DNA from: Candidatus Peregrinibacteria bacterium
GTDB taxonomy: Bacteria > Patescibacteriota > Gracilibacteria > UBA1369 > UM-FILTER-53-11
Direction of reading: 5' to 3'
Length of the DNA: 64,000 bases
Assembly (NCBI GenBank): GCA_016186205.1
Contig: JACPMA010000006.1
Span: 34,039 to 98,038 of the forward strand
The translations under genes were made by a program, and so were the position numbers. Positions 1 to 64,000 of the stretch are shown one piece after another; the stretch's first letter is position 1; every line of letters starts with the position of its first letter. The notes under the pieces were generated by a model. The model was given only the letters and a program-made list of their open reading frames with translations, was not told where the DNA came from and did not search any database.

Positions 1-1893
1 TATTCAAAGCCGTCTTTCAGGCGGCGTATGTCCGTGATAACGGCTCTCATTGGCGACGAAACCGGTTCAATCGAAACGGTGTGGTTCAATCAAGCGTATA
101 TTGCGCGAACCCTGCAAAAAGGCATGCGCATCGTGGTATCTGGAAAAATAAAATATGATGCGAAGAAGGGGAAGATATCTTTCCAAAATCCGGCTTTTGA
201 AATTGAAAAACCGGAGCAGATTCATACGGCGCGCATTGTGCCTATTTACCACGAAACGGAACTTTCATTGCAAAAAACAAGGCCTGGACGGTTAAGTTCC
301 AAATGGATTCGCGACAAACTTTTTCCGCTCATGGGCTTTGCCGATATGTTTCCGGAATTTCTCCCGGAAGAAATTCAAAAAACTTACGGCCTGATTCCGT
401 ACGCGCAAGCTATTCGCACAGTGCATTTTCCAAAAAACGAAAAGGAGCTTGAGCAGGCCAAGCGCCGGCTCGCATTTGATGAACTCTTTTTGCTCCAGCT
501 TGCAGCGCTCTATCGAAGGCATCAATACCGAAAAACCACTCATGAAGCCAAAAAATCAATCCCGGCAGACTGGGAACTTATAAAAACATTTTCGGAGAGT
601 CTACCATGGCCGCTCACGCGTGCGCAAAAAAAAGCAATTTATGAAATCATTAAAGATCTTGAAGCGCCATACCCGATGACGCGGCTTTTGGAAGGAGACG
701 TTGGATCGGGCAAGACGGTCGTAGCTGCGGCGGCAATACTCCATGTAGCGCGCAAAAAATGGCAAGCATGCATACTGGCGCCAACGGAAATTCTTGCGCG
801 GCAGCATCTTCATACGCTTTCAAAAACTTTGGCGCCGTTTGAAATTTCGCCAGCGCTCCTTGTCGGATCAACTCCGGCTAAAGAAAAACGAGAGATCTTG
901 GAAGGCCTTAAACAAGCCAAAATATCTGTGGTTGTTGGAACGCACGCCGTGCTTCAGGAAAAAGTCGAGTTTGATAAACTGGCGCTCGCCGTAATTGATG
1001 AACAGCATCGATTCGGTGTACGGCAGCGCGAAGCATTACGGCAGCAAGGCAGTCCTCACATTCTGCATCTTACTGCTACGCCGATTCCGCGCACGCTGGC
1101 GCTTATTCTCTACGGCGATCAGGATCTTTCTATTTTAGATGAAATGCCGCCCGGCAGAAAACCAGTTGAAACTCACGTCGTGCCGGAAGAAAAACGGACA
1201 AAAGCATATGCATGGATCGCGAAAGAAATCCAAAAAGGCCAACAGGCATTCATTATTTTTCCGCTCATCAATGAATCAGAAGTGCTGGAAGTAAAAGCGG
1301 CTACGCAGGAATTTGAAAGACTGCGCTCCGAGATTTTTCCAAATCTCAAGCTTGGGCTTTTGCATGGCCAGATGCCGACTGACGAAAAACAATCAGTTAT
1401 GGAGGCGTTTTGCAAAGGACAAATCCAAATACTTGTTTCCACTGCCGTTGTGGAGGTTGGCGTGGATGTGCCGAATGCGACAATCATGATGATTGAGGGA
1501 GCAGAGCGTTTCGGACTCGCGCAGCTTCATCAATTTCGCGGACGGGTGGGGCGGGGGCTGAAGCAGTCATATTGTTTTTTATTCCCTAGTTCGCCGCAGA
1601 CAAACTCTTTACAAAAAAATAAAATATTAAACAGACTGGGTGCGCTCGTGAAATATCATTCTGGTTTTCAATTAGCTGAAATTGATCTGCAGTTACGAGG
1701 GCCTGGCGAGGTTTATGGCACAGCTCAAAGCGGAATACCGGATTTGAAGATGGCGGTTATGAGCGACGCAATAACAATAAAACAGTCGCGCGAAGCTGTA
1801 GAAAAAATTATGGACAGCGATCCGGAGTTAAAAAATCATCCGCAACTCAAGCAAAAAATCCTTGAACAAGAAAATGTAGCGATTGATTATTGA
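1..1893 (+). CDS. recG: ATP-dependent DNA helicase RecG (5' end cut by window)
   Basis: Branch-migrating superfamily 2 helicase that remodels stalled forks and Holliday junctions. The reading frame is open from base 1, so the ATG at 28 is an internal Met and the N-terminus lies outside the window. The visible part begins in the OB-fold wedge domain. Counting from that ATG, Walker A GDVGSGKT is at about residues 223-230, followed by the RecG-type DEQH box (DEQHRFG), HLTATPIPRTLAL (motif III) and the C-terminal helicase lobe with QFRGRVGRG (motif VI). It ends with TGA and is followed by a strong terminator, so it closes its transcription unit. Family assignment is secure. Confidence 0.97.
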   Translation, partial: YSKPSFRRRMSVITALIGDETGSIETVWFNQAYIARTLQKGMRIVVSGKIKYDAKKGKISFQNPAFEIEKPEQIHTARIVPIYHETELSLQKTRPGRLSSKWIRDKLFPLMGFADMFPEFLPEEIQKTYGLIPYAQAIRTVHFPKNEKELEQAKRRLAFDELFLLQLAALYRRHQYRKTTHEAKKSIPADWELIKTFSESLPWPLTRAQKKAIYEIIKDLEAPYPMTRLLEGDVGSGKTVVAAAAILHVARKKWQACILAPTEILARQHLHTLSKTLAPFEISPALLVGSTPAKEKREILEGLKQAKISVVVGTHAVLQEKVEFDKLALAVIDEQHRFGVRQREALRQQGSPHILHLTATPIPRTLALILYGDQDLSILDEMPPGRKPVETHVVPEEKRTKAYAWIAKEIQKGQQAFIIFPLINESEVLEVKAATQEFERLRSEIFPNLKLGLLHGQMPTDEKQSVMEAFCKGQIQILVSTAVVEVGVDVPNATIMMIEGAERFGLAQLHQFRGRVGRGLKQSYCFLFPSSPQTNSLQKNKILNRLGALVKYHSGFQLAEIDLQLRGPGEVYGTAQSGIPDLKMAVMSDAITIKQSREAVEKIMDSDPELKNHPQLKQKILEQENVAIDY

Positions 1894-1916
1894 TTGATTA
1901 CTAAACTTGTTCACCA

Positions 1917-1950
1917 CAGCAAACAGGATAAAATCCTGTTTGCTGCTTTA
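1917..1950 (+). terminator. Rho-independent terminator after recG
   Basis: Perfect 12-bp stem (1917-1928 with 1934-1945), 5-nt A-rich loop, followed by CTTTAT. Lies 23 bp after the recG stop. Confidence 0.8.
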
Positions 1951-2097
1951 TAAATTAAGCGGCTGCTAGGGTTAGTTTCATTTTTCCTCGGAAAACGCCT
2001 ATAAACGCGAGTTTTAAGTTTCTTGGCTTCTGTAAGCCAAAAATAATATCTTAATTCCAAATTTAGTGTGTATTTTTATGTATTGTTGAATATTTTG

Positions 2098-2121
2098 TAG
2101 CTTTTGGGTGCCGTGGTTGCC
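2098..2121. repeat. End motif shared with the 19559-19751 element
   Basis: About 22 bp matching, with one mismatch, the terminal inverted repeat of the 19559-19751 element (read as its reverse complement). The rest of that element is not recognisable here, so this may be a remnant or a boundary piece of a composite repeat. Confidence 0.6.
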
Positions 2122-2146
2122 TTGCAAGGACGTTTTTAATAAAAAC

Positions 2147-2265
2147 CCGCAAAGCGAAATCGGTCGTTTGCCGAAGTGAGCGTTTGCCGGAAGAGGGCCG
2201 GAGGATCATGCATCCGATGGCCCGACTCCGAGCGAGCGAAGGCAAATGCCGGTTTTGCTTTGCGG
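2147..2265. repeat. 119-bp palindromic repeat, intergenic copy
   Basis: The two ends are imperfect inverted repeats of about 25 bp (CCGCAAAGCG... and ...GCTTTGCGG). The core is itself nearly palindromic around GCATGATCC. It is the reverse complement, at high identity, of a copy of exactly the same length at 8107-8225 inside a coding gene. The short open frames seen here are artefacts of the repeat. Confidence 0.85.
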
Positions 2266-2341
2266 ATTGATATGTTTGTACAAGATATATTGTGCAAAGT
2301 ACGCTAATGCTTCTTTAGCTACTCCCCCTCTGATAGATATC

Positions 2342-2370
2342 TGTACATAAAATCACTCTTATGGTATAAT
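2342..2370 (+). promoter_or_regulatory. Promoter for the 1318-aa gene
   Basis: TGTACA (2342-2347), 17-bp spacer, TATAAT (2365-2370) preceded by TGG, an extended -10. The predicted leader is about 50 nt, has no Shine-Dalgarno, and carries the ATTAGTAATT microrepeat. Confidence 0.65.
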
Positions 2371-2425
2371 TTTTAGATATCATTCATCATTCGGTCATTA
2401 GTAATTAGTAATTCGTCATTCTCTC

Positions 2426-5400
2426 ATGCCTCCTCCATCGCCTTTCCCGGACGATCATCGATCATCTATCGAAACCGAACCAAGAACTGCGTATGACGAA
2501 CCGCAGTGGCCGGAGAGTCCGGAAACTCTTGCTGAAAGAACTGAAGCAAGACGCATGGCTATGAAGGGCGAATCAGCTCGAGGCAGAACCGATGTTTCTC
2601 TCCAAAATCTTAGCGAACGGACAAAAACCCGCAGCTATGATCAAAAAACGCCGGAACTTATCAATGGAATCGCTGTATCTGAATCGCCGGAGGAACAGCA
2701 AGAAAAGCTAGATGCGCTTCGCGATGTTTCCGTGATTATGCTCGCGACGCTTTTATATAATCATCCTGATCTCGAGAAAAAATTCGATCTTGCTGATTTT
2801 GCGAATATTCCCCTCTTTGGAGAAACTCTCGCGCAAAGCAATCCGCGTCCTGCGGAAAATACCGCATTTCATAAATTGCGGGAATTGCGGGATCATCCGG
2901 AATCTGAAACGGCAAAATATTTTAGCCGCGAATGGCCAACGCTCGTAAGTCATGCAAGAGAGATAAGTCGAGATATCGGCGTTGTAGCGAGTACCGATTT
3001 CACTCAAGCTCTTCAAGAATCCGATCGATGGACGGTTCGGGGAGCCATTGCAAGCATGCCGAAACCGGTGAAATATGGATTGGCAATAGCAGGGGCTGTT
3101 GCTGGATTTTTTCTTCTACGCGGAATTTATCGAGCCTTTACAAGAAGCAGCGATGAAGCTGAAAAAGCCGGTGATCAAAAAGATGAGAAACCAAAAAGCA
3201 AGTGGGGATGGCTAAAATGGGCTATTGGCGGTGCGCTTGCGGTTTTTGGCTTTGGCTATATTTTTGGTTGGGATAAAACTATTGATTGGATCAAAAAGCA
3301 AGGAGGGCGTGCAAAAGAAGCTTGGGATAAACTTTTCGGCGAAGATCCTGAATTTGCAAAAAACAAGGAAATGTATACCCGCATGGCCGGCCGCATAGGA
3401 AATGAAATGAGCGGAGGCGATGCAAAAGTAAAAATCGATCCTAAATTTTTAGCTTCGCGGCATAATGACAAATACGAAGATGTTATCGATGATGATTCAT
3501 GGGTCTATAAAAACACAATCGAACCTGTACTTGATAGCGATGCTATGAGTTCGGTGGCAAAATATCTTCCAGGCCATCCGGTTTTTACAAAAGAGGAACG
3601 GAACCAGTACAGAGCCATCCGCGCATATCTCCAGGGAACAGACCGACAAGCGCTTATTGCTGAAATTGGAATCGGCTCTAATGCCACGCTCGGCGATGTA
3701 CTTGCAAAACTCGATGAGAAACTCAATGAAAAAGAAGGCGTCCAGGCCAAACCGGGTGAAAGAGCGGCAGAATGGAACTTGGCACGTGTTGAAGGCAGCA
3801 TGCTCCCCTACTTTAAAGAAAATTACGGCACGGAAATTGCGCCAGAGGATTTTCGTAGAATCACAAACTTTTCGTACAGAGATTTCATGGCAGGAAAAGG
3901 AGCGCGTTCATATTTTGAATCTCTCCGTGGCGCAGCTCGCGAAGCTGGTGCGGAAGCAGGCGTTACAACTGCAACAACACCTGCGGAACAACGGCTTATT
4001 GATGCGGAAAATATCGTACGGAGGTTCTTTCTCGATCATGAAGATCTTTTGAGCTCGCTTCATCTGCCGGATTCTCTTCCGGCCGGAGCTACTGTCGGCA
4101 GCGTTATGCTTGCTTTGCTTAAAGCTGGAAAATTAGATGAATTGAAGAAAAAAGACACAACGGAAACGCTTCAGGGAATCATTGTCAAAGACGATGAGGT
4201 GGAAGGCTCGCGGCATCGTGATGAAATTGCGAAAAAACTTCCGGAAGATTTGTGGAATCTCTACCGTTCGCAGAAAAAAGAACTTCGCAATCTCGTCGAC
4301 AGCGGCAATTATGCAAAAACAGGCGATGCTCAAAAACTCATGGCTGTCGGCCGCGACTTGATCGACAAAATAAACAAAAAAGCCATGGAAGAACCGGATA
4401 AGAAAAAACGGAATGCCATCTTTGCTTTAGCCAGCGGCGTGCGGGCAAAAATAGCGAGCCTCGAACATGCCCTCAAAGAAAGAACCGATGCGTGGCATTC
4501 TTTTGATCATGCTTTAGAAAATAATCCTTCAACAGACAGCATTCATGAAGCATTCCTGCAAGTCATGGGGAAAAATAAGGACGTATCCAACGCCTATGCG
4601 GATCTTGAAAAACCGCTTGTTGAGGAACGAAAATGGCGTTCGGTTGGCATAGTCGTTGCGCTCCAAGGACTGCGCATCGGTTACATTCACTATACTACTC
4701 ACGATATATACAAAGCTTGGCTCGAAAATTATTATGGAAGATTCGGCGTGCCGACCGCTTTGGTAAAAAGGCTTAACAAACGCGTGCGGCGTCCGGCGTC
4801 AGGCATCGATCTGCTCAAAAGACAAATTTCAGAAGGAGAAGATCGATTAAGAGGAAAACTCGCGAATGATTTAAAAACCCGTGCGAAAGTCACGGATGAA
4901 TCTGCTCCGCTTCCTTCTGAAAAAGAAATAGCGGGATTTAATGATCCGAATCACAGAACAGCCATGCGCAGATATAAATCGGAAAAGGCGCTTTTGGAGC
5001 ACAATCGAAAATTGCTCGATTTAGAACGGGAAGTGGCTGATCTTGAACGCGATGCTTCGCTCTTGCGCAAGCGGCCGAGCGATCCAACTGTTGTTGCAAG
5101 TCTGACTGCCATCGAAGAACAGCTCGCTGAAAGAGGGCCCGCGCTTAAACAGCTCCGCATGGACAGAATTGAATTGAGCAAACAAGCTCTCGGACATGCT
5201 ACGGAAGACCTCTATAAAAATCTCGATGCGGCGGCGAGAAAAGGCGCGCTTACGCCGGATGAATTTGGACAGCTCGATGATTTGGCGCGAAGATCAGCAG
5301 AACATAATCGGGAACTTATGCGGGCCGGGGATGGATTACTCAAAGATATTCAGCGGGCGGCAGCCAGAGGCGATGCGGCTGAAGTCGCCCGCCTGCAAAA

Positions 5401-6382
5401 AATGTTTAATGATACCATCGCGGAAATTCCAAAAATGCAAAAGGGCGCCATTGGAAGATTCTTTGATTTTATCGGCACCTTTTTTAGAGAAAGAAAAAAC
5501 ATCAGCCGATCGGTAGTGGATACTGAACTCAATGATATAGAACGAAAATCATTCAGAAAAGTTTTTGCGCACTTGCTCCACTGGCAGCGGGAAAAAGCCG
5601 CACCTGCAGCCGTCACCACTGAAAACATGTCGATGCTCCGCATAGTTGGAAAAAAATTGCGCTTCTTTAAACTCGCCGTTGGAGGAAGTTTGGCTGCTGC
5701 AGCCGGCGTTGCTACAAGAGATAAACAAACCGGCGTTCTACCGGCTATTGGCCACGCGGCTTTTGATATCGCCCCGTTTACCGGCGAATACTCCGATTTT
5801 TATGCATTAGCAACCGGCAGACAAATTTTCACCGGCAGAAAAATCGGAAAGTTTGAACGATTTGTTGTACGGCCTGGTTTCGGGCTTTTAGGGCTTGCAT
5901 CAGATGCTTTATTGGTGTTGAGCTTTGGTACAACATTCGGAGTGAGCGCCGGCGTTTCGAGTCTCAAAGGAGCTTATGGAGCTGCGAAATTGGCGAAAAT
6001 GGGCGGCGAAGCCCTTGCAAAAGGTGTTGTGAAAGGAGCGGAGAAAGAAGCTGGAGCTAGGATTGGAGTAAAAGCTGTAGAAACTGCAGGAGAAGCAGCA
6101 GCAAAAACTTTAGCGCGAGAAACAGCTGAAGCAGGAGCAAAGGTTGCGGCAGAAACCGGGGCGACCGAAGTAGGAAAATTAGCCACTGTCCTACGGAGAA
6201 TACAAAAGGGCGGAGCTGTTGCAACCGTCGGACTCGGCATTGCTGGACTTACCATGAGTCTTATTCAGAGTGACGAAATAGAAGCCACGCCTGCCATGGA
6301 TGCTATTGCCGGAGGAGCTGATGGAAAAATAGACGATATAGACATCGAAAAACTTGCCGAAGAAGCCGGCGATGCGGAGTGA
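2426..6382 (+). CDS. Large membrane-associated protein of unknown function (1318 aa)
   Basis: I do not recognise this family. The N-terminal 200 residues are charged and Pro-rich. Two strongly hydrophobic segments follow at about residues 216-238 and 260-285, separated by a short Lys/Glu-rich linker, so the long remainder would lie on one side of the membrane. Residues about 780-1010 look like coiled coil (Glu/Lys/Leu-rich). The C-terminal 200 residues are Ala/Gly-rich with hydrophobic stretches near 1152-1178 and 1262-1280, and the tail is acidic. It is preceded by a clear promoter and followed by a convergent gene, so it is probably a single-gene unit. A structural or envelope role is only a guess. 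Confidence 0.85.
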   Translation: MPPPSPFPDDHRSSIETEPRTAYDEPQWPESPETLAERTEARRMAMKGESARGRTDVSLQNLSERTKTRSYDQKTPELINGIAVSESPEEQQEKLDALRDVSVIMLATLLYNHPDLEKKFDLADFANIPLFGETLAQSNPRPAENTAFHKLRELRDHPESETAKYFSREWPTLVSHAREISRDIGVVASTDFTQALQESDRWTVRGAIASMPKPVKYGLAIAGAVAGFFLLRGIYRAFTRSSDEAEKAGDQKDEKPKSKWGWLKWAIGGALAVFGFGYIFGWDKTIDWIKKQGGRAKEAWDKLFGEDPEFAKNKEMYTRMAGRIGNEMSGGDAKVKIDPKFLASRHNDKYEDVIDDDSWVYKNTIEPVLDSDAMSSVAKYLPGHPVFTKEERNQYRAIRAYLQGTDRQALIAEIGIGSNATLGDVLAKLDEKLNEKEGVQAKPGERAAEWNLARVEGSMLPYFKENYGTEIAPEDFRRITNFSYRDFMAGKGARSYFESLRGAAREAGAEAGVTTATTPAEQRLIDAENIVRRFFLDHEDLLSSLHLPDSLPAGATVGSVMLALLKAGKLDELKKKDTTETLQGIIVKDDEVEGSRHRDEIAKKLPEDLWNLYRSQKKELRNLVDSGNYAKTGDAQKLMAVGRDLIDKINKKAMEEPDKKKRNAIFALASGVRAKIASLEHALKERTDAWHSFDHALENNPSTDSIHEAFLQVMGKNKDVSNAYADLEKPLVEERKWRSVGIVVALQGLRIGYIHYTTHDIYKAWLENYYGRFGVPTALVKRLNKRVRRPASGIDLLKRQISEGEDRLRGKLANDLKTRAKVTDESAPLPSEKEIAGFNDPNHRTAMRRYKSEKALLEHNRKLLDLEREVADLERDASLLRKRPSDPTVVASLTAIEEQLAERGPALKQLRMDRIELSKQALGHATEDLYKNLDAAARKGALTPDEFGQLDDLARRSAEHNRELMRAGDGLLKDIQRAAARGDAAEVARLQKMFNDTIAEIPKMQKGAIGRFFDFIGTFFRERKNISRSVVDTELNDIERKSFRKVFAHLLHWQREKAAPAAVTTENMSMLRIVGKKLRFFKLAVGGSLAAAAGVATRDKQTGVLPAIGHAAFDIAPFTGEYSDFYALATGRQIFTGRKIGKFERFVVRPGFGLLGLASDALLVLSFGTTFGVSAGVSSLKGAYGAAKLAKMGGEALAKGVVKGAEKEAGARIGVKAVETAGEAAAKTLARETAEAGAKVAAETGATEVGKLATVLRRIQKGGAVATVGLGIAGLTMSLIQSDEIEATPAMDAIAGGADGKIDDIDIEKLAEEAGDAE

Positions 6383-6411
6383 TATTGTCATTGCGAGCGG
6401 GGCGAAGCAAT

Positions 6412-7989
6412 CTATATTAGTTTTTTCACCATATACGTGTCCTCAAGTTCGTATCCTAATTTTTGGTAATACGGCCGTATTCCGACGCCGGCGATCACGG
6501 CCATTTTTTTGTAACCGTGCTGTCGTGAAATTTCTTCTGCTTTCGCCACCAATTTTTTTCCGAAACCCATATGCTGGCTTGCAAGTTCATCGCGCTCGCT
6601 GATGGGCACTTGCGCACCATAAGTGTGGAGTTCACGTAGAAGCGCAGCGCCCTCAAGTTCTTTTATAAAATGTTTTTTACCGTTAATGGAATAGCTTGAA
6701 AAACGGAGCCGTAATAAAGCGCAAAGCTTGTCGCTTTGCGTATCGTCATAACTCAAAAAGAATTCCTGCCCTCCGGATGCTTCATAATTCATCATTCGTA
6801 ATTCAATATCTTTAGGGCTGACTGGCTGTCCGCGAATCTCTCGGCAACGAATACAATGACAGACAATTCCCTTCTCATTCATCATCCGCTGCGCCACCTG
6901 CCGAAGATTTGAAACCTTGCTTCCGCCGATAATACTCGTGGCTGGAATATCTCGAATGAGCCGCGTCACGCGAAGGTATCGCGGGAAAAAAGGTTTGATC
7001 CGGAAAATAATTTCAAGAAGTTCCTCATCCGTATATGGCCGATGGCGGCCTTGTTCATACCATAATTTAAGTTCTGAAAATGGCACCACCATGCATGGAT
7101 AAATCTTCATCATGTCAGGTCTATATATAGGATTCTCAAAAAGTTCCTTGAACATGGCGATGTCGCGCTCTACGGTTGATCCCGGAAGATTAGGCATCAT
7201 GTGGTACGAAATTTTGAAGGCTGCGTCTTTGAGGAGTTGCGTGGCGCGTATTGTTGCATCAGTATGGTGCCCTCGTTTCACGAGATCAAACACATCATCA
7301 TAAATAGTTTGTGCGCCTATTTCAACTCTGGTAGCGCCAAGCATTCTCATGCGCAAAATTTCCTTTTCATTTATCCAATCTTGACGTGTCTCCAGAGTCA
7401 CTGCAACGCATCGGTGTTTTGCTGTTTCGTTTAGACGCATAGCCTCGCTAAGGCGAGGGCTTCGCGTGTCATTCATTGCATTAAGACACTGCCGAATATA
7501 TGAAACTTGATATGCTTTCGGATGCGAAGACCATGTCCCGCCCATAACGATAAGTTCAATTTTGTCCGTTGGATGGCCGTTTTCATGAAGCGTTGCAATA
7601 CGGCTCTTCACTTGTTTATAAGGATCATAATCATTGATGATCGCGCGCATTACAGCAGGTTCATTGCTCAAATAACTCTTCGGAACATTTTCTTCGGTCG
7701 GACAAAATACGCATCTGCCAGGACAGCCGAGCGGCTTTGTGAGTACAGCAACCGGTGAAACGCCGGAAAGCGTCCGTATGGCACGTTTACGTATGAGACG
7801 CGCAAACTCGCGATCTTCGTTAATTCTCCCAAGCTTCACGAGCGAACGGTACGCGGCAACAAGCTCATGATTCGGCGGCGGCGAAACCCCAAAATGCTCG
7901 GCGAATTGAATTTTGATATCATGGAGCTGACGGCTCGTTTTTACGCCGGATTCGAGGGCATCGAGAACAAGTTGAGCAACATTAGCCAT
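6412..7989 (-). CDS. elp3: Elp3-family radical SAM / GNAT tRNA uridine-34 enzyme
   Basis: Elp3 uses a radical-SAM centre and an acetyl-CoA-binding GNAT domain to make the carboxymethyl group of cm5U at wobble uridine 34. The [4Fe-4S] ligands are visible in CPGRCVFCP (C89, C93, C96 with the start chosen here), followed by the Elp3-typical IVMGGTWSSHP, and a C-terminal GNAT segment containing GFGKKLV and YYQKLGYE. The frame is open further upstream (to 8058), but the Met at 7989 fits the family N-terminus and has a TAGAAT -10 ahead of it. Its start shares CATG with the divergent methyltransferase at 7988, the probable next enzyme of the pathway. At 525 aa it matches the family length. Confidence 0.93.
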   Translation of the reverse strand: MANVAQLVLDALESGVKTSRQLHDIKIQFAEHFGVSPPPNHELVAAYRSLVKLGRINEDREFARLIRKRAIRTLSGVSPVAVLTKPLGCPGRCVFCPTEENVPKSYLSNEPAVMRAIINDYDPYKQVKSRIATLHENGHPTDKIELIVMGGTWSSHPKAYQVSYIRQCLNAMNDTRSPRLSEAMRLNETAKHRCVAVTLETRQDWINEKEILRMRMLGATRVEIGAQTIYDDVFDLVKRGHHTDATIRATQLLKDAAFKISYHMMPNLPGSTVERDIAMFKELFENPIYRPDMMKIYPCMVVPFSELKLWYEQGRHRPYTDEELLEIIFRIKPFFPRYLRVTRLIRDIPATSIIGGSKVSNLRQVAQRMMNEKGIVCHCIRCREIRGQPVSPKDIELRMMNYEASGGQEFFLSYDDTQSDKLCALLRLRFSSYSINGKKHFIKELEGAALLRELHTYGAQVPISERDELASQHMGFGKKLVAKAEEISRQHGYKKMAVIAGVGIRPYYQKLGYELEDTYMVKKLI

Positions 7990-8713
7990 GGGAAGCAAAG
8001 ACATTCTACAGGAAGTAAAGCGTTCGTACAGCGCTATTGCGCATGAATTCGACGCCACGCGCGACCGGCCTTGGCAAGAATTTAAGATTTTTTTGGACTA
8101 CCTTCGCAAGCAAGCGCAACCGGTATTTGCCTCCGCTCGCTCGGAGTCGGGCCATCGGATGCATGATCCTCCGGCCCTCTTCCGGCAAACGCTCGCTTCG
8201 GCAAACAACCGATTGCGCTTGCTTGATGTGGGCTGTGGCAATGGACGGCTATCTCACTTTCTCAAAAAAAACCCAATCGAATATACCGGCGTGGATAATA
8301 ATCGAACAATGCTGCGCATCGCGAAAAAGAAAAATCCTCATGCAGTTTTTCGCTTTGCCGAAATAACAAAACTCCCCTTTCCTGCCCGCTCTTTTGGTGC
8401 TGCTTGGTGTATTGCCGTTCTCCATCATCTCCCGACAAAAAAACTCCGCCTGCAAGCGCTCAAAGAAATTAAGCGTATTTTAAAACCAAACGGCCTGCTT
8501 TTCATTACTGTCTGGAATCTCTGGCAGCCGAAATACAGAAAATACATTGATCAAAAAACGCAAAATGCAGAAATTCCTTGGGGCACGGAGAAAAAAATCC
8601 TCCGCTATTATTACGCCTTCAAACAAAATGAACTCCGTGATTTACTTAAGAGCGCCGGATTCAAAAAAATAAAAAAAATAACAAGCAATCATAATTTTGC
8701 TTTTATCGCCTGA
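7988..8713 (+). CDS. Trm9/ALKBH8-like SAM methyltransferase, with a repeat inserted in frame
   Basis: Class I methyltransferase resembling the Trm9/ALKBH8 family, which methylates cm5U34 to mcm5U34 in tRNA. The N-terminal pattern (SYSAIAHEFDATRDRPW), motif I (LLDVGCGNG, residues about 78-86), motif IV region AVLHHL, and a late IPWGT...RYYYAF segment all fit that family. Between FLDYL (about residue 39) and motif I there are about 36 extra residues; Trm9 proteins have roughly ten there. The DNA encoding them is the 119-bp repeat. It is divergent from elp3 with the two ATGs overlapping, and overlaps tagA-like by one base (TGATG). General methyltransferase assignment is sure; Trm9-like specificity is good but inferred. 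Confidence 0.85.
   Translation: MGSKDILQEVKRSYSAIAHEFDATRDRPWQEFKIFLDYLRKQAQPVFASARSESGHRMHDPPALFRQTLASANNRLRLLDVGCGNGRLSHFLKKNPIEYTGVDNNRTMLRIAKKKNPHAVFRFAEITKLPFPARSFGAAWCIAVLHHLPTKKLRLQALKEIKRILKPNGLLFITVWNLWQPKYRKYIDQKTQNAEIPWGTEKKILRYYYAFKQNELRDLLKSAGFKKIKKITSNHNFAFIA
8107..8225. repeat. 119-bp palindromic repeat inside the methyltransferase gene
   Basis: Same element and length as 2147-2265, in opposite orientation. Terminal inverted repeats of about 25 bp (CAAGCAAGCGCAA... and its complement ending at 8225). It keeps an open frame through the host gene and encodes residues about 40-79. Confidence 0.88.
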
Positions 8714-9531
8714 TGAAAAAAGTTAAAGTCCTCAATATTCAATTCGACGTTTGCACAAAAGACGAAGCGCTCGCCCGCATTCTTGATGCACTTCAAAATC
8801 GCAGCCGCGAAAGCGCAAAACATATTGTCACGCCGAATCCTGAAATGCTCCTTCACGCACAGAACAATGCTTCCTTTCGCGAGACGCTCAACCGCGCATG
8901 GTTAAGTATTCCGGACGGAATCGGCATCCTATGGGCTTCGACATTTCAAGAAATAACCAAACGCTCCGGCGCCATCGGCCGCTTATTAAAAGGCCTCGCA
9001 AGCCTTATTGGCCTGATCTTCTTTCCTGGTTCTTGCCAACGTGTTTTCTCCGAGCGCATAACAGGCGTTGATCTTATGGAATCCATCTGCGCTGTGAGCC
9101 GCGATAAAAAAACTCCCATCTTTTTATTGGGCGCCATTGTCGGAGTCGCTGAAAAAGCAAAAGAGATTTTGGAAATCCGGTATCCGGGCGTAAATATCGT
9201 CGGAACATTTTCCGGATCGCCGAATGATTTTGATTTCGCCGCCATCAACGCGCTCATCGCCGAAACCCAACCTGAAATTTTATTCATAGCATACGGTGCG
9301 CCGGCTCAAGAACTTTGGATCAGCCGCCATATCGCTAAATTCCCATCCGTAAAAATCGCCATGGGCGTTGGCGGCGCGTTTGATTTTTTATCCGGACTAA
9401 AAAAACGCGCTCCAAAACTCATGCAAAAACTCGGACTCGAATGGCTCTATCGCCTGCTCAAAGAACCGTCCCGCTGGAAACGCATCTGGAATGCGATCGT
9501 AAAATTTCCTCTCCGCGTTATCCGATCATGA
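8713..9531 (+). CDS. WecG/TagA/CpsF-family glycosyltransferase
   Basis: GT26-type enzyme, which usually moves an N-acetylmannosaminyl or related sugar onto a lipid-linked precursor of wall teichoic acid or exopolysaccharide. The family signatures are visible: TPNPEML, SIPDGIGI, VTGVDL-like ITGVDLMESIC, IFLLGA, VGTFSG and the late YGAPAQELWI...GVGGAFDFLSG block ending in LEWLYRLLKEP. 272 aa is full length for the family. It is translationally coupled to the upstream methyltransferase by a TGATG junction. The sugar and acceptor cannot be told from the sequence. Confidence 0.9.
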   Translation: MKKVKVLNIQFDVCTKDEALARILDALQNRSRESAKHIVTPNPEMLLHAQNNASFRETLNRAWLSIPDGIGILWASTFQEITKRSGAIGRLLKGLASLIGLIFFPGSCQRVFSERITGVDLMESICAVSRDKKTPIFLLGAIVGVAEKAKEILEIRYPGVNIVGTFSGSPNDFDFAAINALIAETQPEILFIAYGAPAQELWISRHIAKFPSVKIAMGVGGAFDFLSGLKKRAPKLMQKLGLEWLYRLLKEPSRWKRIWNAIVKFPLRVIRS

Positions 9532-9801
9532 ACGCCGTTTTTTGGATTCCCCGCCTCCCTTCCTCTCAAGCGCTGCTTCAATATACGGCCGCACATGATC
9601 CACTATGGATGAAGCGAGACTCACGGGTTTCAAAATAAATGAATTCACGCGTTCCACCGTCTCCCGAATTTTTTCAAGCATTTTGCTTGCATCGCGCAAA
9701 ATGAGAATCAAATAAATGAGAGTCACGCACAAAAAAATCGTTAAGAGGGCGATGGCGATGGTCAAAACGATATAAAGGGTACTTTGTGAAGAAGCAAACA
9801 T
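9526..9801 (-). CDS. Small single-pass membrane protein (91 aa)
   Basis: Not a family I can name with confidence. It has one long hydrophobic segment near the N-terminus (residues about 8-35) followed by an amphipathic helical stretch (RDASKMLEKIRETVERVN) and a basic C-terminus, an organisation seen in DUF948/YtxH-type envelope proteins. A TATAAT lies about 22 nt upstream of its ATG. The 3' end overlaps convergent tagA-like by 6 bp. Confidence 0.7.
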   Translation of the reverse strand: MFASSQSTLYIVLTIAIALLTIFLCVTLIYLILILRDASKMLEKIRETVERVNSFILKPVSLASSIVDHVRPYIEAALERKGGGESKKRRS

Positions 9802-9831
9802 AAAATTACTAATGATTTTTTATATTATACC

Positions 9832-11262
9832 CTATCCCAGTAATTTCCGCAAAATCTCGTTGGCTGACTTCGGATTCGCCTGTCCTTTGCTTGCCTGCAT
9901 GACTTTGCCGACGAGAAATCCAAAAGCCTGCTGCTTCCCGCCTTTGAAATCAGCAACCGGTCCGGGGTTCTCATCAATGACTTTCTGACATATTGCTTCA
10001 ATTGCTCCGGTATCGCTTACTAATTTAAGTCCTTTTTCTTCCACAATTTTTTCAGGATCTTTTCCGGTCGAATACATGGCATCAAAAATCTCCGATTTGG
10101 CCATGTTGTTTGAAATCACTCCTTCATTCACAAGCTTCAATAATTTTCCAAGTTGGCTAGCCTGGATTTTGCAATCTGTAAGCCTTAAACCATCCTCGTT
10201 CAAATGCTTTAAAAGAATAGTATTGATGAACGAAACCGCCTTTTTCGGATCCTTGGAAATACGAACCGTCTCTTCAAAATAATCCGCCATGGATTTTTCT
10301 TCAGTGAGAATTCCCGCATCCTCTTCGGACAAACCGAATTTCTGTATGAATCGCTGCCGCCGCGCCAAAGGCAACTCCGGCAATTCCTCTTTAAAGCGCT
10401 CAATCTGCTCATGCGAAATCTGCATTGGAGGCAAATCCGGCTCTGGAAAATAACGATAATCATGCGCTTCCTCCTTACTCCGCTGGGAAAACGTCTCGCC
10501 TTTCGCATCATCCCAGCCGCGCGTTTCTTGCGTAATTTTCCCGCCTGACTTCAAGACCTCTTCCTGCCGCGAAATTTCATACGCGAGCGCAGCCTCAAGA
10601 GCCCGGAAAGAATTCAGATTTTTCACTTCGGCTTTCACGCCGAATTTTTCTTCGCCTTTCTTGCGCAAAGAAACATTGATATCAAAACGCATCATCCCCT
10701 TCTCCATGTCGCAATCCGAAGCGCCGACATAGCGCAAAATCCGCCGAATTTCCTGCGCATATTCCGAGGCCTCTTCCACGGAACGAATATCCGGCTCGGA
10801 AACAATTTCCATCAAAGGCGAACCGCTGCGGTTATAATCGCACAACGTACCGTCCTTCACGTGCACCAATTTTCCTGCATCATCTTCAAGATGAAGCCGG
10901 TGCACGCGAATTTTTTTTGGCTTACCGTTAATCAAAATATCAACATACCCTTTTTGGGAAACCGGCTTATCGTACTGCGAAATCTGGAACCCCTTTGGCA
11001 AATCTGGATAAAAATAATTTTTGCGGTCGAATTTGGAAAACGCTGGAATTTCGCAATGCAGTGCGAGCGCGGCGAGCACTCCTTGAGTAACAGTTTCTTT
11101 ATTGATCACCGGAAGCATACCTGGAAACCCCATGCAAATTGGACAAACGTTTGTATTCGGCAGGCAGCCAAAAGAATCATTCTTGCACGAACAAAACATC
11201 TTCGATTTCGTGGAAATCTGTGCATGAATTTCCAACCCGATAACAGGTTCAAAGCTTGACAA
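9832..11262 (-). CDS. gatB: Aspartyl/glutamyl-tRNA amidotransferase subunit B
   Basis: B subunit of GatCAB, which converts Glu-tRNA(Gln) and Asp-tRNA(Asn) to the amidated forms. The N-terminus EPVIGLEIHAQI, the Cys-rich CSCKN...NVCPICMGFPG, the YFYPDLPKGFQISQ block and the SPLMEIVSEPD block are all typical. The C-terminal tail domain is present, giving 476 aa, full length. The start is TTG at 11262; the complement of this codon overlaps the -35 box of the divergent 87-aa gene. gatA and gatC are not in this window, so the three subunits are not in one operon here. Confidence 0.96.
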   Translation of the reverse strand: MSSFEPVIGLEIHAQISTKSKMFCSCKNDSFGCLPNTNVCPICMGFPGMLPVINKETVTQGVLAALALHCEIPAFSKFDRKNYFYPDLPKGFQISQYDKPVSQKGYVDILINGKPKKIRVHRLHLEDDAGKLVHVKDGTLCDYNRSGSPLMEIVSEPDIRSVEEASEYAQEIRRILRYVGASDCDMEKGMMRFDINVSLRKKGEEKFGVKAEVKNLNSFRALEAALAYEISRQEEVLKSGGKITQETRGWDDAKGETFSQRSKEEAHDYRYFPEPDLPPMQISHEQIERFKEELPELPLARRQRFIQKFGLSEEDAGILTEEKSMADYFEETVRISKDPKKAVSFINTILLKHLNEDGLRLTDCKIQASQLGKLLKLVNEGVISNNMAKSEIFDAMYSTGKDPEKIVEEKGLKLVSDTGAIEAICQKVIDENPGPVADFKGGKQQAFGFLVGKVMQASKGQANPKSANEILRKLLG

Positions 11263-11283
11263 GGAAATAAAGTTAGTTATAAT
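11256..11283 (+). promoter_or_regulatory. Consensus promoter for the 87-aa gene
   Basis: TTGACA (11256-11261), 16-bp spacer, TATAAT (11278-11283): both boxes match the sigma-70 consensus exactly. The opposite strand reads TATAAC over the same bases and could serve gatB. Confidence 0.85.
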
Positions 11284-11326
11284 TAAACCACATTAGAGGC
11301 CTCATTACTCATTAATTCTATCATAT

Positions 11327-11590
11327 ATGGCAGAAACACCGAGAACTTGGGCTGTTGTAAAACCTCTTACGGCGGGCGCTGCAGAATGGCGTAGAGCAGA
11401 AAGCGCCGTTGATGTCTATGATCATGGAAAACAACCATATCGCGTATACGCATTCAATGACAGAACACCCACAGCTCCTCCGTCGGGACTTGAGGACCAT
11501 GACTTAGTCGTTCTAACTGATCCGGAAGTCGTTGGCCCAATGGCGCATTATTTTAGAACGCGCTTCAATACAGCTATAGATCAAGCGTAG
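11327..11590 (+). CDS. Small protein of unknown function (87 aa)
   Basis: Unrecognised soluble protein; no signal peptide, membrane segment or cysteine. It has Pro/Ala-rich and acidic patches (PTAPPSG, LEDHDLVVLTDPEVVG). The perfect promoter about 45 bp upstream argues that it is a real and well transcribed gene. Its 3' end overlaps convergent coaE by 17 bp. Confidence 0.7.
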   Translation: MAETPRTWAVVKPLTAGAAEWRRAESAVDVYDHGKQPYRVYAFNDRTPTAPPSGLEDHDLVVLTDPEVVGPMAHYFRTRFNTAIDQA

Positions 11591-12146
11591 ATATTTTTTT
11601 GCGCAAGGCATTCTCTGAATCATTATTTTCTATTCTCTTAAAAATCTTCGGCAGGTTTTTTCGCTGAAATTTTAAAAGCGCAATAAGCTGGCTTTTTGGG
11701 ATTTTGCGTGACTTCAAGCGTTTGAAAATCTGTTCATCGGAAGCATCAATAACCAAAATTTGATCAACGAATTTTCCCAAATCATTCGGCTCAAAATAAA
11801 CAGCTTCGATACAAATTCGGTTTCCCTTCGATTGAACAATTTTTTTATTCATCTCGTGGACAACGAGCGGATGAATAAGTTTATTCAAAATCCACAGTTT
11901 CTGCGGCGTCTTGAGGAGAAACCGGCGCAGCCTGCCGCGATGAACTCCTTTTTTGCCCACAAATTGCGCTCCGAAATAATCCTTTATTTTCTGATATCCG
12001 GGCCGGCCAGGCAAGTACAGTTCATGCACTACTTTATCAGCGTCAATCCAGTAAAATCCAAATTTTTCCTCTAAAATCCGGCAAACCGCGCTTTTCCCGC
12101 TACCGATAACGCCTGTGACTCCTATAATTTTACGCCGAGATCCCAT
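11574..12146 (-). CDS. coaE: Dephospho-CoA kinase
   Basis: Last step of coenzyme A synthesis: phosphorylates the 3'-OH of dephospho-CoA. The P-loop GVIGSGKS is near residues 12-19, followed by FYWIDADKVVHELY (the D-A-D motif) and later VIDASDEQIFKRL. The protein is 190 aa, about family length. It starts inside the end of the upstream 133-aa gene (25-bp overlap), so the two are probably cotranscribed. The C-terminal third is more divergent than usual. Confidence 0.92.
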   Translation of the reverse strand: MGSRRKIIGVTGVIGSGKSAVCRILEEKFGFYWIDADKVVHELYLPGRPGYQKIKDYFGAQFVGKKGVHRGRLRRFLLKTPQKLWILNKLIHPLVVHEMNKKIVQSKGNRICIEAVYFEPNDLGKFVDQILVIDASDEQIFKRLKSRKIPKSQLIALLKFQRKNLPKIFKRIENNDSENALRKKISTLDL

Positions 12147-12523
12147 AAAGCTTGTTTATATTGAGAAAGGGCTTTGCGCGCCTCACCCTCGGTTACATCA
12201 AAACCTATTTCATGCACGCACCGATTCCGCAGTTTATGCGCAGACCAAATATCATCCGCGTGCGAAAACCATTTTTCGGCGCGCTGTAATTTATCTCCGA
12301 GCGAACCCGAAAATCCCCTCTTTTTCAAAACAAAATCGAGCAATTTATCCGCTTCTATAATGGCGTGTTTCGGATCGCGCTCGATTTTTCCGCGAATTGC
12401 TTCCCATTCGGAGCGTACAAGCGCTAAATCTCGTTTGGAAAATTTCTTCTTGCGCCGCCGAATTAAATAAATCTCAAGAGCAAGAAGAATAACTATAGCG
12501 ACCAAAAGAAGAGAAAATTCCAT
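12122..12523 (-). CDS. Membrane-anchored protein with a HEPN-like RNxxxH motif (133 aa)
   Basis: One N-terminal membrane helix (residues about 3-20), a basic stop-transfer segment (RRRKKK), then a helical soluble domain. The segment LRNRCVHE contains R-N-x3-H, the arrangement of catalytic residues in HEPN ribonucleases and in related DUF4145-like domains. Without structure comparison the HEPN call is tentative; the motif is also found in inactive relatives. It overlaps coaE by 25 bp. The upstream gap carries a TTAG/AAATTAG microrepeat. Confidence 0.7.
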   Translation of the reverse strand: MEFSLLLVAIVILLALEIYLIRRRKKKFSKRDLALVRSEWEAIRGKIERDPKHAIIEADKLLDFVLKKRGFSGSLGDKLQRAEKWFSHADDIWSAHKLRNRCVHEIGFDVTEGEARKALSQYKQALWDLGVKL

Positions 12524-12534
12524 ACATTCGACAA

Positions 12535-12588
12535 TTAAACGTTAGGCTTTAGACTTTAGAAATTAGGTATTAGAAATTAGAAATTTCG
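12535..12588. repeat. AT-rich TTAG-type microrepeat
   Basis: Short degenerate tandem units (TTAGGCTTTAGACTTTAG, then ATTAGAAATTAGAAATT) fill the gap between two minus-strand genes. Similar low-complexity units occur at about 2396 and 18605. Confidence 0.5.
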
Positions 12589-13197
12589 TTATTCTTCCTC
12601 TTGTTCTTGCGGCAACCCATGCTCCACAATGTGCTGCTGAAGCAAATCTGTCAGCACGCCCTGCAGCGCTCTATGATCGCGGAAACTCTTATTCGTAACA
12701 AATTCTTCCTGGGCTTTCGTAAGCATTTCCGCCTTCTTTTTTGGATTTACCGCGCCGTCAAAAACAGACGCATTCCCTGTAAATTTTTCAAGCGCAATAG
12801 TACCGAAATTAAAAAGCGTGCGCCAAAATCCTTTTACTTCATAGCCAATGCCTTGAATGATGTGATATTCTATACGCGCAGAGCTTTTTTCGAAAAATCC
12901 TTTCCACATAATCTCGATAAGACTCGCATTTGTCACAAGCCACACGTCGTAATACCAATCGAAAAATTCATAAATAAACCGCAGCACTCCGATAGCGAGC
13001 CATGCTGCTGCAAAAAGCATAATCTTAGGAAAAAGCCACCAGCCGAAAAGCGGCAGAAAAAGTCCGAAGAACGCGATACGAAAAAAATCCTTACTCTGCA
13101 TTAAAAGGTGGCGATGAATAACAAAAACAATATTCTCTCCCTCCGCCAAATAACTTTTATAAAGATAATCTCGGATCATCTGATATAAGTGTAACAC
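12589..13197 (-). CDS. PH-domain (YdbS-type) membrane protein
   Basis: 202-aa protein with a cytoplasmic N-terminus, a hydrophobic hairpin (residues about 40-80, FFGLFLPLFGWWLFPKIML then FAAAWLAIGVL) and a bacterial PH-like domain after it (YDVWLVTNASLIEI...IEYHIIQGIGYEV...FNFGTIALEKF). The order membrane hairpin then PH domain is that of YdbS/YdbT-like proteins, whose role is poorly defined. The first possible ATG shares CATG with lepB; Met7 (13179) is an alternative start that would relieve the overlap. The C-terminus is Glu-rich. Confidence 0.8.
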   Translation of the reverse strand: MLHLYQMIRDYLYKSYLAEGENIVFVIHRHLLMQSKDFFRIAFFGLFLPLFGWWLFPKIMLFAAAWLAIGVLRFIYEFFDWYYDVWLVTNASLIEIMWKGFFEKSSARIEYHIIQGIGYEVKGFWRTLFNFGTIALEKFTGNASVFDGAVNPKKKAEMLTKAQEEFVTNKSFRDHRALQGVLTDLLQQHIVEHGLPQEQEEE

Positions 13198-13911
13198 ATG
13201 CTTGAATCGAAAAAAGCCAAAAAATGGCTAGACGAGCTCCGGGAAAAACACCCCACGCTGTATTTTCTTGGAGATCTTTTTCTCAATATCGTTGTTATCG
13301 TGTTCCTTGTCTACACTGTCCGCACTTACCTTATTTCGCCATTCCAGGTTTTTGGGCCATCCATGTGCAACACGCTGAATGAAATTCATGACAAATGCCA
13401 AGATAGCTTTGGCGAATATCTCATTGTGAATAAAGCGATATACTACCCTTTCTTTGGAGACCGCCGCTATCGAACGCCGGAGCGCGGCGACATTATCGTT
13501 TTCCGTCCTCCTCATAACGCACAGGATTTTTACATTAAACGCATCATCGCGCTGCCTGGAGAAAAAGTGAAACTCCAAAACGGCAAAGTCTATATTTATA
13601 ACAAAGAACATCAGAGCGGCTGGGAGCTTCCTGAAGAATATTTGAGCAAAGAGAATAAAAATCAAACTTTTCCGATGAATGCGCAGCGGGTTATGACTTT
13701 TGAAGTGCCTGAAGGACGATATTTTGTGATGGGCGATAACCGCCGAAAAAGCACGGATTCACGCACATGTTTCCGCGGGCCCGGCGACCGCGAGTGCAAC
13801 GACGACATCAATCATTTTCTGCCTATCGAGCGCATTGAAGGAAAAGCTTCGGTGGTTTTATGGCCCTTCAACAAAATCCGCATACTTTCGAATCCGGCAT
13901 ATAGCGGGTAA
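13198..13911 (+). CDS. lepB: Signal peptidase I
   Basis: Membrane serine protease that removes signal peptides from exported proteins. One membrane segment (residues about 25-45) is followed by the catalytic Ser in FGPSMCNTL (S55) and the catalytic Lys in YIKRIIALPGE (K114); the late GDNRRKSTDSR box is also present. 237 aa is normal. TATAAG lies 8 nt before the ATG with no ribosome-binding site, suggesting a leaderless mRNA. It would process the secreted proteins encoded elsewhere in the window, such as those at 34171 and 34743. Confidence 0.96.
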   Translation: MLESKKAKKWLDELREKHPTLYFLGDLFLNIVVIVFLVYTVRTYLISPFQVFGPSMCNTLNEIHDKCQDSFGEYLIVNKAIYYPFFGDRRYRTPERGDIIVFRPPHNAQDFYIKRIIALPGEKVKLQNGKVYIYNKEHQSGWELPEEYLSKENKNQTFPMNAQRVMTFEVPEGRYFVMGDNRRKSTDSRTCFRGPGDRECNDDINHFLPIERIEGKASVVLWPFNKIRILSNPAYSG

Positions 13912-13916
13912 TCCCA

Positions 13917-14318
13917 CTATACTCCGCGCGTAAAATACAATTCCAACAAAAGAATAATGGCAATAAGCATAAGGCCGCTCCACCAAGTGAGGGCATTTAA
14001 AAGAAGCAATGCGGCCGCCGCAAGCGTGCAAAATGTAAGCAGCAAGCCTTGGCGCAAAGAAATATTCAAGTGATCGAGGTAAATTTCGTATTGATGCAAC
14101 CACAGGCGCAAACCGAATCCTAGAAGTGTGAAGGTTGCAGTGAGCGCAAAAAAAGCGCTTGTAAAAAATAGGATGAGTGCGAGCGCTGATGCCAGGTGGC
14201 ATATGGTAATTTTTCCAGGCGCCGTGCACGGATCAAGCCGAAAAATAACAAGTAGAAAAGAAATCCATCCAACGAGAGCAGTTCCTGCAAGCACTAAAAG
14301 ATATTTTCTGTAGGTCAT
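13917..14318 (-). CDS. Four-helix membrane protein of unknown function (133 aa)
   Basis: Four hydrophobic segments (about residues 7-27, 40-65, 88-106, 110-128) with short loops and a single Cys pair (DPCTAPGKITIC) between the first two. I cannot assign a family. It is convergent with lepB, 6 bp from its stop. Confidence 0.7.
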   Translation of the reverse strand: MTYRKYLLVLAGTALVGWISFLLVIFRLDPCTAPGKITICHLASALALILFFTSAFFALTATFTLLGFGLRLWLHQYEIYLDHLNISLRQGLLLTFCTLAAAALLLLNALTWWSGLMLIAIILLLELYFTRGV

Positions 14319-14346
14319 TTTTTAATGTGGTTTATTGTAAGAATTG

Positions 14347-14471
14347 TAGCGCGAGCTTGGGTCTTGTGGGTCCCAAGCGAGTGCTAAAGAGTGGAAAGGA
14401 AGGGGGGCGAGTTCGAGGCTGAGTTTATCGAAGCCGAGGCGAGCTAGTGGGGGAAACGTAGTTTTCCCCCA
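14347..14471. repeat. Hairpin cluster with a REP-like palindrome
   Basis: Three inverted repeats in tandem: GCTTGGG/CCCAAGC (about 14352-14376); GGCTGAGTTTATCGAAGCC (14417-14435), which matches the widespread REP pattern with core CTGAG-YTTRTCGAAG; and TGGGGGAAAC/GTTTTCCCCCA (14448-14471). The last overlaps the final codons of the gene at 14444. Confidence 0.7.
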
Positions 14472-15244
14472 GAATGAGTAAAAATAATTCCTGAACCGAA
14501 GAGAAGGACCGCAGCGCTCCATAAAAAAAACATCCATAACGTAAGAAGCGAAAGCGGCTGCTTGATAAGTGTTTTTAAAAGCTGGGTTTGGCTCGGCGAA
14601 AAACCATCAGAAATGGTGGCAATAATATCAAGCTGGTCCAACGATACGAGAAAAAGCGTAAGCAGAAGGGCAAAACTGCCAATTGAAGCTCCAAGCCATT
14701 TGAGTATGCTCGACCATGGAGAAAAAACAATAAGCGCCTGCAAGCTCAAAATTATAAACGCAACTCCTATAAAAATAAGCGAGCTGTAATTTTTTGCAAT
14801 AAAGAAAGCGCGAAGCGTTTTTTGCACTTCAGGATCCTTGATTACGTTCAGCGGAATCTTTTGCGGAATTTGTTTTTGGATTTCGTCAGCAAAACGCGAT
14901 TCGAATTTTATATCTTTTAAAGCTTCCTTGAGCGGCTTCATGTCAATTTCCGATGGAAGCTCTTTCGCCAAAAAAGGCCTGATGACGAGCAGGATGAGTT
15001 GAGTATATTTTTCGCGCGGAACAGCATTGCGAATGCGCTCTTGAAAAAGTTTTGCTTCCTCGGGCTTATGAGAAAATTGTCCAATAAACATGCTCGTAAC
15101 AGGTTCATAGGTGGCTGGAATGATTTTTTGCGACAGGCGCGATTCGCTTAAAAAACTGCTCATAAAACTCTGCAAAAGAGCCATCGGCATCATCAAAAAG
15201 GCGAAAACGAGAAGAAAGAATGAGGCAAAAAATTTCCGAATCAT
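14444..15244 (-). CDS. Membrane protein of unknown function (266 aa)
   Basis: One N-terminal membrane segment (FFASFFLLVFAFLMMPMALL), a soluble region of about 130 residues, then three hydrophobic segments in the C-terminal half. No family recognised. The frame is open ten codons upstream, but the ATG at 15244 has a TATAAT 7 nt ahead of it (15252-15257), which would be inside a longer version; I therefore choose 15244. The last residues (SGGKLRFPH) are encoded by a hairpin of the adjoining repeat cluster, so the native C-terminus may have been altered by repeat insertion. Confidence 0.8.
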   Translation of the reverse strand: MIRKFFASFFLLVFAFLMMPMALLQSFMSSFLSESRLSQKIIPATYEPVTSMFIGQFSHKPEEAKLFQERIRNAVPREKYTQLILLVIRPFLAKELPSEIDMKPLKEALKDIKFESRFADEIQKQIPQKIPLNVIKDPEVQKTLRAFFIAKNYSSLIFIGVAFIILSLQALIVFSPWSSILKWLGASIGSFALLLTLFLVSLDQLDIIATISDGFSPSQTQLLKTLIKQPLSLLTLWMFFLWSAAVLLFGSGIIFTHSGGKLRFPH

Positions 15245-15251
15245 CAAAACT

Positions 15252-15257
15252 ATTATA
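15252..15257 (-). promoter_or_regulatory. -10 box overlapping the nrnA stop codon
   Basis: TATAAT on the minus strand, 7 nt before the ATG at 15244, and overlapping the TAA of nrnA. Predicts a leaderless transcript for the 266-aa gene. Confidence 0.6.
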
Positions 15258-16227
15258 CCTGAACTACCTTCCAAACGATTTCTTTTTTTAATCGGCCGTG
15301 CACACGGAATCCTGAAGCCTTTGGATGCCCGCCGCCGCCGAATTGGCCTGCAATGTCAGAAAGATTCACGTCATCGCGCTGCGTACGCATTGAGCCTTTC
15401 ACTTGGCCTTCATCTTCAGCAAGCAGCATGACAAATTGCGTATCCGGAACCGTATTCATTAAATCCACAATTCCGCCTGTATCAGAACTATGCGCGCCGA
15501 TCATTTTAAAATCAGATTCCGTAACAACAGAAGTCAAAACGTTTTTATCGTTTTTCCGCAGATTTTCGAGAATAAAACCCCAAAGTTTCAGTTGTGAAAA
15601 GCTAGCTTCGCGAAAAAGAGGTTTTGTAATATCGGTTACGGAAACGCCAGCTTTAGCAAGCTCGGCTGCAATTTCAAATGTCTCACGAGTAGTATTGGAA
15701 TGAACAAATCCGCCAGTATCGTTGTAAATTCCTGCAAGCAAAGCCATTCCCAATTCTTTTGTAAGCGGCGTTCCGAGCCGTTTAATCAATTCCCATGCCA
15801 CCATCGTCGCGGATGAAGATTTCGGATCTACAAGATTGATTGTCCCGAATCCCTCATTGCTAGCATGATGATCGATATTGATAATCGGCACTTTTTTCGA
15901 TAAAAAATCCGGATATTTTTCATGGAATCCGGTCATGTGGTATGCGCCGGCATCGCTAATAATAATTAGATCGTAATCATACATATTAAATTCGCGCACA
16001 AATTGCATGTTCTTTGGCAAAACGGCCGAAATGAACTGAAGGCGTTTAGAAACTTCATCAATGCATGCCGGCGTAACGCTTTTCCCAAGATGCGAAATGA
16101 CCAGCGCAAGAGCTACGGTTGCGCCAAGAGTATCGCCATCCGGTCTCCTATGAGATACAAGCAGAACTTTTTTTGCTGTCTGTATCAGGTTAATCGCTTC
16201 TGTAAAACTTTGTTCTTGGATTGCCAT
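15253..16227 (-). CDS. nrnA: DHH/DHHA1 phosphoesterase, NrnA type
   Basis: Bifunctional oligoribonuclease / pAp phosphatase family that degrades short RNA fragments and, in some members, pAp or cyclic dinucleotide products. The metal site is visible: SHRRPDGDTLG (residues 25-35), IISDAG, and the family-naming NIDHHASN (about residues 117-124). The C-terminal DHHA1 domain ends in FGGGGHPKASGF, the substrate-binding glycine loop. 324 aa is standard. A strong promoter lies directly upstream. Which substrate dominates cannot be told from sequence. Confidence 0.92.
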   Translation of the reverse strand: MAIQEQSFTEAINLIQTAKKVLLVSHRRPDGDTLGATVALALVISHLGKSVTPACIDEVSKRLQFISAVLPKNMQFVREFNMYDYDLIIISDAGAYHMTGFHEKYPDFLSKKVPIINIDHHASNEGFGTINLVDPKSSSATMVAWELIKRLGTPLTKELGMALLAGIYNDTGGFVHSNTTRETFEIAAELAKAGVSVTDITKPLFREASFSQLKLWGFILENLRKNDKNVLTSVVTESDFKMIGAHSSDTGGIVDLMNTVPDTQFVMLLAEDEGQVKGSMRTQRDDVNLSDIAGQFGGGGHPKASGFRVHGRLKKEIVWKVVQV

Positions 16228-16236
16228 AAGCCTGCA

Positions 16237-16264
16237 ATTCTAGCAAAATTTATGGTTTTGTCAA
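16237..16264 (-). promoter_or_regulatory. Promoter of nrnA
   Basis: Read on the minus strand: TTGACA (16264-16259), 16-bp spacer, TAGAAT (16242-16237), then 9 nt to the ATG at 16227. Leaderless geometry. Confidence 0.75.
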
Positions 16265-16300
16265 CAGAAAAGGACTATCTGATCTGATAGAATAAGAATT

Positions 16301-17224
16301 ATGGATAATCTATCTGTTATTTTCATCGGAACCGGGGAATTTGGCGTGCCGATCCTTGAAGCCATGACTAAAGCAAATATACGGATCCCTTTTGTAGTTA
16401 CAGGTACAGATAAGCTTGCCGGAAGAGGTTTAAAACAGATCGCTTCGCCAATAAAACAGGTTGCATTGATGAATAAATTAATTGTTCACCAACCGGCCCG
16501 TATTGTTGAAGTGAAACAAAAACTTATTCAAGAAAAACCCGACTTTCTTTTGGTTGTTTCCTATGGAGAAATCATAAAAAAAGATATTCTCGAGATTCCT
16601 CGCTTTGGATCAATAAATATCCATGCTTCCCTGCTCCCGAAATATCGCGGCGCATCTCCTATTCAAGAAACAATTCTTGAAGGAGACCTAGAAACTGGCA
16701 TTACCTGGATTCTCATGGATGAAAAAATGGATGAAGGCGATATTATTGCACAAAGAAACCTGCCAATTGATCCGATGGATACAAACGTAACTCTTTCAGA
16801 AAAACTTGCACAGCTTGCAGCGGAAGTTACCCCGCGCATCCTTATTGATTTTGCAAAGACCCATTTGAGCATTCCTCAAGATAATATGAGTGCTTCTTTT
16901 TGCAGAAAAATATCGAAAGAAGACGGCCGGATTGATTTTAGCCATGAAACTGCAGAAGAAATTGTGCGCAAAGTAAAAGCATATAATCCATGGCCGGGCG
17001 CTTTTTTTATACTGAACGGAAAGCGCATAAAAATTATTCAAGCCTCGGTTGATGAACAAAAAATTGGTTCAGGAGAAATAACTATCGTAGATAGAAAGAT
17101 TTTGGCTGTAGGAACGCAAAAAGGAACAATTTTAATTGCTAAACTACAGCCTGAATCAAAGCGTGAAATGACTGCAGAAGAATTCCTGCGCGGACAAAAA
17201 GAAATACCAAAAAGGGTTGGATAA
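16301..17224 (+). CDS. fmt: Methionyl-tRNA formyltransferase
   Basis: Formylates the initiator Met-tRNA. The N-terminal formyltransferase domain contains the catalytic block INIHASLLPKYRGASPIQ (N, H) and DEKMDEGDIIAQ; the C-terminal OB-like domain begins around residue 205 (RIDFSHETAEEIVRKVKAYNPWPGAF). 307 aa, full length. TAGAAT at 16288-16293 leaves only 7 nt to the ATG and there is no Shine-Dalgarno. Convergent with the solute-binding protein gene 5 bp downstream. Confidence 0.96.
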   Translation: MDNLSVIFIGTGEFGVPILEAMTKANIRIPFVVTGTDKLAGRGLKQIASPIKQVALMNKLIVHQPARIVEVKQKLIQEKPDFLLVVSYGEIIKKDILEIPRFGSINIHASLLPKYRGASPIQETILEGDLETGITWILMDEKMDEGDIIAQRNLPIDPMDTNVTLSEKLAQLAAEVTPRILIDFAKTHLSIPQDNMSASFCRKISKEDGRIDFSHETAEEIVRKVKAYNPWPGAFFILNGKRIKIIQASVDEQKIGSGEITIVDRKILAVGTQKGTILIAKLQPESKREMTAEEFLRGQKEIPKRVG

Positions 17225-17229
17225 TAATT

Positions 17230-18603
17230 TTATTTTTTCTTCTTCGCCGGCTTTGGATAGAGCCCATTTGGCGCTTCCAATTTCAACAAATCATTGATTT
17301 TTGATTGCGCTCCGGAAAGCGCGGATTTGCTCGACTGTCCGTTGACGGCATTTTGTATCGCCTCTTTTAGAAATGCGGCGAACTTTTGATCCGAATATAT
17401 TCGGAAACTTCCGGCATATCCAAGCTGTGACGCAAAAACTTCTGTAATCGGTTCTTTCTTTTGATCTTCAATCAGATCTCGGCGCGCTGTGGGCCGCTTT
17501 GTGCGCAAATGGTAGGTCTTTGCGCTGTTTTTAGAAGTAACGTATTGAACAAATTCCCACGCCGCTTTTTTATTCTTTGCATTTCTTGAAACTGCAAGTC
17601 CGTAATAATTCGCCAAAACCTTAAAATTCGATTCATCGGTGGACATTTGCGGCAAAGGAGCAACCGCCACATCATCTTTTGAAATCACCGATGGATTGCG
17701 GCTTTTGACGTTTTTTAAATCCGTCTCAAGTCGCTGATAAAAATCCGAATAACCGACCATGACTGCCACTTTACCGGAAAGAAACGCCTCAACTTCTTTT
17801 AGCTCACGATCCACAGGCGTTAATTCCCCGTCCCAGCTGTAATTTTTGTTCTGCGAAACTGCGAAGCTTACAAAATAATCAAAGACATCCTGTCCCTTGT
17901 TCGCAAACTGCGTCTGCTTAAAATCGGCATCATAAAAATCTACGCCGGCTTGGAGGAAAAAATTATAAAGAATATCTGTTGCAAGAGCAATATTGTCCGC
18001 ACGGCCAAGCGATATCAAGCCTTTTTCGAGCTTTCCGCCTTCGGGCTGCTGTCGAAATTTATCCGCGTCTTGCTTGAGAATCTCCCATGTATTCGCAGGC
18101 TTGCCTCTCTCTGGAAGCTTTCGTTCAAATTCCTCTTTGTTGTAATATAGCGCTAGCGTATCGGCATAAAGCGGCAAGGCATAAATTTTCTTCACGCCGT
18201 CATTCGGATCCGGCTGAATAAAATCCTCTGCCGCGACATTAACGAACGTTTCCGAAAATGTTTTTGCGGTTAATGTTTCGGATGCAAGCGGAACAAGTTT
18301 TTTCGTATGCCGCGGAAGCCACGTGTTATGGACAAAAAAGACGTCCGGGCCTTCGCCTTCGGCAATTTCATTCACAAGGAGATTTTCAAACTCCGTTGGA
18401 TCATTGAACTTTTTATAGCGGATTTGAACGTTAGAATGACTCTGTTTATATTGAGCGATCATCTGATCAAAAACATCGCTGTCATCAAGGCCATAAAACA
18501 AAAGATTCGCCGCTCCAGATCCAGTGCTCTTTTTAAAGCAACCGGATAGAATAAACAACATTAATACTGCGGCAGCAACAATGAATAATTTCTTATATCT
18601 CAT
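17230..18603 (-). CDS. Extracellular solute-binding lipoprotein (family 1 type)
   Basis: Substrate-capturing subunit of a sugar-type ABC importer. It has a signal peptide ending in a lipobox (LSGC, Cys about residue 22), so it is lipid-anchored outside the membrane. The mature part shows the MalE/UgpB-like fold pattern: EGPDVFFVHNTWLP, YALPLYADTLALYYNKEEF, VAVMVGYSDFY, and AAWEFVQYVTS. 457 aa is normal. No permease or ATPase genes adjoin it, so it is an orphan here and may serve a remote transporter. The C-terminus is Lys-rich. A TATAAT lies about 33 nt upstream, within a stretch shared with the microrepeat at 2396. Confidence 0.9.
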   Translation of the reverse strand: MRYKKLFIVAAAVLMLFILSGCFKKSTGSGAANLLFYGLDDSDVFDQMIAQYKQSHSNVQIRYKKFNDPTEFENLLVNEIAEGEGPDVFFVHNTWLPRHTKKLVPLASETLTAKTFSETFVNVAAEDFIQPDPNDGVKKIYALPLYADTLALYYNKEEFERKLPERGKPANTWEILKQDADKFRQQPEGGKLEKGLISLGRADNIALATDILYNFFLQAGVDFYDADFKQTQFANKGQDVFDYFVSFAVSQNKNYSWDGELTPVDRELKEVEAFLSGKVAVMVGYSDFYQRLETDLKNVKSRNPSVISKDDVAVAPLPQMSTDESNFKVLANYYGLAVSRNAKNKKAAWEFVQYVTSKNSAKTYHLRTKRPTARRDLIEDQKKEPITEVFASQLGYAGSFRIYSDQKFAAFLKEAIQNAVNGQSSKSALSGAQSKINDLLKLEAPNGLYPKPAKKKK

Positions 18604-18627
18604 TAGTCATTAGTAATTAGCAATTCG

Positions 18628-19539
18628 TCATTTTTTATTATACCCTTGTTTGAGCCCCTCAAGAAAATATTTTTTTGAGAGAGCGTAAAAATAGAGATTT
18701 CGATTTAAACGCTTGAAAAATCCTAGACTTATTGGATTGCTAAGCATTTTGAAAATCAACTGCTTCTTTTGCGACGGCATTCGCTGCAATTCGGGGTATT
18801 TCTCTTGAATACCATGGCAACTTCGGCCTATAGAACGCATGCGATTTATAAACTGCAATTCATTCATCATGTGATCGTGATAGGCCAAAGCTGCCGGCTC
18901 GTAATATAAAACGAGACCGGCTTCTTTGGTTAAACGATACCCAAGTTCAATATCTTCCCAGCCGTATCCGGAAAACCATGGATCGAATTTAAATTTTGCG
19001 AGGAGACTGCGCTTTAAGGAGATATTGGATGTGTAGAAGAAACGGTAATCCGCAACATGCTTGCCTCGTAAAAGATCAAAAGCAAATTGATGTCCACCGA
19101 AACGGCCGAGAATCGCGCCGCCTTGTTCCATGAATCGCATAAGAGGAGTCACGGCCAGTTTCGGATGCCATGTGATAAATCCTAAAACAGCAGCATTTCC
19201 CTCCGGATGGCGGCGATGCATACGATCATGCTCTTTCAAAAGTTGAGGCGCAGCGATCATGTCGTCTCCGAGCAATAGAATAATCTCGCCAAGCGCCTCA
19301 ACAATTCCGCGATTGCGCGCCACTCCCTGGCCGCAATTTTTATGATGGAAAAATTTGAGCGGAACAGGCGACTTTTTTTGAAACTTTTTCAGCGTTTCCT
19401 GTGTTGCATCCTGGCTCCCGTCATCAACCACAACAATCTCGTACTGCGATTTATCAAAATCTTGGGTAAATAGAGCCTGTAGGCACTGCGAAAGAATTTC
19501 GCTCCGATTGTATGTGGGAATAACGACGGAAAAACGCAT
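18628..19539 (-). CDS. Family 2 glycosyltransferase
   Basis: GT-A fold transferase, probably acting on a cell-surface glycan. Visible motifs: FSVVIPTYNR at the start, VVDDGSQDATQE, the LLLGDDM metal-binding position in place of the usual DxD, and GYGWEDIELGYRL (the ED base motif). About 303 aa. The frame continues six codons upstream, but ATG 19539 is preferred because TATACT (19549-19554) sits 9 nt before it and overlaps the upstream Met codon. The donor sugar is unknown. Confidence 0.9.
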   Translation of the reverse strand: MRFSVVIPTYNRSEILSQCLQALFTQDFDKSQYEIVVVDDGSQDATQETLKKFQKKSPVPLKFFHHKNCGQGVARNRGIVEALGEIILLLGDDMIAAPQLLKEHDRMHRRHPEGNAAVLGFITWHPKLAVTPLMRFMEQGGAILGRFGGHQFAFDLLRGKHVADYRFFYTSNISLKRSLLAKFKFDPWFSGYGWEDIELGYRLTKEAGLVLYYEPAALAYHDHMMNELQFINRMRSIGRSCHGIQEKYPELQRMPSQKKQLIFKMLSNPISLGFFKRLNRNLYFYALSKKYFLEGLKQGYNKK

Positions 19540-19558
19540 ATCGCCCTTAGTATACATG

Positions 19559-19751
19559 CTTTTGGCTGCCGGATTGCCTTCGTCGAAACGGCTCGGCTTC
19601 GAAATACAATATTCCCAACAGCATCTTCCTCAAGCGCTGACAAGCAGCGCTTTGCCTCGCCTCTCGCTCGGCCGGTTGGCCCAACCGCTACTAACACTTT
19701 CTGCAACCGGCCTCGCGAAGTTCTCCTTAGGCAACCACGGCAGCCAAAAGC
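19559..19751. repeat. 193-bp MITE-like element
   Basis: Ends are perfect 14-bp inverted repeats (GCTTTTGGCTGCCG) extending to about 21 bp with mismatches. Inside are further hairpins (AAGCGCTG/CAGCGCTT; GGTTGG/CAACC). It has no coding capacity. A related copy lies at about 56650 (shared GATTGCCTTCGTCGAA and CGGCTCGGCTTCG), and one end motif occurs at 2098. Confidence 0.8.
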
Positions 19752-19759
19752 TTTATCAT

Positions 19760-20149
19760 TTATGCTGCTACCGGCTCAACCGAAAAAGCGGCTTGCGTTG
19801 TCTCTTCTTCGGTTTTTTTCGGCTTTGAGAGGAAATTAAAATCCTGCATTACGACTTCCGTGATGTAGCGTTTTGTGCCATCAGCCGCGACATACGACCG
19901 GTTCGAAAGACGTCCTGAAAGGAGCACCGGCAAGCCTTTTTTCAAATACTTGCCGACAATGTCGCCGAGTTTACCGAAAGCCACCACCCTGTGGAAATCC
20001 GTGTGAGAAATAACCTCGCCGTCTTTGTTTTTCCAGTCGCGGTTAGTGGCGACGGAAAACACCGTGACGGTTTGGCCCTTCTGGGAAGCCTTCACTTCCG
20101 GATCCGAAGTGAGCCTTCCATGGAGCATGACCTGGTTGACGTTACGCAT
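19760..20149 (-). CDS. ssb: Single-stranded DNA-binding protein
   Basis: OB-fold protein that coats single-stranded DNA. The start MRNVNQVMLHGRLTSDPE is the family N-terminus, so I begin at 20149 although the frame is open to 20260. The SSB core (FSVATNRDW...TDFHRVVAFGKLGDIVGKYLKKG, LLSGRLSNRSY) is complete. The C-terminal tail is short and Glu/Thr-rich and ends in EPVAA; it lacks the usual acidic DDDIPF tip that recruits partner proteins, which is notable. 129 aa. Confidence 0.93.
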   Translation of the reverse strand: MRNVNQVMLHGRLTSDPEVKASQKGQTVTVFSVATNRDWKNKDGEVISHTDFHRVVAFGKLGDIVGKYLKKGLPVLLSGRLSNRSYVAADGTKRYITEVVMQDFNFLSKPKKTEEETTQAAFSVEPVAA

Positions 20150-20220
20150 AGAAAAGGGGTTAAAAAATAGTACCCCATTCTCTAGCACAGTCACATGAAA
20201 TCTTTCTAAACTTTTTATGA

Positions 20221-20250
20221 CACAAAAATCCACCTCGGCGGATTTTTGTG
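20221..20250. terminator. Strong hairpin between the ACT gene and ssb
   Basis: Perfect 11-bp stem (CACAAAAATCC with GGATTTTTGTG), 8-nt loop, followed on the plus strand by CTTTT. Both flanking genes run on the minus strand, where no U-tract follows, so it may be a terminator, an attenuator or only a palindrome. Confidence 0.5.
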
Positions 20251-20288
20251 CTTTTATCAAACAAAATTTACACCTTCGAATTTTGAAT

Positions 20289-20681
20289 TTATTTTAAAGC
20301 CTCCATCGCCCTCTTCACATCATTCACCGAAAGATAAAGAGCTGTTTCACCGCCGTTTCCGCTCGCATAAGCATAATTCACATTTACCTTCTTTTTTGCG
20401 AGCACTTGAGAAACTTTTTGAAGCTGGCCAGGTTCATTCGGAAGCGTAACTTCCAAAACCTTATTCACCATGAGCGCTTTTGGACCAAAACTATGGAGCG
20501 CCCGCCTCGCGCGGTCAAGGCTGTTCACAATGATGCGGAACACGCCCCAATCGGTTGATTCATCAACAGAAAGGCCGAGAATATTTACTTTCTTCTTCGA
20601 AAGTTTTTCCGAAATTTCACCCATGACGCCGGGCTGATTTTTAAGAAAGAGCGAAATTTGCGGTACGAGACGAAACTTCAT
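20289..20681 (-). CDS. Tandem ACT-domain protein (130 aa)
   Basis: Two ACT-like modules in one short chain: residues about 5-60 (LFLKNQPGVMGEISEKLSKKKVNILGLSV) and about 70-128 (VTLPNEPGQLQKVSQVLAKKKVNVNYAYAS). Each keeps the PG turn that lines the amino-acid-binding interface. Free-standing double ACT proteins usually sense amino acids; the ligand and partner here are unknown. A TATAAT lies about 32 nt upstream. Single-gene unit. Confidence 0.85.
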   Translation of the reverse strand: MKFRLVPQISLFLKNQPGVMGEISEKLSKKKVNILGLSVDESTDWGVFRIIVNSLDRARRALHSFGPKALMVNKVLEVTLPNEPGQLQKVSQVLAKKKVNVNYAYASGNGGETALYLSVNDVKRAMEALK

Positions 20682-20720
20682 ATAAAAAAGTTAAGGAATA
20701 AAATTCGCGCTCATTATACC

Positions 20721-21659
20721 TTAATATCCATATGTAATCACCTCCGGATAGGTGGAGGCAAACCATTTTCCCCATGTGCCGTCCTTTTTCATGCCATCTT
20801 TAATCTCCGCTACGCGCTTAAAATATTCTTCTTTGGAATACGGCACATTCAAAATGGAATATTCCACATGATTCAAGCTCGCGCACCCGAAACAATCGTG
20901 GCTGTTATACACGAGTTCGCAATAGGTTAAATTATTTGAATACCAGCACCCGCTGCAAAACATGCAATTATTCAGATTGCCGCCGCTCATAATTTCAAAA
21001 CACTCCTCTGCCCAACCTAAATGCGTCACATCGTAGAGATTTTTTGCATCATCGCCGTTATACGTGTAATAGCAATCATGGAGTCCGAAAGAATCAAACA
21101 CCCAAAAACAGTCTTTGCAGTTTCGAATATTATCCCCGTAGCTTCCTTCATTATTTTCGCCGTACATGGCATTGCGAGGAACACTTGCGAGAAGCGGTTC
21201 AAGTCGAGGATAAATTTCAGCCGGAGACAGCTTATTTAATGCCGCAACTTCGCTCAAATACTCCTCCTTTTTATATTGCTGATTGAAAATGCAAAAAGAT
21301 TTTTGCCGCAATCCAACGCAGCCGAAACAATTTTGAATATTCACGCAATCATAACAAAAATTTGAGTCGGTTGCCTGGCGGCAGAGCACGGAATAATTGC
21401 AGTTATAGCAATTCACACCATCCACGCACTCATAACAGAGTTCGGATTTTTGCATTTGCGCGCAGTCCACGCAGTCTCGGCAATAAAAAACTCGATGATT
21501 ATAAATACAATCTTCCGCCGTGTAGCTCGCAAAAGTCATATAGCAGTTTTTGCTTTTTTCCGTGTACTGGCAAAAAGGGCTGTTTTCATTCTGAACGCAT
21601 TGGAGGCCTATGTGCGGCTTTTTGAGGCGGAGACGTTCGAATTCTTCGAGAAAATTCAT
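20721..21659 (-). CDS. Cys-rich repeat protein, paralogue 1
   Basis: 312-aa member of a family represented three times in this window (also 56884 and 58684). I do not know its function. About a tenth of the residues are Cys, most in C-x2-C, C-x4-C or C-x5-C spacings, in short repeats of the form NCYxxF / DCxxC; this suggests a metal- or FeS-binding repeat fold, possibly a beta-solenoid. Two copies of a module ending CFGC(V/A)GL/SLN...Y.I.N..YSKEEY, each followed by a short helix, divide the chain in half. The frame is open upstream, but MNFLEEFERLRLKKP matches paralogue 2 exactly in position, so the start is 21659. Divergent from ribE. No signal peptide. Confidence 0.88.
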   Translation of the reverse strand: MNFLEEFERLRLKKPHIGLQCVQNENSPFCQYTEKSKNCYMTFASYTAEDCIYNHRVFYCRDCVDCAQMQKSELCYECVDGVNCYNCNYSVLCRQATDSNFCYDCVNIQNCFGCVGLRQKSFCIFNQQYKKEEYLSEVAALNKLSPAEIYPRLEPLLASVPRNAMYGENNEGSYGDNIRNCKDCFWVFDSFGLHDCYYTYNGDDAKNLYDVTHLGWAEECFEIMSGGNLNNCMFCSGCWYSNNLTYCELVYNSHDCFGCASLNHVEYSILNVPYSKEEYFKRVAEIKDGMKKDGTWGKWFASTYPEVITYGY

Positions 21660-21674
21660 AATGGGGCTGCGTGA

Positions 21675-21680
21675 TATAAT
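21675..21680 (+). promoter_or_regulatory. -10 box of ribE
   Basis: TATAAT 10 nt before the ribE ATG, in the 31-bp gap between ribE and the divergent Cys-rich gene. Confidence 0.6.
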
Positions 21681-21690
21681 CTTTAGCGCT

Positions 21691-22269
21691 ATGTTTACCG
21701 GTATTGTACGCGAAATCGGCCGGCTCGCCAAAAAGACTCCTGGAGGAAAAGCCGGGATGCATCTCTCTATTTTGAGCAAAAAAATGCGGCCGCAAATTGG
21801 GGCGAGTATTGCGGTGAATGGCGTCTGCTTAACAATAACCAAAAAAACGCCGGGCGGATTTATGGTTGATGTGGTGAGCGAAACGCTTGCACGAACAAAT
21901 CTTGGAAAGCTTAAAACAAACGCTGCGCTGAATTTAGAACCAAGTATGAAAATTGATGACGCACTGGACGGTCATTTTGTACTCGGACATGTAGATACAA
22001 CATGCAATGTAATTTCAAATGGAAAATATCTCACGATAGAATTGCCGAAAAAACTTGCGCAATTTATTGCGGAAAAAGGATCCGTAGCTTTGAACGGCGT
22101 CAGCCTTACAGTGGCGGCTGTAGCGAAAAATTCTTTTACCGTAGCCCTTATTCCTTTTACCAAAAAACATACCAATTTGGGGGGGTTAAAAAATGGTGAT
22201 TCTATTAATGTAGAAATTGATATACTTGCCCGCTATGCACATCGCTATAATCGTCTCGCAGTTCAATAA
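21691..22269 (+). CDS. ribE: Riboflavin synthase, alpha subunit
   Basis: Dismutates two molecules of 6,7-dimethyl-8-ribityllumazine to riboflavin. It has the two duplicated lumazine-binding barrels: MFTGIVREIG...SIAVNGVCLTI and, in the second half, GHFVLGHVDTT...SVALNGVSLTV, with TNLG near the end. The start is fixed by the invariant MFTGIV. 192 aa. It overlaps ribH by 35 bp, so they are an operon. The earlier genes of the pathway (ribA/B/D) are not nearby. Confidence 0.96.
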   Translation: MFTGIVREIGRLAKKTPGGKAGMHLSILSKKMRPQIGASIAVNGVCLTITKKTPGGFMVDVVSETLARTNLGKLKTNAALNLEPSMKIDDALDGHFVLGHVDTTCNVISNGKYLTIELPKKLAQFIAEKGSVALNGVSLTVAAVAKNSFTVALIPFTKKHTNLGGLKNGDSINVEIDILARYAHRYNRLAVQ

Positions 22270-22651
22270 AAAGATTTCCGATAGGCTCTTGGCAGGCGCT
22301 AAAAAAGCCCTTAAAGAAGCCCAAATCGCGGAAAAGCACTTTCGCATAATTGAAGTTCCGGGCGCTTTTGAAATTTCTTTCGCGGCTTCCAAACTCGCGA
22401 AAAGTAAAAAATGGAACGGCATCATCGCGCTCGGATGCGTGCTCAAAGGTGAAACCGATCATTACCGCGCCGTGTGCGACGGCGTCGTCTATGGCATTCA
22501 AAAAGTTTCCATAGAAAACCGCATACCGATTATGTTCGGCGTGCTGATGTGCCAGACTGAAAAACAGGCGCTCAAGCGTTCCGGCACGAATTCACAGAAT
22601 AAAGGATACGAGTGCGTGAATGGATTGATGAAATTATTTTATAATTTTTAA
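22235..22651 (+). CDS. ribH: 6,7-dimethyl-8-ribityllumazine synthase
   Basis: Condenses the pyrimidine and butanone phosphate precursors to the lumazine used by RibE. Typical segments: IIVSQFN at the start, VPGAFEISFAA, IALGCVLKGETDHY and the GVLMCQTEKQALKR catalytic/assembly region. 138 aa from ATG 22235; a TTG at 22217 in the same frame is less likely because MHIAIIVSQFN is the usual N-terminus. The end overlaps the convergent secreted-protein gene by 18 bp. Confidence 0.95.
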   Translation: MHIAIIVSQFNKKISDRLLAGAKKALKEAQIAEKHFRIIEVPGAFEISFAASKLAKSKKWNGIIALGCVLKGETDHYRAVCDGVVYGIQKVSIENRIPIMFGVLMCQTEKQALKRSGTNSQNKGYECVNGLMKLFYNF

Positions 22652-23491
22652 CTTTTTCGCTTTCCACTTCAGCTTTATATATTGCTCGTTATTGGAATAA
22701 TCTGTCTCGTTGGCTGATCCTTTGCCTCCAATAGCAAAATGACACTCCAGAGCAATTTTTTTCTTCTGCGCTTTCTTCACCAATTTCATTTCATCAGCAG
22801 TCAATGGATAGATAAACGTATGTTTTTTGCTGCCAAAAGGTTGTGATAAAACCTGATAGCCCATATTAAAGATAATCACATCGGTAGCCCCTTTTGGAAA
22901 TGCCGAACAATGAGAGCTTATTTCAACCGATTGTTGGGTTTTAAAAGTGCTTTTTAAAAGGACTGAAAATTTATATCCATTTTTAGTGATGATGGGATTT
23001 TTGACTCCAGCGAAATTAACATCGCCAGTTTCTGGAACATCAATGGAAGATCCTGTTGTTTGCCCTGGAATCGATGCCCCTGATTTTGTGGCAGTATCGC
23101 GCCCCAATGAAAAATAACCAAACTGTGATTTTTTATTTTCCACGCCGCCAGAATCCACCGCCCAAGCACTCCATGCATAATAACCGTCATTAAACATAGA
23201 AGTGTCTATAACAGGTGAATCAAAACCGCCAGCTTTATAAAGATATTTCCATGACACATTATCCGGAGCCAATTGATACAATTCCATACTATAGGAAGCC
23301 GCATTTGGAATTGCAGTGAATTTAAATGCAAAATCCTGCGGTCCGGCAGGCATTGCAATATCTATCGGGTATTCTAAAACGGGGGCGTCGAGAGCCGCTG
23401 CGGCGGAAATTTGCCGATGAACAATAATCCCCAATCCCAACACTAAAAGTAAAAGGAGGAAAAATTTGTGGAAGTAGCGGGCTTTTGGCAT
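22634..23491 (-). CDS. Secreted or anchored protein with FN3-like region (285 aa)
   Basis: Basic N-terminus, then a hydrophobic helix (FFLLLLLVLGLGIIV) that acts as signal peptide or anchor. The following about 100 residues (LDAPVLEYPIDIAMPAGPQDFAFKF...YYAWSAWAVD) look like a fibronectin-III or Ig-like strand pattern. A Ser/Thr/Gly linker joins a second domain with two Cys (SSHCSAF, LECHFAIGG) that could form a disulfide outside the cell. The C-terminus is Lys-rich. TGGTATAAT (extended -10) lies upstream. No specific function is apparent. Confidence 0.8.
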   Translation of the reverse strand: MPKARYFHKFFLLLLLVLGLGIIVHRQISAAAALDAPVLEYPIDIAMPAGPQDFAFKFTAIPNAASYSMELYQLAPDNVSWKYLYKAGGFDSPVIDTSMFNDGYYAWSAWAVDSGGVENKKSQFGYFSLGRDTATKSGASIPGQTTGSSIDVPETGDVNFAGVKNPIITKNGYKFSVLLKSTFKTQQSVEISSHCSAFPKGATDVIIFNMGYQVLSQPFGSKKHTFIYPLTADEMKLVKKAQKKKIALECHFAIGGKGSANETDYSNNEQYIKLKWKAKKLKIIK

Positions 23492-23566
23492 TTTTATTGA
23501 AGTTATTCTATATTATTATACCATATTTTTAATAAATTGCAAACTCTGATTTATAGAAATCAAAAA

Positions 23567-23596
23567 TTGAAATTGGGCATTTCTATAGTTTATAGT
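23567..23596 (+). promoter_or_regulatory. Promoter of pgk
   Basis: TTGAAA (23567-23572), 18-bp spacer, TATAGT (23591-23596), then 8 nt to the ATG. Leaderless geometry. Confidence 0.6.
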
Positions 23597-23604
23597 ATAG
23601 GCCT

Positions 23605-24792
23605 ATGCTACGCACATTAAAGCATATTAAAAATCTTAAGGGCAAACGCGTACTCCTCCGCGTCGATTTCAATGTACCAATCGACAAACGCGGCGTCACG
23701 GATGACACGCGGATCCGTGAAACTCTCCCGACCATCAAATTTCTCCTCCGCAAAAAAGCCAAGGTAATTGTTATGACTCATCTTGGCCGGCCGGAAGGAC
23801 ACGTGGTGGACAGTTTAAAGCTTGATGCGGTCGCGGCATGCCTTAAGAAACTCCTAGGAAAGAAAGTAGAGAAATTACACAACTGCGTTGGAAAAGCCGT
23901 GGAAGCAGCGGTGAAAAAAATGAAAGAGGGCGAAATTTTCCTTCTCGAAAATATTCGTTTCCATCCGGAAGAAGAAGCCTGCGATCCAAAGTTTGTGAAG
24001 GCCCTCGCAAAGCTCGGTGATATTTTTGTGAATGACGCTTTTGCCGCATGCCATCGAAAACACGCATCTGTGTACGGCGTGGCGAAACATCTGCCGGCGT
24101 ATGCCGGATTTCTCGTGGAGCGTGAGATAAAATTTTTAACTCCACTGCTCTCGAAATTTGCAAAACCGCTCACTCTAGTCGTCGGCGGCGCAAAAGTTGA
24201 TACGAAAATCGGTTTGCTCAAAAACTTTTTTGGAAAAGCGGATTATATTTTGATCGGCGGCGCGCTTGCAAATACATTCCTAGCGGCCGAAGGTTTTGAC
24301 ATAGGCAAGTCACTGTTCGAACCGAATAAGCTGGAAACCGCACGCGAACTTTTGATGCTTGCGGAAAAACGCGGTCAGCATATCGTTCTCCCGCATGACG
24401 CCATCGTTGCGGATGAAGTCACGGAATATGCAAAAACGCTTGATCTTCCGCTTGAAGATATAGAAGGAAATATGAAAATCCTCGATGTCGGAAGCAAAAC
24501 ACGCGGCCATTTTACGGATATTATCAAAGCTTCAAAAACCGTTATTTGGAACGGTCCGATGGGGCTCTACGAATTCACGCCATTCGCTTCTGGAACAAAA
24601 GCTGTTGCGCAAACGCTTGCAGGACTCAAAGGAAAAACAAAAACATATGTAGGCGGCGGCGACACCATTGACGCCCTCAAGCGCTGCAATATCCAGCCGA
24701 AAAAATTCACCTTCGTTTCCACGGGCGGCGGGGCAATGCTGGAATTTCTTGAAGGAAAAAAACTGCCTGGAATCGAGGTCTTAATGCGATGA
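23605..24792 (+). CDS. pgk: Phosphoglycerate kinase
   Basis: Glycolytic ATP-forming step, 1,3-bisphosphoglycerate to 3-phosphoglycerate. RVDFNVPI and THLGRPEG in the N-domain bind phosphoglycerate; GPMGLYEF, GGGDT and STGGGAMLEFLEG in the C-domain form the nucleotide site and hinge. 395 aa, full length. With pyk and gpmI in the same window, it shows that the lower half of glycolysis is present. The last 12 bp overlap the convergent PAP2-like gene. Confidence 0.97.
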   Translation: MLRTLKHIKNLKGKRVLLRVDFNVPIDKRGVTDDTRIRETLPTIKFLLRKKAKVIVMTHLGRPEGHVVDSLKLDAVAACLKKLLGKKVEKLHNCVGKAVEAAVKKMKEGEIFLLENIRFHPEEEACDPKFVKALAKLGDIFVNDAFAACHRKHASVYGVAKHLPAYAGFLVEREIKFLTPLLSKFAKPLTLVVGGAKVDTKIGLLKNFFGKADYILIGGALANTFLAAEGFDIGKSLFEPNKLETARELLMLAEKRGQHIVLPHDAIVADEVTEYAKTLDLPLEDIEGNMKILDVGSKTRGHFTDIIKASKTVIWNGPMGLYEFTPFASGTKAVAQTLAGLKGKTKTYVGGGDTIDALKRCNIQPKKFTFVSTGGGAMLEFLEGKKLPGIEVLMR

Positions 24793-25485
24793 TTTTATCC
24801 CCATTTTCTCTTCAATGCGCAGGACGATATTATGGAATGAGAGGTTGAGTTTGTTGAAAATTTTGTCGCTCACAATGTAAATCGCATACGTAATGAAAAA
24901 CGCTGAAAAAACATCGATGGAGTAGTGCACGCGTAGAAAAAGCACAGTGAGAGCCTGAACAAACGACATAATAATCATAAACCACCGCATAAACTTATTT
25001 TCCCAAAACAGAAGCGCTGCTAAAAACGGCAAACCGACATGGCCGGAGAAGAAAAGATCGTTGACATAAAAAAGACGCAACGCTGAATCCGGATCACCTC
25101 CCCATGCCGGCAACAAAAATCCTTTCGGCGCTCCAATATGGGTCAAAGTAATGAAAAATGCCCGAATTATAAGGAAAGCGGCCATCGTTTTTGCAGTAAA
25201 AGGACCGAGCTGCGGTTTAAAAAACAATGGATACAAAACGATCAGCGTAATAATCAGAAAAAATCCGTACGTAAAAGAAATATTTAAATCAAGCGGAGGA
25301 AGCCGGTCGAGAATGAGATCTCCAACTGGCTGCACAATCACCGTCTCTTTATAGGAAGCGGCCAAATTCATCACAATCAATGCGGTGAATAAAAGGAATA
25401 TCCCCACCAACAAAGAAATTCTAAAATTCTTTTCTTTGAGGAGTTCGCGCCACTGGCTATACCACTTAATAAAAAATGTTTTCAT
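24781..25485 (-). CDS. PAP2-like integral membrane phosphatase/transferase
   Basis: 234-aa polytopic protein with about six hydrophobic segments. FFSGHVGLPFLAALLFWE and VHYSIDVFSAFFITY are the SGH and HYxxD motifs of the PAP2 / sphingomyelin-synthase-like C-terminal domain, which acts on lipid phosphates or phosphocholine-type head groups. The first PAP2 motif (KxxxxxxRP) is not obvious, as in the sphingomyelin-synthase-like branch. It overlaps the end of the TraG-like gene by 4 bp, so the two are cotranscribed; with the CDP-alcohol transferase operon nearby, a lipid role is plausible. Confidence 0.82.
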   Translation of the reverse strand: MKTFFIKWYSQWRELLKEKNFRISLLVGIFLLFTALIVMNLAASYKETVIVQPVGDLILDRLPPLDLNISFTYGFFLIITLIVLYPLFFKPQLGPFTAKTMAAFLIIRAFFITLTHIGAPKGFLLPAWGGDPDSALRLFYVNDLFFSGHVGLPFLAALLFWENKFMRWFMIIMSFVQALTVLFLRVHYSIDVFSAFFITYAIYIVSDKIFNKLNLSFHNIVLRIEEKMGIKSSH

Positions 25486-28073
25486 GGGTTTTTAGACTTT
25501 GGATGCGATTTAACATTGGAATTTAGACCTTTATCGTTTTTCTCTTCCTCATTTTTCTTTTGGCTCTCGCTCCAGCGCTTAATTTTATCCTCAACCATTT
25601 CGCGCTTTGCAGAATACCGCTCGCGGCAAAATTTCAAAATTTTCTCGCGGCGGCCTTCTTCCAATTCGAATTGCGGCGCGCGGAAAGTCGTCATGGAAAA
25701 TACCGGCGTCGGCATACCGTCGATCAAAAGCCGAATGTACGTATTTCCCACTTGAAGCGCCACAAGATCCGCAACCATTGTTTCATCACCGCCATACTGG
25801 CCCGCAATCGGCTCGGCATCATCAAAACCAACCTGAAAAGAAACAAGCGTTCCGACGTTTCCAAAAACGGCATATCGAACTTCTTCCGGCATCTGCTCAA
25901 TATATTGATTCGCCATTGTGAGATTAAGTTTATATTTGCGAGCCTCGGAAAGAATGGTCGCAAACGATTCAGTGGCAAAATTCTGGAATTCATCCACATA
26001 AAGATAAAAATCCACGCGGTCCTTTTCAGGAATATTCGCACGGCTCATGGCATCAAGCTGAAATTTCGTGATAATCATGGCTCCCAGAAGCGAAGAAGTA
26101 TCCTCGCCCATCTTCCCTTTTGAAAGATTCACAATCACGATCTTTTTGTTATCCATGGCAAAACGGAGGTTGACCGAACTCTTCGGCTGGCCAACGATAT
26201 TGCGGATAATCGGGCTTGATAAAAACTGGCCAACCTTGTTTAAGATCGGCGAAATAGCTTCAGAACGCATGCGCGGCTCCATGCGCTCAAACTCATTCAC
26301 CCAAAAACTCTTCACAACTGGATCTTCAATTTTCTTAACGACGCGGTGCCTAAACTCCGCATCTTGGAGAATGCGCGTGATGCCGAGCATAGTCGTATTC
26401 GGATATTCTAAAAGCCCGAGAATGGTGTTTCGCAAAATATGCTCAAGCCGCGGACCCCAGCTTTCAGCGTAAATTTTCTTAAAAATCCCGACGAGGCCGG
26501 ATGCAACAATCGTATTGTATGACGGATCGATATTCTCAAGCATATTGAATGCAACAGGATAATCTCGGTCCGAAGGATCAAATAAAATTACGTCGTTCGT
26601 GCGGTTCGACGGCACAAAATCAAGCACGCGCTCCGCAAGATCGCCGTGTGGATCAACCACTGCAACGCCCTTTCCGCTGCGGATGTCGGAAAAAATCATG
26701 TTTTCAAGGAGTGTGGATTTGCCCATGCCGGTTTTTCCAATGACATAAATATGCCTGCGGCGGTCATTCGTTTTAATGCCGAATTCTTGAGAGCTGCCGC
26801 GGAAATTCGTTTTACCGAGAAGCGTAAAACCCTCGTCGGCGCCAACCGTAGCCGGATTTGGCAAATCCGAAGGCGGTTCGAGTTTTTTAGAACGCACCCA
26901 CGCAATATTCGGCGTCGCAACGTTCATGTGCGGGAGATGGTATAAAGTTGCCATCTCTTCATTATTGAGCACCACCTCGCCGGTATCTCGGCGCTGCTCG
27001 AATTTTTTCGCCACCAAAATACCTTCCTCAATCCCGTGCATATGAAATCCATTAAGATGCGGAATACTAAACTGCTTGAATGAACCGGCAATTTCGCGCA
27101 CTTTCACGGCGGAAGTTTCCGGATCATATTTTTGAGGAATATATACGACGCGAATCGTCGCCTCAAAAAGAAGTTTGGAAATTTTATCCATGGCCGCGTC
27201 GATATCGGTTTCGCGCTCATGGCGGCTCGACATCTCCTCTCGCAGGTCGTCGCCTTCGCTGCCAGTGTCGCCTGCGAGACTCAAGGAAAAATGCTTTATG
27301 CCAGAGGTAATACCTTGGAACCAAAAGAAAAGATAGAGAGGGAAGAAAAATAATTTCAGCTTCCAATTGCGGACAATGAACATTCGAATGTAGGTTTTTT
27401 TGAGGGTTTCGATATTTCCAAAAATTCCTTTTGAAACAATACGAAGGCACTTTAAATAAACGATGCGCCATTTCATATCGAGCGGCCGAAGGATAATTTG
27501 AATCCAGGCATTATCATCGGAATGTTGAAGCTTTGACAGCGAAGCGGTGATTCCGGCAATCGGATCAACCGGAACGCGCGTAAGCTTATCTTCAAACTGG
27601 GGATAGCGCTTAATCGGATAAATTGCGGGATCCTCAAAACCGATCTCTGCACCGGCCGCATATTGAGATGACGGCGTGAGGCCGGCATAATCCTCCACTT
27701 CCTCAATTTCGGCATTCGGATACTGGGCGTAAATCTGACCTTCGATAAGATTTCGCAGCTTCGATGGAAACCATACGAAGAATTTAATCTGCCGTTTGGT
27801 GTGGGCGATTTCAAAACTCACTTTGTCCTGCCGTTTGCCGCGGAGAAGATCCCACCATGAAAGTTTGTGAAAAAAACCGTGAAGGGTTGCAAAAATCTGT
27901 TCCGCAACCATGGGGCCAGTTTCATTCATCTTGGATACACGAATCGCCAGCACCGTATGCTTCTGCTTGCGTTCGCGCTTCATCCGCTCCCATCTCAAAA
28001 ACCCGGAAAAAAGAAAAACAACGGCAATGTATCCAATAATAATGAGGACGACCAAAAACAGTGTTTCATTCAT
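25482..28073 (-). CDS. TraG/VirD4-like membrane ATPase A (863 aa)
   Basis: Large ATPase of the VirD4/TraG/HerA type that is usually annotated as a type IV secretion DNA-binding protein. One membrane helix at the N-terminus (LFLVVLIIIGYIAVVFLF), a domain of about 400 residues of unknown role with a further hydrophobic stretch, then Walker A GKTGMGKST (about residues 444-452), VVDPHGDLAERVL, and Walker B FYLYVDEFQNF with the conserved ILSEARKYKLNL. The C-terminus is charged. It is paralogous over its whole length to the ATPase at 31441. No other conjugation genes (VirB4-type apparatus, relaxase) are in the window. Confidence 0.88.
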   Translation of the reverse strand: MNETLFLVVLIIIGYIAVVFLFSGFLRWERMKRERKQKHTVLAIRVSKMNETGPMVAEQIFATLHGFFHKLSWWDLLRGKRQDKVSFEIAHTKRQIKFFVWFPSKLRNLIEGQIYAQYPNAEIEEVEDYAGLTPSSQYAAGAEIGFEDPAIYPIKRYPQFEDKLTRVPVDPIAGITASLSKLQHSDDNAWIQIILRPLDMKWRIVYLKCLRIVSKGIFGNIETLKKTYIRMFIVRNWKLKLFFFPLYLFFWFQGITSGIKHFSLSLAGDTGSEGDDLREEMSSRHERETDIDAAMDKISKLLFEATIRVVYIPQKYDPETSAVKVREIAGSFKQFSIPHLNGFHMHGIEEGILVAKKFEQRRDTGEVVLNNEEMATLYHLPHMNVATPNIAWVRSKKLEPPSDLPNPATVGADEGFTLLGKTNFRGSSQEFGIKTNDRRRHIYVIGKTGMGKSTLLENMIFSDIRSGKGVAVVDPHGDLAERVLDFVPSNRTNDVILFDPSDRDYPVAFNMLENIDPSYNTIVASGLVGIFKKIYAESWGPRLEHILRNTILGLLEYPNTTMLGITRILQDAEFRHRVVKKIEDPVVKSFWVNEFERMEPRMRSEAISPILNKVGQFLSSPIIRNIVGQPKSSVNLRFAMDNKKIVIVNLSKGKMGEDTSSLLGAMIITKFQLDAMSRANIPEKDRVDFYLYVDEFQNFATESFATILSEARKYKLNLTMANQYIEQMPEEVRYAVFGNVGTLVSFQVGFDDAEPIAGQYGGDETMVADLVALQVGNTYIRLLIDGMPTPVFSMTTFRAPQFELEEGRREKILKFCRERYSAKREMVEDKIKRWSESQKKNEEEKNDKGLNSNVKSHPKSKNP

Positions 28074-28086
28074 ACGGCTTCCTAGA

Positions 28087-28094
28087 TATTATAG
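28087..28094. promoter_or_regulatory. Overlapping bidirectional -10 boxes
   Basis: ATATTATA reads TATTAT on the plus strand (9 nt before the CDP-alcohol transferase ATG at 28102) and TATAAT on the minus strand (about 14 nt before the ATPase ATG at 28073, which also has AGGAAG). One 28-bp gap serves both directions. Confidence 0.6.
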
Positions 28095-28101
28095 CATTAC
28101 G

Positions 28102-28617
28102 ATGAATAAATTCCGCTGGCTGCCGAATGCGATCTCTGTTGCACGGCTTATTGCCCTAATTCCTTATGGATGGATTTTTCTAAATCACGGCGATCGCCGC
28201 ATCCTCCTCGGGATTGCCCTCTTCATTATTTTAAGCGATTGGCTCGACGGATTCCTTGCAAGAAAACTCCATTACGAGTCGAAAATCGGCGAGGTGCTGG
28301 ATGCGCTCGGCGATGGAATTTTCTTCATCGCATCGTGGATTTTTTTCTATTTGGAAAACAGTTATTCCTTATTCATCCTCGTGCTGATACTTATTCCGCG
28401 CCTTGCTCTTACATGCTCCATTGTGGTTAACCGCCTCATATTCGGGAAATGGAATACAAAACATTATGTTGGCGGAAAAGTAGCGGCAGTATTTTATTTT
28501 CTTCTCATTGTATGGCTAATTCTTAAACTCCCATTTCAAAATGTTGCACTCCTCGCTACGATCATCATAGGTTACGCCGGAAGCCTATGGTCTGAATTTG
28601 AACGCTATCAATCATGA
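28102..28617 (+). CDS. CDP-alcohol phosphatidyltransferase (PgsA-like)
   Basis: Integral membrane enzyme that replaces CMP of a CDP-activated lipid with a polyol or polyol phosphate. The catalytic signature D-G-x2-A-R-x8-G-x3-D-x3-D is intact (DGFLAR ... G ... D ... D, residues about 48-70). About four to five membrane segments. 171 aa, close to PgsA. The frame runs 64 codons further upstream, across the divergent gene, but the ATG at 28102 matches the family N-terminus (LPNAISVARLIALI). Overlaps the CarS-like gene by 4 bp (ATGA). Confidence 0.93.
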   Translation: MNKFRWLPNAISVARLIALIPYGWIFLNHGDRRILLGIALFIILSDWLDGFLARKLHYESKIGEVLDALGDGIFFIASWIFFYLENSYSLFILVLILIPRLALTCSIVVNRLIFGKWNTKHYVGGKVAAVFYFLLIVWLILKLPFQNVALLATIIIGYAGSLWSEFERYQS

Positions 28618-29153
28618 AAATCATCCTCCAATCCATCTACTTTATGCTCCCGGCGTATCTCGCCAATATGATGCCGGTGTTTTTGAAAAAGGTTCCGATT
28701 CTGAATTATCCTCTTGATCACGGACGAACGTGGTTCGGCAAAAGAATATTTGGCGCTCATAAAACATATCGCGGATTTTTGAGCGGAATTTTTGCAGGAA
28801 TTATTGTTGCGCTTGCTCAAAAATTTCTTTACCAATTCATGCCGCAATTTACGCTTTTCCCTTACGACAATTTTTCGTATGCCACGACTGCCATCGTCGG
28901 TTTATGCTTCGGCGGTGGGATTCTTTTGGGCGATCTCATAAAAAGTTTTTTCAAACGGCGCTTTGGCATCTCTGACGGCGGCAGATGGCTCCCTTTTGAT
29001 CAGCTCGATTTTCTCGGCGCGCTGCTTTTAGTCGGCATTTTCTTTATTCCTTCTCTTCAATATACCATTGCCATATTCATTATAAGTCCCGCCCTAATGA
29101 TAATCACCGATATCTTCGGATATCGCTTGGGGATGAGGGATGTATGGTGGTAA
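28614..29153 (+). CDS. CDP-archaeol synthase-like protein (CarS family)
   Basis: Resembles CarS, the archaeal membrane enzyme that activates unsaturated archaetidic acid with CTP. Seen: LPAYLANMMPVF, PLDHGRTWFGKRIFGAHKTYRG, LLGDLIKSFFKRR and LPFDQLDF, all conserved CarS blocks, with about five membrane segments in 179 aa. Its position between a CDP-alcohol transferase and a phosphatase-like gene fits making or modifying a CDP-lipid. Whether the substrate is phosphatidic acid or an isoprenoid lipid cannot be told; bacterial homologues are usually named from the archaeal enzyme. Confidence 0.85.
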   Translation: MKIILQSIYFMLPAYLANMMPVFLKKVPILNYPLDHGRTWFGKRIFGAHKTYRGFLSGIFAGIIVALAQKFLYQFMPQFTLFPYDNFSYATTAIVGLCFGGGILLGDLIKSFFKRRFGISDGGRWLPFDQLDFLGALLLVGIFFIPSLQYTIAIFIISPALMIITDIFGYRLGMRDVWW

Positions 29154-29155
29154 TT

Positions 29156-29866
29156 ATGAAATCGTTTAAAATTCTTCTCTTTAATATAAGCTACTGTCTT
29201 GGGTTCGACGGTTCTATTTGGCAATACGTTCTTCATTTCTATCGCTATTTTTTCTGTTCAAAGAAAATTCAACGCCGCGTTTTAAATGAACTCGCTCTCC
29301 TCATGAAAAAAACCAATCCGGACCTTTGTTGTCTCATTGAGATTGAAAGCCACCAACTCGAGAAACATGGCTACTCTTTCTATGACGCAGCGACGAAGTA
29401 TGGTAAAAAAAGTATCCTTCCTCTCATCCCCTTCTTTAAGGGCAAATGCAACGGTTTTCTTTCAAAGAAAAATATACCTTTTCAAAAACACTACCTTACC
29501 CGAGGCGGGAAAAAACTCGTATATGAACTGTTCCTGCCAGGCAATCTATCTGTTTTTCTCGTCCACCTCTCGCTTTCTTCAAAAATGCGAAAAAAACAGT
29601 TTGAAGAACTCGGACACTTCGTTCACAATAAAAAAGTAATCATCTGTGGAGATTTCAATATCTGGAAAGGAATACGGGAACTTGATGATTTTCTCCGAAT
29701 GCATGATTTGAAAATGATGGGATATCCGACATTTCCCGCTCATCGACCTAAGAAAATTTTAGACGTATTTGTTTACTCTCGTAATCTCGACGTAAAAAAA
29801 ATAACGGTCTTCAAAGAAGTGAAAATTTCTGATCACCTTCCCGTACTCCTCAAAATCAGCCTATGA
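29156..29866 (+). CDS. Endonuclease/exonuclease/phosphatase (EEP) family protein
   Basis: Metal-dependent phosphodiesterase fold. Key elements are visible: ILLFNI (strand 1 with Asn), CLIEIES (Glu ligand), VFLVHLSL (His), ICGDFNIWKG (catalytic D, N) and ISDHLPVLL (D, H). About 236 aa from ATG 29156, which I prefer to 29144 because MKSFKILLFN is the usual family start. Members include nucleases, inositol-phosphate phosphatases and sphingomyelinase-like lipases. The neighbours make a lipid-related substrate more likely than DNA, but this is inference. Overlaps the next gene by ATGA. Confidence 0.87.
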   Translation: MKSFKILLFNISYCLGFDGSIWQYVLHFYRYFFCSKKIQRRVLNELALLMKKTNPDLCCLIEIESHQLEKHGYSFYDAATKYGKKSILPLIPFFKGKCNGFLSKKNIPFQKHYLTRGGKKLVYELFLPGNLSVFLVHLSLSSKMRKKQFEELGHFVHNKKVIICGDFNIWKGIRELDDFLRMHDLKMMGYPTFPAHRPKKILDVFVYSRNLDVKKITVFKEVKISDHLPVLLKISL

Positions 29867-30018
29867 AAAAGAAACGCACCTTATCACATACGCCACGCCG
29901 CGCCGAACACTCACGAAAAGTGCACTTTTCGCTTGCTATGCGTGAGAAAGTTTCGGAAAACTGGGTGGCGCTACGAAAAGAATTGCGTGGAAAGAAAAAA
30001 ACAAAAAGAAGAAGATAG
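29863..30018 (+). CDS. 51-residue highly basic protein
   Basis: Starts with an ATGA overlap on the EEP stop codon and ends TAG at 30016-30018, so it looks translationally coupled as the last gene of the four-gene lipid-type operon. 20 of the 51 residues are Lys or Arg, in clusters at both ends (MKKKR..., ...GKKKTKRRR). A role in binding nucleic acid or acidic lipid head groups would fit the charge, but I recognise no family. Confidence 0.6.
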   Translation: MKKKRTLSHTPRRAEHSRKVHFSLAMREKVSENWVALRKELRGKKKTKRRR

Positions 30019-30189
30019 GCAGGCGGCTCGGCCTATTTGATAAACGCCCATTTTTAAAAATATATTTCCCATATATCTTCCATATATAAAGTATTCCACC
30101 GAAATATAACTGGGATATAGATGAGATATATATTTTAAAACTGGTCGAAAAAAGGGATCGAGGACAAAGATCAAAGATCGGCCAAAAGC

Positions 30190-31263
30190 TTATCCAAGGA
30201 TCTCCCTTATATACCGTTGAATCTTCGTCCAATTTCCGTTGCGCGGAAGCAGAATGTATTGACCTCCGATATTTGCCGAAGAATAAAGAAAATTTTCCGT
30301 GGAAATCACGTTTCCGCTAGCGACCGAAAAACTCCGAAGCGACTGCGCGTACGAAATAATTTCGTCGAGAGAAAGATCGGTTTCCATGGAATTCGCTAGC
30401 GCGCTGAAAAGATTTTTCAAAGCGCCTGCATTGCTTAAAAAATCAAAATTCAAAACTCGTTCCTGAACAGCAGTTAAAATCTGCTGCTGCCGTTTTGCGC
30501 GGTCAAAATCCGACGTCGAATGCCGGCTGCGCGCATATTGCAAAGCTTCTGCGCCGCTCAAATGGTGGGACCCCGCATCGATACTATAAACTGTGTACCC
30601 GCCAATTTCATTCGGATAGAGCGGATCATAAATTGTTCTCTCTACATTCACGTCAATTCCTCCAAGCGCATCAATAATGGCCTCAAAAGCTTCAAAATTA
30701 AGCACGACCGTATGATGAAGAGGAATACTGCTCACATACTCGACTTTTTGCCGCAGCATTTCAGGACCGTAAAGACTCAAATATTCATTGATTTTTCTTC
30801 CATTTACCACCAAATCGCGCGGCAGAGAAATGAGCGTTATTTTTTGCGCAGCCATATTTACCGCAGCTATCATAATCGTATCGGCAAGCTTTTTGTGCTG
30901 TCCGACCACGAGAAAATTCGTAGTCCCGGGAAGATCCGGCAAAATTTTCGGGCGAGGAACTTTTAAAATTTCTTCAGCGACAGATGGTGTGAAAACCGCT
31001 GGAGCAGCTTCCACATCAAATTCGCTTGTCGTATTTTTGAGCAAATCCAGCTGGGTCTTCGCCTCCAGCAATTTTTCATAGAGAATCCGATTTTCCTCTT
31101 TTGCCTGGCCGACTTCTTCAATCAAAGCATTCGCTTGCAGCGCTTGTAAATCCACTTTTTTCTCAACAGCCAAACTTCCGCGCACAAACTGAAAAAAGAA
31201 CGCCCCGGCAACGGCGATGAGAATGAAAAGAAGACAGTCGATGAAAATATGTTTCTTTACCAT
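30190..31263 (-). CDS. LytR-CpsA-Psr (LCP) family protein
   Basis: Membrane-anchored phosphotransferase family that attaches glycopolymers to the cell wall. One N-terminal membrane helix, a coiled-coil linker (LQALQANALIEEVGQAKEENRILYEKLLEAK), then the LCP domain: TDTIMIAAVN-like ADTIMIAAVN, SLPRDLVV, INEYLSLYG, VVLNFEAFEAIIDALGGIDV, HHLSGAEALQYARSRHSTSDFDRAKRQQQIL. The pyrophosphate-binding Arg residues are present. About 357 aa from Met4 (31263). It fits functionally with the TagA-like glycosyltransferase at 8713. The gene starts just beside a MITE-like element. Confidence 0.93.
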   Translation of the reverse strand: MVKKHIFIDCLLFILIAVAGAFFFQFVRGSLAVEKKVDLQALQANALIEEVGQAKEENRILYEKLLEAKTQLDLLKNTTSEFDVEAAPAVFTPSVAEEILKVPRPKILPDLPGTTNFLVVGQHKKLADTIMIAAVNMAAQKITLISLPRDLVVNGRKINEYLSLYGPEMLRQKVEYVSSIPLHHTVVLNFEAFEAIIDALGGIDVNVERTIYDPLYPNEIGGYTVYSIDAGSHHLSGAEALQYARSRHSTSDFDRAKRQQQILTAVQERVLNFDFLSNAGALKNLFSALANSMETDLSLDEIISYAQSLRSFSVASGNVISTENFLYSSANIGGQYILLPRNGNWTKIQRYIREILG

Positions 31264-31278
31264 AATATTCAAACTTCA

Positions 31279-31443
31279 TAGGACGGCTCTGTCTGCTATC
31301 CGGAGGAAGCTCTCGAGCCGCGCGCAGCGGGGTAAGTTAGGGTTGGTCGCGCGGCGAGAGCGCAGCGAGGCCCAGAGATGTATGTTGATTTAAGTTTGCC
31401 GCGGGCCGAAGCGGTTCCGAAGGAGAGCAGCGGAGCCGTCCTA
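31279..31443. repeat. 165-bp MITE-like element supplying the stop codon of the next gene
   Basis: Perfect 11-bp terminal inverted repeats (TAGGACGGCTC at 31279-31289; complement at 31433-31443), extending imperfectly to about 20 bp. GC-rich, no coding capacity. The right terminus contains the TAG stop of the ATPase gene at 31441. Confidence 0.75.
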
Positions 31444-34008
31444 TTTCCCCACATCAATCCCAATCCTCGCCTCGATTTCCTGATCCACAAACTCTCTCTT
31501 CCTTCCGTACTTCATGCGCGAATACTGTTTCAAAATTTCGGCGATCTTCGGATTTTTCCCTTCTTCGGTCCAAATCGTCTCCAAAGAAAACGGACGCGTG
31601 GTGGAATTATTAATATTCAATTTGATGTAGGCTTTGTAATTCGCGATGCCGATGACGTCTTGCTCTGTCAAAAGCGGCGCGTATTCCTTTGCCATATATT
31701 CCGCATCTTCCGCACCGATTTTAAACGATTGCATGGTCCCGACGTTACCGAACACGGCGTCGCGTATCTGCGAACTCGTACTCCCGAATTTCGTCACGAC
31801 GAGCTGATTGATGTACTGATGCGCCATGATAAGCGCCAAATGATATTTTCTCGCCTCGGACAAAATTGAACAAAAACTGTCGGTCGCAAAATTTTGGAAC
31901 TCATCAACATAAAGATAAAAATCTTTCCGCTGACTTTCCGGAATATCCACGCGTCCCATGGCCGCCATTTGCAGACGCGCCACAATCACCAGACCAAGAA
32001 GCTGCGTGTTTAAATCGCCGATCGCGCCCTTTGAAAGCTTGATGAGCAAAATTTTCCCGCTGTCCATTATTTCCCGGAAATCAAATGCGGATCGCGTCTG
32101 GCCGATGGTATTGCGCATAATCGTATTCGTGATGAACGGACCGAATTTCGCGGAAAAATACGGAATCATTTCCTGACGTTCGCGCTCGCCCGTCGAAGCA
32201 TACTCATGCTCCCAAAACGACCGCACTACCGGATTTTTGACCTTCGTGACTTTATACTTCATAAAATCGTCGTCCACGAAAATCCGCGGCACATCGATCA
32301 AGGTCGCGCCTTCTTCTTCCTCCTCCACTAATGTGAGGCACGCATTTCTGAAATAATGCTGAATGCGCGGACCGAAAATTTCATCGCCGAACAATTTCAA
32401 AAATATTTCCGTGGCCTGCGAAGAAGCCATATCGCGCTGCTCCGGCGTCTTCGCTTCCAAAATATTAAGTCCCATTGGCCGTTCCTGATCCGACGGATCA
32501 AAAATAACAACATCGCGTGCGCGTTCCTTTGGAACATATTCAAGAATATCTTCAATAAGATCGCCGTGCGGATCAATCACGCATAAACCTTCTCCGTTGC
32601 GAATATCCTGCCGCGCCATCCAGCCCAAAAACACGGATTTCCCGGTACCGGTTTGTCCGATGACATAGTGATGGCGCATACGATCTTTTCGAAGAATTCT
32701 GACTTCCCGCTTCACGCCCCTAAATGCGTTATGCCCAAGAAGCAAACCTTCGGTCGGCAAATCCATCGGCGCTGAAAGAACCTTATACTGAAGCCATTTA
32801 ATGATCGGCGTGTAATTGTAGCGGCTGCTCGGAAAATGAAAAAACGACGCAAGCTCTTCCGGCACGAGAATCGATTTTTTTTCTCCAAATTGAAAAACGC
32901 GGTGTTTCATATTGTGTATCATCCACGGACTGTTCAAAAAATGAATCGGAATAATGCGCCGCGTCTGGAAAAAATTCATGCTCGGATCTTTGAATAAATT
33001 AAGCGATACGATGCAATCGCTCATAATTTCCACGGCGCGCCGCCGAGTTTTTGCCGAACTCATAAGCCGAATCGTCGTGTCGAATCCATCCTGCTGCGAC
33101 TTTGTTCCAACCTGCTTGGCGATTTCTTCCTTCGTTTGAAGCATGCGGATGTATGGATCGCCTTGACTCGCCCCTGGCGCATTCGTAGTCTCTTTTGCCC
33201 GATCATATCCAAAGAGCATCATTGTGAGAAAAGTATGTATGTGCCCGATGATCGGAATTTTCGAAAGAAAACTTTTGTTTTCTTTTCCTTTCATCATGGT
33301 TGTACCGGCTTCTTCGGCTTTTTTACGCCACTTCCCGCTCTTTGGCCGAATCATGAGTTGAATCACGGCCGTTTCATCTCCAGCCAGCTTTGAAAGCACG
33401 TTCGTCATGCTGTTTAAGGGATCATTCTCAATGGTTTTGAATGTTTTTATCGGAAACCAAAACGGCCGTTTCTCATAGGCATAATACGCAACGGCGCTAT
33501 TCCCCGGCTTATTCAATTCATAAGGCTCGATAAGTTGAATATCCGCGTCAGAGTAATACGACGTGATCTGCTTTTCCACAATGCTCTGATACTCCTTCGG
33601 AACCGCTACGACAAAACTCACGCTCTTTTCTTTTGCCACAATTTCAAATGAAACAATATGATGGCGAAATAAAGATCTGCGGATGATATTCGCCACGGAA
33701 AGCTCGCGAATTTCATAAAGACTGCGGTAGAGCTGCTCCATAATCGCAATGCGTTCGCGAAAATCTTTCTCAACTTCCTTCTCCTTGTCCTTCGGCGAAT
33801 CCTCGCGCGGAAGCGTAATCTGCATATAGATAAGGCTCTTTTCAGTAATAAATCGATGATAGAGATATCGGAAAATCGCCAATAAGAGCTTCCAGCCTAT
33901 AAAAACCGCTATAATTCCGCCGAGTATTTCAAGCGGATGCGCTTCAATAAATTTCCAAAGCGCATTCCAGTCAAAAGTCGTCCAAAATTCTTTTGTAAAA
34001 ATTTTCAT
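31441..34008 (-). CDS. TraG/VirD4-like membrane ATPase B (about 855 aa)
   Basis: Paralogue of the ATPase at 25482 with the same layout: N-terminal membrane segment (EILGGIIAVFIGWKLLLAIF), a long domain of unknown role, Walker A GQTGTGKS (about residue 449), VIDPHGDLIEDIL, DVVIFDPSDQERP and Walker B FYLYVDEFQNF followed by ILSEARKYHLAL. The frame opens at 34071, but a TAAAAT only 3 nt before that ATG makes Met 34008 (MKIFTKEFW) a better start. The stop codon lies inside the repeat at 31279-31443. Two such ATPases close together suggest a paired or hetero-oligomeric machine. Confidence 0.87.
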   Translation of the reverse strand: MKIFTKEFWTTFDWNALWKFIEAHPLEILGGIIAVFIGWKLLLAIFRYLYHRFITEKSLIYMQITLPREDSPKDKEKEVEKDFRERIAIMEQLYRSLYEIRELSVANIIRRSLFRHHIVSFEIVAKEKSVSFVVAVPKEYQSIVEKQITSYYSDADIQLIEPYELNKPGNSAVAYYAYEKRPFWFPIKTFKTIENDPLNSMTNVLSKLAGDETAVIQLMIRPKSGKWRKKAEEAGTTMMKGKENKSFLSKIPIIGHIHTFLTMMLFGYDRAKETTNAPGASQGDPYIRMLQTKEEIAKQVGTKSQQDGFDTTIRLMSSAKTRRRAVEIMSDCIVSLNLFKDPSMNFFQTRRIIPIHFLNSPWMIHNMKHRVFQFGEKKSILVPEELASFFHFPSSRYNYTPIIKWLQYKVLSAPMDLPTEGLLLGHNAFRGVKREVRILRKDRMRHHYVIGQTGTGKSVFLGWMARQDIRNGEGLCVIDPHGDLIEDILEYVPKERARDVVIFDPSDQERPMGLNILEAKTPEQRDMASSQATEIFLKLFGDEIFGPRIQHYFRNACLTLVEEEEEGATLIDVPRIFVDDDFMKYKVTKVKNPVVRSFWEHEYASTGERERQEMIPYFSAKFGPFITNTIMRNTIGQTRSAFDFREIMDSGKILLIKLSKGAIGDLNTQLLGLVIVARLQMAAMGRVDIPESQRKDFYLYVDEFQNFATDSFCSILSEARKYHLALIMAHQYINQLVVTKFGSTSSQIRDAVFGNVGTMQSFKIGAEDAEYMAKEYAPLLTEQDVIGIANYKAYIKLNINNSTTRPFSLETIWTEEGKNPKIAEILKQYSRMKYGRKREFVDQEIEARIGIDVGK

Positions 34009-34112
34009 GTAATTTTTGTATTGATTCAACGTATATAGATTCGTGAAGCCCTCACGGCTCCATAAATTCATATTATTTTACCAGAAAAATCGCTTTGGAT
34101 CAATTCGGGCTA

Positions 34113-34140
34113 TTGCGCAATTTATTATTTAATTTATAAT
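34113..34140 (+). promoter_or_regulatory. Promoter of the secreted-protein pair
   Basis: TTGCGC (34113-34118), 16-bp spacer, TATAAT (34135-34140); leader of about 23 nt without Shine-Dalgarno. Confidence 0.6.
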
Positions 34141-34170
34141 TAACCTCTTAACCCATAACCATTTCAATTT

Positions 34171-34683
34171 ATGAAACGATTTCTCGCACTCATAGGGCTG
34201 GGCGCACTTCTCATCTCGAATGCTGCTTATGCGCAAAACCCCCAAAACGCTGACGAAACAAATAATGTTATGACAGTAAAACAAATCTCATGGTCTGATG
34301 AAGTGGTAAATTCAGGCGAAAATAAACTGATGAATGCAAAAGTAGATTTTCATTATGAAGGAGACGCACTCGATGCAGGCTATGATTACACTTTCAGCAT
34401 TCAATGCCAAATCGTCCGAAAACGCCGAGGCGGAACAAAATACCTCTTTTATGAAATCCGCGAGTTGTATTTAGATGATCCGGAAATCGTCGGGCCGAAA
34501 GATTTCAGCAGCACCTTTACATTCACATTCACTCCGCAAGAATTTGGAGATGCAAAAAAACGAACGGTCAGCTGTAATTTTGGATACTCCAACAGCGAAC
34601 TTGTAAAAACAGTATTTGCAGAAGGCGCTGATTATGGACAGAGATTTAAAATCCGAAACAACAAATGGAAAAAATTGAAATAG
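34171..34683 (+). CDS. Secreted protein of unknown function, paralogue A (170 aa)
   Basis: Classical signal peptide with AYA-Q cleavage site (residues about 1-21). The mature part shares an evident pattern with the next gene: MT(V/I)K..W/KW, G.NKL..A.VDFHYEGD, Y.F.I.C....KRRGG.K.L, E..GPKDF...FTFTF.P.EF..AKKR...C. Two Cys in the same relative places could pair outside the cell. A beta-rich extracellular domain is likely; no function is recognised. It ends Lys-rich. Confidence 0.8.
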   Translation: MKRFLALIGLGALLISNAAYAQNPQNADETNNVMTVKQISWSDEVVNSGENKLMNAKVDFHYEGDALDAGYDYTFSIQCQIVRKRRGGTKYLFYEIRELYLDDPEIVGPKDFSSTFTFTFTPQEFGDAKKRTVSCNFGYSNSELVKTVFAEGADYGQRFKIRNNKWKKLK

Positions 34684-34742
34684 AAAAACGGTATGGCATA
34701 AAATTTTTATTATTTAATAAGCGCTCGCTACGCTCACGTACT

Positions 34743-35315
34743 ATGAAAAAAATTCTTACGTTCGCACTCATCCTCACGCTCCTCGTTCCAACACTATCTA
34801 CCGCGCAATATGCATCGCCAACACCAACGCAAGCACAACAGTTTATTGAAGAAAACACGTCTCCGGGTGTCATGACGATTAAATCTTTTAAATGGCTTCC
34901 GCAAATTTTTGAAGAGAATGGCAATAAACTACTCAAGGCAGATGTCGACTTCCATTATGAAGGGGATTTTATAACTCTCGGCGAAGATTATTATTTCAAC
35001 ATTTCTTGCCGGATGAATCGCCAAAAACGGCGCGGCGGATATAAAACGCTTTACGAAGAAGAACGCGATCTTTCTATCCTCGACGACGAAGATTTAGAAA
35101 TTGAAGGACCGAAAGATTTTGCAGTAACTTTTACCTTCACGTTCTTCCCCAGTGAATTTGAAGCAGCCAAAAAGCGCGGCGTCCTCTGCGATATCAGCCC
35201 GTCTGGAGATTATGGAAAAGGAGGCAATGGATATACTGTAACTAAATTTCCAGAAGGCATGAAAACCTACGGAATTCGCGTTCGGCCAAAGAGTGGCTCA
35301 TGGGTAGTGAAGTAA
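34743..35315 (+). CDS. Secreted protein of unknown function, paralogue B (190 aa)
   Basis: Tandem duplicate of the preceding gene, with the same secreted-domain pattern (KADVDFHYEGDF, CRMNRQKRRGGYK, GPKDFAVTFTFTFFPSEFEAAKKRGVLC). The start is taken at 34743, where a clean signal peptide (MKKILTFALILTLLVPTLSTA) begins; the frame is open 26 codons upstream. The 22 bp before the ATG (GCGCTCGCTACGCTCACG...) closely match the bases just before glmS. The 3' end overlaps convergent glyS by 18 bp. Confidence 0.8.
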   Translation: MKKILTFALILTLLVPTLSTAQYASPTPTQAQQFIEENTSPGVMTIKSFKWLPQIFEENGNKLLKADVDFHYEGDFITLGEDYYFNISCRMNRQKRRGGYKTLYEEERDLSILDDEDLEIEGPKDFAVTFTFTFFPSEFEAAKKRGVLCDISPSGDYGKGGNGYTVTKFPEGMKTYGIRVRPKSGSWVVK

Positions 35316-36689
35316 GAGCGCTGAAATCTCATCGATTTTGATACGCTCCTGTTTCATCGTGTCACGATCGCGGACCGTAACGGTTTTGTCATCAACAGTT
35401 TGAAAATCAACGGTAAAGCAAAATGGCGTTCCAAGTTCATCATGTCTTCGATACCGCTTGCCGATGGAGCCGCTCTCGTCATATTCCACAGCGAAATTCT
35501 TTTTGAGCGTTTCGAAAATTTCGCGCGCAGCAGGGCCGAGTGGATCTTTCTTCATAAGCGGTAAAATCGCCGCCTTCACAGGCGCAATATTCGGCGGAAA
35601 CCGCAGTACAACGCGCGATTCCATGCCGCCTTTTTCCGTCGGCGCCTCATCTTCATCATAGGCTTCCAAAAGTGCCACTAGCACGGTCCGATCCAAACCG
35701 AACGACGGCTCAATGCAATGCGGAATAATTTTTTCATTCGTCTCCGGATCAAGATATTCCATTTTCTCGCCGGAAAATTTTTCATGCTGCTTGAGATCGA
35801 AATCCGTGCGATACGCCAAACCGGAAAGCTCGCCCCATCCAAATGGAAATTTATATTCCGTGTCCCATGTTTCCTTTGAATAATGGGATAATTCGTCTTT
35901 CTCGTGCTGACGCCACCGAATGCGTTCTTTAGAAATTTTCAAAATTTTCTCAAAAAAATGCTCAACGTCTTTCTTCCAAGATTCATAGCGCGGCTTCCAT
36001 TCTTTTTCGCGAACAAAATATTCGATTTCCATTTGCTCAAATTCGCGCGTGCGGAATGTGAAATTCCCAGGCGTAATTTCATTGCGAAACGCCTTGCCGA
36101 TTTGCCCGATGCCAAACGGCAAACGCTTACGCGTAGTCTGCTGCACATTCTTAAAATTCACAAAAATCCCCTGCGCGGTTTCCGGCCTCAAATAGACCAT
36201 CGCCGCATCTTCTTCAATCACGCCTTGATAGGTTTTAAACATGAGATTAAAGGATCGTGCTTCTGTGAAATCACACGCGCCGCACTTAGGACACGGAACT
36301 TTGTGGGTTTTAATAAGTTCAGAAATTTGCTTGAGAGATTTTCCAGCAACCCCCTCAATGCCCAATTTTTCCTCAAGGAGTTTATCGCCGCGCACGCGTT
36401 CCTTACACTTTTTACAATCCATCAAAGGATCGGAAAAACTCGTCACATGCCCGCTTGCCTCCCAAACGCGCGGATTCATCAAAATCGATGCATCCAAACC
36501 GACCATGTCCTCCCGATCCTGCACAAAATACTTCCACCAGGCGCGCTTCACGTTATTTTTAAGTTCAACTCCATACGGCCCGTAATCCCACGTATTCGCA
36601 AGACCGCCATAAATTTCCGAACCCGGAAAAATAAATCCGCGGCGTTTGCAGAGAGAAACGAGCTTTTCCATGGTCGCTGCAGATTTCAT
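35298..36689 (-). CDS. glyS: Glycyl-tRNA synthetase (alpha2 type)
   Basis: Class II enzyme of the dimeric eukaryote/archaeon-like type rather than the alpha2beta2 bacterial type. Seen: SEIYGGLANTWDYGPYGVELK, a four-Cys insertion (CKKCKERV ... CPKCGAC) probably binding zinc, RPETAQGIFVNF, GKAFRNEITPGNFTFRTREFEQMEIEYF (motif 2) and EPSFGLDRTVLVAL (motif 3), followed by the anticodon-binding domain. 463 aa. TATAAT (36699-36704) is 9 nt before the ATG and overlaps the dtd stop. Confidence 0.96.
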   Translation of the reverse strand: MKSAATMEKLVSLCKRRGFIFPGSEIYGGLANTWDYGPYGVELKNNVKRAWWKYFVQDREDMVGLDASILMNPRVWEASGHVTSFSDPLMDCKKCKERVRGDKLLEEKLGIEGVAGKSLKQISELIKTHKVPCPKCGACDFTEARSFNLMFKTYQGVIEEDAAMVYLRPETAQGIFVNFKNVQQTTRKRLPFGIGQIGKAFRNEITPGNFTFRTREFEQMEIEYFVREKEWKPRYESWKKDVEHFFEKILKISKERIRWRQHEKDELSHYSKETWDTEYKFPFGWGELSGLAYRTDFDLKQHEKFSGEKMEYLDPETNEKIIPHCIEPSFGLDRTVLVALLEAYDEDEAPTEKGGMESRVVLRFPPNIAPVKAAILPLMKKDPLGPAAREIFETLKKNFAVEYDESGSIGKRYRRHDELGTPFCFTVDFQTVDDKTVTVRDRDTMKQERIKIDEISALLLHYP

Positions 36690-36699
36690 ACTTGAGTGA

Positions 36700-37131
36700 T
36701 TATAACATTATCGTTACCGGCCCCCAGTTCACAAGACTGATGTCCATCATGGCCCCAAACTCCCCTTCGGCAACTTTAAGACCGGTCGCTCTTGCTAGCT
36801 GAATAAATTTTTTATACATCTCATTGGCGAATTCTGGCGCAGCAGCATCAGTAAAACTCGGACGTCGTCCCTTCCGGCAGTCTGCATAAAGCGTGAATTG
36901 GGAAACGATAAGAAGCTCGCCTTTCACATCAATCAAAGACAAATTCATCTTCCCGGCTTCGTCCTCAAAAATTCTTAAATTGACGATTTTTTCAACGAGA
37001 TATTTTGCATCTTCATCAGTATCGCCCCCCTTCACGCCCAATAAAACCAAAAGTCCTTTTTGAATTTCAGCGATTTTTTTACCGCTTATGGTGACAGAAG
37101 CATTTTTCACTCTTTGTATGAGGGCTCGCAT
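36700..37131 (-). CDS. dtd: D-aminoacyl-tRNA deacylase
   Basis: Proofreads tRNAs mischarged with D-amino acids (and glycine on tRNA-Ala). The core motifs are SQFTLYA and, near the end, GPVT, which carries the chirality-checking Gly-cisPro. The residue before GPVT is Trp in an NWGPVT context where NDGPVT-like sequences are usual; it may be a lineage difference. 143 aa is full length. It lies 10 bp upstream of glyS in the same direction, a sensible pairing because both police tRNA charging. Confidence 0.95.
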   Translation of the reverse strand: MRALIQRVKNASVTISGKKIAEIQKGLLVLLGVKGGDTDEDAKYLVEKIVNLRIFEDEAGKMNLSLIDVKGELLIVSQFTLYADCRKGRRPSFTDAAAPEFANEMYKKFIQLARATGLKVAEGEFGAMMDISLVNWGPVTIML

Positions 37132-37271
37132 AACATTTTTATCTTATTTCATTTCTCTAAAATCAAAGATTATTTTTAAAATTTAGCAAGACGTTTTCTA
37201 GTGACTAATTTTTAAAATTATTGGTTAGAGTATAATTTGTATTAGTCATTCTTAATTTTTAATTCTCTTTT

Positions 37272-37487
37272 ATGTTCTTCCACCATCAAAAAACTATGTG
37301 CGGTTCCTGTGCGGCGCTCGTTCACTGGCTCAAAGGTCTTACTCTTCTTGTAATAGGTGTGATCGGTCTTCTGCAGCAATTGAATGTATTTACGGTAAGT
37401 CCGTGGGGTTGGGCATGGCCGATCATAGTATTGGTCTGGGGATTGGTAGTTTTGTTCAATGTCGGGTGCAAAGAGTGTAATAAATAA
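37272..37487 (+). CDS. Small Cys-containing membrane protein (71 aa)
   Basis: Two hydrophobic segments (about residues 14-36 and 44-64), resembling the LiaF-type transmembrane hairpin. Cys pairs flank them: CGSC before and CKEC at the very end, so both may face the same side and bind a metal or form disulfides. TATAAT at 37231-37236 gives a leader of about 30 nt. The stop codon is immediately followed by the GGGTTTA repeat. Function unknown. Confidence 0.75.
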   Translation: MFFHHQKTMCGSCAALVHWLKGLTLLVIGVIGLLQQLNVFTVSPWGWAWPIIVLVWGLVVLFNVGCKECNK

Positions 37488-37523
37488 GGTTTAGGGTTTA
37501 GGGTTTAGGGTTTAGGGTTTAGG
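37488..37523. repeat. Telomere-like GGGTTTA tandem repeat
   Basis: Five tandem units of GGTTTA/GGGTTTA with four full GGG runs and two partial ones. It fills the gap between two convergent genes and runs into the rlmN reading frame, whose last codons and TAA stop it encodes. G-rich enough to form a quadruplex on the plus strand. Confidence 0.9.
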
Positions 37524-38546
37524 ATTAATAGCTAATTGACCACAGGCTGCTGAAATATCTTGGCCGAGGGAAACGCGGACGGTAACTGGAATATCAAATG
37601 ATTCAAGAATTTCGCGGAATCCATCAATCCGCGATTTTCCTGCATTTGAAAAACCTAAATAGGTTTCATTATATGGAATAAGATTAACGTGGCATTGCTG
37701 TCCTTTGATGAGCTTTGCGAGTTCGCGCGCCAAATTTTCCGAATCATTAATATTTTTTAACATGACATATTCGTAAGAAACGCGGCGGTGGGTTTTTTGA
37801 ATATAAGCTTTGATGGCCTTGATAAGCGCGTCGAGTTTATAGGCTTTTGCAATCGGCATGAATTTTTCGCGCAGAGTTTGGTTCGGCGCATGAATACTGA
37901 TGGCGAGATTGATCTGCGTTTTTTCCTGCGCCAATTTTTCGATGCCTGGAATAACGCCGGATGTTGAAACGGTAATGTGCCGAGCGGCAATTCCAAGAAG
38001 ATCCGGATCATTCAAAATTTTTACAGATTTCATAACCTCTTCATAATTTAGAAACGGCTCGCCCATGCCCATAAAAATGACGTGGTTTACGCGGTCGCGG
38101 AGCTTATTTTTTTCGTTTTTCTTGAGCCAGTGATCAAAATACAAAACTTGGTCTGCGATTTCTTCGGCAGTCAGATTGCGTATAAATCCCATGGTACCCG
38201 TGGCGCAAAAAGCGCATTTAAGGCCGCATCCAACTTGGCTTGAAACACAAACGGAATTTCTGTTATCGCGAAAACGCATAAGCACGCCTTCAATCAATTT
38301 TCCGTCATGAAGTTTAAAAAGCGTTTTGATAGTATCGCCGGTTTGCGAAACAACTTCGCGCGCAACTTCAAAAGAAAAAATCGGAAAAACGCCTCCGAAC
38401 GATTTTTGCAAATCTCGCGGCAGCACGGAAATTTCCGTGAAATTTCTTCTTCCTTCTTTATAGAAGGCATGGAGAATTTGCTTTGCGCGAAAGGAAGGAA
38501 TTCCTTTTTCTTTGCAGTATGCAGTGATTGCTTGTTTGGAAATCAT
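37512..38546 (-). CDS. rlmN: 23S rRNA/tRNA adenine-C2 methyltransferase RlmN
   Basis: Radical-SAM enzyme methylating A2503 of 23S rRNA and A37 of some tRNAs. FeS ligands in CGLKCAFC (C107, C111, C114), the GEPFLNY block after MGMGEP, and the second catalytic Cys near the C-terminus (AACGQLA, about C335) are present. 344 aa. The terminal residues NPKP and the stop come from the GGGTTTA repeat, so the original end may have been replaced. A TATTAC hexamer (complement at 38556-38561) is 9 nt before the ATG. Confidence 0.96.
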   Translation of the reverse strand: MISKQAITAYCKEKGIPSFRAKQILHAFYKEGRRNFTEISVLPRDLQKSFGGVFPIFSFEVAREVVSQTGDTIKTLFKLHDGKLIEGVLMRFRDNRNSVCVSSQVGCGLKCAFCATGTMGFIRNLTAEEIADQVLYFDHWLKKNEKNKLRDRVNHVIFMGMGEPFLNYEEVMKSVKILNDPDLLGIAARHITVSTSGVIPGIEKLAQEKTQINLAISIHAPNQTLREKFMPIAKAYKLDALIKAIKAYIQKTHRRVSYEYVMLKNINDSENLARELAKLIKGQQCHVNLIPYNETYLGFSNAGKSRIDGFREILESFDIPVTVRVSLGQDISAACGQLAINPKP

Positions 38547-38618
38547 GACAAAAATGTAATATTGATGCTTGTTGTCATTGAACTACAACAGTTAATTTTT
38601 GCTCATTTATAGGTATAA

Positions 38619-38637
38619 AAGCTGCCTACGGCAGCTT
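38619..38637. promoter_or_regulatory. Perfect 8-bp inverted repeat between rlmN and the response regulator
   Basis: AAGCTGCC-TAC-GGCAGCTT in the 177-bp divergent gap. Two TTGACA boxes follow at 38654 and 38681. It could be an operator for the adjacent DNA-binding protein; no T-run supports a terminator. Confidence 0.4.
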
Positions 38638-38723
38638 GGGTTGTAATTGTCCTTTGACAACAAATTTAATTTGTCTAAAATTGACACCCATAGTCTGCCT
38701 ACCGATTATAACCATTTTCTTTT

Positions 38724-39413
38724 ATGGAAGCCATTATTTTGCACCTTCCCGGAAAAAGAATAGGTAAAATCATCGGAAAACTTCAAAACGAAAATATCAA
38801 AACAAAAAGCATTATTTGGACTCCTGAAAAATCGCTGAATGGAAATATCGTAAACGCCAATATGGTCCTCCTCCACCTAACTTCTCCGGAGCGGAACATT
38901 CTTTCGGCGCTTCCGGATTTGCGGAAAAAGAAATATCTTATGCCTGTGGCGGTGCTCGATGAAAGCGAAAATATGGAAACGAAAAAAATCGCTTTTGACA
39001 TGAGCGCGGACGGCTATTTTTCAAAACCGTTTTCTTATATAAAGCTTGCAACAGAATTAAAACATCTCGTTTGCAGAAAAGCGGTTCAGCATGCGCAGCG
39101 ATGGCTCAAAGCATGCAATCTCTGGCTAAATCTTGAAAATCGATTCGTGAGGCGAGAAGATCAAATTATCCCGCTTCGGAACAAAGAATTTTCACTCTTG
39201 GAATATTTTATAATCAACCGCGGGAAAATTCTCACGAGAAATTCCATTCTTGAATACGTATGGGACCGCAACGCGAATTTTGCAAGCAATACAGTGGATG
39301 TTCATGTAAACCGATTGCGCCGAAAAATCGATGATCCGTTTCACGATAAACTGATTCATACCGTGTATTGCGTGGGTTATATCTTCGATAAACGCAAGAA
39401 GTCTGGGAAATAA
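38724..39413 (+). CDS. OmpR-type regulator with degenerate receiver domain
   Basis: Residues about 130-225 form a winged-helix DNA-binding domain of OmpR/PhoB type (IIPLRNKEFSLLEYFIINRGKILTRNSILEYVWD...NTVDVHVNRLRRKID). The N-terminal receiver-like domain lacks the acidic pocket: the N-terminus reads AIILHLPGK instead of LIVDDE-like, and the phospho-acceptor site reads VLLHLTSPE, with His in place of Asp. The conserved Lys (FSKPFSY) remains. It is therefore probably phosphorylation-independent. No histidine kinase is adjacent. 229 aa. TTGACA at 38681 is paired with a weak -10. Confidence 0.87.
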   Translation: MEAIILHLPGKRIGKIIGKLQNENIKTKSIIWTPEKSLNGNIVNANMVLLHLTSPERNILSALPDLRKKKYLMPVAVLDESENMETKKIAFDMSADGYFSKPFSYIKLATELKHLVCRKAVQHAQRWLKACNLWLNLENRFVRREDQIIPLRNKEFSLLEYFIINRGKILTRNSILEYVWDRNANFASNTVDVHVNRLRRKIDDPFHDKLIHTVYCVGYIFDKRKKSGK

Positions 39414-39429
39414 TGGAGGCAAGACTGTA

Positions 39430-39458
39430 TTGACAACGTAATGACAAATTGCTATTAT
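39430..39458 (+). promoter_or_regulatory. Promoter of the relB-relE module
   Basis: TTGACA (39430-39435), 17-bp spacer, TATTAT (39453-39458). The ATG at 39457 overlaps the -10 and so cannot be transcribed as a start; the next ATG at 39466 lies 7 nt after the box. Confidence 0.8.
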
Positions 39459-39465
39459 GGACTTG

Positions 39466-39741
39466 ATGTCACAAATTCAAATTCGTATTGACGAGGAAAC
39501 AAAGAAATCTGCAAAAAAAGTGCTAGAGGGTATGGGCATCGATATGAGCACAGCTGTAAAAGTATATCTTAAACAAATAATCATACACCAAGGCATACCG
39601 TTTAAACTTGTGACTGAAAATGGCCTCACGCCAGAGGAAGAAAAATCGATCTTGAGAGCCTCAAAAGAGGCAGCAACAGGAAAAAATGTGACGAAATCCA
39701 TGAAGGCAAAAGAAGCGCTTGATTATCTAAAAAGGCTTTAA
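39466..39741 (+). CDS. relB: RelB/DinJ-family antitoxin
   Basis: 91-aa antitoxin of a type II toxin-antitoxin pair. The N-terminus (SQIQIRIDEETKKSAKKVLEGMGIDMSTAVKVYLKQII) is the ribbon-helix-helix DNA-binding fold of RelB/DinJ, which represses the operon; the C-terminal half would wrap the toxin. The start at 39466 is set by the promoter, which overlaps the earlier ATG. Three bases separate it from relE. Confidence 0.92.
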   Translation: MSQIQIRIDEETKKSAKKVLEGMGIDMSTAVKVYLKQIIIHQGIPFKLVTENGLTPEEEKSILRASKEAATGKNVTKSMKAKEALDYLKRL

Positions 39742-39744
39742 ATA

Positions 39745-40008
39745 ATGGACATCCGCTACCATAGTTATTTTTTAAAGAGATTCAAAAAACTATCTACAAA
39801 CTTAAAAGGCAAAACTATTTCGGCAATAGGAAAATTCACAAAAAATCCTCATGACCCGAGTTTACAAAACCACAAACTCAAAGGTAGTCTTGCCGGAAAA
39901 CGTGCATTTTGGGTGACAGGTGATATACGGGTGATTTTTGAAGAATTCAACGATTATATTCTTGTCATTATACTCGATGTAGGAACGCATAACCAAGTGT
40001 ATAATTAA
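39745..40008 (+). CDS. relE: RelE/YafQ-family toxin
   Basis: 87-aa mRNA interferase-type toxin: small, basic, with KRFKKLSTNLKGK helices, the central NHKLKGSLAGKRAFWVTGDIRVIFEE beta strands (typical of the RelE/YafQ core with a basic Arg/Lys active site) and a hydrophobic final strand. It cuts mRNA on the ribosome in studied members. Its final codons contain TATAAT, which serves the next gene. Confidence 0.9.
   Translation: MDIRYHSYFLKRFKKLSTNLKGKTISAIGKFTKNPHDPSLQNHKLKGSLAGKRAFWVTGDIRVIFEEFNDYILVIILDVGTHNQVYN
40000..40005 (+). promoter_or_regulatory. -10 box of pepP inside the relE end
   Basis: TATAAT formed by the last two sense codons of relE; the GTG start of the peptidase is 7 nt later. 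Confidence 0.6.
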
Positions 40009-40012
40009 CTTT

Positions 40013-41053
40013 GTGCTGCCAAAAACGATTCTCGTAGTCAATAAGACCAATATCCGATATTTAAGCGGTTTTTCCGGGACGGCTGGAGCGCTTACGATGC
40101 GCGGAAAACGCGGATGGCTTTTTACTGATGCGCGGTATCACCTTGTGGCGAAAAAAGTTTTGCCGGCCGGATTTGGACTTATTGATGTGACTGCCGGATT
40201 TGAAAAACCGTGGATGGCATTTTTGAAAAAATACCGTGTCCGGCGGCTTGGGGTCGAAGGCGGAACCATAACGCTGCGATCATGGAAACAATTTAAAAAA
40301 ATGTCAGCCGGCGTGAAATTCATAGATATCAAAGACACACTCGACCAAAAACGGGTAGTGAAAAAACCGCTTGAATTAAACTATATTAATAAAGCACAGA
40401 AAATCACTGACGTGATTTTCTGCGTACTTAAAAAATGGCTAAAACCCGGCGTGAGTGAAAAATCAATCGCTTGGAAAATCGAATCGCTCGCTCATGATTT
40501 TGGCGCGGATGATATTTCTTTTCCGCCTATTATCGGCATCAATGAACACAGCGCATCTCCTCATCATCAAAATACGGATCGTAAATTGAAACGCGGCGAC
40601 CTCATTCTTATCGACATGGGCGTGATTTTCCGCGGATATTGTTCTGACATGACGCGTGTGCTCTTTACAAACACGCCGACGGCGGAGCAGTCGGCGATTT
40701 ATCAACTTGTTTTGAAAGCGCAAGAAACAGCCATAAAAAAACTCAAAGCCGGCATAACCGGGAAACAAGCGGATCAATGGGCAAGATCCGTGATTGAAAA
40801 AGCCGGATATGGAAAAAATTTCGGCCACAGTCTTGGGCACGGTGTCGGCCTTGATATTCATGAACTTCCGAATCTTTCTCAAAAATATTCCGGCAAAATT
40901 CCTGCCGGATCTGTGGTGACTGTGGAACCTGGCGTATATTTGCTTGGAAAATTCGGCGTGAGGCTGGAAGATATGGTCGTTGTAGGCAAGTCTGGAGTCC
41001 GTAATATTACGAAAAGTCCGAAGGCTATACAAAAATGTGTCATACGAATATAA
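40013..41053 (+). CDS. pepP: Xaa-Pro aminopeptidase (M24 family)
   Basis: Removes N-terminal residues preceding proline. It has the short N-terminal creatinase-like domain (LSGFSGTAGAL...) and the pita-bread catalytic domain with all five metal ligands: D and D in LIDMGVIFRGYCSDMTRVLF, H in GHSLGHGVGLDIHE, E in VTVEPGVYL, E in GVRLEDMVVV. 346 aa. GTG start, which follows the TATAAT at 40000 by 7 nt. A terminator follows the stop codon. Confidence 0.93.
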   Translation: MLPKTILVVNKTNIRYLSGFSGTAGALTMRGKRGWLFTDARYHLVAKKVLPAGFGLIDVTAGFEKPWMAFLKKYRVRRLGVEGGTITLRSWKQFKKMSAGVKFIDIKDTLDQKRVVKKPLELNYINKAQKITDVIFCVLKKWLKPGVSEKSIAWKIESLAHDFGADDISFPPIIGINEHSASPHHQNTDRKLKRGDLILIDMGVIFRGYCSDMTRVLFTNTPTAEQSAIYQLVLKAQETAIKKLKAGITGKQADQWARSVIEKAGYGKNFGHSLGHGVGLDIHELPNLSQKYSGKIPAGSVVTVEPGVYLLGKFGVRLEDMVVVGKSGVRNITKSPKAIQKCVIRI

Positions 41054-41057
41054 TGCG

Positions 41058-41088
41058 GTGTGCCTCAATTGGCACGCTTATTTTTTTA
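41058..41088 (+). terminator. Rho-independent terminator after pepP
   Basis: Seven-bp stem GTGTGCC/GGCACGC (one G-U), six-nt loop, then TTATTTTTTT. Confidence 0.85.
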
Positions 41089-41113
41089 TGAAGCGCTCGC
41101 TTCGCTCGCGTTG

Positions 41114-42922
41114 ATGTGCGGCATAATCGCCTATAAAGGAAAACGGACAAATGCGGCGGAAATCGTCCTCAAAGGCCTCAAAAAACTGGAATATAGAGGA
41201 TATGATTCCTGGGGAGTTGCCGTACGCTCAAATCACACAAAACAGATTTCAATTTATAAACGAACTGGAAAAATCGGCGAATTAAATCTCAAAAATATAA
41301 AACTGCCCGTTGGCAATTTGGCCATGGCGCACTCGCGCTGGGCAACGCACGGGGGCGTGACGCAAAAAAACGCTCATCCGCATGCTAGTTGCGGCAATCG
41401 CATCGTCGTTATTCATAACGGCATTATTGAAAATTTCCTCGCGCTCAAAAAAGAACTTCAAAAAAAGGGACACAAATTCATTTCTGAAACAGACACCGAA
41501 GTTGCAGCACATTTGATTGAAGAATATTTGAAAGGGTTGAGGGTTGAGGGAAGAGGGTTGAGGGTCCAGAAACTTAAAGAAGCTGTACAGAAAGCCCTGA
41601 AACGCATGGAAGGGCGTTCAGCATTCCTCGTTATGAGTACTGATTGCGATGCCATTGTTGCGGCACGGCGCGGGTCTCCTCTCATTATTGGAAAAGGCCA
41701 GGACGGAGAATATTTTATTGCCTCCGATATACCGGCCTTTTTGCAGTATACAAATCGGGTGATGTATTTGGATGATAATGAAATGGTCGTACTCGACGGC
41801 GGCCATGAATTTTATAATGTGAGCGACGGGAAATCCGTGAAAAAACGCATAGTCGAAATTCATTGGAAGCCGGAACAGGCAGAAAAAGGACGATTCCCCC
41901 ACTTCATGATCAAAGAAATCATGGAGCAAAAAGAAACGATCCATCGCGCAATCAACCAAGAAGAAAAACTCATCATGCGCGTGGCGGATTCCATCAATAA
42001 AGCGTTTGGCACGTATCTTGTCGGCTGCGGAACTGCAGGAAAAGTATGCATGGCTGCGAGTTATCTTTTTTCAAAAATCGCCAAAAAACACATAAATGTC
42101 GAATTCGGTTCTGAATTTCCGAACTTCCATCATTTCATAAAAAATCGCAGCCTCCTCATCGCTGTTTCGCAGAGCGGAGAAACAGCAGACACGCTCGAAG
42201 CCATGGAAGTTGCGAGAAAAAAAGGCGCGAAGCTCATGACGATCGTCAATGTTGAAGGCTCGAGCATGGACCGCATGGCTGACCTCGCCATTCACATCAA
42301 AGCTGGTCCGGAAAAAGCAGTGGCGTCGACAAAAGCGACAACATCTCAACTCGCGATTCTCACGCTTCTTGCATATGCCTGCGCCGGAAAATTGAATGAA
42401 GGCAGAAAAGTTTTAGTTGAAGCAGCTTCCCAAATCAATGACATGTTAAATCCGCGCTATGAAAAATATATATCCATGCTCGCGCGCAAAATAAAACATG
42501 TGGAAAGCATGTATGTGATCGGCCGCGGAATGAATTTTCCAATGGCGCTTGAGTCAGCAATTAAATTGCAAGAAGTTTCATATATCCATGCGGAAGGATT
42601 TGCCGGCGGCGAACTCAAGCATGGTCCGATCGCTTTGATAAGCCAAGGAACGCCGTGCATCGTTCTCGTGGCAAACGATGAAACGCGCAGCGACGTCATT
42701 TCGAACGCCATTGAAATCAAGGCGCGCGGCGGTTTTATAATCGGCGTTGCGCCGCAGCGCGAGGAAGTTTTTGATTACTGGATCCGCGTGCCGGATGTCG
42801 GCAATGCCTCTCCGATAGTAAATATTATTCCTGTGCAGCTTTTGGCATACCAGCTGGCGGTATTGCGCAAAAATAACCCCGATATGCCGCGGAACTTGGC
42901 GAAAAGCGTGACCGTGAAATAG
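41114..42922 (+). CDS. glmS: Glutamine-fructose-6-phosphate aminotransferase
   Basis: Makes glucosamine-6-phosphate for peptidoglycan and surface sugars. The catalytic Cys must follow Met, so the start is ATG 41114 (MCGIIAYKG), 18 codons inside the longer open frame. The glutaminase domain is followed by two SIS domains (SQSGETADTLEAME, EKAVASTKATTSQL, LKHGPIALI, and the KSVTVK C-terminus). Residues about 141-151 (LRVEGRGLRVQ) come from a G-rich tandem repeat in a surface loop. The 21 bp directly before the ATG (GCGCTCGCTTCGCTCGCG...) match those before the gene at 34743. No glmS ribozyme seen. Confidence 0.96.
   Translation: MCGIIAYKGKRTNAAEIVLKGLKKLEYRGYDSWGVAVRSNHTKQISIYKRTGKIGELNLKNIKLPVGNLAMAHSRWATHGGVTQKNAHPHASCGNRIVVIHNGIIENFLALKKELQKKGHKFISETDTEVAAHLIEEYLKGLRVEGRGLRVQKLKEAVQKALKRMEGRSAFLVMSTDCDAIVAARRGSPLIIGKGQDGEYFIASDIPAFLQYTNRVMYLDDNEMVVLDGGHEFYNVSDGKSVKKRIVEIHWKPEQAEKGRFPHFMIKEIMEQKETIHRAINQEEKLIMRVADSINKAFGTYLVGCGTAGKVCMAASYLFSKIAKKHINVEFGSEFPNFHHFIKNRSLLIAVSQSGETADTLEAMEVARKKGAKLMTIVNVEGSSMDRMADLAIHIKAGPEKAVASTKATTSQLAILTLLAYACAGKLNEGRKVLVEAASQINDMLNPRYEKYISMLARKIKHVESMYVIGRGMNFPMALESAIKLQEVSYIHAEGFAGGELKHGPIALISQGTPCIVLVANDETRSDVISNAIEIKARGGFIIGVAPQREEVFDYWIRVPDVGNASPIVNIIPVQLLAYQLAVLRKNNPDMPRNLAKSVTVK
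41534..41564 (+). repeat. G-rich tandem repeat inside glmS
   Basis: Five GGG runs separated by TTGA or AAGA (GGGTTGA-type units). Satisfies the quadruplex pattern on the coding strand and is in frame. Confidence 0.85.
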
Positions 42923-42946
42923 CCTTCTTTAAAAGGGCTTTTTGTG
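42921..42946 (+). terminator. Terminator after glmS
   Basis: Short imperfect hairpin AGCC...GGCT overlapping the glmS stop, followed by TTTTTG. Confidence 0.5.
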
Positions 42947-42975
42947 GTAAAATAAAAGGAGAAATAAATATAAAT

Positions 42976-43296
42976 ATGACCCTCGACGAACAATATCAAA
43001 AAGTGATTGACGACCAGCGCGCGTATCTCTTGAAACTGCAGGATGATTTTAATAAAGCCTGCGATGAGGCGAAAAAGCGGGCGCAGGAAAGATTGAAAGG
43101 TATTCCTGATACAGATAAGGAAGCGCGGGAACAGGTTTTGAAAGACCAAAAGGTGGAGCTGGAAGAGGCTTTGCATATTTTGAAAAGCGAAGTAGATCAT
43201 TCTACAAAAGGAACCATGCGCAAACTTGAAGCCGTGGTCCACGAAAAAGAAAAACAGATTTTGGCTGATCTCGAAAAACAAATGGCAGCATTATAA
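42976..43296 (+). CDS. Small coiled-coil protein (106 aa)
   Basis: Entirely helical, rich in Glu, Lys, Asp and Gln, with heptad spacing over most of its length (QKVIDDQRAYLLKLQDDFNK ... VVHEKEKQILADLEKQ). No membrane segment, no signal, no recognised family. An extended -10 (TGGTAAAAT) lies about 20 nt upstream, and AAGGAG about 13 nt upstream may be a ribosome-binding site, one of few here. It lies 9 bp before the next gene. Confidence 0.72.
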   Translation: MTLDEQYQKVIDDQRAYLLKLQDDFNKACDEAKKRAQERLKGIPDTDKEAREQVLKDQKVELEEALHILKSEVDHSTKGTMRKLEAVVHEKEKQILADLEKQMAAL

Positions 43297-43305
43297 CTTT
43301 TATTT

Positions 43306-44010
43306 ATGGGAGAAGGAGAAGCTCCAAAATTAGAACAACAACCGGCTCCAGCACCGCCGCCGCAAGAAGCCGGCGTAGAAGCAGGCACAGAAGCTCATGC
43401 AAGAGAGCCAGAGGTAACACTATTGCAGCTTGGGGATAATGGATCCTATGAAGCTGCGGCGAATCGGCAGCCGGAGGAAACTCGGGCGCGAGGAAAAGAA
43501 TATGTAGTTGCGACGGTTGCTGGCGCAAATGCAAGAATTGATGCGATTTCAAAATCGCCGGGCTTGAATCTTCCAGCCGATAGATTGACTCAAGCTCCTG
43601 CTGCAGACGCAATGGGAGACATATCGCATGAAGCTGAACATAATGAAGAAAAATGGAAAAAAGTTGGCGTAGCTGCTCAAGATTCAAATGGCAATGTATA
43701 TGTTACGCAAGTGAACGAGAGGCAAGAAGTTCTCTATGTACCTATTGGCGGACCAAAAGCAGAGTTAGTTTACTCACGATCAGGAAACGTCATCGGTTTT
43801 ACCGGGGCCGATAATGCAATCCATCTCCATGCTCCTAAAAATGGTTGGGGTAATCTTGATGTATCTCCTGTAGGTGTCATTGCCAATGAATTTGAGGGGA
43901 CAGGGAGCATTCCAGATTTCTCAAAATATAAGATACCAGAAACTAAAGTGACTCTCGGGGGAACCCCTAGAGGAGTTATCTCTGGTGGAGAAGCGAGCGC
44001 CGGACTTTAA
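43306..44010 (+). CDS. Protein of unknown function with Pro/Glu/Ala-rich start (234 aa)
   Basis: The first about 45 residues are low-complexity Pro/Glu/Ala. The rest looks soluble and beta-rich, with short hydrophobic strands (GVAAQDSNGNVYVTQV, EVLYVPIGGPKAELVYSRSGNVIGFTG). No cysteine, signal peptide or membrane segment. TATAAC (43292-43297) overlaps the previous stop and leaves 8 nt to the ATG. I recognise no family. The low-complexity start resembles those of the proteins at 2426 and 60807. Confidence 0.72.
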   Translation: MGEGEAPKLEQQPAPAPPPQEAGVEAGTEAHAREPEVTLLQLGDNGSYEAAANRQPEETRARGKEYVVATVAGANARIDAISKSPGLNLPADRLTQAPAADAMGDISHEAEHNEEKWKKVGVAAQDSNGNVYVTQVNERQEVLYVPIGGPKAELVYSRSGNVIGFTGADNAIHLHAPKNGWGNLDVSPVGVIANEFEGTGSIPDFSKYKIPETKVTLGGTPRGVISGGEASAGL

Positions 44011-44021
44011 GAAGATTTAGG

Positions 44022-44043
44022 TTACCTACTTGAGGTAGGATAA
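44022..44043. promoter_or_regulatory. Palindrome directly before pyk
   Basis: CCTAC-TTGAG-GTAGG, extendable to TTA...TAA with one bulged base, ending 4 nt before the pyk ATG. Could be an operator or a translation-controlling hairpin; no partner is evident. Confidence 0.4.
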
Positions 44044-44047
44044 CAGT

Positions 44048-45436
44048 ATGGAAAATCGAACGAAAATTATTTGCACCATCGGACCCGCATCGCAGGAAAA
44101 GTCCGTTCTTCACAAAATGATCACGGCTGGTATGGATTGCGTGCGGCTTAATTTCTCTCACGGTACTTATGGTCAATTTGCTGCCATTATTCGAGCTATC
44201 CGCGAAATTTCAAAAACATCTGGCCGTGAAATTGCCATTATTCAAGACCTCCAAGGGCCGAAAATTCGCGTTGGCGATGTCGGAGAAAAAGGAATAAGCG
44301 TTCAAAAAGGCGACGAACTTATTCTAGGCAAAGACGGCATACCGATTGACTATAGAGCGCTGCCGAGCGAGGTGAAAAGCGGCGATATTATTCTTGTTGA
44401 CGACGGCCTCATTGAACTTCATGTTATTTCCGTCAATGCCGGAAAAACCCAAATCCGCTGCAAGGTCATTGTAAACGGAATAATCAAAAGCCATAAAGGC
44501 ATGAATGTGCCGACTGCTTCTCTCTCGGCTCATCCGCTTACGCAAAAAGACCGCAAAGATATTGATTTCGGCGTACGGCACGGCGTTGATTATGTGGCGC
44601 TTTCTTTTGTGCGCGAGGCGAAGGATATATTTGAACTGAAATCACTTTTAAAGCGCAAAAAATCGCATGCAAAAGTCATTGCGAAGATCGAACGGCATGA
44701 AGCGATAACGAATATGGAAGAAATTATCCGGGCGGCGGACGCGGTCATGGTGGCGCGCGGAGATCTTGGCATTGAGATTCCAGCTGAACAAGTGCCTCTA
44801 CAACAGAAAAAAATAATCCACCTCTGCAATCAATATGGAAAACCGGTCATTGTGGCGACTCAAATGCTCAATTCGATGATAGATAGTCCGCGGGCAACGC
44901 GCGCGGAAATCTCCGATGCGGCAACGGCGATTTTTGATCATGCGGATGCGCTCATGCTTTCGAATGAAACTGCGGTCGGCAAATATCCCGTTGAGGCGGC
45001 GGCGACTTTGGCCCGGGTGGCTGCTGCTGTTGAGCGGGACCTTAAATCCCATCAGCACTTATTGAATTTGCGCCGGCCGGAAGACATGACCATTGTGAAT
45101 GCTACTTGCTTAAATGCCACGAAACTAGCGCACGATATCCGCGCAAAATATATCGTGGCTGTTACGCGGAGCGGATACACGGCTGCTGAAATTGCAAAGT
45201 ACCGTCCGTTTATTCCAGTCATCGTTTTTGCGCCGAACGTCCATGTGGCTCGGCAAATGAGCCTCGTGTGGGGCGTGACAAATTCTTTTGTGCAATTCAT
45301 CCATTTGAATCATCCCCTTCTCCAAATCAGAAAAACGCTTTTGGCGCATCATTTAGTGAAAACCGGCGATGAAATCGTCATCTGCAACGCCGGCTTCGGA
45401 AAAAAAGAGAAGCTGATTACGACCACAATGATATAA
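44048..45436 (+). CDS. pyk: Pyruvate kinase
   Basis: Final ATP-forming step of glycolysis. Visible: TKIICTIGPAS and RLNFSHG at the start, IIQDLQGPKIRVG, the B domain, then FGVRHGVDYVALSFVR, KIERHEAITNMEEII and VMVARGDLGIEIPAE (active-site Lys, Glu and Asp), and VATQMLNSMIDSPRATRAEISD. 462 aa, with the allosteric C domain but without the extra PEP-utiliser domain found in some bacteria. A compact palindrome lies directly before the start. Confidence 0.97.
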   Translation: MENRTKIICTIGPASQEKSVLHKMITAGMDCVRLNFSHGTYGQFAAIIRAIREISKTSGREIAIIQDLQGPKIRVGDVGEKGISVQKGDELILGKDGIPIDYRALPSEVKSGDIILVDDGLIELHVISVNAGKTQIRCKVIVNGIIKSHKGMNVPTASLSAHPLTQKDRKDIDFGVRHGVDYVALSFVREAKDIFELKSLLKRKKSHAKVIAKIERHEAITNMEEIIRAADAVMVARGDLGIEIPAEQVPLQQKKIIHLCNQYGKPVIVATQMLNSMIDSPRATRAEISDAATAIFDHADALMLSNETAVGKYPVEAAATLARVAAAVERDLKSHQHLLNLRRPEDMTIVNATCLNATKLAHDIRAKYIVAVTRSGYTAAEIAKYRPFIPVIVFAPNVHVARQMSLVWGVTNSFVQFIHLNHPLLQIRKTLLAHHLVKTGDEIVICNAGFGKKEKLITTTMI

Positions 45437-45442
45437 GCGGTT

Positions 45443-45460
45443 GCCCCGCCTCGGCGGGGC
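45443..45460 (+). terminator. GC-rich hairpin after pyk
   Basis: Perfect 8-bp stem GCCCCGCC/GGCGGGGC with a TC loop, 7 bp after the stop. The following GCGCTCAATTGTTT is only weakly U-rich. Confidence 0.55.
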
Positions 45461-45501
45461 GCTCAATTGTTTAGCACTTCGCTTCGCTTCGTGCGTGATG
45501 A

Positions 45502-45507
45502 TATAAT
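45502..45507 (+). promoter_or_regulatory. -10 box of ruvC
   Basis: TATAAT 6 nt before the ATG, preceded by a small hairpin (GCACTTCG...CGTGC). Leaderless geometry. Confidence 0.6.
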
Positions 45508-45513
45508 TTCTCC

Positions 45514-45990
45514 ATGCGCGTGATGGGAATTGATCCAGGGATTGAGCGGACCGGATTCGCCGTTTTGGAAATGGAGAAAAGCAAGATCACAGTGCTCGAC
45601 TTCGGCCGGATTTTTACTGACAAACGGCATCCTTTTTCGCACCGGCTAAACCTCCTTGCGACCGACCTAAAAAATCTTATCCGGCAGTGGAAACCGCAAG
45701 CGGCTTCCATCGAACAAATCTTTTTTTCTAAAAATGTGAAAACCGCCATGCGCGTGAGCCATGCGCGCGGCGTAATCTTAGAAACGCTCGAAGAACACGG
45801 AATTCAAGTCCAAGAATTTAATCCTGCGCATATCAAACTTGCCGTGACCGGCGACGCAAAAGCCGACAAATTACAGATGAAAAAGATGGTACAATATCTT
45901 TTGGGCATTGCGCTTGAAGGCGATGATGCAACGGATGCAATTGCATGCGCGCTGTGCATGCTACATACGAATACTTTCGTAAAATCTTGA
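45514..45990 (+). CDS. ruvC: Holliday junction resolvase RuvC
   Basis: Cuts Holliday junctions symmetrically after RuvAB branch migration. The four acidic catalytic positions are visible in GIDPG (D7), SIEQIFF (Glu about 67) and DDATDAIA (two Asp near 139-142). 158 aa. ruvA and ruvB are not in this window. It is the second recombination gene here besides recG. Confidence 0.96.
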   Translation: MRVMGIDPGIERTGFAVLEMEKSKITVLDFGRIFTDKRHPFSHRLNLLATDLKNLIRQWKPQAASIEQIFFSKNVKTAMRVSHARGVILETLEEHGIQVQEFNPAHIKLAVTGDAKADKLQMKKMVQYLLGIALEGDDATDAIACALCMLHTNTFVKS

Positions 45991-46000
45991 AAGGCCTGTT

Positions 46001-47524
46001 ATGAAAAATCCGCACCGGCTGCTAAAAACATTTCAAATACTCACGGGCCTCGCGGCAGTTGTTGTGGTGATTTTGGGTTTGGCGCTTTTTGGTGTAATAC
46101 GACTTCCGGGCAGCGATAATCCGCGGCCTTCGAGCGAAGAAAAACAAACCGTTTCGAAAATCAAACGGCCGAAAATCGCGGCAAACGCGACCTATCAAGA
46201 ATATTTGCGGCAGGGCGATGAGCTCAAATACCAAGGAAATTTTGAAGAAGCGACTGCAGCTTATCAAAAAGCCTCGGAACTTGAATCGCGCGAATACGCT
46301 CCGTACGAAAAAATCGGCGATGTGTATTTCCTCCAAAAAAATTATGAATCGGCTTTGAAAAACTTTGATTTTGCGGCACAGCTCGCGCGGCAATCCTCTG
46401 CTCTTCAGATGAAAGCCGTCCGAAGTCTCATTGGCATGCGCAAAATACTCGATGCCAAAATCCGACTTGAAAAGATACTTCCTGAATCACAAGCAACCCT
46501 TTATTACCAAGGACTTATAGCCGCATTTCTGAATGACCAAGAAAAGGCGAAAGATTTCTTAAGCAAAAGCCTCGCGGAAAGCAGCGACGAAACGCTCAAA
46601 ACCAATGCGCAAAAAATCCTTACAAATTTCCGCGATTTTGAACTCGCGCGCGACGGCCGGATTGAATTTTTGCAAACCATGCTCGCGCAAAGCTTCGACC
46701 AAATCAATGAACCGGGTCTGGCCATTGAACTCGCTTTTGACGCGCTTAAAACCCAGCACGATTACCGCGACGCATGGATTGTGCTCGGCCACGCATTTTT
46801 AGCGGAAAATAAATGGGCTGACAGCGAAGATGCTCTTAAAAAAGCTATTGAACTGGATGCGAGCCATCCGGCTGCATATTTTTTCCGCGGCATAGCAAAA
46901 TTAAAATTAGCCAAACCGAACGAGGCGATTCGGGATTTTGAAGAAGCTCTAAAATTCGGTTTTAAACCGCAGATTCAAGCAAAACAATATCTTGCTGACG
47001 CTTATTTTGATCTCAAAAATTTCGAAAAAGCATATTCTTTCTATAGAGACATTGTTTCAACAGATCCGTCGGACATGGAACGATTCGTGCGTCCGATGGC
47101 GCTTGCAATAAATCATGTCAAGAAACCGCTTGAGGCTCTGGAGCTTGCGCGAAAAGCGTACGAAAATCATCCAGACACGGCCATGGGGCATAATTTGCTC
47201 GGGTGGGCGGCATTTGCAAATGATGATTTGCCTGCAGCGCATCAGCATCTTTCTGAAGCTATTTCGCGCGATCCTGAACTTGCGGCAGCGCATTTGAATT
47301 TTGGACAGCTCCTGCAAAAAGAAGGAAAAAATGAGGAGGCGCTCCGCGAATATCAAACTGCCATTGATCTTGCGGAAAAATCCGGCAATGAATCTATCGG
47401 CAATACGGCGATGACGCGGTATAATGAAATCAAAACCGGCAGCGGCGAACAGAAAACCGGAAACAGTGAAATGAAAAACGAGCCGCAAAGAGAAATAATT
47501 CCACCATCACTATCGCTCGAATAA
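46001..47524 (+). CDS. Membrane-anchored TPR protein (507 aa)
   Basis: One N-terminal membrane helix (residues about 8-32, ILTGLAAVVVVILGLALFGVI) then a low-complexity linker and about ten tetratricopeptide repeats spanning residues 65-480, with the usual W/L/G/Y/A/P pattern (for example YQEYLRQGDELKYQGNFEEATAAYQKASEL). The repeats would lie outside the membrane as a scaffold. The C-terminus is charged and disordered. It is coupled to the prepilin peptidase gene (TAAATG junction), so a role in type IV pilus or envelope assembly is conceivable. Confidence 0.88.
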   Translation: MKNPHRLLKTFQILTGLAAVVVVILGLALFGVIRLPGSDNPRPSSEEKQTVSKIKRPKIAANATYQEYLRQGDELKYQGNFEEATAAYQKASELESREYAPYEKIGDVYFLQKNYESALKNFDFAAQLARQSSALQMKAVRSLIGMRKILDAKIRLEKILPESQATLYYQGLIAAFLNDQEKAKDFLSKSLAESSDETLKTNAQKILTNFRDFELARDGRIEFLQTMLAQSFDQINEPGLAIELAFDALKTQHDYRDAWIVLGHAFLAENKWADSEDALKKAIELDASHPAAYFFRGIAKLKLAKPNEAIRDFEEALKFGFKPQIQAKQYLADAYFDLKNFEKAYSFYRDIVSTDPSDMERFVRPMALAINHVKKPLEALELARKAYENHPDTAMGHNLLGWAAFANDDLPAAHQHLSEAISRDPELAAAHLNFGQLLQKEGKNEEALREYQTAIDLAEKSGNESIGNTAMTRYNEIKTGSGEQKTGNSEMKNEPQREIIPPSLSLE

Positions 47525-48328
47525 ATGTTAACTATTTTCTTTCTCGTCGTTCTCTTCATTATCGGCGCGGCCGTGGGCAGTTTTACGAGCGTCGTCATTT
47601 ACCGCCTGCATCATAAAAAGAAAGGTATTTTAAGCGGACGGTCATCGTGCACGAACTGCGAAGCCGAATTAAAGCCGCTCGACCTTATTCCCATCGTAAG
47701 TTTTCTGACGCTGCGCGGAAAATGCCGATATTGCAGCAAAGAAATCTCGTACATGTATCCGCTGCTTGAGCTTGTGACCGGCGGGCTCTTCACGCTTTTG
47801 TTTTTGAAATATCCGTTTTTCAACGATGCGCTACAATTTTCCAGCATGCATTTTGGAATGTACCTTTTATATGCTTTTTATATTTTCGTTCTCGTCTTTA
47901 CGTTTTTCTTCGATCTCCATTACCTCAAAGTATCTGATGAAATTTTGCTGCCGGCCATTCTCATCGGACTCATCGCGACAATCGCAACTCCGCTCACGCC
48001 TCATATTTGGGATGCTTTAGTCGGCGCGGCGATTGCGGTCGTATTTTTCGGCGCACAGTATCTCATTTCAAAAGGAACATGGATCGGACTCGGCGATTTG
48101 CGCATCGGCGCATTCATGGGCGTCATTCTCGGATGGAAATTGACCATTGTCGGACTCTTTCTTTCATATCTGATAGGCAGTTTTGTTTCGATCTTTATTA
48201 TTGTGCGAAAGAAAAAATTCCTCGGCGTGAAAATTCCGTTTGCTCCGCTCCTCGTGACCGGAACATTAGTGGCAGTATTTTTTGGAGACATGATTCTGGA
48301 GTGGTATTTACGAGGGCTCGGATTCTAA
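47525..48328 (+). CDS. pilD: Prepilin peptidase (A24, PilD type)
   Basis: Membrane aspartic protease that cleaves and N-methylates type IV prepilins. The cytoplasmic zinc-binding domain with two CxxC pairs (CTNCEAELKPLDLIPIVSFLTLRGKCRYC) and the later FFFDLHYLKVSDE and GLGDLRIG (GxGD) catalytic Asp motifs are present. About seven membrane helices in 267 aa. It indicates type IV pili or a competence pseudopilus; the pilin genes are elsewhere. Confidence 0.95.
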   Translation: MLTIFFLVVLFIIGAAVGSFTSVVIYRLHHKKKGILSGRSSCTNCEAELKPLDLIPIVSFLTLRGKCRYCSKEISYMYPLLELVTGGLFTLLFLKYPFFNDALQFSSMHFGMYLLYAFYIFVLVFTFFFDLHYLKVSDEILLPAILIGLIATIATPLTPHIWDALVGAAIAVVFFGAQYLISKGTWIGLGDLRIGAFMGVILGWKLTIVGLFLSYLIGSFVSIFIIVRKKKFLGVKIPFAPLLVTGTLVAVFFGDMILEWYLRGLGF

Positions 48329-48329
48329 T

Positions 48330-49877
48330 ATGAACAAAGTTCTTTTAATTATATTGGATGGCTTTGGGGAGGGAAAAGCGTATCCCGGCAATGCCATTAC
48401 TTTGGCCAAGACGCCGACTATCACGGCGCTCAAGAAAAAATATCCGTGGATGCTTTTGAAAGCATCCGGCGAGGCGGTTGGGGTTCCGGAAGGAACGCAG
48501 GGAGGATCGGAAGTCGGGCATTTTACAATAGGTGCTGGACGCGTGGTTTTTCAGCAGCTTGAAGAAATAAACCGTGCGATAAAAGACGGAAGTTTTTTTC
48601 AGAAACCGGCGCTACTCGAAGCGTGCAAGAAAAAAACGCTCCATTTACTCGGCATGATTTCGGATCAAGGCGTGCACGCGCATTTGGCGCATCTCTTTGC
48701 GCTCCTTGAACTTGCAAAACGCCAAAAGGTGGAACGGATTTTTATCCACGCGATCACGGACGGCCGCGATGTGCATGAACGTAGCGCCGCAGAATTCATA
48801 AAACAAATTCAAGAAAAAATCATTGAACTCGGACTGCAAGACCGAGCAAAAATCGCCACAATAATTGGGCGCTATTTCGCCATGGACCGCGATGAAAATT
48901 GGAATCGGCTGCAGCCTGCATATGATCTTTATGCGCTCGGAAAAGGCATAAAGGAAACGGATCCGGTTCAAGCAATTGTGAACGCTTATAAACGCGGAAA
49001 TGAAACGGATTATTATATTGATCCGATAGTCTTAGAACCGCAGGCAACGATACATGATAAGGATGCGGTAATCTTCTTCAATTTTCGAAGCGATCGGGCG
49101 CGGGAAATCACATGGGCTTTTACAGGCGAAAATGACCCCAAAACCGGGAAACAGGTAGAAATAAAAATCGATAAACCAATTCGGCCGTATTTTGTATGCT
49201 TCGGGCCATATTCCCAAAAAGCGCCGGTTGTTTTTCCGACTCCTGCGGTAAAAAATAATCTCGGCCAAGTTTTGGCGCAGCATAAACTCAAACAATTCCG
49301 ACTCGCTGAAACTCAAAAATATGCGCACGTCACATATTTTTTTAACAGCCAAATCGAGGAACCGAATCCAGGCGAAGACCGCATGATGATCGAATCAAAA
49401 CGCCGGCACAGCTATGCGGAAATTCCGGAAATGAGCGCCAAAGAAATAACTGACGTGCTTCTCGAAAAACTCGCGGGGAAAAAATACGAATTTATTGCGG
49501 TGAATTTTGCGAACTGCGACCTCGTTGGTCATTCCGGCGATCTCAAAGCTACAATCAAAGCCGTGGAAACCATTGATACATGCCTCGGACGCATCATTCC
49601 GCAAGCGCTTAAAAATGACTACGTTACATTTATTACCGGTGATCACGGCAATGCCGAATACATGATTTATGAAGACAGCGGAGAGCCATGTCCGAGCCAT
49701 ACGAAAAATCCGGTGCCTTTTGTCATGGTGAGCTCGTCGAACCATGACAAAGTCACCATTCGACAAGCTCATGGTGACAGTTTTGCCGAACTCAAGGATA
49801 TTGCGCCGACTATTCTGAAAATTATGGAACTGCCAAAACCCAAAGAAATGACTGGCAAAAGTCTTATTCAAAAATAG
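48330..49877 (+). CDS. gpmI: Cofactor-independent phosphoglycerate mutase
   Basis: Interconverts 3- and 2-phosphoglycerate with two manganese ions. Starts LLIILDGFGEGKAYPGNAI; the phospho-Ser is in GGSEVGHFTIGAGRVVFQ; later HAITDGRDV, FFNFRSDRAREI and FITGDHGNAEYM with the metal ligands. 515 aa. Near the C-terminus (about residues 465-483: SSSNHDKVTIRQAHGDSF) there is extra sequence encoded by two REP-like palindromes in frame, between VPFVMV and the conserved IAPTILKIM. With pgk and pyk it completes the visible lower glycolysis. Confidence 0.95.
   Translation: MNKVLLIILDGFGEGKAYPGNAITLAKTPTITALKKKYPWMLLKASGEAVGVPEGTQGGSEVGHFTIGAGRVVFQQLEEINRAIKDGSFFQKPALLEACKKKTLHLLGMISDQGVHAHLAHLFALLELAKRQKVERIFIHAITDGRDVHERSAAEFIKQIQEKIIELGLQDRAKIATIIGRYFAMDRDENWNRLQPAYDLYALGKGIKETDPVQAIVNAYKRGNETDYYIDPIVLEPQATIHDKDAVIFFNFRSDRAREITWAFTGENDPKTGKQVEIKIDKPIRPYFVCFGPYSQKAPVVFPTPAVKNNLGQVLAQHKLKQFRLAETQKYAHVTYFFNSQIEEPNPGEDRMMIESKRRHSYAEIPEMSAKEITDVLLEKLAGKKYEFIAVNFANCDLVGHSGDLKATIKAVETIDTCLGRIIPQALKNDYVTFITGDHGNAEYMIYEDSGEPCPSHTKNPVPFVMVSSSNHDKVTIRQAHGDSFAELKDIAPTILKIMELPKPKEMTGKSLIQK
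49723..49778. repeat. Two inverted REP-like palindromes inside gpmI
   Basis: First unit 49723-49747, stem TCATGGT/ACCATGA around GAGCTCGTCGA; second unit 49752-49778, stem GTCACCAT/ATGGTGAC around TCGACAAGCTC. The cores are complementary, so the pair is arranged head to head like a small BIME. The frame of gpmI is kept. Confidence 0.8.
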
Positions 49878-50826
49878 GCCGCAGAGCGGCGACCGTCCGA
49901 TCATCAGGACCAAAATGGAAGTTTACTTCTGAACCTTGTTCGGCATTCACAGAAGCCGCCACAAGCAAATGTTCGACTTTTGACGAAAGAGAAGCATCGG
50001 AACATGCAATTTCGCAAAATTGCGGAAGCGGTACATTGCCATGCGCGCCATCCGTCGTTAAATAAAATTCATCTTCATGTTCCGCCTGCATATGGCTGAC
50101 TACAGGAAAATCGCAATCATTAACAGCGCCGCTCAAAAAGCGCGTCATAGCCCCGCGATACTGCAGTACATTTTCAAGGCGCTTCCTGCGGAGTCCGCGC
50201 GCTCTTAAAAATTCTCTAAATTGAGCGGATGTTGTAATTTGGTCAATTTGCCTCTGCCATTCAAAAAGGCGACTCTCTCCATCGGGAAGGCGCAACAGGG
50301 CGTGATTCGCCATGCTGTGATCAGCTGTCATACATGTGATGCTATCTCCCCTCCTCCGATACAAACGACTGTCGCCGAGATGGCCGGCAGTTAAAATATG
50401 ACGACCTTTTTTATCGCGCCAATATTTTCCAACCACAGCCGTTGTGCCGATTCCGCTCTGCACATTGTTGAGGATCACCTTTTTCCTTATCTCTAGCCAA
50501 ATAAGCTCAAAAATTTTCTTCATGGTTTGTTCCATCTGCCGTATTGTTTTCGGCCCTTTAAAGAGTTCAAACGCCACAGGACTTCCTAAAAATTCCTGCG
50601 CTGCCTGGCTTGCTAAAATCGAAAGCGGGTTACTGCTCATTCCGTCAAAAACGCCGACAATGCCCTCTGCTTCGTCAACAAAAAATGTATCAAGGTTCGG
50701 ATCCGACTCGTTTCTTGGCAAACTGCGGCCAAAAACTTCGCACTTAAGCGGAGATTCCTGAACTGCTTCCGGAGCTTTCACGGCCTCCGGTTCATTTTCT
50801 GGCTTTCTTGGGGTATCAACTGGCAT
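49864..50826 (-). CDS. PP2C-family protein phosphatase
   Basis: Metal-dependent Ser/Thr phosphatase (PPM type). After a Pro/Glu-rich, probably disordered 30-residue start come the motifs GVFDGMSS (D61, G62), GTTAVVG (128-133), TAGHLGDSRLYRRRGD (D152), YLTTDGAHG (D259) and GPDDRTVAAL (D308, D309), all metal or phosphate ligands of the family. 320 aa. It lies 11 bp downstream of the FHA-caspase gene and is cotranscribed with it, so it probably reverses the phosphorylation that the FHA domain reads. No kinase is in the window. Overlaps convergent gpmI by 14 bp. Confidence 0.9.
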   Translation of the reverse strand: MPVDTPRKPENEPEAVKAPEAVQESPLKCEVFGRSLPRNESDPNLDTFFVDEAEGIVGVFDGMSSNPLSILASQAAQEFLGSPVAFELFKGPKTIRQMEQTMKKIFELIWLEIRKKVILNNVQSGIGTTAVVGKYWRDKKGRHILTAGHLGDSRLYRRRGDSITCMTADHSMANHALLRLPDGESRLFEWQRQIDQITTSAQFREFLRARGLRRKRLENVLQYRGAMTRFLSGAVNDCDFPVVSHMQAEHEDEFYLTTDGAHGNVPLPQFCEIACSDASLSSKVEHLLVAASVNAEQGSEVNFHFGPDDRTVAALRPIFE

Positions 50827-50837
50827 AATTACAAAAA

Positions 50838-51833
50838 TTATTTGCGGCGCACAGGGCTCATTCTGCTCACCAATTCAATATGGCTTGTATCATGAGCTCT
50901 CACAACTTGCCGTCCTTGAATGCGCGGATCTTGCATAACGCGTTCAACTAATCTCCGCACATCGATACGGTGCGGTTCTGTTTTCAGCACTCTGCGAAGA
51001 GCATTGGTTGTATAACTGCAATAAGCTTCTCCCTTATGCCCGACGAGCGCTGCGTGCTGCGGAAAAGGCTCGTGCCTTGCCATCGCATGCGTATGGCAAC
51101 CATCGAGAATTATCAAAATTCTTCCGCGGAAATTCTCAAGCAGAGAAAAAAGTTCATTTGGACTTAACAACTCTTTTCCAAGCGAAAGACTTCCATCTTC
51201 CTTTCCGTGTCCTAAAAAGAAAAAGAGGAAAAGCGAATCCTTTGTCGCATACCTCTGCAAAACCTCCAAGCGCCTCCGTATATTTTTCAAAGTTGCGTCA
51301 GCATCAAAAAGCGTATCAATATTCCCGCGGAATCCGCGCGCTTCAAACTCCCTTCGAAGATCTCCTATATCGTTGGCGATATCAGGCAAATCATACCCTC
51401 GATGTCCGACCATAAGGCCATAATTGGTATCACTTTCTGAATCGGGCGATATTCTTAATTGAAAGCGGACTGAATTGACCGCCAGTTGTAATTCGTCATC
51501 TCTGCGCAGCGGCATTTGCCTATTGCCCGGAATTTTCTCTCCGTTTACATACGTCCCGTTTAGAGAATAAAGATCGACTATTCGAAAATCGCCTGTTGAA
51601 TCCCGCGGCGGATAAATGAGCACGTGATTGCGGGAAACATGAGCATCGGGATCTTCAATTTTTATCACCACCTTTGCATCAGTGAGCATTTCTCCTCGCA
51701 CACGATTTGTACGAGGAGCAGCAGAACTTGATCTTCCAAGATGGGTTACATCATCAATCACAATAGTCTGGCGCTCACCATCAGCTTCTATGCCAAAATC
51801 ATCAACCCGAACGAGTTTTGCTTTTAGAGACAT
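50838..51833 (-). CDS. FHA domain fused to a caspase-like (C14) protease
   Basis: Residues about 25-128 are an FHA domain with its phosphothreonine-binding signature: LGRS (R34), HVSRNH (S67, R68, H70) and LNGTYVNG (N92, G93). Residues about 136-325 fit the peptidase C14/metacaspase fold: YGLMVGHRGYDLPDIANDIGDL, then the catalytic dyad in FFFLGHG (H209) and IILDGCHTHA (C246). 331 aa, cytoplasmic (no signal). Consensus promoter, leaderless. FHA domains read phosphothreonine and the next gene is a PP2C phosphatase, so protease activity or target choice is probably set by phosphorylation. Possible roles are regulated proteolysis or cell-death/defence; I infer the role, the domains are visible. 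Confidence 0.9.
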   Translation of the reverse strand: MSLKAKLVRVDDFGIEADGERQTIVIDDVTHLGRSSSAAPRTNRVRGEMLTDAKVVIKIEDPDAHVSRNHVLIYPPRDSTGDFRIVDLYSLNGTYVNGEKIPGNRQMPLRRDDELQLAVNSVRFQLRISPDSESDTNYGLMVGHRGYDLPDIANDIGDLRREFEARGFRGNIDTLFDADATLKNIRRRLEVLQRYATKDSLFLFFFLGHGKEDGSLSLGKELLSPNELFSLLENFRGRILIILDGCHTHAMARHEPFPQHAALVGHKGEAYCSYTTNALRRVLKTEPHRIDVRRLVERVMQDPRIQGRQVVRAHDTSHIELVSRMSPVRRK

Positions 51834-51840
51834 GGGGTTG

Positions 51841-51868
51841 ATTATAAATAGTCCAGCGATTTTGTCAA
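51841..51868 (-). promoter_or_regulatory. Consensus promoter of the FHA-caspase / PP2C operon
   Basis: Minus strand: TTGACA (51868-51863), 16-bp spacer, TATAAT (51846-51841), 7 nt to the ATG at 51833. Perfect boxes and leaderless geometry. Confidence 0.85.
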
Positions 51869-51892
51869 CTAGTCAATTTGGCTTTTTCTACT

Positions 51893-52018
51893 TATAATAA
51901 ACCGGCTATGAATAATTCTTCCTTGCTGCGAGCGCACAGCGCGAGCGCGAAGGCCGAAAGCGAAGGAGCCCGAGCGTCCCCGCGATGGGCGACTGAGCGA
52001 GGCCTAAGCTTATAAAAT
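51893..52018 (+). other. TATAAT, GC-rich hairpin repeat and 35-codon frame before manC
   Basis: TATAAT at 51893-51898 is followed at 51908 by a short open frame (35 codons to TAA 52011) made of GCGAGCGC-type repeat. The GATGGGCGACTGAGCGAGG part faintly resembles the 119-bp element. The frame is probably repeat sequence inserted between promoter and manC rather than a gene. Confidence 0.45.
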
Positions 52019-53053
52019 ATGAAGGCAGTGATTTTGGCTGGAGGAACAGGAACGCGGCTCTGGCCCATGAGCCATGACCTTAAACCGAAACAATTCCATG
52101 CGTTTGTGGGAGATCGCACCATGCTTCAGCAAACGTTCGACCGCCTTTCTTTTTTGAAACCGTCGGACATTTTTGTCGCGACGAATGGGGCTTATGAAAG
52201 CCTTGTAAAAAAACAGCTTCCGCAATTGGCGGGTGAAAATCTCATCATTGAGCCGGCTATGCGCGATACTGGACCGTGCATTTGTTTTGCTGCGCATTAC
52301 CTCAAAAAGCTCGGGTTTGAGGACGAAGTTATGACTATCGTCTATGCCGATCATCTTATTCAGAATAACGCAGTCTTTGAAAAAGCTTTGAAGCAAACAG
52401 CAAAACTTGTTCATGACGGCGATCGGCTCGGCGTTGTGGCAGTGCGTGCAAAATACGCAAATCCGAATCTTGGTTATATTAAAATCGGAAAACTTGCGGA
52501 AACCACGGACAGCGGTTTAGAAGTTTATGAACTTGATGAGTTTGTGGAGAAACCCACAGAGGAGCGTGCGAAAAAATTCCTCTATTCTTATAAATATCTA
52601 TGGAATACGGGACTTTATATGTGGAAGGTTTCGACTATTTTGAAGCAATTTCAGAAACTGGCTTTGAAAATTTACCGCGCATCCGCGTCGGAAAAAACGT
52701 ATGAGAAAGCGCAGAAAATTTCCATTGACTACGCGCTCATTGAAAAGATTCCGCCGCGAATGATACGGGTGGTGCCTGCGGAACTCGAATGGAATGACAT
52801 CGGAAATTGGGCCGCACTTCATGAAGAATTTACGCGGGAAGAATTTGAAAATGTAAGCGCTGGCGAGCATATCGCCATTGATACGGAAGGATCCGTGGTG
52901 CTCGGAAATTCCGGGAAACCAATCGTCACCTATGGCGTAAAAAATATGGTGGTGGTTGATACGCCGGAGGCGCTCCTTATTATGCCTAAAGAAAAAGCCT
53001 CTGAAATGAAAAAGATAGTTGAAGAAATTCAGCGGAGGAAAAAAGTAGGCTAA
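52019..53053 (+). CDS. manC: Mannose-1-phosphate guanylyltransferase
   Basis: Makes GDP-mannose from mannose-1-phosphate and GTP for surface glycans. The nucleotidyltransferase signature MKAVILAGGTGTRLWPMS is at the N-terminus, with PKQFHAF, VEKP, WNTGLYMW and ELEWNDIGNW further on. 344 aa: the ManC catalytic part, with the isomerase half carried by the separate cupin gene downstream. The start Met is fixed by the motif, though a TATAAA lies only 2 nt upstream and is unlikely to be its -10; the TATAAT at 51893 is a better candidate. Confidence 0.95.
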   Translation: MKAVILAGGTGTRLWPMSHDLKPKQFHAFVGDRTMLQQTFDRLSFLKPSDIFVATNGAYESLVKKQLPQLAGENLIIEPAMRDTGPCICFAAHYLKKLGFEDEVMTIVYADHLIQNNAVFEKALKQTAKLVHDGDRLGVVAVRAKYANPNLGYIKIGKLAETTDSGLEVYELDEFVEKPTEERAKKFLYSYKYLWNTGLYMWKVSTILKQFQKLALKIYRASASEKTYEKAQKISIDYALIEKIPPRMIRVVPAELEWNDIGNWAALHEEFTREEFENVSAGEHIAIDTEGSVVLGNSGKPIVTYGVKNMVVVDTPEALLIMPKEKASEMKKIVEEIQRRKKVG

Positions 53054-53087
53054 AAAAGTAGGCTAAATATGATATTATGGACGCGTT

Positions 53088-53522
53088 ATGCGTGGAAAAT
53101 TTTTGGCCGATATACAAATAAAACCTAAGCCGTGGGGACGTGAAATCTGGTTTGCGTGGACGCCGCATTATGCCGGAAAAATTTTGGAAATCAAAAAAGG
53201 GCACCGTTTTTCGCTGCAGTATCACGAAAAAAAATGGGAGACACAACTCGTCATTGAAGGAAAAGTGAAATTTACGTACGGCACGCATTCCGCAGGGATG
53301 CGCCTAAAAAAAATGCGTACTAAAATTCTTCAGGCTGGCGAAAAAGTGGATATTCCGGCCGGCATGATTCATCGCGCGCAGGCGCTCGAAAAGACAGTGA
53401 TTTTTGAGGTATCATCGCCGGAGCTTGACGACGTGGTTAAACTTGAGGATGATTACGGAAGAATTGGAAAAGGAAACAATGAAAAGCTTGATAAAAAATT
53501 AGCAAAAATCCCTCGATCCTAA
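53088..53522 (+). CDS. Cupin, mannose-6-phosphate isomerase type II-like (144 aa)
   Basis: Single cupin barrel matching the C-terminal isomerase half of bifunctional ManC/AlgA enzymes: KPWGREIWFAW, GKILEIKKGHRFSLQYHEKKWETQLVIEGK (metal-binding His/Glu), and IPAGMIHRAQALEKTVIFEVSSPELDDVVKLEDDYGR. It would supply mannose-6-phosphate or regulate the neighbouring enzyme. TATTAT (53073-53078) is 9 nt before the ATG. The gap to manC holds a tandem AAAAAAGTAGGCT duplication. Confidence 0.9.
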   Translation: MRGKFLADIQIKPKPWGREIWFAWTPHYAGKILEIKKGHRFSLQYHEKKWETQLVIEGKVKFTYGTHSAGMRLKKMRTKILQAGEKVDIPAGMIHRAQALEKTVIFEVSSPELDDVVKLEDDYGRIGKGNNEKLDKKLAKIPRS

Positions 53523-53550
53523 ATCCTCTACCCTCTATCCTTTTATCTCT

Positions 53551-56500
53551 ATGTTCCGCAAAACTTCTGTCCGCATCGCTCTTATCATCCTCTTTGCTCT
53601 CCTTCTCGGCTATTACGATCTTCCAAGCTCATACCAAAAAATTCCAGGCACGCCGGATGCCTTTGAAAAAGCCAAAGTCCACCTCGGCCTTGATCTGCAA
53701 GGCGGATCGCAGCTCGATTACAAAATCGATCTTCGAAAAGTTCAAGAAAAAGACCGGAAGGCCATTGTGGAAGGAGTAAAAACCGTCATCAATCGCCGCG
53801 TGAATTCGCTGGGAGTTTCGGAACCGAATATTTACACGTCGTCGATCGGCAATGAACAACATCTTATTGTCGAACTTGCTGGCGTGAAAGATCTTAATGA
53901 AGCCAAAAAAATCGTAGGAAAAACCATTCAGCTTGAATTTAAAGAGAAACGCGAAAAAGAAGATCCGAATTACAAACAAACCATCCGCACGCTGGCGCAA
54001 TCTATTTTGAAAAAAACGACTGATCCAAAAATTTCTTTCGAAGCTATCGGCGAAGAAGAAACCCATGCTTCGCCGGGAAAAGTACGATTTATTGACGGAG
54101 ATTGGCTGTTCCAAAGCCAAATTCCGGATGAGAAACTTGCAGCAGCCATTTCGCAAGCTCCTATTGGAAAAGTTCTCCCGCGTGTTCTTGAAAGCGAAAC
54201 TTTCAAAGGACTTTTTATAATAAAAATGCTGGAAAATAGGAGTGCCGCCGATCTTCCGTCGGATGAAAAATCCCTTCAGGTAAGCCATCTTCTCATTTCT
54301 TATCGCGGCGCCGAGAAAGCCTCTGAAACCGTTACGCGCAGCAAAGAAGAAGCGGAAAAACTAGGCAAAGATTTATTAGCACAACTCAAAGCAGGAGCTA
54401 AATTTGAAAAACTTGCGAAAGAAAATTCTGATGATACGGGCTCAAAAGATTCCGGAGGCAAACTGCCCGGTCCGGTGAAATCCGATGGCGGTTATGTTCC
54501 TTCTTTTACAAATGCCGCATTGAAGCTCGCGCAAGAAGGAGAATATTCCGAAGTTACGGAATCGCCGTTCGGCTTCCATATCATACGCGCGGATGATTTC
54601 ACTCAAATAAAATACCAACAGATTTTTGTTTCAACAGAACCTGATCCATGGCAAGAAACCGGTTTATCCGGCGAGCAATTTGAACGTGCCGATGTAAGCT
54701 TTGATAATTTTCTCCAGCCGACCGTTTCAATAAAATTCAATGAAGAAGGCGCCAAACTTTTTGAAGAAATCACGGCGCGCAACGTCAATAAACCTGTGGC
54801 GATTTTTGTCGGCGGAACGCTTATTTCCCAGCCAAACGTGAATGAAAAAATTTCCGGCGGGGATGCGGTGATTACCGGAAGATTTACAGTAGAAGAAGCA
54901 CAGGCGCTCGCGCGGGATCTAAATACCGGAGCAATTCCGGCGCCTGTGATTTTAAGCGGACAATATACAATCGGCGCCACGCTTGGGCAGGAAGCGCTTT
55001 CCACAAGTCTCAAAGCGGGCATCATCGGACTCGTCATTATCGCGATCTTCATGGTTCTTTATTACCGTCTGCCTGGATTTGTTGCTGTTGTCGCGCTCGG
55101 CATATATACGGCTCTATTACTCTTTCTTGTTAAATCAGAACTTCCTCTGCCTGTTGCGCTCGGCATCGCAGTTCTCGTTTTTATAGCCATAATTTATCAA
55201 ATTTTGCGATCAAAAGAAGACGGATGGGAAAAATTCGTCACGTTTGTGCTTGCGTGTTTCGTGCTTTTTTTCGTCACGTTTCTTTTGAGCAACGCCGTGG
55301 TTCTGACGCTCGCCGGCGTGGCAGGCGTAATACTCTCCATCGGCATGGCGGTTGATGCAAACATCCTCATTTTTGAACGCACAAAAGAAGAAATCCGCGC
55401 AGGCCGTCCCCTTTCCTCCGCCATCGATGTCGGTTTTGACCGCGCATGGAGTTCGATCCGCGATTCAAACTTTTCCTCGCTCATCACTTGCGCAATCCTG
55501 TTTTATTTTGGAACTTCCATCATTCAAGGATTCGCTTTCAACTTGGCTGCCGGCATTTTGATTTCCATGTTCACGGCCATTACGATTACAAAAACTCTTC
55601 TCACGGCCGTTATGCGCACGCGTTTGGGTGAAAAATTCTGGCTCTGGGGCGTATCGCCTTCGGGGGCGGATCACAAGACATATCATATTATTGAAAAAAC
55701 GAAAGTATGGTTTACGCTTTCAGGCAGCGTGCTTGCAATAAGCCTCGTAGTGCTTGTCATATTCGGACTAAAACTCGGTATTGATTTTAATGGCGGGACG
55801 CTACTCGATATCACGTTTTCAAAACCTGTGACTGCCGAAGAAATAAAGGGCGAGCTGAAAAATATTCAGGAAGTGTTAAATGCCGACGCTGCTTCCGGAA
55901 AAACTGCACTATCAAGCAACCCTGCGCTTGAAAGCGGGAAAAAATCAATAGAGCTCGTTAATGGACGTATTGTGCCGAGCGGCGAAAATCAAGTTCTCAT
56001 CAATATAGAGCATATCGATAATGAAACGCATGAAAAAATCCTTGGCAGCTTGCAGAAAAAATTCGGCGAAGTCACGGAAAATCGCTTCACGACAATAGGT
56101 CCTGTGGTTGGAGAAACGCTCAAGAAAAAAGCGGTATTTGCGGTAATCATCGCTATGGCCATGATTATTCTCTATATCACTTTCGCATTCCGAAAAATTC
56201 CGAAGCGCGTGAGTCCGTGGAAGTTCGGCGTGTGCGCCATTGTAGCGCTTATGCACGACGTGCTGATTCCCATAGGCGTATTTGCTGTTTTTAGATTCGA
56301 GGTGGATGCGCTTTTTATAACTGCTATTTTGACTGTCCTTGGCTTTTCTGTGCATGACACAATCGTAGTGTTCGACCGTATCCGCGAAAATTTAAAATAT
56401 CAGGAACGCGATGAAACTTTTACCCATGTCGCCAATAAAAGCATGTCGCAAACTATGGCACGGTCCATCAACACCTCACTCACTACGCTCATCACTTTGA

Positions 56501-56640
56501 TGACGCTTTTGCTGTTCGGCAGCGCTTCGATTTTCAATTTCATTCTTGTTCTTGTGATCGGCATCGTTGTGGGAACATATTCTTCGATTTTCATCGCAAG
56601 TCCGCTCCTCGTGCTGTGGCAGAAAAAATCGCAGCAATAG
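53551..56640 (+). CDS. secDF: SecD-SecF fusion with an inserted parvulin domain (1029 aa)
   Basis: Proton-driven accessory of the Sec translocon. SecD part: N-terminal helix, VHLGLDLQGGSQLDYKID, then the P1 region. Inside P1, residues about 242-352, sits a parvulin/PpiC-type peptidyl-prolyl isomerase domain (LQVSHLLIS, AKFEKLAKENSDD, GGKLPGPVKSDGGYVPSF, SEVTESPFGFHIIRADD). The SecD membrane block follows (GMAVDANILIFERTKEEIRAG), then SecF (GIDFNGGTLLDITF, VHDTIVVFDRIRENL). Fused SecDF is common in some phyla; the isomerase insertion is unusual. It would face outside, where it could help fold emerging proteins. The frame is continuous. Confidence 0.95.
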   Translation: MFRKTSVRIALIILFALLLGYYDLPSSYQKIPGTPDAFEKAKVHLGLDLQGGSQLDYKIDLRKVQEKDRKAIVEGVKTVINRRVNSLGVSEPNIYTSSIGNEQHLIVELAGVKDLNEAKKIVGKTIQLEFKEKREKEDPNYKQTIRTLAQSILKKTTDPKISFEAIGEEETHASPGKVRFIDGDWLFQSQIPDEKLAAAISQAPIGKVLPRVLESETFKGLFIIKMLENRSAADLPSDEKSLQVSHLLISYRGAEKASETVTRSKEEAEKLGKDLLAQLKAGAKFEKLAKENSDDTGSKDSGGKLPGPVKSDGGYVPSFTNAALKLAQEGEYSEVTESPFGFHIIRADDFTQIKYQQIFVSTEPDPWQETGLSGEQFERADVSFDNFLQPTVSIKFNEEGAKLFEEITARNVNKPVAIFVGGTLISQPNVNEKISGGDAVITGRFTVEEAQALARDLNTGAIPAPVILSGQYTIGATLGQEALSTSLKAGIIGLVIIAIFMVLYYRLPGFVAVVALGIYTALLLFLVKSELPLPVALGIAVLVFIAIIYQILRSKEDGWEKFVTFVLACFVLFFVTFLLSNAVVLTLAGVAGVILSIGMAVDANILIFERTKEEIRAGRPLSSAIDVGFDRAWSSIRDSNFSSLITCAILFYFGTSIIQGFAFNLAAGILISMFTAITITKTLLTAVMRTRLGEKFWLWGVSPSGADHKTYHIIEKTKVWFTLSGSVLAISLVVLVIFGLKLGIDFNGGTLLDITFSKPVTAEEIKGELKNIQEVLNADAASGKTALSSNPALESGKKSIELVNGRIVPSGENQVLINIEHIDNETHEKILGSLQKKFGEVTENRFTTIGPVVGETLKKKAVFAVIIAMAMIILYITFAFRKIPKRVSPWKFGVCAIVALMHDVLIPIGVFAVFRFEVDALFITAILTVLGFSVHDTIVVFDRIRENLKYQERDETFTHVANKSMSQTMARSINTSLTTLITLMTLLLFGSASIFNFILVLVIGIVVGTYSSIFIASPLLVLWQKKSQQ

Positions 56641-56870
56641 GCATGACGCTAGCAGCTAGATTGCCTTCGTCGAACCGGCTCGGCTTCGCTGCTGGCTGCG
56701 CATTTTTTCGACCCGGCCTGCATGCGGCTCGGCCTAGCATGTACGGCCTCGCCGCGGCCTCTGGATTGCCGCTCCGATAGTCGCGGCACTTTGCTGCGCA
56801 AAACATGATCCATCGGCCTAGCAGGCCGCAATGGTCTCAAAAATGCATCCGCCAGCAGCGAGCCTTCATG
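56641..56870. repeat. GC-rich palindromic repeat region
   Basis: About 230 bp with many hairpins (for example GGCCT-AGC-AGGCC). The start shares GATTGCCTTCGTCGAA and CGGCTCGGCTTCG with the 19559-19751 element. No gene. Confidence 0.7.
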
Positions 56871-56871
56871 A

Positions 56872-56877
56872 TATAAT
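56872..56877 (+). promoter_or_regulatory. -10 box of Cys-rich gene 2
   Basis: TATAAT 6 nt before the ATG at 56884; leaderless geometry. Confidence 0.6.
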
Positions 56878-56883
56878 TTTGTT

Positions 56884-57843
56884 ATGAATTTTCTTGAAGA
56901 ACTTGAGCAACTACGGCTTAAAACGCCGCGTATACACAATATTAATATCGGTTCGGAAAATTCGGACTACTGCACGCATTCGGACAAAAATAAAAATTGC
57001 TACCTTCTATTTGCGGCGAATTTCAATGAAGACTGCCTTTATGGCGGCATTGTGCTGAATTCCCGCGATTGCATGGACATCAATTACTGCGAGTACTCGG
57101 AGCTCTGTTACGATTGCCTCGACATCGACCACTGCTATAACTGTATGACGAGCCAAGATCTGAAAAACTGTTCCGACTGCAAATTTTGCTATGACTGCGT
57201 GGGATGCCAAAACTGCTTCGGATGTGTTGGGCTGCGGCAAAAACAGTACCATTTTTTCAATGAACCGCTTTCAAAAGAAGAATATGAAAAAAGAATTGCA
57301 GCATATGATTTTAAAAACCGTGAAACATGGAAGCAGATTTTCCCTCCATTCATAGATCTCATGAAAAAAATCCCTCGACGGGCCGCACACTTAACGCAAT
57401 CCGAAAACTGCACCGGTGAATTTGTAATCCGCAGTAAAAATTGCTTCGCCTGTTTCGACGCCCACGAATCGCAAGACTGTTTTTATCTCCAGGACGTGTG
57501 GCGCACAAAAGACTCTGCGGACCTAACATTTTCAGACGGCACCGAGCTCTGCTACGAATGTTTTTCGCTCGGCCTCGGATGCTACAACTGCAATTTCTGC
57601 AATTTTATCCGTGGGTGTTCTGACTGCGAATACTGCGAACTCTGCTTCAATTGCAAACACTGCTTTGGCTGCGTTGGCTTACAAAGCAAAGAATTTTATA
57701 TTTTGAACCAACCTTATTCGCGCGAGGACTATTTTAAAAAAGTGGCTGAAATAAAAGCTCAAATGCGCGCTGAAGGTGCTTACGGCAAACATCTCCCAAC
57801 GACATACAAATATGAAGATACGGCGGCAGTGTATTGGAAATGA
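56884..57843 (+). CDS. Cys-rich repeat protein, paralogue 2
   Basis: 319 aa, about 40 Cys. Same organisation as paralogues at 20721 and 58684: start FLEELEQLRLKTPRI, then dense repeats (CDIDHCYNC-like CLDIDHCYNC, CSDCKFCYDCVGCQNC), the module CFGCVGLRQKQYHFFNEPLSKEEYEKRI, a helical spacer, a second repeat half (CYNCNFCNFIRGCSDCEYC) and again CFGCVGLQSKEFYILNQPYSREDY. The CxxC spacing would suit binding of several Zn or FeS centres in a repeat fold. No signal peptide or membrane segment. Role unknown. Its 3' side carries a palindrome. Confidence 0.88.
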   Translation: MNFLEELEQLRLKTPRIHNINIGSENSDYCTHSDKNKNCYLLFAANFNEDCLYGGIVLNSRDCMDINYCEYSELCYDCLDIDHCYNCMTSQDLKNCSDCKFCYDCVGCQNCFGCVGLRQKQYHFFNEPLSKEEYEKRIAAYDFKNRETWKQIFPPFIDLMKKIPRRAAHLTQSENCTGEFVIRSKNCFACFDAHESQDCFYLQDVWRTKDSADLTFSDGTELCYECFSLGLGCYNCNFCNFIRGCSDCEYCELCFNCKHCFGCVGLQSKEFYILNQPYSREDYFKKVAEIKAQMRAEGAYGKHLPTTYKYEDTAAVYWK

Positions 57844-57850
57844 ACTTGTA

Positions 57851-57872
57851 AATATAGTTATGTAACTATATT
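57851..57872. promoter_or_regulatory. Perfect 10-bp inverted repeat before the HTH/nuclease gene
   Basis: AATATAGTTA-TG-TAACTATATT, 14 bp before the ATG at 57887. Fits an operator bound by the HTH protein encoded next, or a weak terminator of the previous gene (no T-run). Confidence 0.55.
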
Positions 57873-57886
57873 ATTAAGTTATATTT

Positions 57887-58564
57887 ATGAAATTAAAAGA
57901 AAAACAATTCGCAATTCTTTTACGTAAACAGGGAAAATCTTACAAAGAAATACTTTCTGAAATTCCGCATGTTTCGAAATCCACAATTTCTAAATGGCTT
58001 TCGAAATTGCACTTATCACAAAAGGAACACACACTTTTACAAAAAAACATTGGTGAAAGAATACATAAGGGTTTATTAAAAGCTCTAGCAACAAAACGCA
58101 ATGTAAAACAACGGAGAATAGAAAAAATTCGCGTTCAGGCACAGAAAACGTTTGCTAAATGTTTTACAGATCCTTTTTTCATTAGCGGAATCATACTCTA
58201 TTGGGCAGAAGGTGCTAAAACAACTGAAAGGGTGCTTTTTATGAATTCTGATCCAAGATTAATTACGCTTATGTTACGATGGTTTCAAAAATTTTTAAAA
58301 ATAGCGAAAGAACGATTCCGATTGCGTTTGTATATCCATAGAATATACGCAAATGAAAACCTCGAAAGATTTTGGCAAGATATTATTCAGTTACCCGCTC
58401 GACAGTTTTTAAAAACTATATACAAACCAACTCCGCATACTATCAAGAAAAATCCACTATATTGCGGCTGTATCCGCATCGATGCTGGTGGCGTAAATGA
58501 ATTTCACATGATAAAGTTTTGGGAAGAATTACTTGCAGGAAAATTTAATCTCATGCACCCGTAG
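57887..58564 (+). CDS. HTH protein with LAGLIDADG-like endonuclease region, overlapping a tRNA gene
   Basis: 225 aa. Residues about 5-45 form a helix-turn-helix (AILLRKQGKSYKEILSEIPHVSKSTISKWLSKL). Residues about 95-220 contain SGIILYWAEGAKTTERVLFMNSDPRLITLMLRWF, the pattern of a family related to LAGLIDADG homing endonucleases, and a later repeat-like LYCGCIRIDAGGVNEF. The 3' end overlaps tRNA-Arg(TCG) by 10 bp, so its last residues (MHP) and stop are tRNA bases. AT content is higher than in the neighbours. It separates two Cys-rich paralogues. The endonuclease call is moderate; transfer to a tRNA locus is inference. Confidence 0.8.
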   Translation: MKLKEKQFAILLRKQGKSYKEILSEIPHVSKSTISKWLSKLHLSQKEHTLLQKNIGERIHKGLLKALATKRNVKQRRIEKIRVQAQKTFAKCFTDPFFISGIILYWAEGAKTTERVLFMNSDPRLITLMLRWFQKFLKIAKERFRLRLYIHRIYANENLERFWQDIIQLPARQFLKTIYKPTPHTIKKNPLYCGCIRIDAGGVNEFHMIKFWEELLAGKFNLMHP

Positions 58565-58629
58565 TGTAACGGATAACACATCGGCCTTCGAAGCCGCTGA
58601 TGGGGGTTCGAATCCCTCCGGGTGCACCA
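58555..58629 (+). tRNA. tRNA-Arg (anticodon TCG)
   Basis: Full cloverleaf: acceptor GCACCCG/CGGGTGC, D arm GTGT/ACAC, anticodon loop CTTCGAA, T arm GGGGG-TTCGAAT-CCCTC, CCA encoded. Position 27-43 of the anticodon stem is mismatched. The first 10 bases are also the end of the preceding gene. Confidence 0.93.
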
Positions 58630-58671
58630 TCACGCGAGCCGCGCAGCGGCGAGCGCTTTAAGAAAAAATGT

Positions 58672-58677
58672 TATAAT
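58672..58677 (+). promoter_or_regulatory. -10 box of Cys-rich gene 3
   Basis: TATAAT 6 nt before a GTG start at 58684. The gap between the tRNA and this box holds a GCGAGC...GCGAGCGC hairpin. Confidence 0.65.
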
Positions 58678-58683
58678 CGAGCG

Positions 58684-59622
58684 GTGCAGGCTCTTGAGTT
58701 TATAAAAGAATTCCAACGTCTTTACAAAACCACACCGCAAATTTCCCACTGGACGCGGCAGAGCGAGAATTGCGATTATGGAGACATAATTGTCGTCTCG
58801 CGCAATTGCTACCTTTGTTTTTGGAGCTCGAACCTGGAAAACTGCTTTTACTGCCATGAATCCCGCAAAAATCGATTCTGCGGGGATTTAAATATGTGCG
58901 AAGACTGCGAGCTCTGCTACGAATGCATCGACTCCTCAAAATGCTACAACTCAAATTTCTTACAAGACTGCAAACAGTGCACTGACTGCGAATATGGCTA
59001 CGGACTCATCGGCTGCAATAATTGCTTCGGCTGCGCAGGATTGCGAAGAAAAGAATTCCACATTTTCAATAAACCGTATTCTCGCGAAAAATATGCGGAA
59101 AAATTAAAGGAAATCAAAAAGTGGCCGCCCAAAAAAATCCGCGAGGAGTTCGAAAAAATAAAAGAGGCGACGCCACGCGTATTCATGCACCAACTCGATA
59201 ATGAAAACTGCTTCGGCGATTACCTCCACCACTCCAAAAACTGCTACTGGTGCTTTGACAGCTACTTGTGCGAAGACTCAATGTACATTTTCAATGCGAA
59301 CCTTGAACGAGGCACAAAAGACTGCATTGACTGCGGACCGATCGCAAATACCTTTGAGCGCTGCTATGACATAGCCTTTTGCGGATTTATGTTCGACTGC
59401 TCCCACTGCTATTGGTGCGATTATTTATATAACTGCGAATGGATGATAAACAGCTGGGATTCGAATCATTGTTTCGGCTGCATTTATGTGAAAAATAAAG
59501 AATATCTCTTCCTCAATAAACCAATTTCGAAGGCAGAATATGAAAAAATCACGCCACACATCAAAAAAGAACTTGCCCAAATCGGCATTCGGGATTTATA
59601 TGGACTTGTACATTACTCCTAA
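58684..59622 (+). CDS. Cys-rich repeat protein, paralogue 3
   Basis: 312 aa from GTG 58684, which follows a TATAAT by 6 nt and places the conserved FIKEFQRLYKTTPQ segment at the N-terminus, as in the paralogues; the longer frame back to 58600 would cross the tRNA. Same two-half build: NCYLCFWSSNLENCFYC, CEDCELCYEC, CNNCFGCAGLRRKEFHIFNKPYSREKYAEKL, spacer, NCYWCFDSYLCEDS, CYWCDYLYNC, HCFGCIYVKNKEYLFLNKPISKAEY. More diverged from paralogues 1 and 2 than they are from each other. Adjoins hflX (TAAATG). Unknown function. Confidence 0.87.
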   Translation: MQALEFIKEFQRLYKTTPQISHWTRQSENCDYGDIIVVSRNCYLCFWSSNLENCFYCHESRKNRFCGDLNMCEDCELCYECIDSSKCYNSNFLQDCKQCTDCEYGYGLIGCNNCFGCAGLRRKEFHIFNKPYSREKYAEKLKEIKKWPPKKIREEFEKIKEATPRVFMHQLDNENCFGDYLHHSKNCYWCFDSYLCEDSMYIFNANLERGTKDCIDCGPIANTFERCYDIAFCGFMFDCSHCYWCDYLYNCEWMINSWDSNHCFGCIYVKNKEYLFLNKPISKAEYEKITPHIKKELAQIGIRDLYGLVHYS

Positions 59623-60759
59623 ATGCAGCAAAAGCCACAGCGAGCTATTCTCGTTAATGTAATCCCGCACTTTTATGACCGGGAACAGGCGATGGGCGAA
59701 TTTGACGAACTCACCCGCCTCATCGAAACCTACGGCGGCATGGTGATTTTAAAAATCATACAGAGGCGCGGCCGGCCTTCTGCAAAAACATTTGTCGGCG
59801 AAGGCAAAGCGCAGGAAATTGCAACGATGGTCCGCGACCTAAAAGCCGATGTAGTCGTGATTAACGGCTTTTTGAAAGCCAATCAATCAAATCACCTCAT
59901 CAATATTATTCCGTGCGAAGTGCTGGACCGCTTTGAAATGATTTTGAAGATTTTTGAAAAACACGCTGCGTCGCCGGAAGCAAAACTCCAGCTGCAAATC
60001 GCGCAATATAAATATGAATTCCCAAAACTTTTTGGGAAAGGCGCCATACTTTCGCAGCAGGCGGCCGGAGTCGGAGTCGCAACGTCAGCGGCATCTGGCG
60101 GACGCCGCGCAGCACGCGGTCCTGGAGAAAAAATTCTTGAAGTCAAACGGCGCCACCTAAAACAAAATATCCAAACCATGGAGAAAAAACTCCTTCAATT
60201 TCGCCAAATGCGCGAACTTCAGCGGCAGCGCAGGCAGCGCCAAAACTTTTTTACAGCCGCGCTTGTTGGCTACACAAACAGCGGAAAATCATCGCTGCTT
60301 AAAGCGCTAACGAAAAAAGACGTGCTTATAGAAGACAAACTTTTTTCAACGCTCGACACGCGGCTCGGACACTTGTATATGGACGGAAGAAAAATCGTTG
60401 TGGCTGATACGATCGGATTTATTCAAAATCTGCCTCCCCTGCTTTTCTCGTCATTCCTTGCGACGCTTGAGGAAGTAAAAGAAGCGGATTTGGTCCTTCA
60501 TGTGAAAGATGCAAGCGACCCGAAGGTTTTTGAAAAAATCAACGTGGTGGAAGATGTTCTAGCGCAGCTTAAATGCGACACAAAACCGCGGCTCTATGTA
60601 TTCAATAAAATTGATCTCTGCAGGCCGGATGATATTGTCATTTTTGAGCAAACTTTTCAGGAATTTTCGCCGATTTTTGTCTCTGCGCTCCAGCGTGAAA
60701 ATCTTGATTCTCTTCTAAACGCCCTGAAAACCCCTGCTTTGAAAAGCTTGACATATTAG
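59623..60759 (+). CDS. hflX: GTPase HflX
   Basis: Ribosome-binding GTPase that splits or rescues stalled ribosomes under stress. The N-terminal HflX domain (LIETYGGMVILKIIQRRGRPSAKTFVGEGKAQEI) is followed by the Gly-rich GRRAARGPGEK loop, a coiled-coil segment and the G domain: G1 GYTNSGKSSL, G2 region TLDTRLG, G3 DTIGFIQNLP, G4 NKID, G5 SALQ. 378 aa. It starts directly on the upstream stop codon, so it is cotranscribed with Cys-rich protein 3, a hint that the family may be tied to ribosome or stress biology. Confidence 0.95.
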   Translation: MQQKPQRAILVNVIPHFYDREQAMGEFDELTRLIETYGGMVILKIIQRRGRPSAKTFVGEGKAQEIATMVRDLKADVVVINGFLKANQSNHLINIIPCEVLDRFEMILKIFEKHAASPEAKLQLQIAQYKYEFPKLFGKGAILSQQAAGVGVATSAASGGRRAARGPGEKILEVKRRHLKQNIQTMEKKLLQFRQMRELQRQRRQRQNFFTAALVGYTNSGKSSLLKALTKKDVLIEDKLFSTLDTRLGHLYMDGRKIVVADTIGFIQNLPPLLFSSFLATLEEVKEADLVLHVKDASDPKVFEKINVVEDVLAQLKCDTKPRLYVFNKIDLCRPDDIVIFEQTFQEFSPIFVSALQRENLDSLLNALKTPALKSLTY

Positions 60760-60776
60760 AAAAACACCAATATTAT
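60748..60776 (+). promoter_or_regulatory. Promoter of the 590-aa coiled-coil gene
   Basis: TTGACA (60748-60753, at the end of hflX), 17-bp spacer, TATTAT (60771-60776). Leader about 24 nt. Confidence 0.8.
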
Positions 60777-60806
60777 TAGGCCCTTTTCAATATCTAATTT
60801 TTATTT

Positions 60807-62579
60807 ATGCCAAGAGAAAAAACACCGCCATACGGAACTCCAGTAGCTCCAAATGGTGCAGCGCCGCCAGCTGCTGATGCCGCTGCAAAAGCTCCAACTC
60901 CAGCTCCAACTGAACACGCAACTGGAGCCGAACAAGCTGAACCTCCAACTACGGTTACCGCAGAAGAAGCAGTTGAATTAAATCCAACAGAACAAAAACT
61001 TGAATCCATCCGAGTAAAGCTTAAACAAAGACACGATGCGCTCATACAGGAAAGCCGAAATGCAGCAGAAAGAATGGTTGCGCTTGGAGTGGAAATACAA
61101 GAGCTCGAAGCTCAACTTCCGGCGCTTCATGCAGCAATGCTGACCGCGCATGCTGATCTTAGTCGTGCAGAAGGAGCGCACTCTGCCATGGATGATCTTA
61201 TCGGCCGACTTCGCAAACCGGGCGAAACAAATCCAATTCAGGGTTTAGAAAGACTTATTGAAGAATCCAAGGCTTTAGCGCGAAAGCTTGCAGTTGAGCT
61301 TGTGGGAGAGTCGGATTATACCGAAGCATTTCTAGTAGATCCTAATCTGCTTGATGGAGATCTAACAGCTGCTGTTGATGAGGGAAAAGCGGGCGGACTT
61401 GTATTTGGAATAAAAAATGATTATCGACAAAAAGTTAAGGTCGCGGCTGATGCATTCAGAGCGCTTCTTGGAACGGTTCGTTCGGGCGATCCTAAATACA
61501 TAGAAGCCCAAACACGATTACACAATACAGAGTCGGATCTTTCTCAAGCTGAAGCTCGCCGCGATGATTTACTTGCGCAAATCCGGCGCGCGCTCAAAAC
61601 CGTTGAGGCTCTACGCGAAAACATAAAACAAGCGGACCAAGTCGCACAAACGCTGGAAGGAGAACAAGAACAGCTGCGCACTGAAAATATTCAAGCCGAC
61701 GACGCAACTTATAGACAAACGGTTAATGCTGAAAGTGAAGCGCAGAAAACCCTGGCTAAGAAAAAAGCAGAACGCGACGCGCGTGAAAAATTTTCCAAGC
61801 AATCAGAGGAATCGCAGGAAAGAATAGACCAGCTCCTGGCAAAACTCGACAACATGCTGGAAACCTATGACAAGGCCACCGAGCGCCTTGCGCAAATTCC
61901 AACTCTTACTGAAAAACTGGATGGGTTGGATGGAGAATTTTCGCAAAGATTTTTGGAGGCCTCGCGCGGCATTGATCCTGCGCTTGTGCAAATCGGAACC
62001 GGCATAAACGACGCTATCACTGGAAATATGGGATACAATATTTCTCTTCGCGATTCAGCCAGAGAAAGATTAATGGAAGATAGAGCCGAGTTGAGCGGAC
62101 TGATTATGGAATTCGAAAACGCTGCGCAGGCAGCGGATGCTCCTGCTGCTGATCCAAAAGACCTTCCATGGCAAGCCTATGAACAACTTGTTGCTACAAG
62201 CGAAAAATTACTGCGATTTTTTGAACAAGATGGAAAACGCTTGCGTGATATGGAGGCTGTTGAAGATCTATGTGGTGATCTTCGTGCAAGACTTGAAACT
62301 GCGCTCCGGCCATTGGCTATTTTGCAAAGAGCATCTGGAGAAATTGCGGCTATTCCTAGTGCTGCTCCTGCACCTAAGGCAACTCCTGCTCCTGCACCAG
62401 CACCAGCACCAGCACCAGCACCGCCAGCTCCTGCGCCAGTACCGGCTCCTGCTGCGCTACAACCTCCAGCAAAATCAGCGCCTCCTGAGGCTCCGCCTGC
62501 GGAAACAGAAGGAGAAGATGCCGAGCCGCCAGATGGACCTCCTGGTGGCGACGCACCGGAGGAACCGCCTGAAGAATAA
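60807..62579 (+). CDS. Coiled-coil protein with Pro/Ala-rich tail (590 aa)
   Basis: The first about 50 residues are Pro/Ala/Thr-rich; residues about 60-500 are predominantly heptad-like helix (ESIRVKLKQRHDALIQESRN..., LRENIKQADQVAQTLEGEQEQLR...), interrupted near 170-210. The last about 80 residues are Pro/Ala/Glu-rich, partly from a CACCAG microsatellite giving alternating Ala-Pro. No signal peptide or membrane helix. A cytoskeletal-like or scaffold role would fit, but nothing is recognised. A consensus promoter and a downstream terminator show it is an independent unit. Confidence 0.78.
   Translation: MPREKTPPYGTPVAPNGAAPPAADAAAKAPTPAPTEHATGAEQAEPPTTVTAEEAVELNPTEQKLESIRVKLKQRHDALIQESRNAAERMVALGVEIQELEAQLPALHAAMLTAHADLSRAEGAHSAMDDLIGRLRKPGETNPIQGLERLIEESKALARKLAVELVGESDYTEAFLVDPNLLDGDLTAAVDEGKAGGLVFGIKNDYRQKVKVAADAFRALLGTVRSGDPKYIEAQTRLHNTESDLSQAEARRDDLLAQIRRALKTVEALRENIKQADQVAQTLEGEQEQLRTENIQADDATYRQTVNAESEAQKTLAKKKAERDAREKFSKQSEESQERIDQLLAKLDNMLETYDKATERLAQIPTLTEKLDGLDGEFSQRFLEASRGIDPALVQIGTGINDAITGNMGYNISLRDSARERLMEDRAELSGLIMEFENAAQAADAPAADPKDLPWQAYEQLVATSEKLLRFFEQDGKRLRDMEAVEDLCGDLRARLETALRPLAILQRASGEIAAIPSAAPAPKATPAPAPAPAPAPAPPAPAPVPAPAALQPPAKSAPPEAPPAETEGEDAEPPDGPPGGDAPEEPPEE
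62395..62422 (+). repeat. CACCAG microsatellite in the coding region
   Basis: Four perfect hexamer units plus a partial one, encoding alternating Ala-Pro in the tail of the coiled-coil protein. Length is likely to vary between strains. Confidence 0.8.
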
Positions 62580-62608
62580 AGCTTGCCTCCTCTTGACCCG
62601 AATCATAT

Positions 62609-62636
62609 CGCAGCTCAAGATAGCTGCGGTATTTTG
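62609..62636 (+). terminator. Terminator after the coiled-coil gene
   Basis: CGCAGCT-CAAGAT-AGCTGCG, 7-bp perfect stem, followed by GTATTTTG. Just upstream of the tRNA. Confidence 0.65.
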
Positions 62637-62642
62637 TCATAA

Positions 62643-62717
62643 GCTCCCATAGTTCAACGGATAGAACGTAGGCCTCCGGAGCCTAAAATGCAGGTTCAAT
62701 TCCTGCTGGGAGTACCA
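62643..62717 (+). tRNA. tRNA-Arg (anticodon CCG)
   Basis: Acceptor GCTCCCA/TGGGAGT (first pair G-U), D arm GTTC/GAAC, anticodon stem-loop TAGGC-CTCCGGA-GCCTA, T arm GCAGG-TTCAATT-CCTGC, CCA encoded. No clear promoter of its own; the upstream TTGACC has no good -10. Confidence 0.94.
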
Positions 62718-62722
62718 TAAGG

Positions 62723-62728
62723 TATAAT
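62723..62728 (+). promoter_or_regulatory. -10 box of priA
   Basis: TATAAT 8 nt before the ATG at 62737, 5 nt after the tRNA end, so the -35 region lies in the tRNA gene. Confidence 0.6.
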
Positions 62729-62736
62729 ACAAACCC

Positions 62737-63063
62737 ATGTTTGCCGAAGTCATTCTGCATCGCCGAGTTCCAAGCCGGTTTGAAAGTTTTACATATGAAG
62801 TGCCTGCTGGAATGAACACGGTTCCGGGACAAATAGTACGCGTGCCTTTTCGCAAACAAACCCTTTCGGCAATCGTACGAAAACTTCACGATATCAAACC
62901 ATCCTATCCCACAAAACCGCTTTCGCAAATTTCACCCACAATTCTTACGCGCGAACAAATCGAGTTGGCTGAATGGATAAGCGAACATTATCACTGTTCT
63001 TTTTCAAAAGTTATTGATTTATTTGTTCCTGAAAAAATATGGAGTTCGCACAAAAACTCTTAG
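62737..63063 (+). CDS. priA: PriA, N-terminal part (frame breaks here)
   Basis: Primosomal protein N': 108 residues covering the 3'-end-binding domain (AEVILHRRVPSRFESFTYEVPAG, GQIVRVPFRKQTLSAIV, LAEWISEHYHCSFSKVIDLFVPEK). The frame stops at 63061-63063, while the rest of PriA continues in the -1 frame from about 63033. The switch lies at an A6 run (63032-63037). One more A would join the two frames seamlessly. Confidence 0.85.
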   Translation: MFAEVILHRRVPSRFESFTYEVPAGMNTVPGQIVRVPFRKQTLSAIVRKLHDIKPSYPTKPLSQISPTILTREQIELAEWISEHYHCSFSKVIDLFVPEKIWSSHKNS

Positions 63064-64000
63064 GCTTGCAAAGAACAACTCTGGTGCTCGAAAAAACGCC
63101 ATTGCCCAGAAAGGATTTTTATAAAACAGTTGAACAATGGGCTGCGCAAAAAGGTCAGATTCTTTTCCTATTTCCGGAAGCATTTTTTGCAAAACAGGTA
63201 ACGCCGCATCTCCAGATCTTTCACGGGGGACTTAAAGAAAATGAAAAGGCTGCGCTATGGAAAGCAATTCAAGACGGCTCTGTCTCTACGATTGCCGGCA
63301 CGCGGGCTGCGCTTTTTCTTCCGTTCAAAAAACTTTCTTGCATCGTGCTCGATTTTGAACACAATGAAAGCTACCAAGAAATTCGCCAGCCGAATTATCA
63401 CAGCATGGATGTTGCGGAAAAATTGGCAGAGCTTTGGAAAATTCCGATCATTGTTTTGAGTTCAACGCCGCGGGTGGAAACGTGGCACAAGAAAGTGATC
63501 AGTGGTCAATGGTCAGTGGTCAATATAAAAGAAAAAAACAAGCTCGCTGATATAAATATTGTCAATATGGCTGACGAAAGACGAAAAGGTAATTTTGGAA
63601 TTTTAGCGGAAGGAACCATTGAAAAAATCGCGCGTGCGCTCGCTCAAAAACAACAAATTCTCCTATTTTTGAATCGTACTGGCGAAGCAACGGCACTTTT
63701 ATGCCGAGATTGCGGAAAAATTTTCCGCTGCGAAAAATGTTCATCTGCCCTCGTCATACACGGCGAAACGGAACTTCAATGCCATCGCTGTCGAGTAAAA
63801 AAACCCGTACCAGCTTCGTGCGATGCATGCGGAAATACAAAACTCAAATTTCTCGGCGCAGGCACAGAGCGCCTTGAAAAAGAAATTCGCAAAATCTTTG
63901 CAAAGGCCTCTGTTGTGCGGCTGGATCGCGAACGGCTTAAACAAGCTCAATCTGACATTTCTAAAACTGACATCATTATCGCCACGCAAATTATAGATAA
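63033..64000 (+). CDS. priA: PriA, remainder in the -1 frame (runs off the window)
   Basis: Open from 63033 to the window end; the first ATG is 63039. It has PriA blocks GTRAALFLPFKKL, LDFEHNESY (DEEH box, here DFEH), VLSSTPRVET, and four zinc-binding Cys pairs (CRDCGKIFRCEKC, CHRC, CDAC). Where Walker A (TGSGKT) should be, residues read VLEKTPLPRKDFY, so ATP binding by the usual P-loop seems lost. A 14-bp tandem repeat (63497-63524) encodes an extra ISGQWSVVN loop. The C-terminal helicase lobe lies beyond the window. Confidence 0.85.
63497..63524 (+). repeat. 14-bp tandem repeat inside priA
   Basis: GATCAGTGGTCAAT followed by GGTCAGTGGTCAAT (13/14 identity), in frame. Confidence 0.75.

What the first reader, a model, noticed from the sequence alone, without database searches (positions are those of the whole stretch)
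49864..51833. FHA-caspase fusion cotranscribed with a PP2C phosphatase: candidate phospho-controlled protease system
The upstream gene joins an intact FHA phosphothreonine-binding domain (R34, S67/R68/H70, N92/G93) to a C14 caspase-like domain with the His209-Cys246 dyad in place. Eleven bp on is a complete PP2C phosphatase. Both come from one consensus, leaderless promoter. The domains are seen directly; FHA domains reading pThr and PP2C enzymes removing it are established. That phosphorylation gates the protease, and that it serves regulated proteolysis, cell death or defence in a tiny-genome bacterium, is inference. No kinase is nearby, so the writer must be encoded elsewhere or supplied by a host or partner.
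Basis: partly seen in the sequence, partly recalled or inferred. Interest (0 to 1): 0.85.

Follow-up and report, generated by a model that had tools for sequence, protein, structure and literature searches.

The report
FHA-caspase protease with phosphatase neighbour
A small-genome bacterium carries a caspase-like protein, predicted to cut other proteins, fused to a domain predicted to recognise phosphorylated threonine and lying beside a predicted phosphatase that would erase such marks; the fusion recurs in tiny archaea and likely lets a phosphorylation signal aim a protease, although no kinase of the usual type was found in the part of this genome that is held.

The parts
50838..51833 (-). 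FHA-caspase fusion gene, 331 aa (P0001)
   Evidence: Open frame; FHA and Peptidase_C14 over Pfam cut-offs
51447..51833 (-). FHA half, residues 1-129 (Pfam FHA 52-117; R34, S67, R68, H70, N92, G93)
50853..51437 (-). Caspase (C14) half, residues 133-327; predicted dyad His209 (51207-51209) and Cys246 (51096-51098)
49864..50826 (-). PP2C-type Ser/Thr phosphatase gene, 320 aa (P0002)
51841..51868 (-). Promoter-like site TTGACA-N16-TATAAT, 7 nt before the ATG (leaderless transcript predicted)
49877..49894 (-). Hairpin followed by a T-run overlapping the PP2C 3' end: possible terminator
   Evidence: such sites are within the chance number
51907..52018 (+). GC-rich dispersed repeat at the manC edge of the insertion
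   Evidence: 12 other places in the genome at E<=2.3e-5, one of them nearly full length
49878..52018 (.). 2141-bp stretch between gpmI and manC that relatives lack
   Evidence: gpmI-manC gap is -4 to 50 bp in 12 of 15 relatives with gpmI directly upstream, including all 5 other same-family genomes searched

Best explanation
The gene encodes one protein that joins an FHA domain to a metacaspase-type caspase domain; it likely docks through the FHA domain on threonine-phosphorylated proteins and would then cut them, or itself, with its predicted His209-Cys246 dyad, while the PP2C-type phosphatase encoded 11 bp downstream would remove the phosphate and reset the system. Shown by sequence: the fusion, the motifs and their conservation in the family, the adjacency of the two genes, and the extra stretch between gpmI and manC. 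Predicted: both folds, the leaderless promoter and cotranscription. Inferred and untested: that the FHA domain binds phosphothreonine here, that docking concentrates or activates the caspase domain (proximity activation, recalled from eukaryotic initiator caspases), that the PP2C acts on the same mark, and that the pair was gained by lateral transfer. The FHA-caspase is the conserved unit; the PP2C looks like a local recruit.
Against: PP2C beside the fusion in 0 of 11 other loci. No Hanks-type kinase in the genome held, though it is 91.94% complete; 33 of 59 relatives have one. R68 is replaced in 3 and N92 in 2 of 18. The window copy has 0 residues where the 7 other A4 members have a 14-24 residue linker between the caspase halves, so processing would differ. 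No activity or binding was measured.
Confidence: 0.5

Rival explanations
1. The FHA-caspase works alone, as it would wherever no PP2C lies beside it, and the PP2C is an independent passenger or neighbour that shares the promoter. The phosphorylation link between the two genes is then accidental.
For: 0 of 11 other fusion loci have a PP2C neighbour. P0002 has one clear homologue in the protein database, P0007 at 35%, although the fusion has one at 59% (P0003, on a 9.8-kb contig).
Against: A reader of phosphothreonine and an eraser of it, 11 bp apart, both missing from the relatives' gpmI-manC junction, would be a notable coincidence.
Confidence: 0.25
2. The FHA domain here is a phospho-independent assembly or docking module, and the caspase domain is controlled by something else, such as calcium or oligomerisation.
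For: No Hanks-type kinase found in the genome; R68 is lost in 3 and N92 in 2 of 18 members.
Against: Ser67 in 18 and Arg34 in 17 of 18 members are kept, residues that contact phosphate in known FHA domains (recalled); a phosphatase is adjacent.
Confidence: 0.1
3. A tripwire against foreign kinase activity: phosphothreonine is brought in by a phage, host or rival, the FHA-caspase fires and kills or arrests the cell, and the PP2C clears stray marks, as the phosphatase does in KKP.
For: No own Hanks-type kinase found; patchy distribution and a lineage-specific stretch; the PADLOC caspase model matches 14 of 18 members; KKP shows a phosphatase restraining a phospho-based toxin (PMC11341870, passages).
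Against: No defence genes were recognised beside it in my reading of the window's ORFs; G422 has kinases of its own; no match in viral contigs, phages or plasmids.
Confidence: 0.08

Closest known systems
Prokaryotic metacaspases / orthocaspases (Peptidase C14)
   Same: C14 domain over cut-off, Cys-His dyad, metacaspase-like fold
   Different: N-terminal FHA domain. The 2012 survey of 671 prokaryotic metacaspases (PMC3501461; passages and section 8 read) names WD40, TPR, Sel1, NACHT and other partner domains in the text seen; FHA is not named there, but its supplement was not read
EACC1-associated caspase systems (PMC7159879; passages)
   Same: The caspase domain is nearest to NCBIfam caspase_w_EACC1, matched at E<=0.001 by 17 of 18 members
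   Different: P0001 scores 19.3 bits against a cut-off of 140; there the caspase is N-terminal with variable C-terminal domains and a membrane EACC1 gene 5' of it, here it is C-terminal after FHA and no such gene is beside it
KKP kinase-kinase-phosphatase modules (PMC11341870; passages)
   Same: FHA and PP2C in one phospho-based module; the phosphatase would restrain the effector
   Different: No kinase gene here, and the effector would be a protease, not kinases
FHA regulators GarA / OdhI
   Same: Nearest single-sequence PDB matches of the FHA half include OdhI (0.001) and GarA (0.002)
   Different: Those are stand-alone FHA regulators of metabolism (recalled), not fused to a protease
Stp1/IreP, PstP and tPphA bacterial PP2Cs
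   Different: Below the NCBIfam equivalog cut-off (62.4 of 230 bits); low-confidence extra stretches, pLDDT under 50 at 170-181 and 215-239; no kinase gene beside it

Membership tests
Peptidase C14 (caspase / metacaspase) | Profile match over the curated cut-off | tested here: met
   28.1 bits, cut-off 21.4
Peptidase C14 (caspase / metacaspase) | His-Cys catalytic dyad | tested here: met
   H209 and C246, invariant in 18 of 18
Peptidase C14 (caspase / metacaspase) | Caspase-clan fold | tested here: met
Peptidase C14 (caspase / metacaspase) | Proteolytic activity | not testable with these tools
   No assay
Metacaspase (type within C14) | Acidic residue two before the catalytic Cys, S1 pocket for Arg/Lys (motif recalled) | tested here: met
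   D244, 17 of 18 (Glu in the other); substrate preference untested
FHA domain | Profile match and core residues | tested here: met
   46.5 bits, cut-off 20.7; G33, S67, H70, G93 invariant
FHA domain | Phosphothreonine binding | not testable with these tools
   No binding data
PP2C superfamily | Fold and metal-site aspartates | tested here: met
PP2C superfamily | Pfam PP2C profile match | tested here: not met
   No PP2C model at E<=1; the homologue P0007 reaches PF13672 at 23.8 bits, cut-off 24
Stp1/IreP equivalog (NF033484) | Curated score cut-off | tested here: not met
   62.4 bits, cut-off 230
EACC1-caspase system | Curated score of the caspase model; N-terminal caspase with an EACC1 gene 5' of it | tested here: not met
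   19.3 bits, cut-off 140; caspase is C-terminal and the gene upstream is divergent manC
KKP module | Two Ser/Thr kinase genes beside the PP2C | tested here: not met
   No PF00069 match in the genome held
   0 of 11 other fusion loci (L003 and L004 also by reading their ORFs)

The most novel reading that the evidence does not exclude
In a cell that encodes no Ser/Thr kinase of its own, phosphothreonine is a mark of non-self: the FHA-caspase is a tripwire that fires when a phage, host or rival brings kinase activity into the cell, and the PP2C is the safety catch that clears stray marks. The FHA-caspase family would then be a phospho-triggered, caspase-type death or defence switch shared between tiny archaea and tiny bacteria.
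Probability: 0.08. Interest if true: 0.9.

Novelty: new variant of a known kind. Interest (0 to 1): 0.6.

Why it matters
It puts a phosphothreonine reader and a caspase-type protease in one polypeptide, an arrangement that the searches of the held library did not show in print, and it places caspase-fold proteins with intact dyads in small-genome archaea, where earlier work counts few (5 of 114 archaeal genomes, PMC3501461) or no clear homologues (PMC3615174). A two-gene unit of under 2 kb would make it directly testable in a laboratory strain whether a phosphorylation mark can switch or aim a caspase-like enzyme in a prokaryote.

Tried and rejected
Chance fusion: rejected, since 7 of 7 other members of A4 have both domains over cut-off. 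Degenerate caspase: rejected, the dyad is invariant in 18 of 18. Mobile or viral home: no match in viral contigs, plasmids or phages; PHROGs gave nothing for P0001 and one family of unknown function for P0002 (9.4e-8). Conserved two-gene operon: rejected. Kinase elsewhere in the genome: none at E<=0.001; the one hit at 0.067 lies in a metallopeptidase-like ORF; other kinase families (HipA, RIO, APH and the like) were not searched. Composition as a sign of transfer: GC of the stretch (45-49%) does not stand out; GC3 of the fusion is 0.393 and of the PP2C 0.438 against 0.453-0.489 in four nearby genes, a weak hint. Direct repeats bounding the stretch: none convincing.

Counts that I corrected on the way: the PF00656 search in the phylum (2 of 379) missed the window's own gene, so it undercounts and is not used; one search found only 2 loci in genome contigs because it needs exact peptide patterns, and searches suggested a handful of members, but the profile search found many more. 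Of the 18 genomes matched (G486, G533, G600, G648, G703, G725, G734, G754) matched over the caspase half or weakly; their proteins were not scanned with Pfam and are not counted as fusions. G532's second match (L077, FHA part) was not followed. L086 (FHA plus Peptidase_C13 at 23.3 bits, cut-off 22.8) and L078 (FHA plus C13 at 18.1, below cut-off) were kept in A5. The neighbours of L078, the second copy in G494, were not examined; L083 and L080 lie near contig ends, so their neighbourhoods are one-sided. The kinase-motif scan is a crude regular expression without a positive control there; the A3 profile found P0002 and PP2C-like matches in G422 and G423. L087 and L078 are very long branches and their places in the tree are unsure. 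A listing of FHA-free relatives in structure libraries is no evidence either way and is not used.

Full report
Observation. Minus strand 51833-50838 encodes 331 aa (P0001) with an FHA domain (5e-12) and a Peptidase_C14 domain (2e-6), both over Pfam's cut-offs. After 11 bp, 50826-49864 encodes 320 aa (P0002): a PP2C by NCBIfam (4.3e-17, below the equivalog cut-off), by sequence against solved tPphA (8.5e-6) and by fold, though no Pfam PP2C model reports it. A TTGACA-16-TATAAT site, 12 of 12, ends 7 nt before the ATG; two such exact sites lie in the window against 0.09 expected. A TATAAT 6-9 nt before the ATG also precedes other long frames in the window, so leaderless starts may be common here.

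Family. The protein database search gave 4 homologues besides the query and, with a 7-row alignment, P0013 as well; two further hits share only FHA. With the Woesearchaeota and Peregrinibacteria loci these make A4 (8 rows), 8 of 8 with both domains over cut-off. In the window's phylum the profile hit 1 of 379 genomes, the own one, and among close relatives 1 of 59, again the own one. In the phylum of G422, the genome of L003, it hit 18 of 371 at E<=1e-6. Ten proteins from 9 of those genomes were scanned: 8 have FHA and C14 over cut-off, one has FHA and Peptidase_C13 just over it, one FHA with a sub-threshold C13. With G422 itself that is 9 of 371 genomes with FHA plus C14, and 10 counting G528's FHA plus C13 (C13 belongs to the same clan, recalled).

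Conservation. In the 18-row alignment A5 (19-63% identity to P0001) the only invariant columns are G33, S67, H70, G93, G208, H209 and C246. R34 is kept in 17, D244 in 17, N92 in 16 and R68 in 15 of 18. I take this to mean that both halves have been kept working in one chain.

History. A tree of the 18 proteins puts P0001 with P0003 (98/96) inside a clade of 9 (98/99) that holds two bacterial rows, two archaeal rows and five metagenome rows of unknown origin. The tree is unrooted, so the direction of transfer is not resolved; an archaeal source is my inference from the counts. In the window the pair lies between gpmI and manC (named from the Pfam matches). Searching manC in 31 genomes gave 27 loci besides the own. 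In 15 of the 27 gpmI lies upstream on the same strand; in 12 of these 15 the gap is -4 to 50 bp (others 153, 500, 628), including all 5 other same-family genomes; none of the 27 loci matches either protein. The window's gap is 2141 bp. Its manC edge is a GC-rich repeat with 12 other copies or pieces in the genome at E<=2.3e-5.

The PP2C and the kinase. P0002 has one clear homologue in the protein database, P0007 at 35%, and two at about 1e-4; among 59 relatives only the own genome has it. Around 11 other fusion loci (G422, G423, G615, G635, G723, G440, G460, G592, G532, G528, G494) no PP2C and no kinase-like motif was found. The own genome gives no PF00069 match at E<=0.001; 33 of 59 relatives do, among them G121, G380 and G382 of the same family but not G379 or G381. 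The assembly is 91.94% complete, so a kinase could lie in the missing part. G422 has kinase matches, and on its contig 54 one lies about 2 kb from a PP2C-like fragment, away from the fusion on contig 37.

Mechanism. From the known roles of the domains (FHA reads phosphothreonine, PP2C removes it; recalled) the most economical reading is docking of the protease on phosphothreonine-marked proteins, local concentration aiming or activating the caspase domain, and the PP2C as eraser. Each step is inferred. The window copy has no residues where the 7 other A4 members have a linker of 14-24 between the caspase halves (L087 also has none), so it would probably stay a single chain.

Literature. Ten full-text searches of the held library, read as listings, showed no paper naming an FHA-caspase fusion. 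The closest, PMC8195603 and PMC7159879 (passages only), list FHA and caspase as separate modules of conflict systems. PMC3501461 (passages and section 8) surveys 671 prokaryotic metacaspases; an FHA among its rarer domain types cannot be excluded. The library lacks most subscription journals.

Noticed in passing
window 51907-52018: GC-rich intergenic element that recurs at 12 other places of the genome at E<=2.3e-5, one nearly full length and the rest pieces of about 24-51 nt.
   Followed up: partly
window 53551-56640: SecDF-type protein with a PPIC-type rotamase domain inserted at residues 231-349 of its SecD half.
   Followed up: no
window 20721-21842 (-) and 56884-57843 (+): Two cysteine-rich proteins that look alike; the second has no Pfam match, the first was not scanned.
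   Followed up: no
L005 472-1116 and 1501-2442 (G151): In another genome of the window's phylum a caspase-domain gene follows a LexA/S24-like repressor gene (name from my reading of the sequence).
   Followed up: no
L087 7100-8182 and L078 1210-2289 (G494): One archaeal-phylum genome holds two very divergent FHA plus caspase-like proteins, both long branches in the tree.
   Followed up: partly
window 36689 (-), 45514 (+), 56884 (+): An exact TATAAT lies 6-9 nt before the ATG of these long frames too, hinting at widespread leaderless transcripts.
   Followed up: no
window 2426-6382: 1318-aa protein with a PT-TG (pre-toxin TG) match at residues 1111-1147.
   Followed up: no
G422 contig 54, 7548-10754 (L013, L017): A kinase match about 2 kb from a PP2C-like fragment in the archaeal genome that also carries the fusion on another contig.
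   Followed up: no
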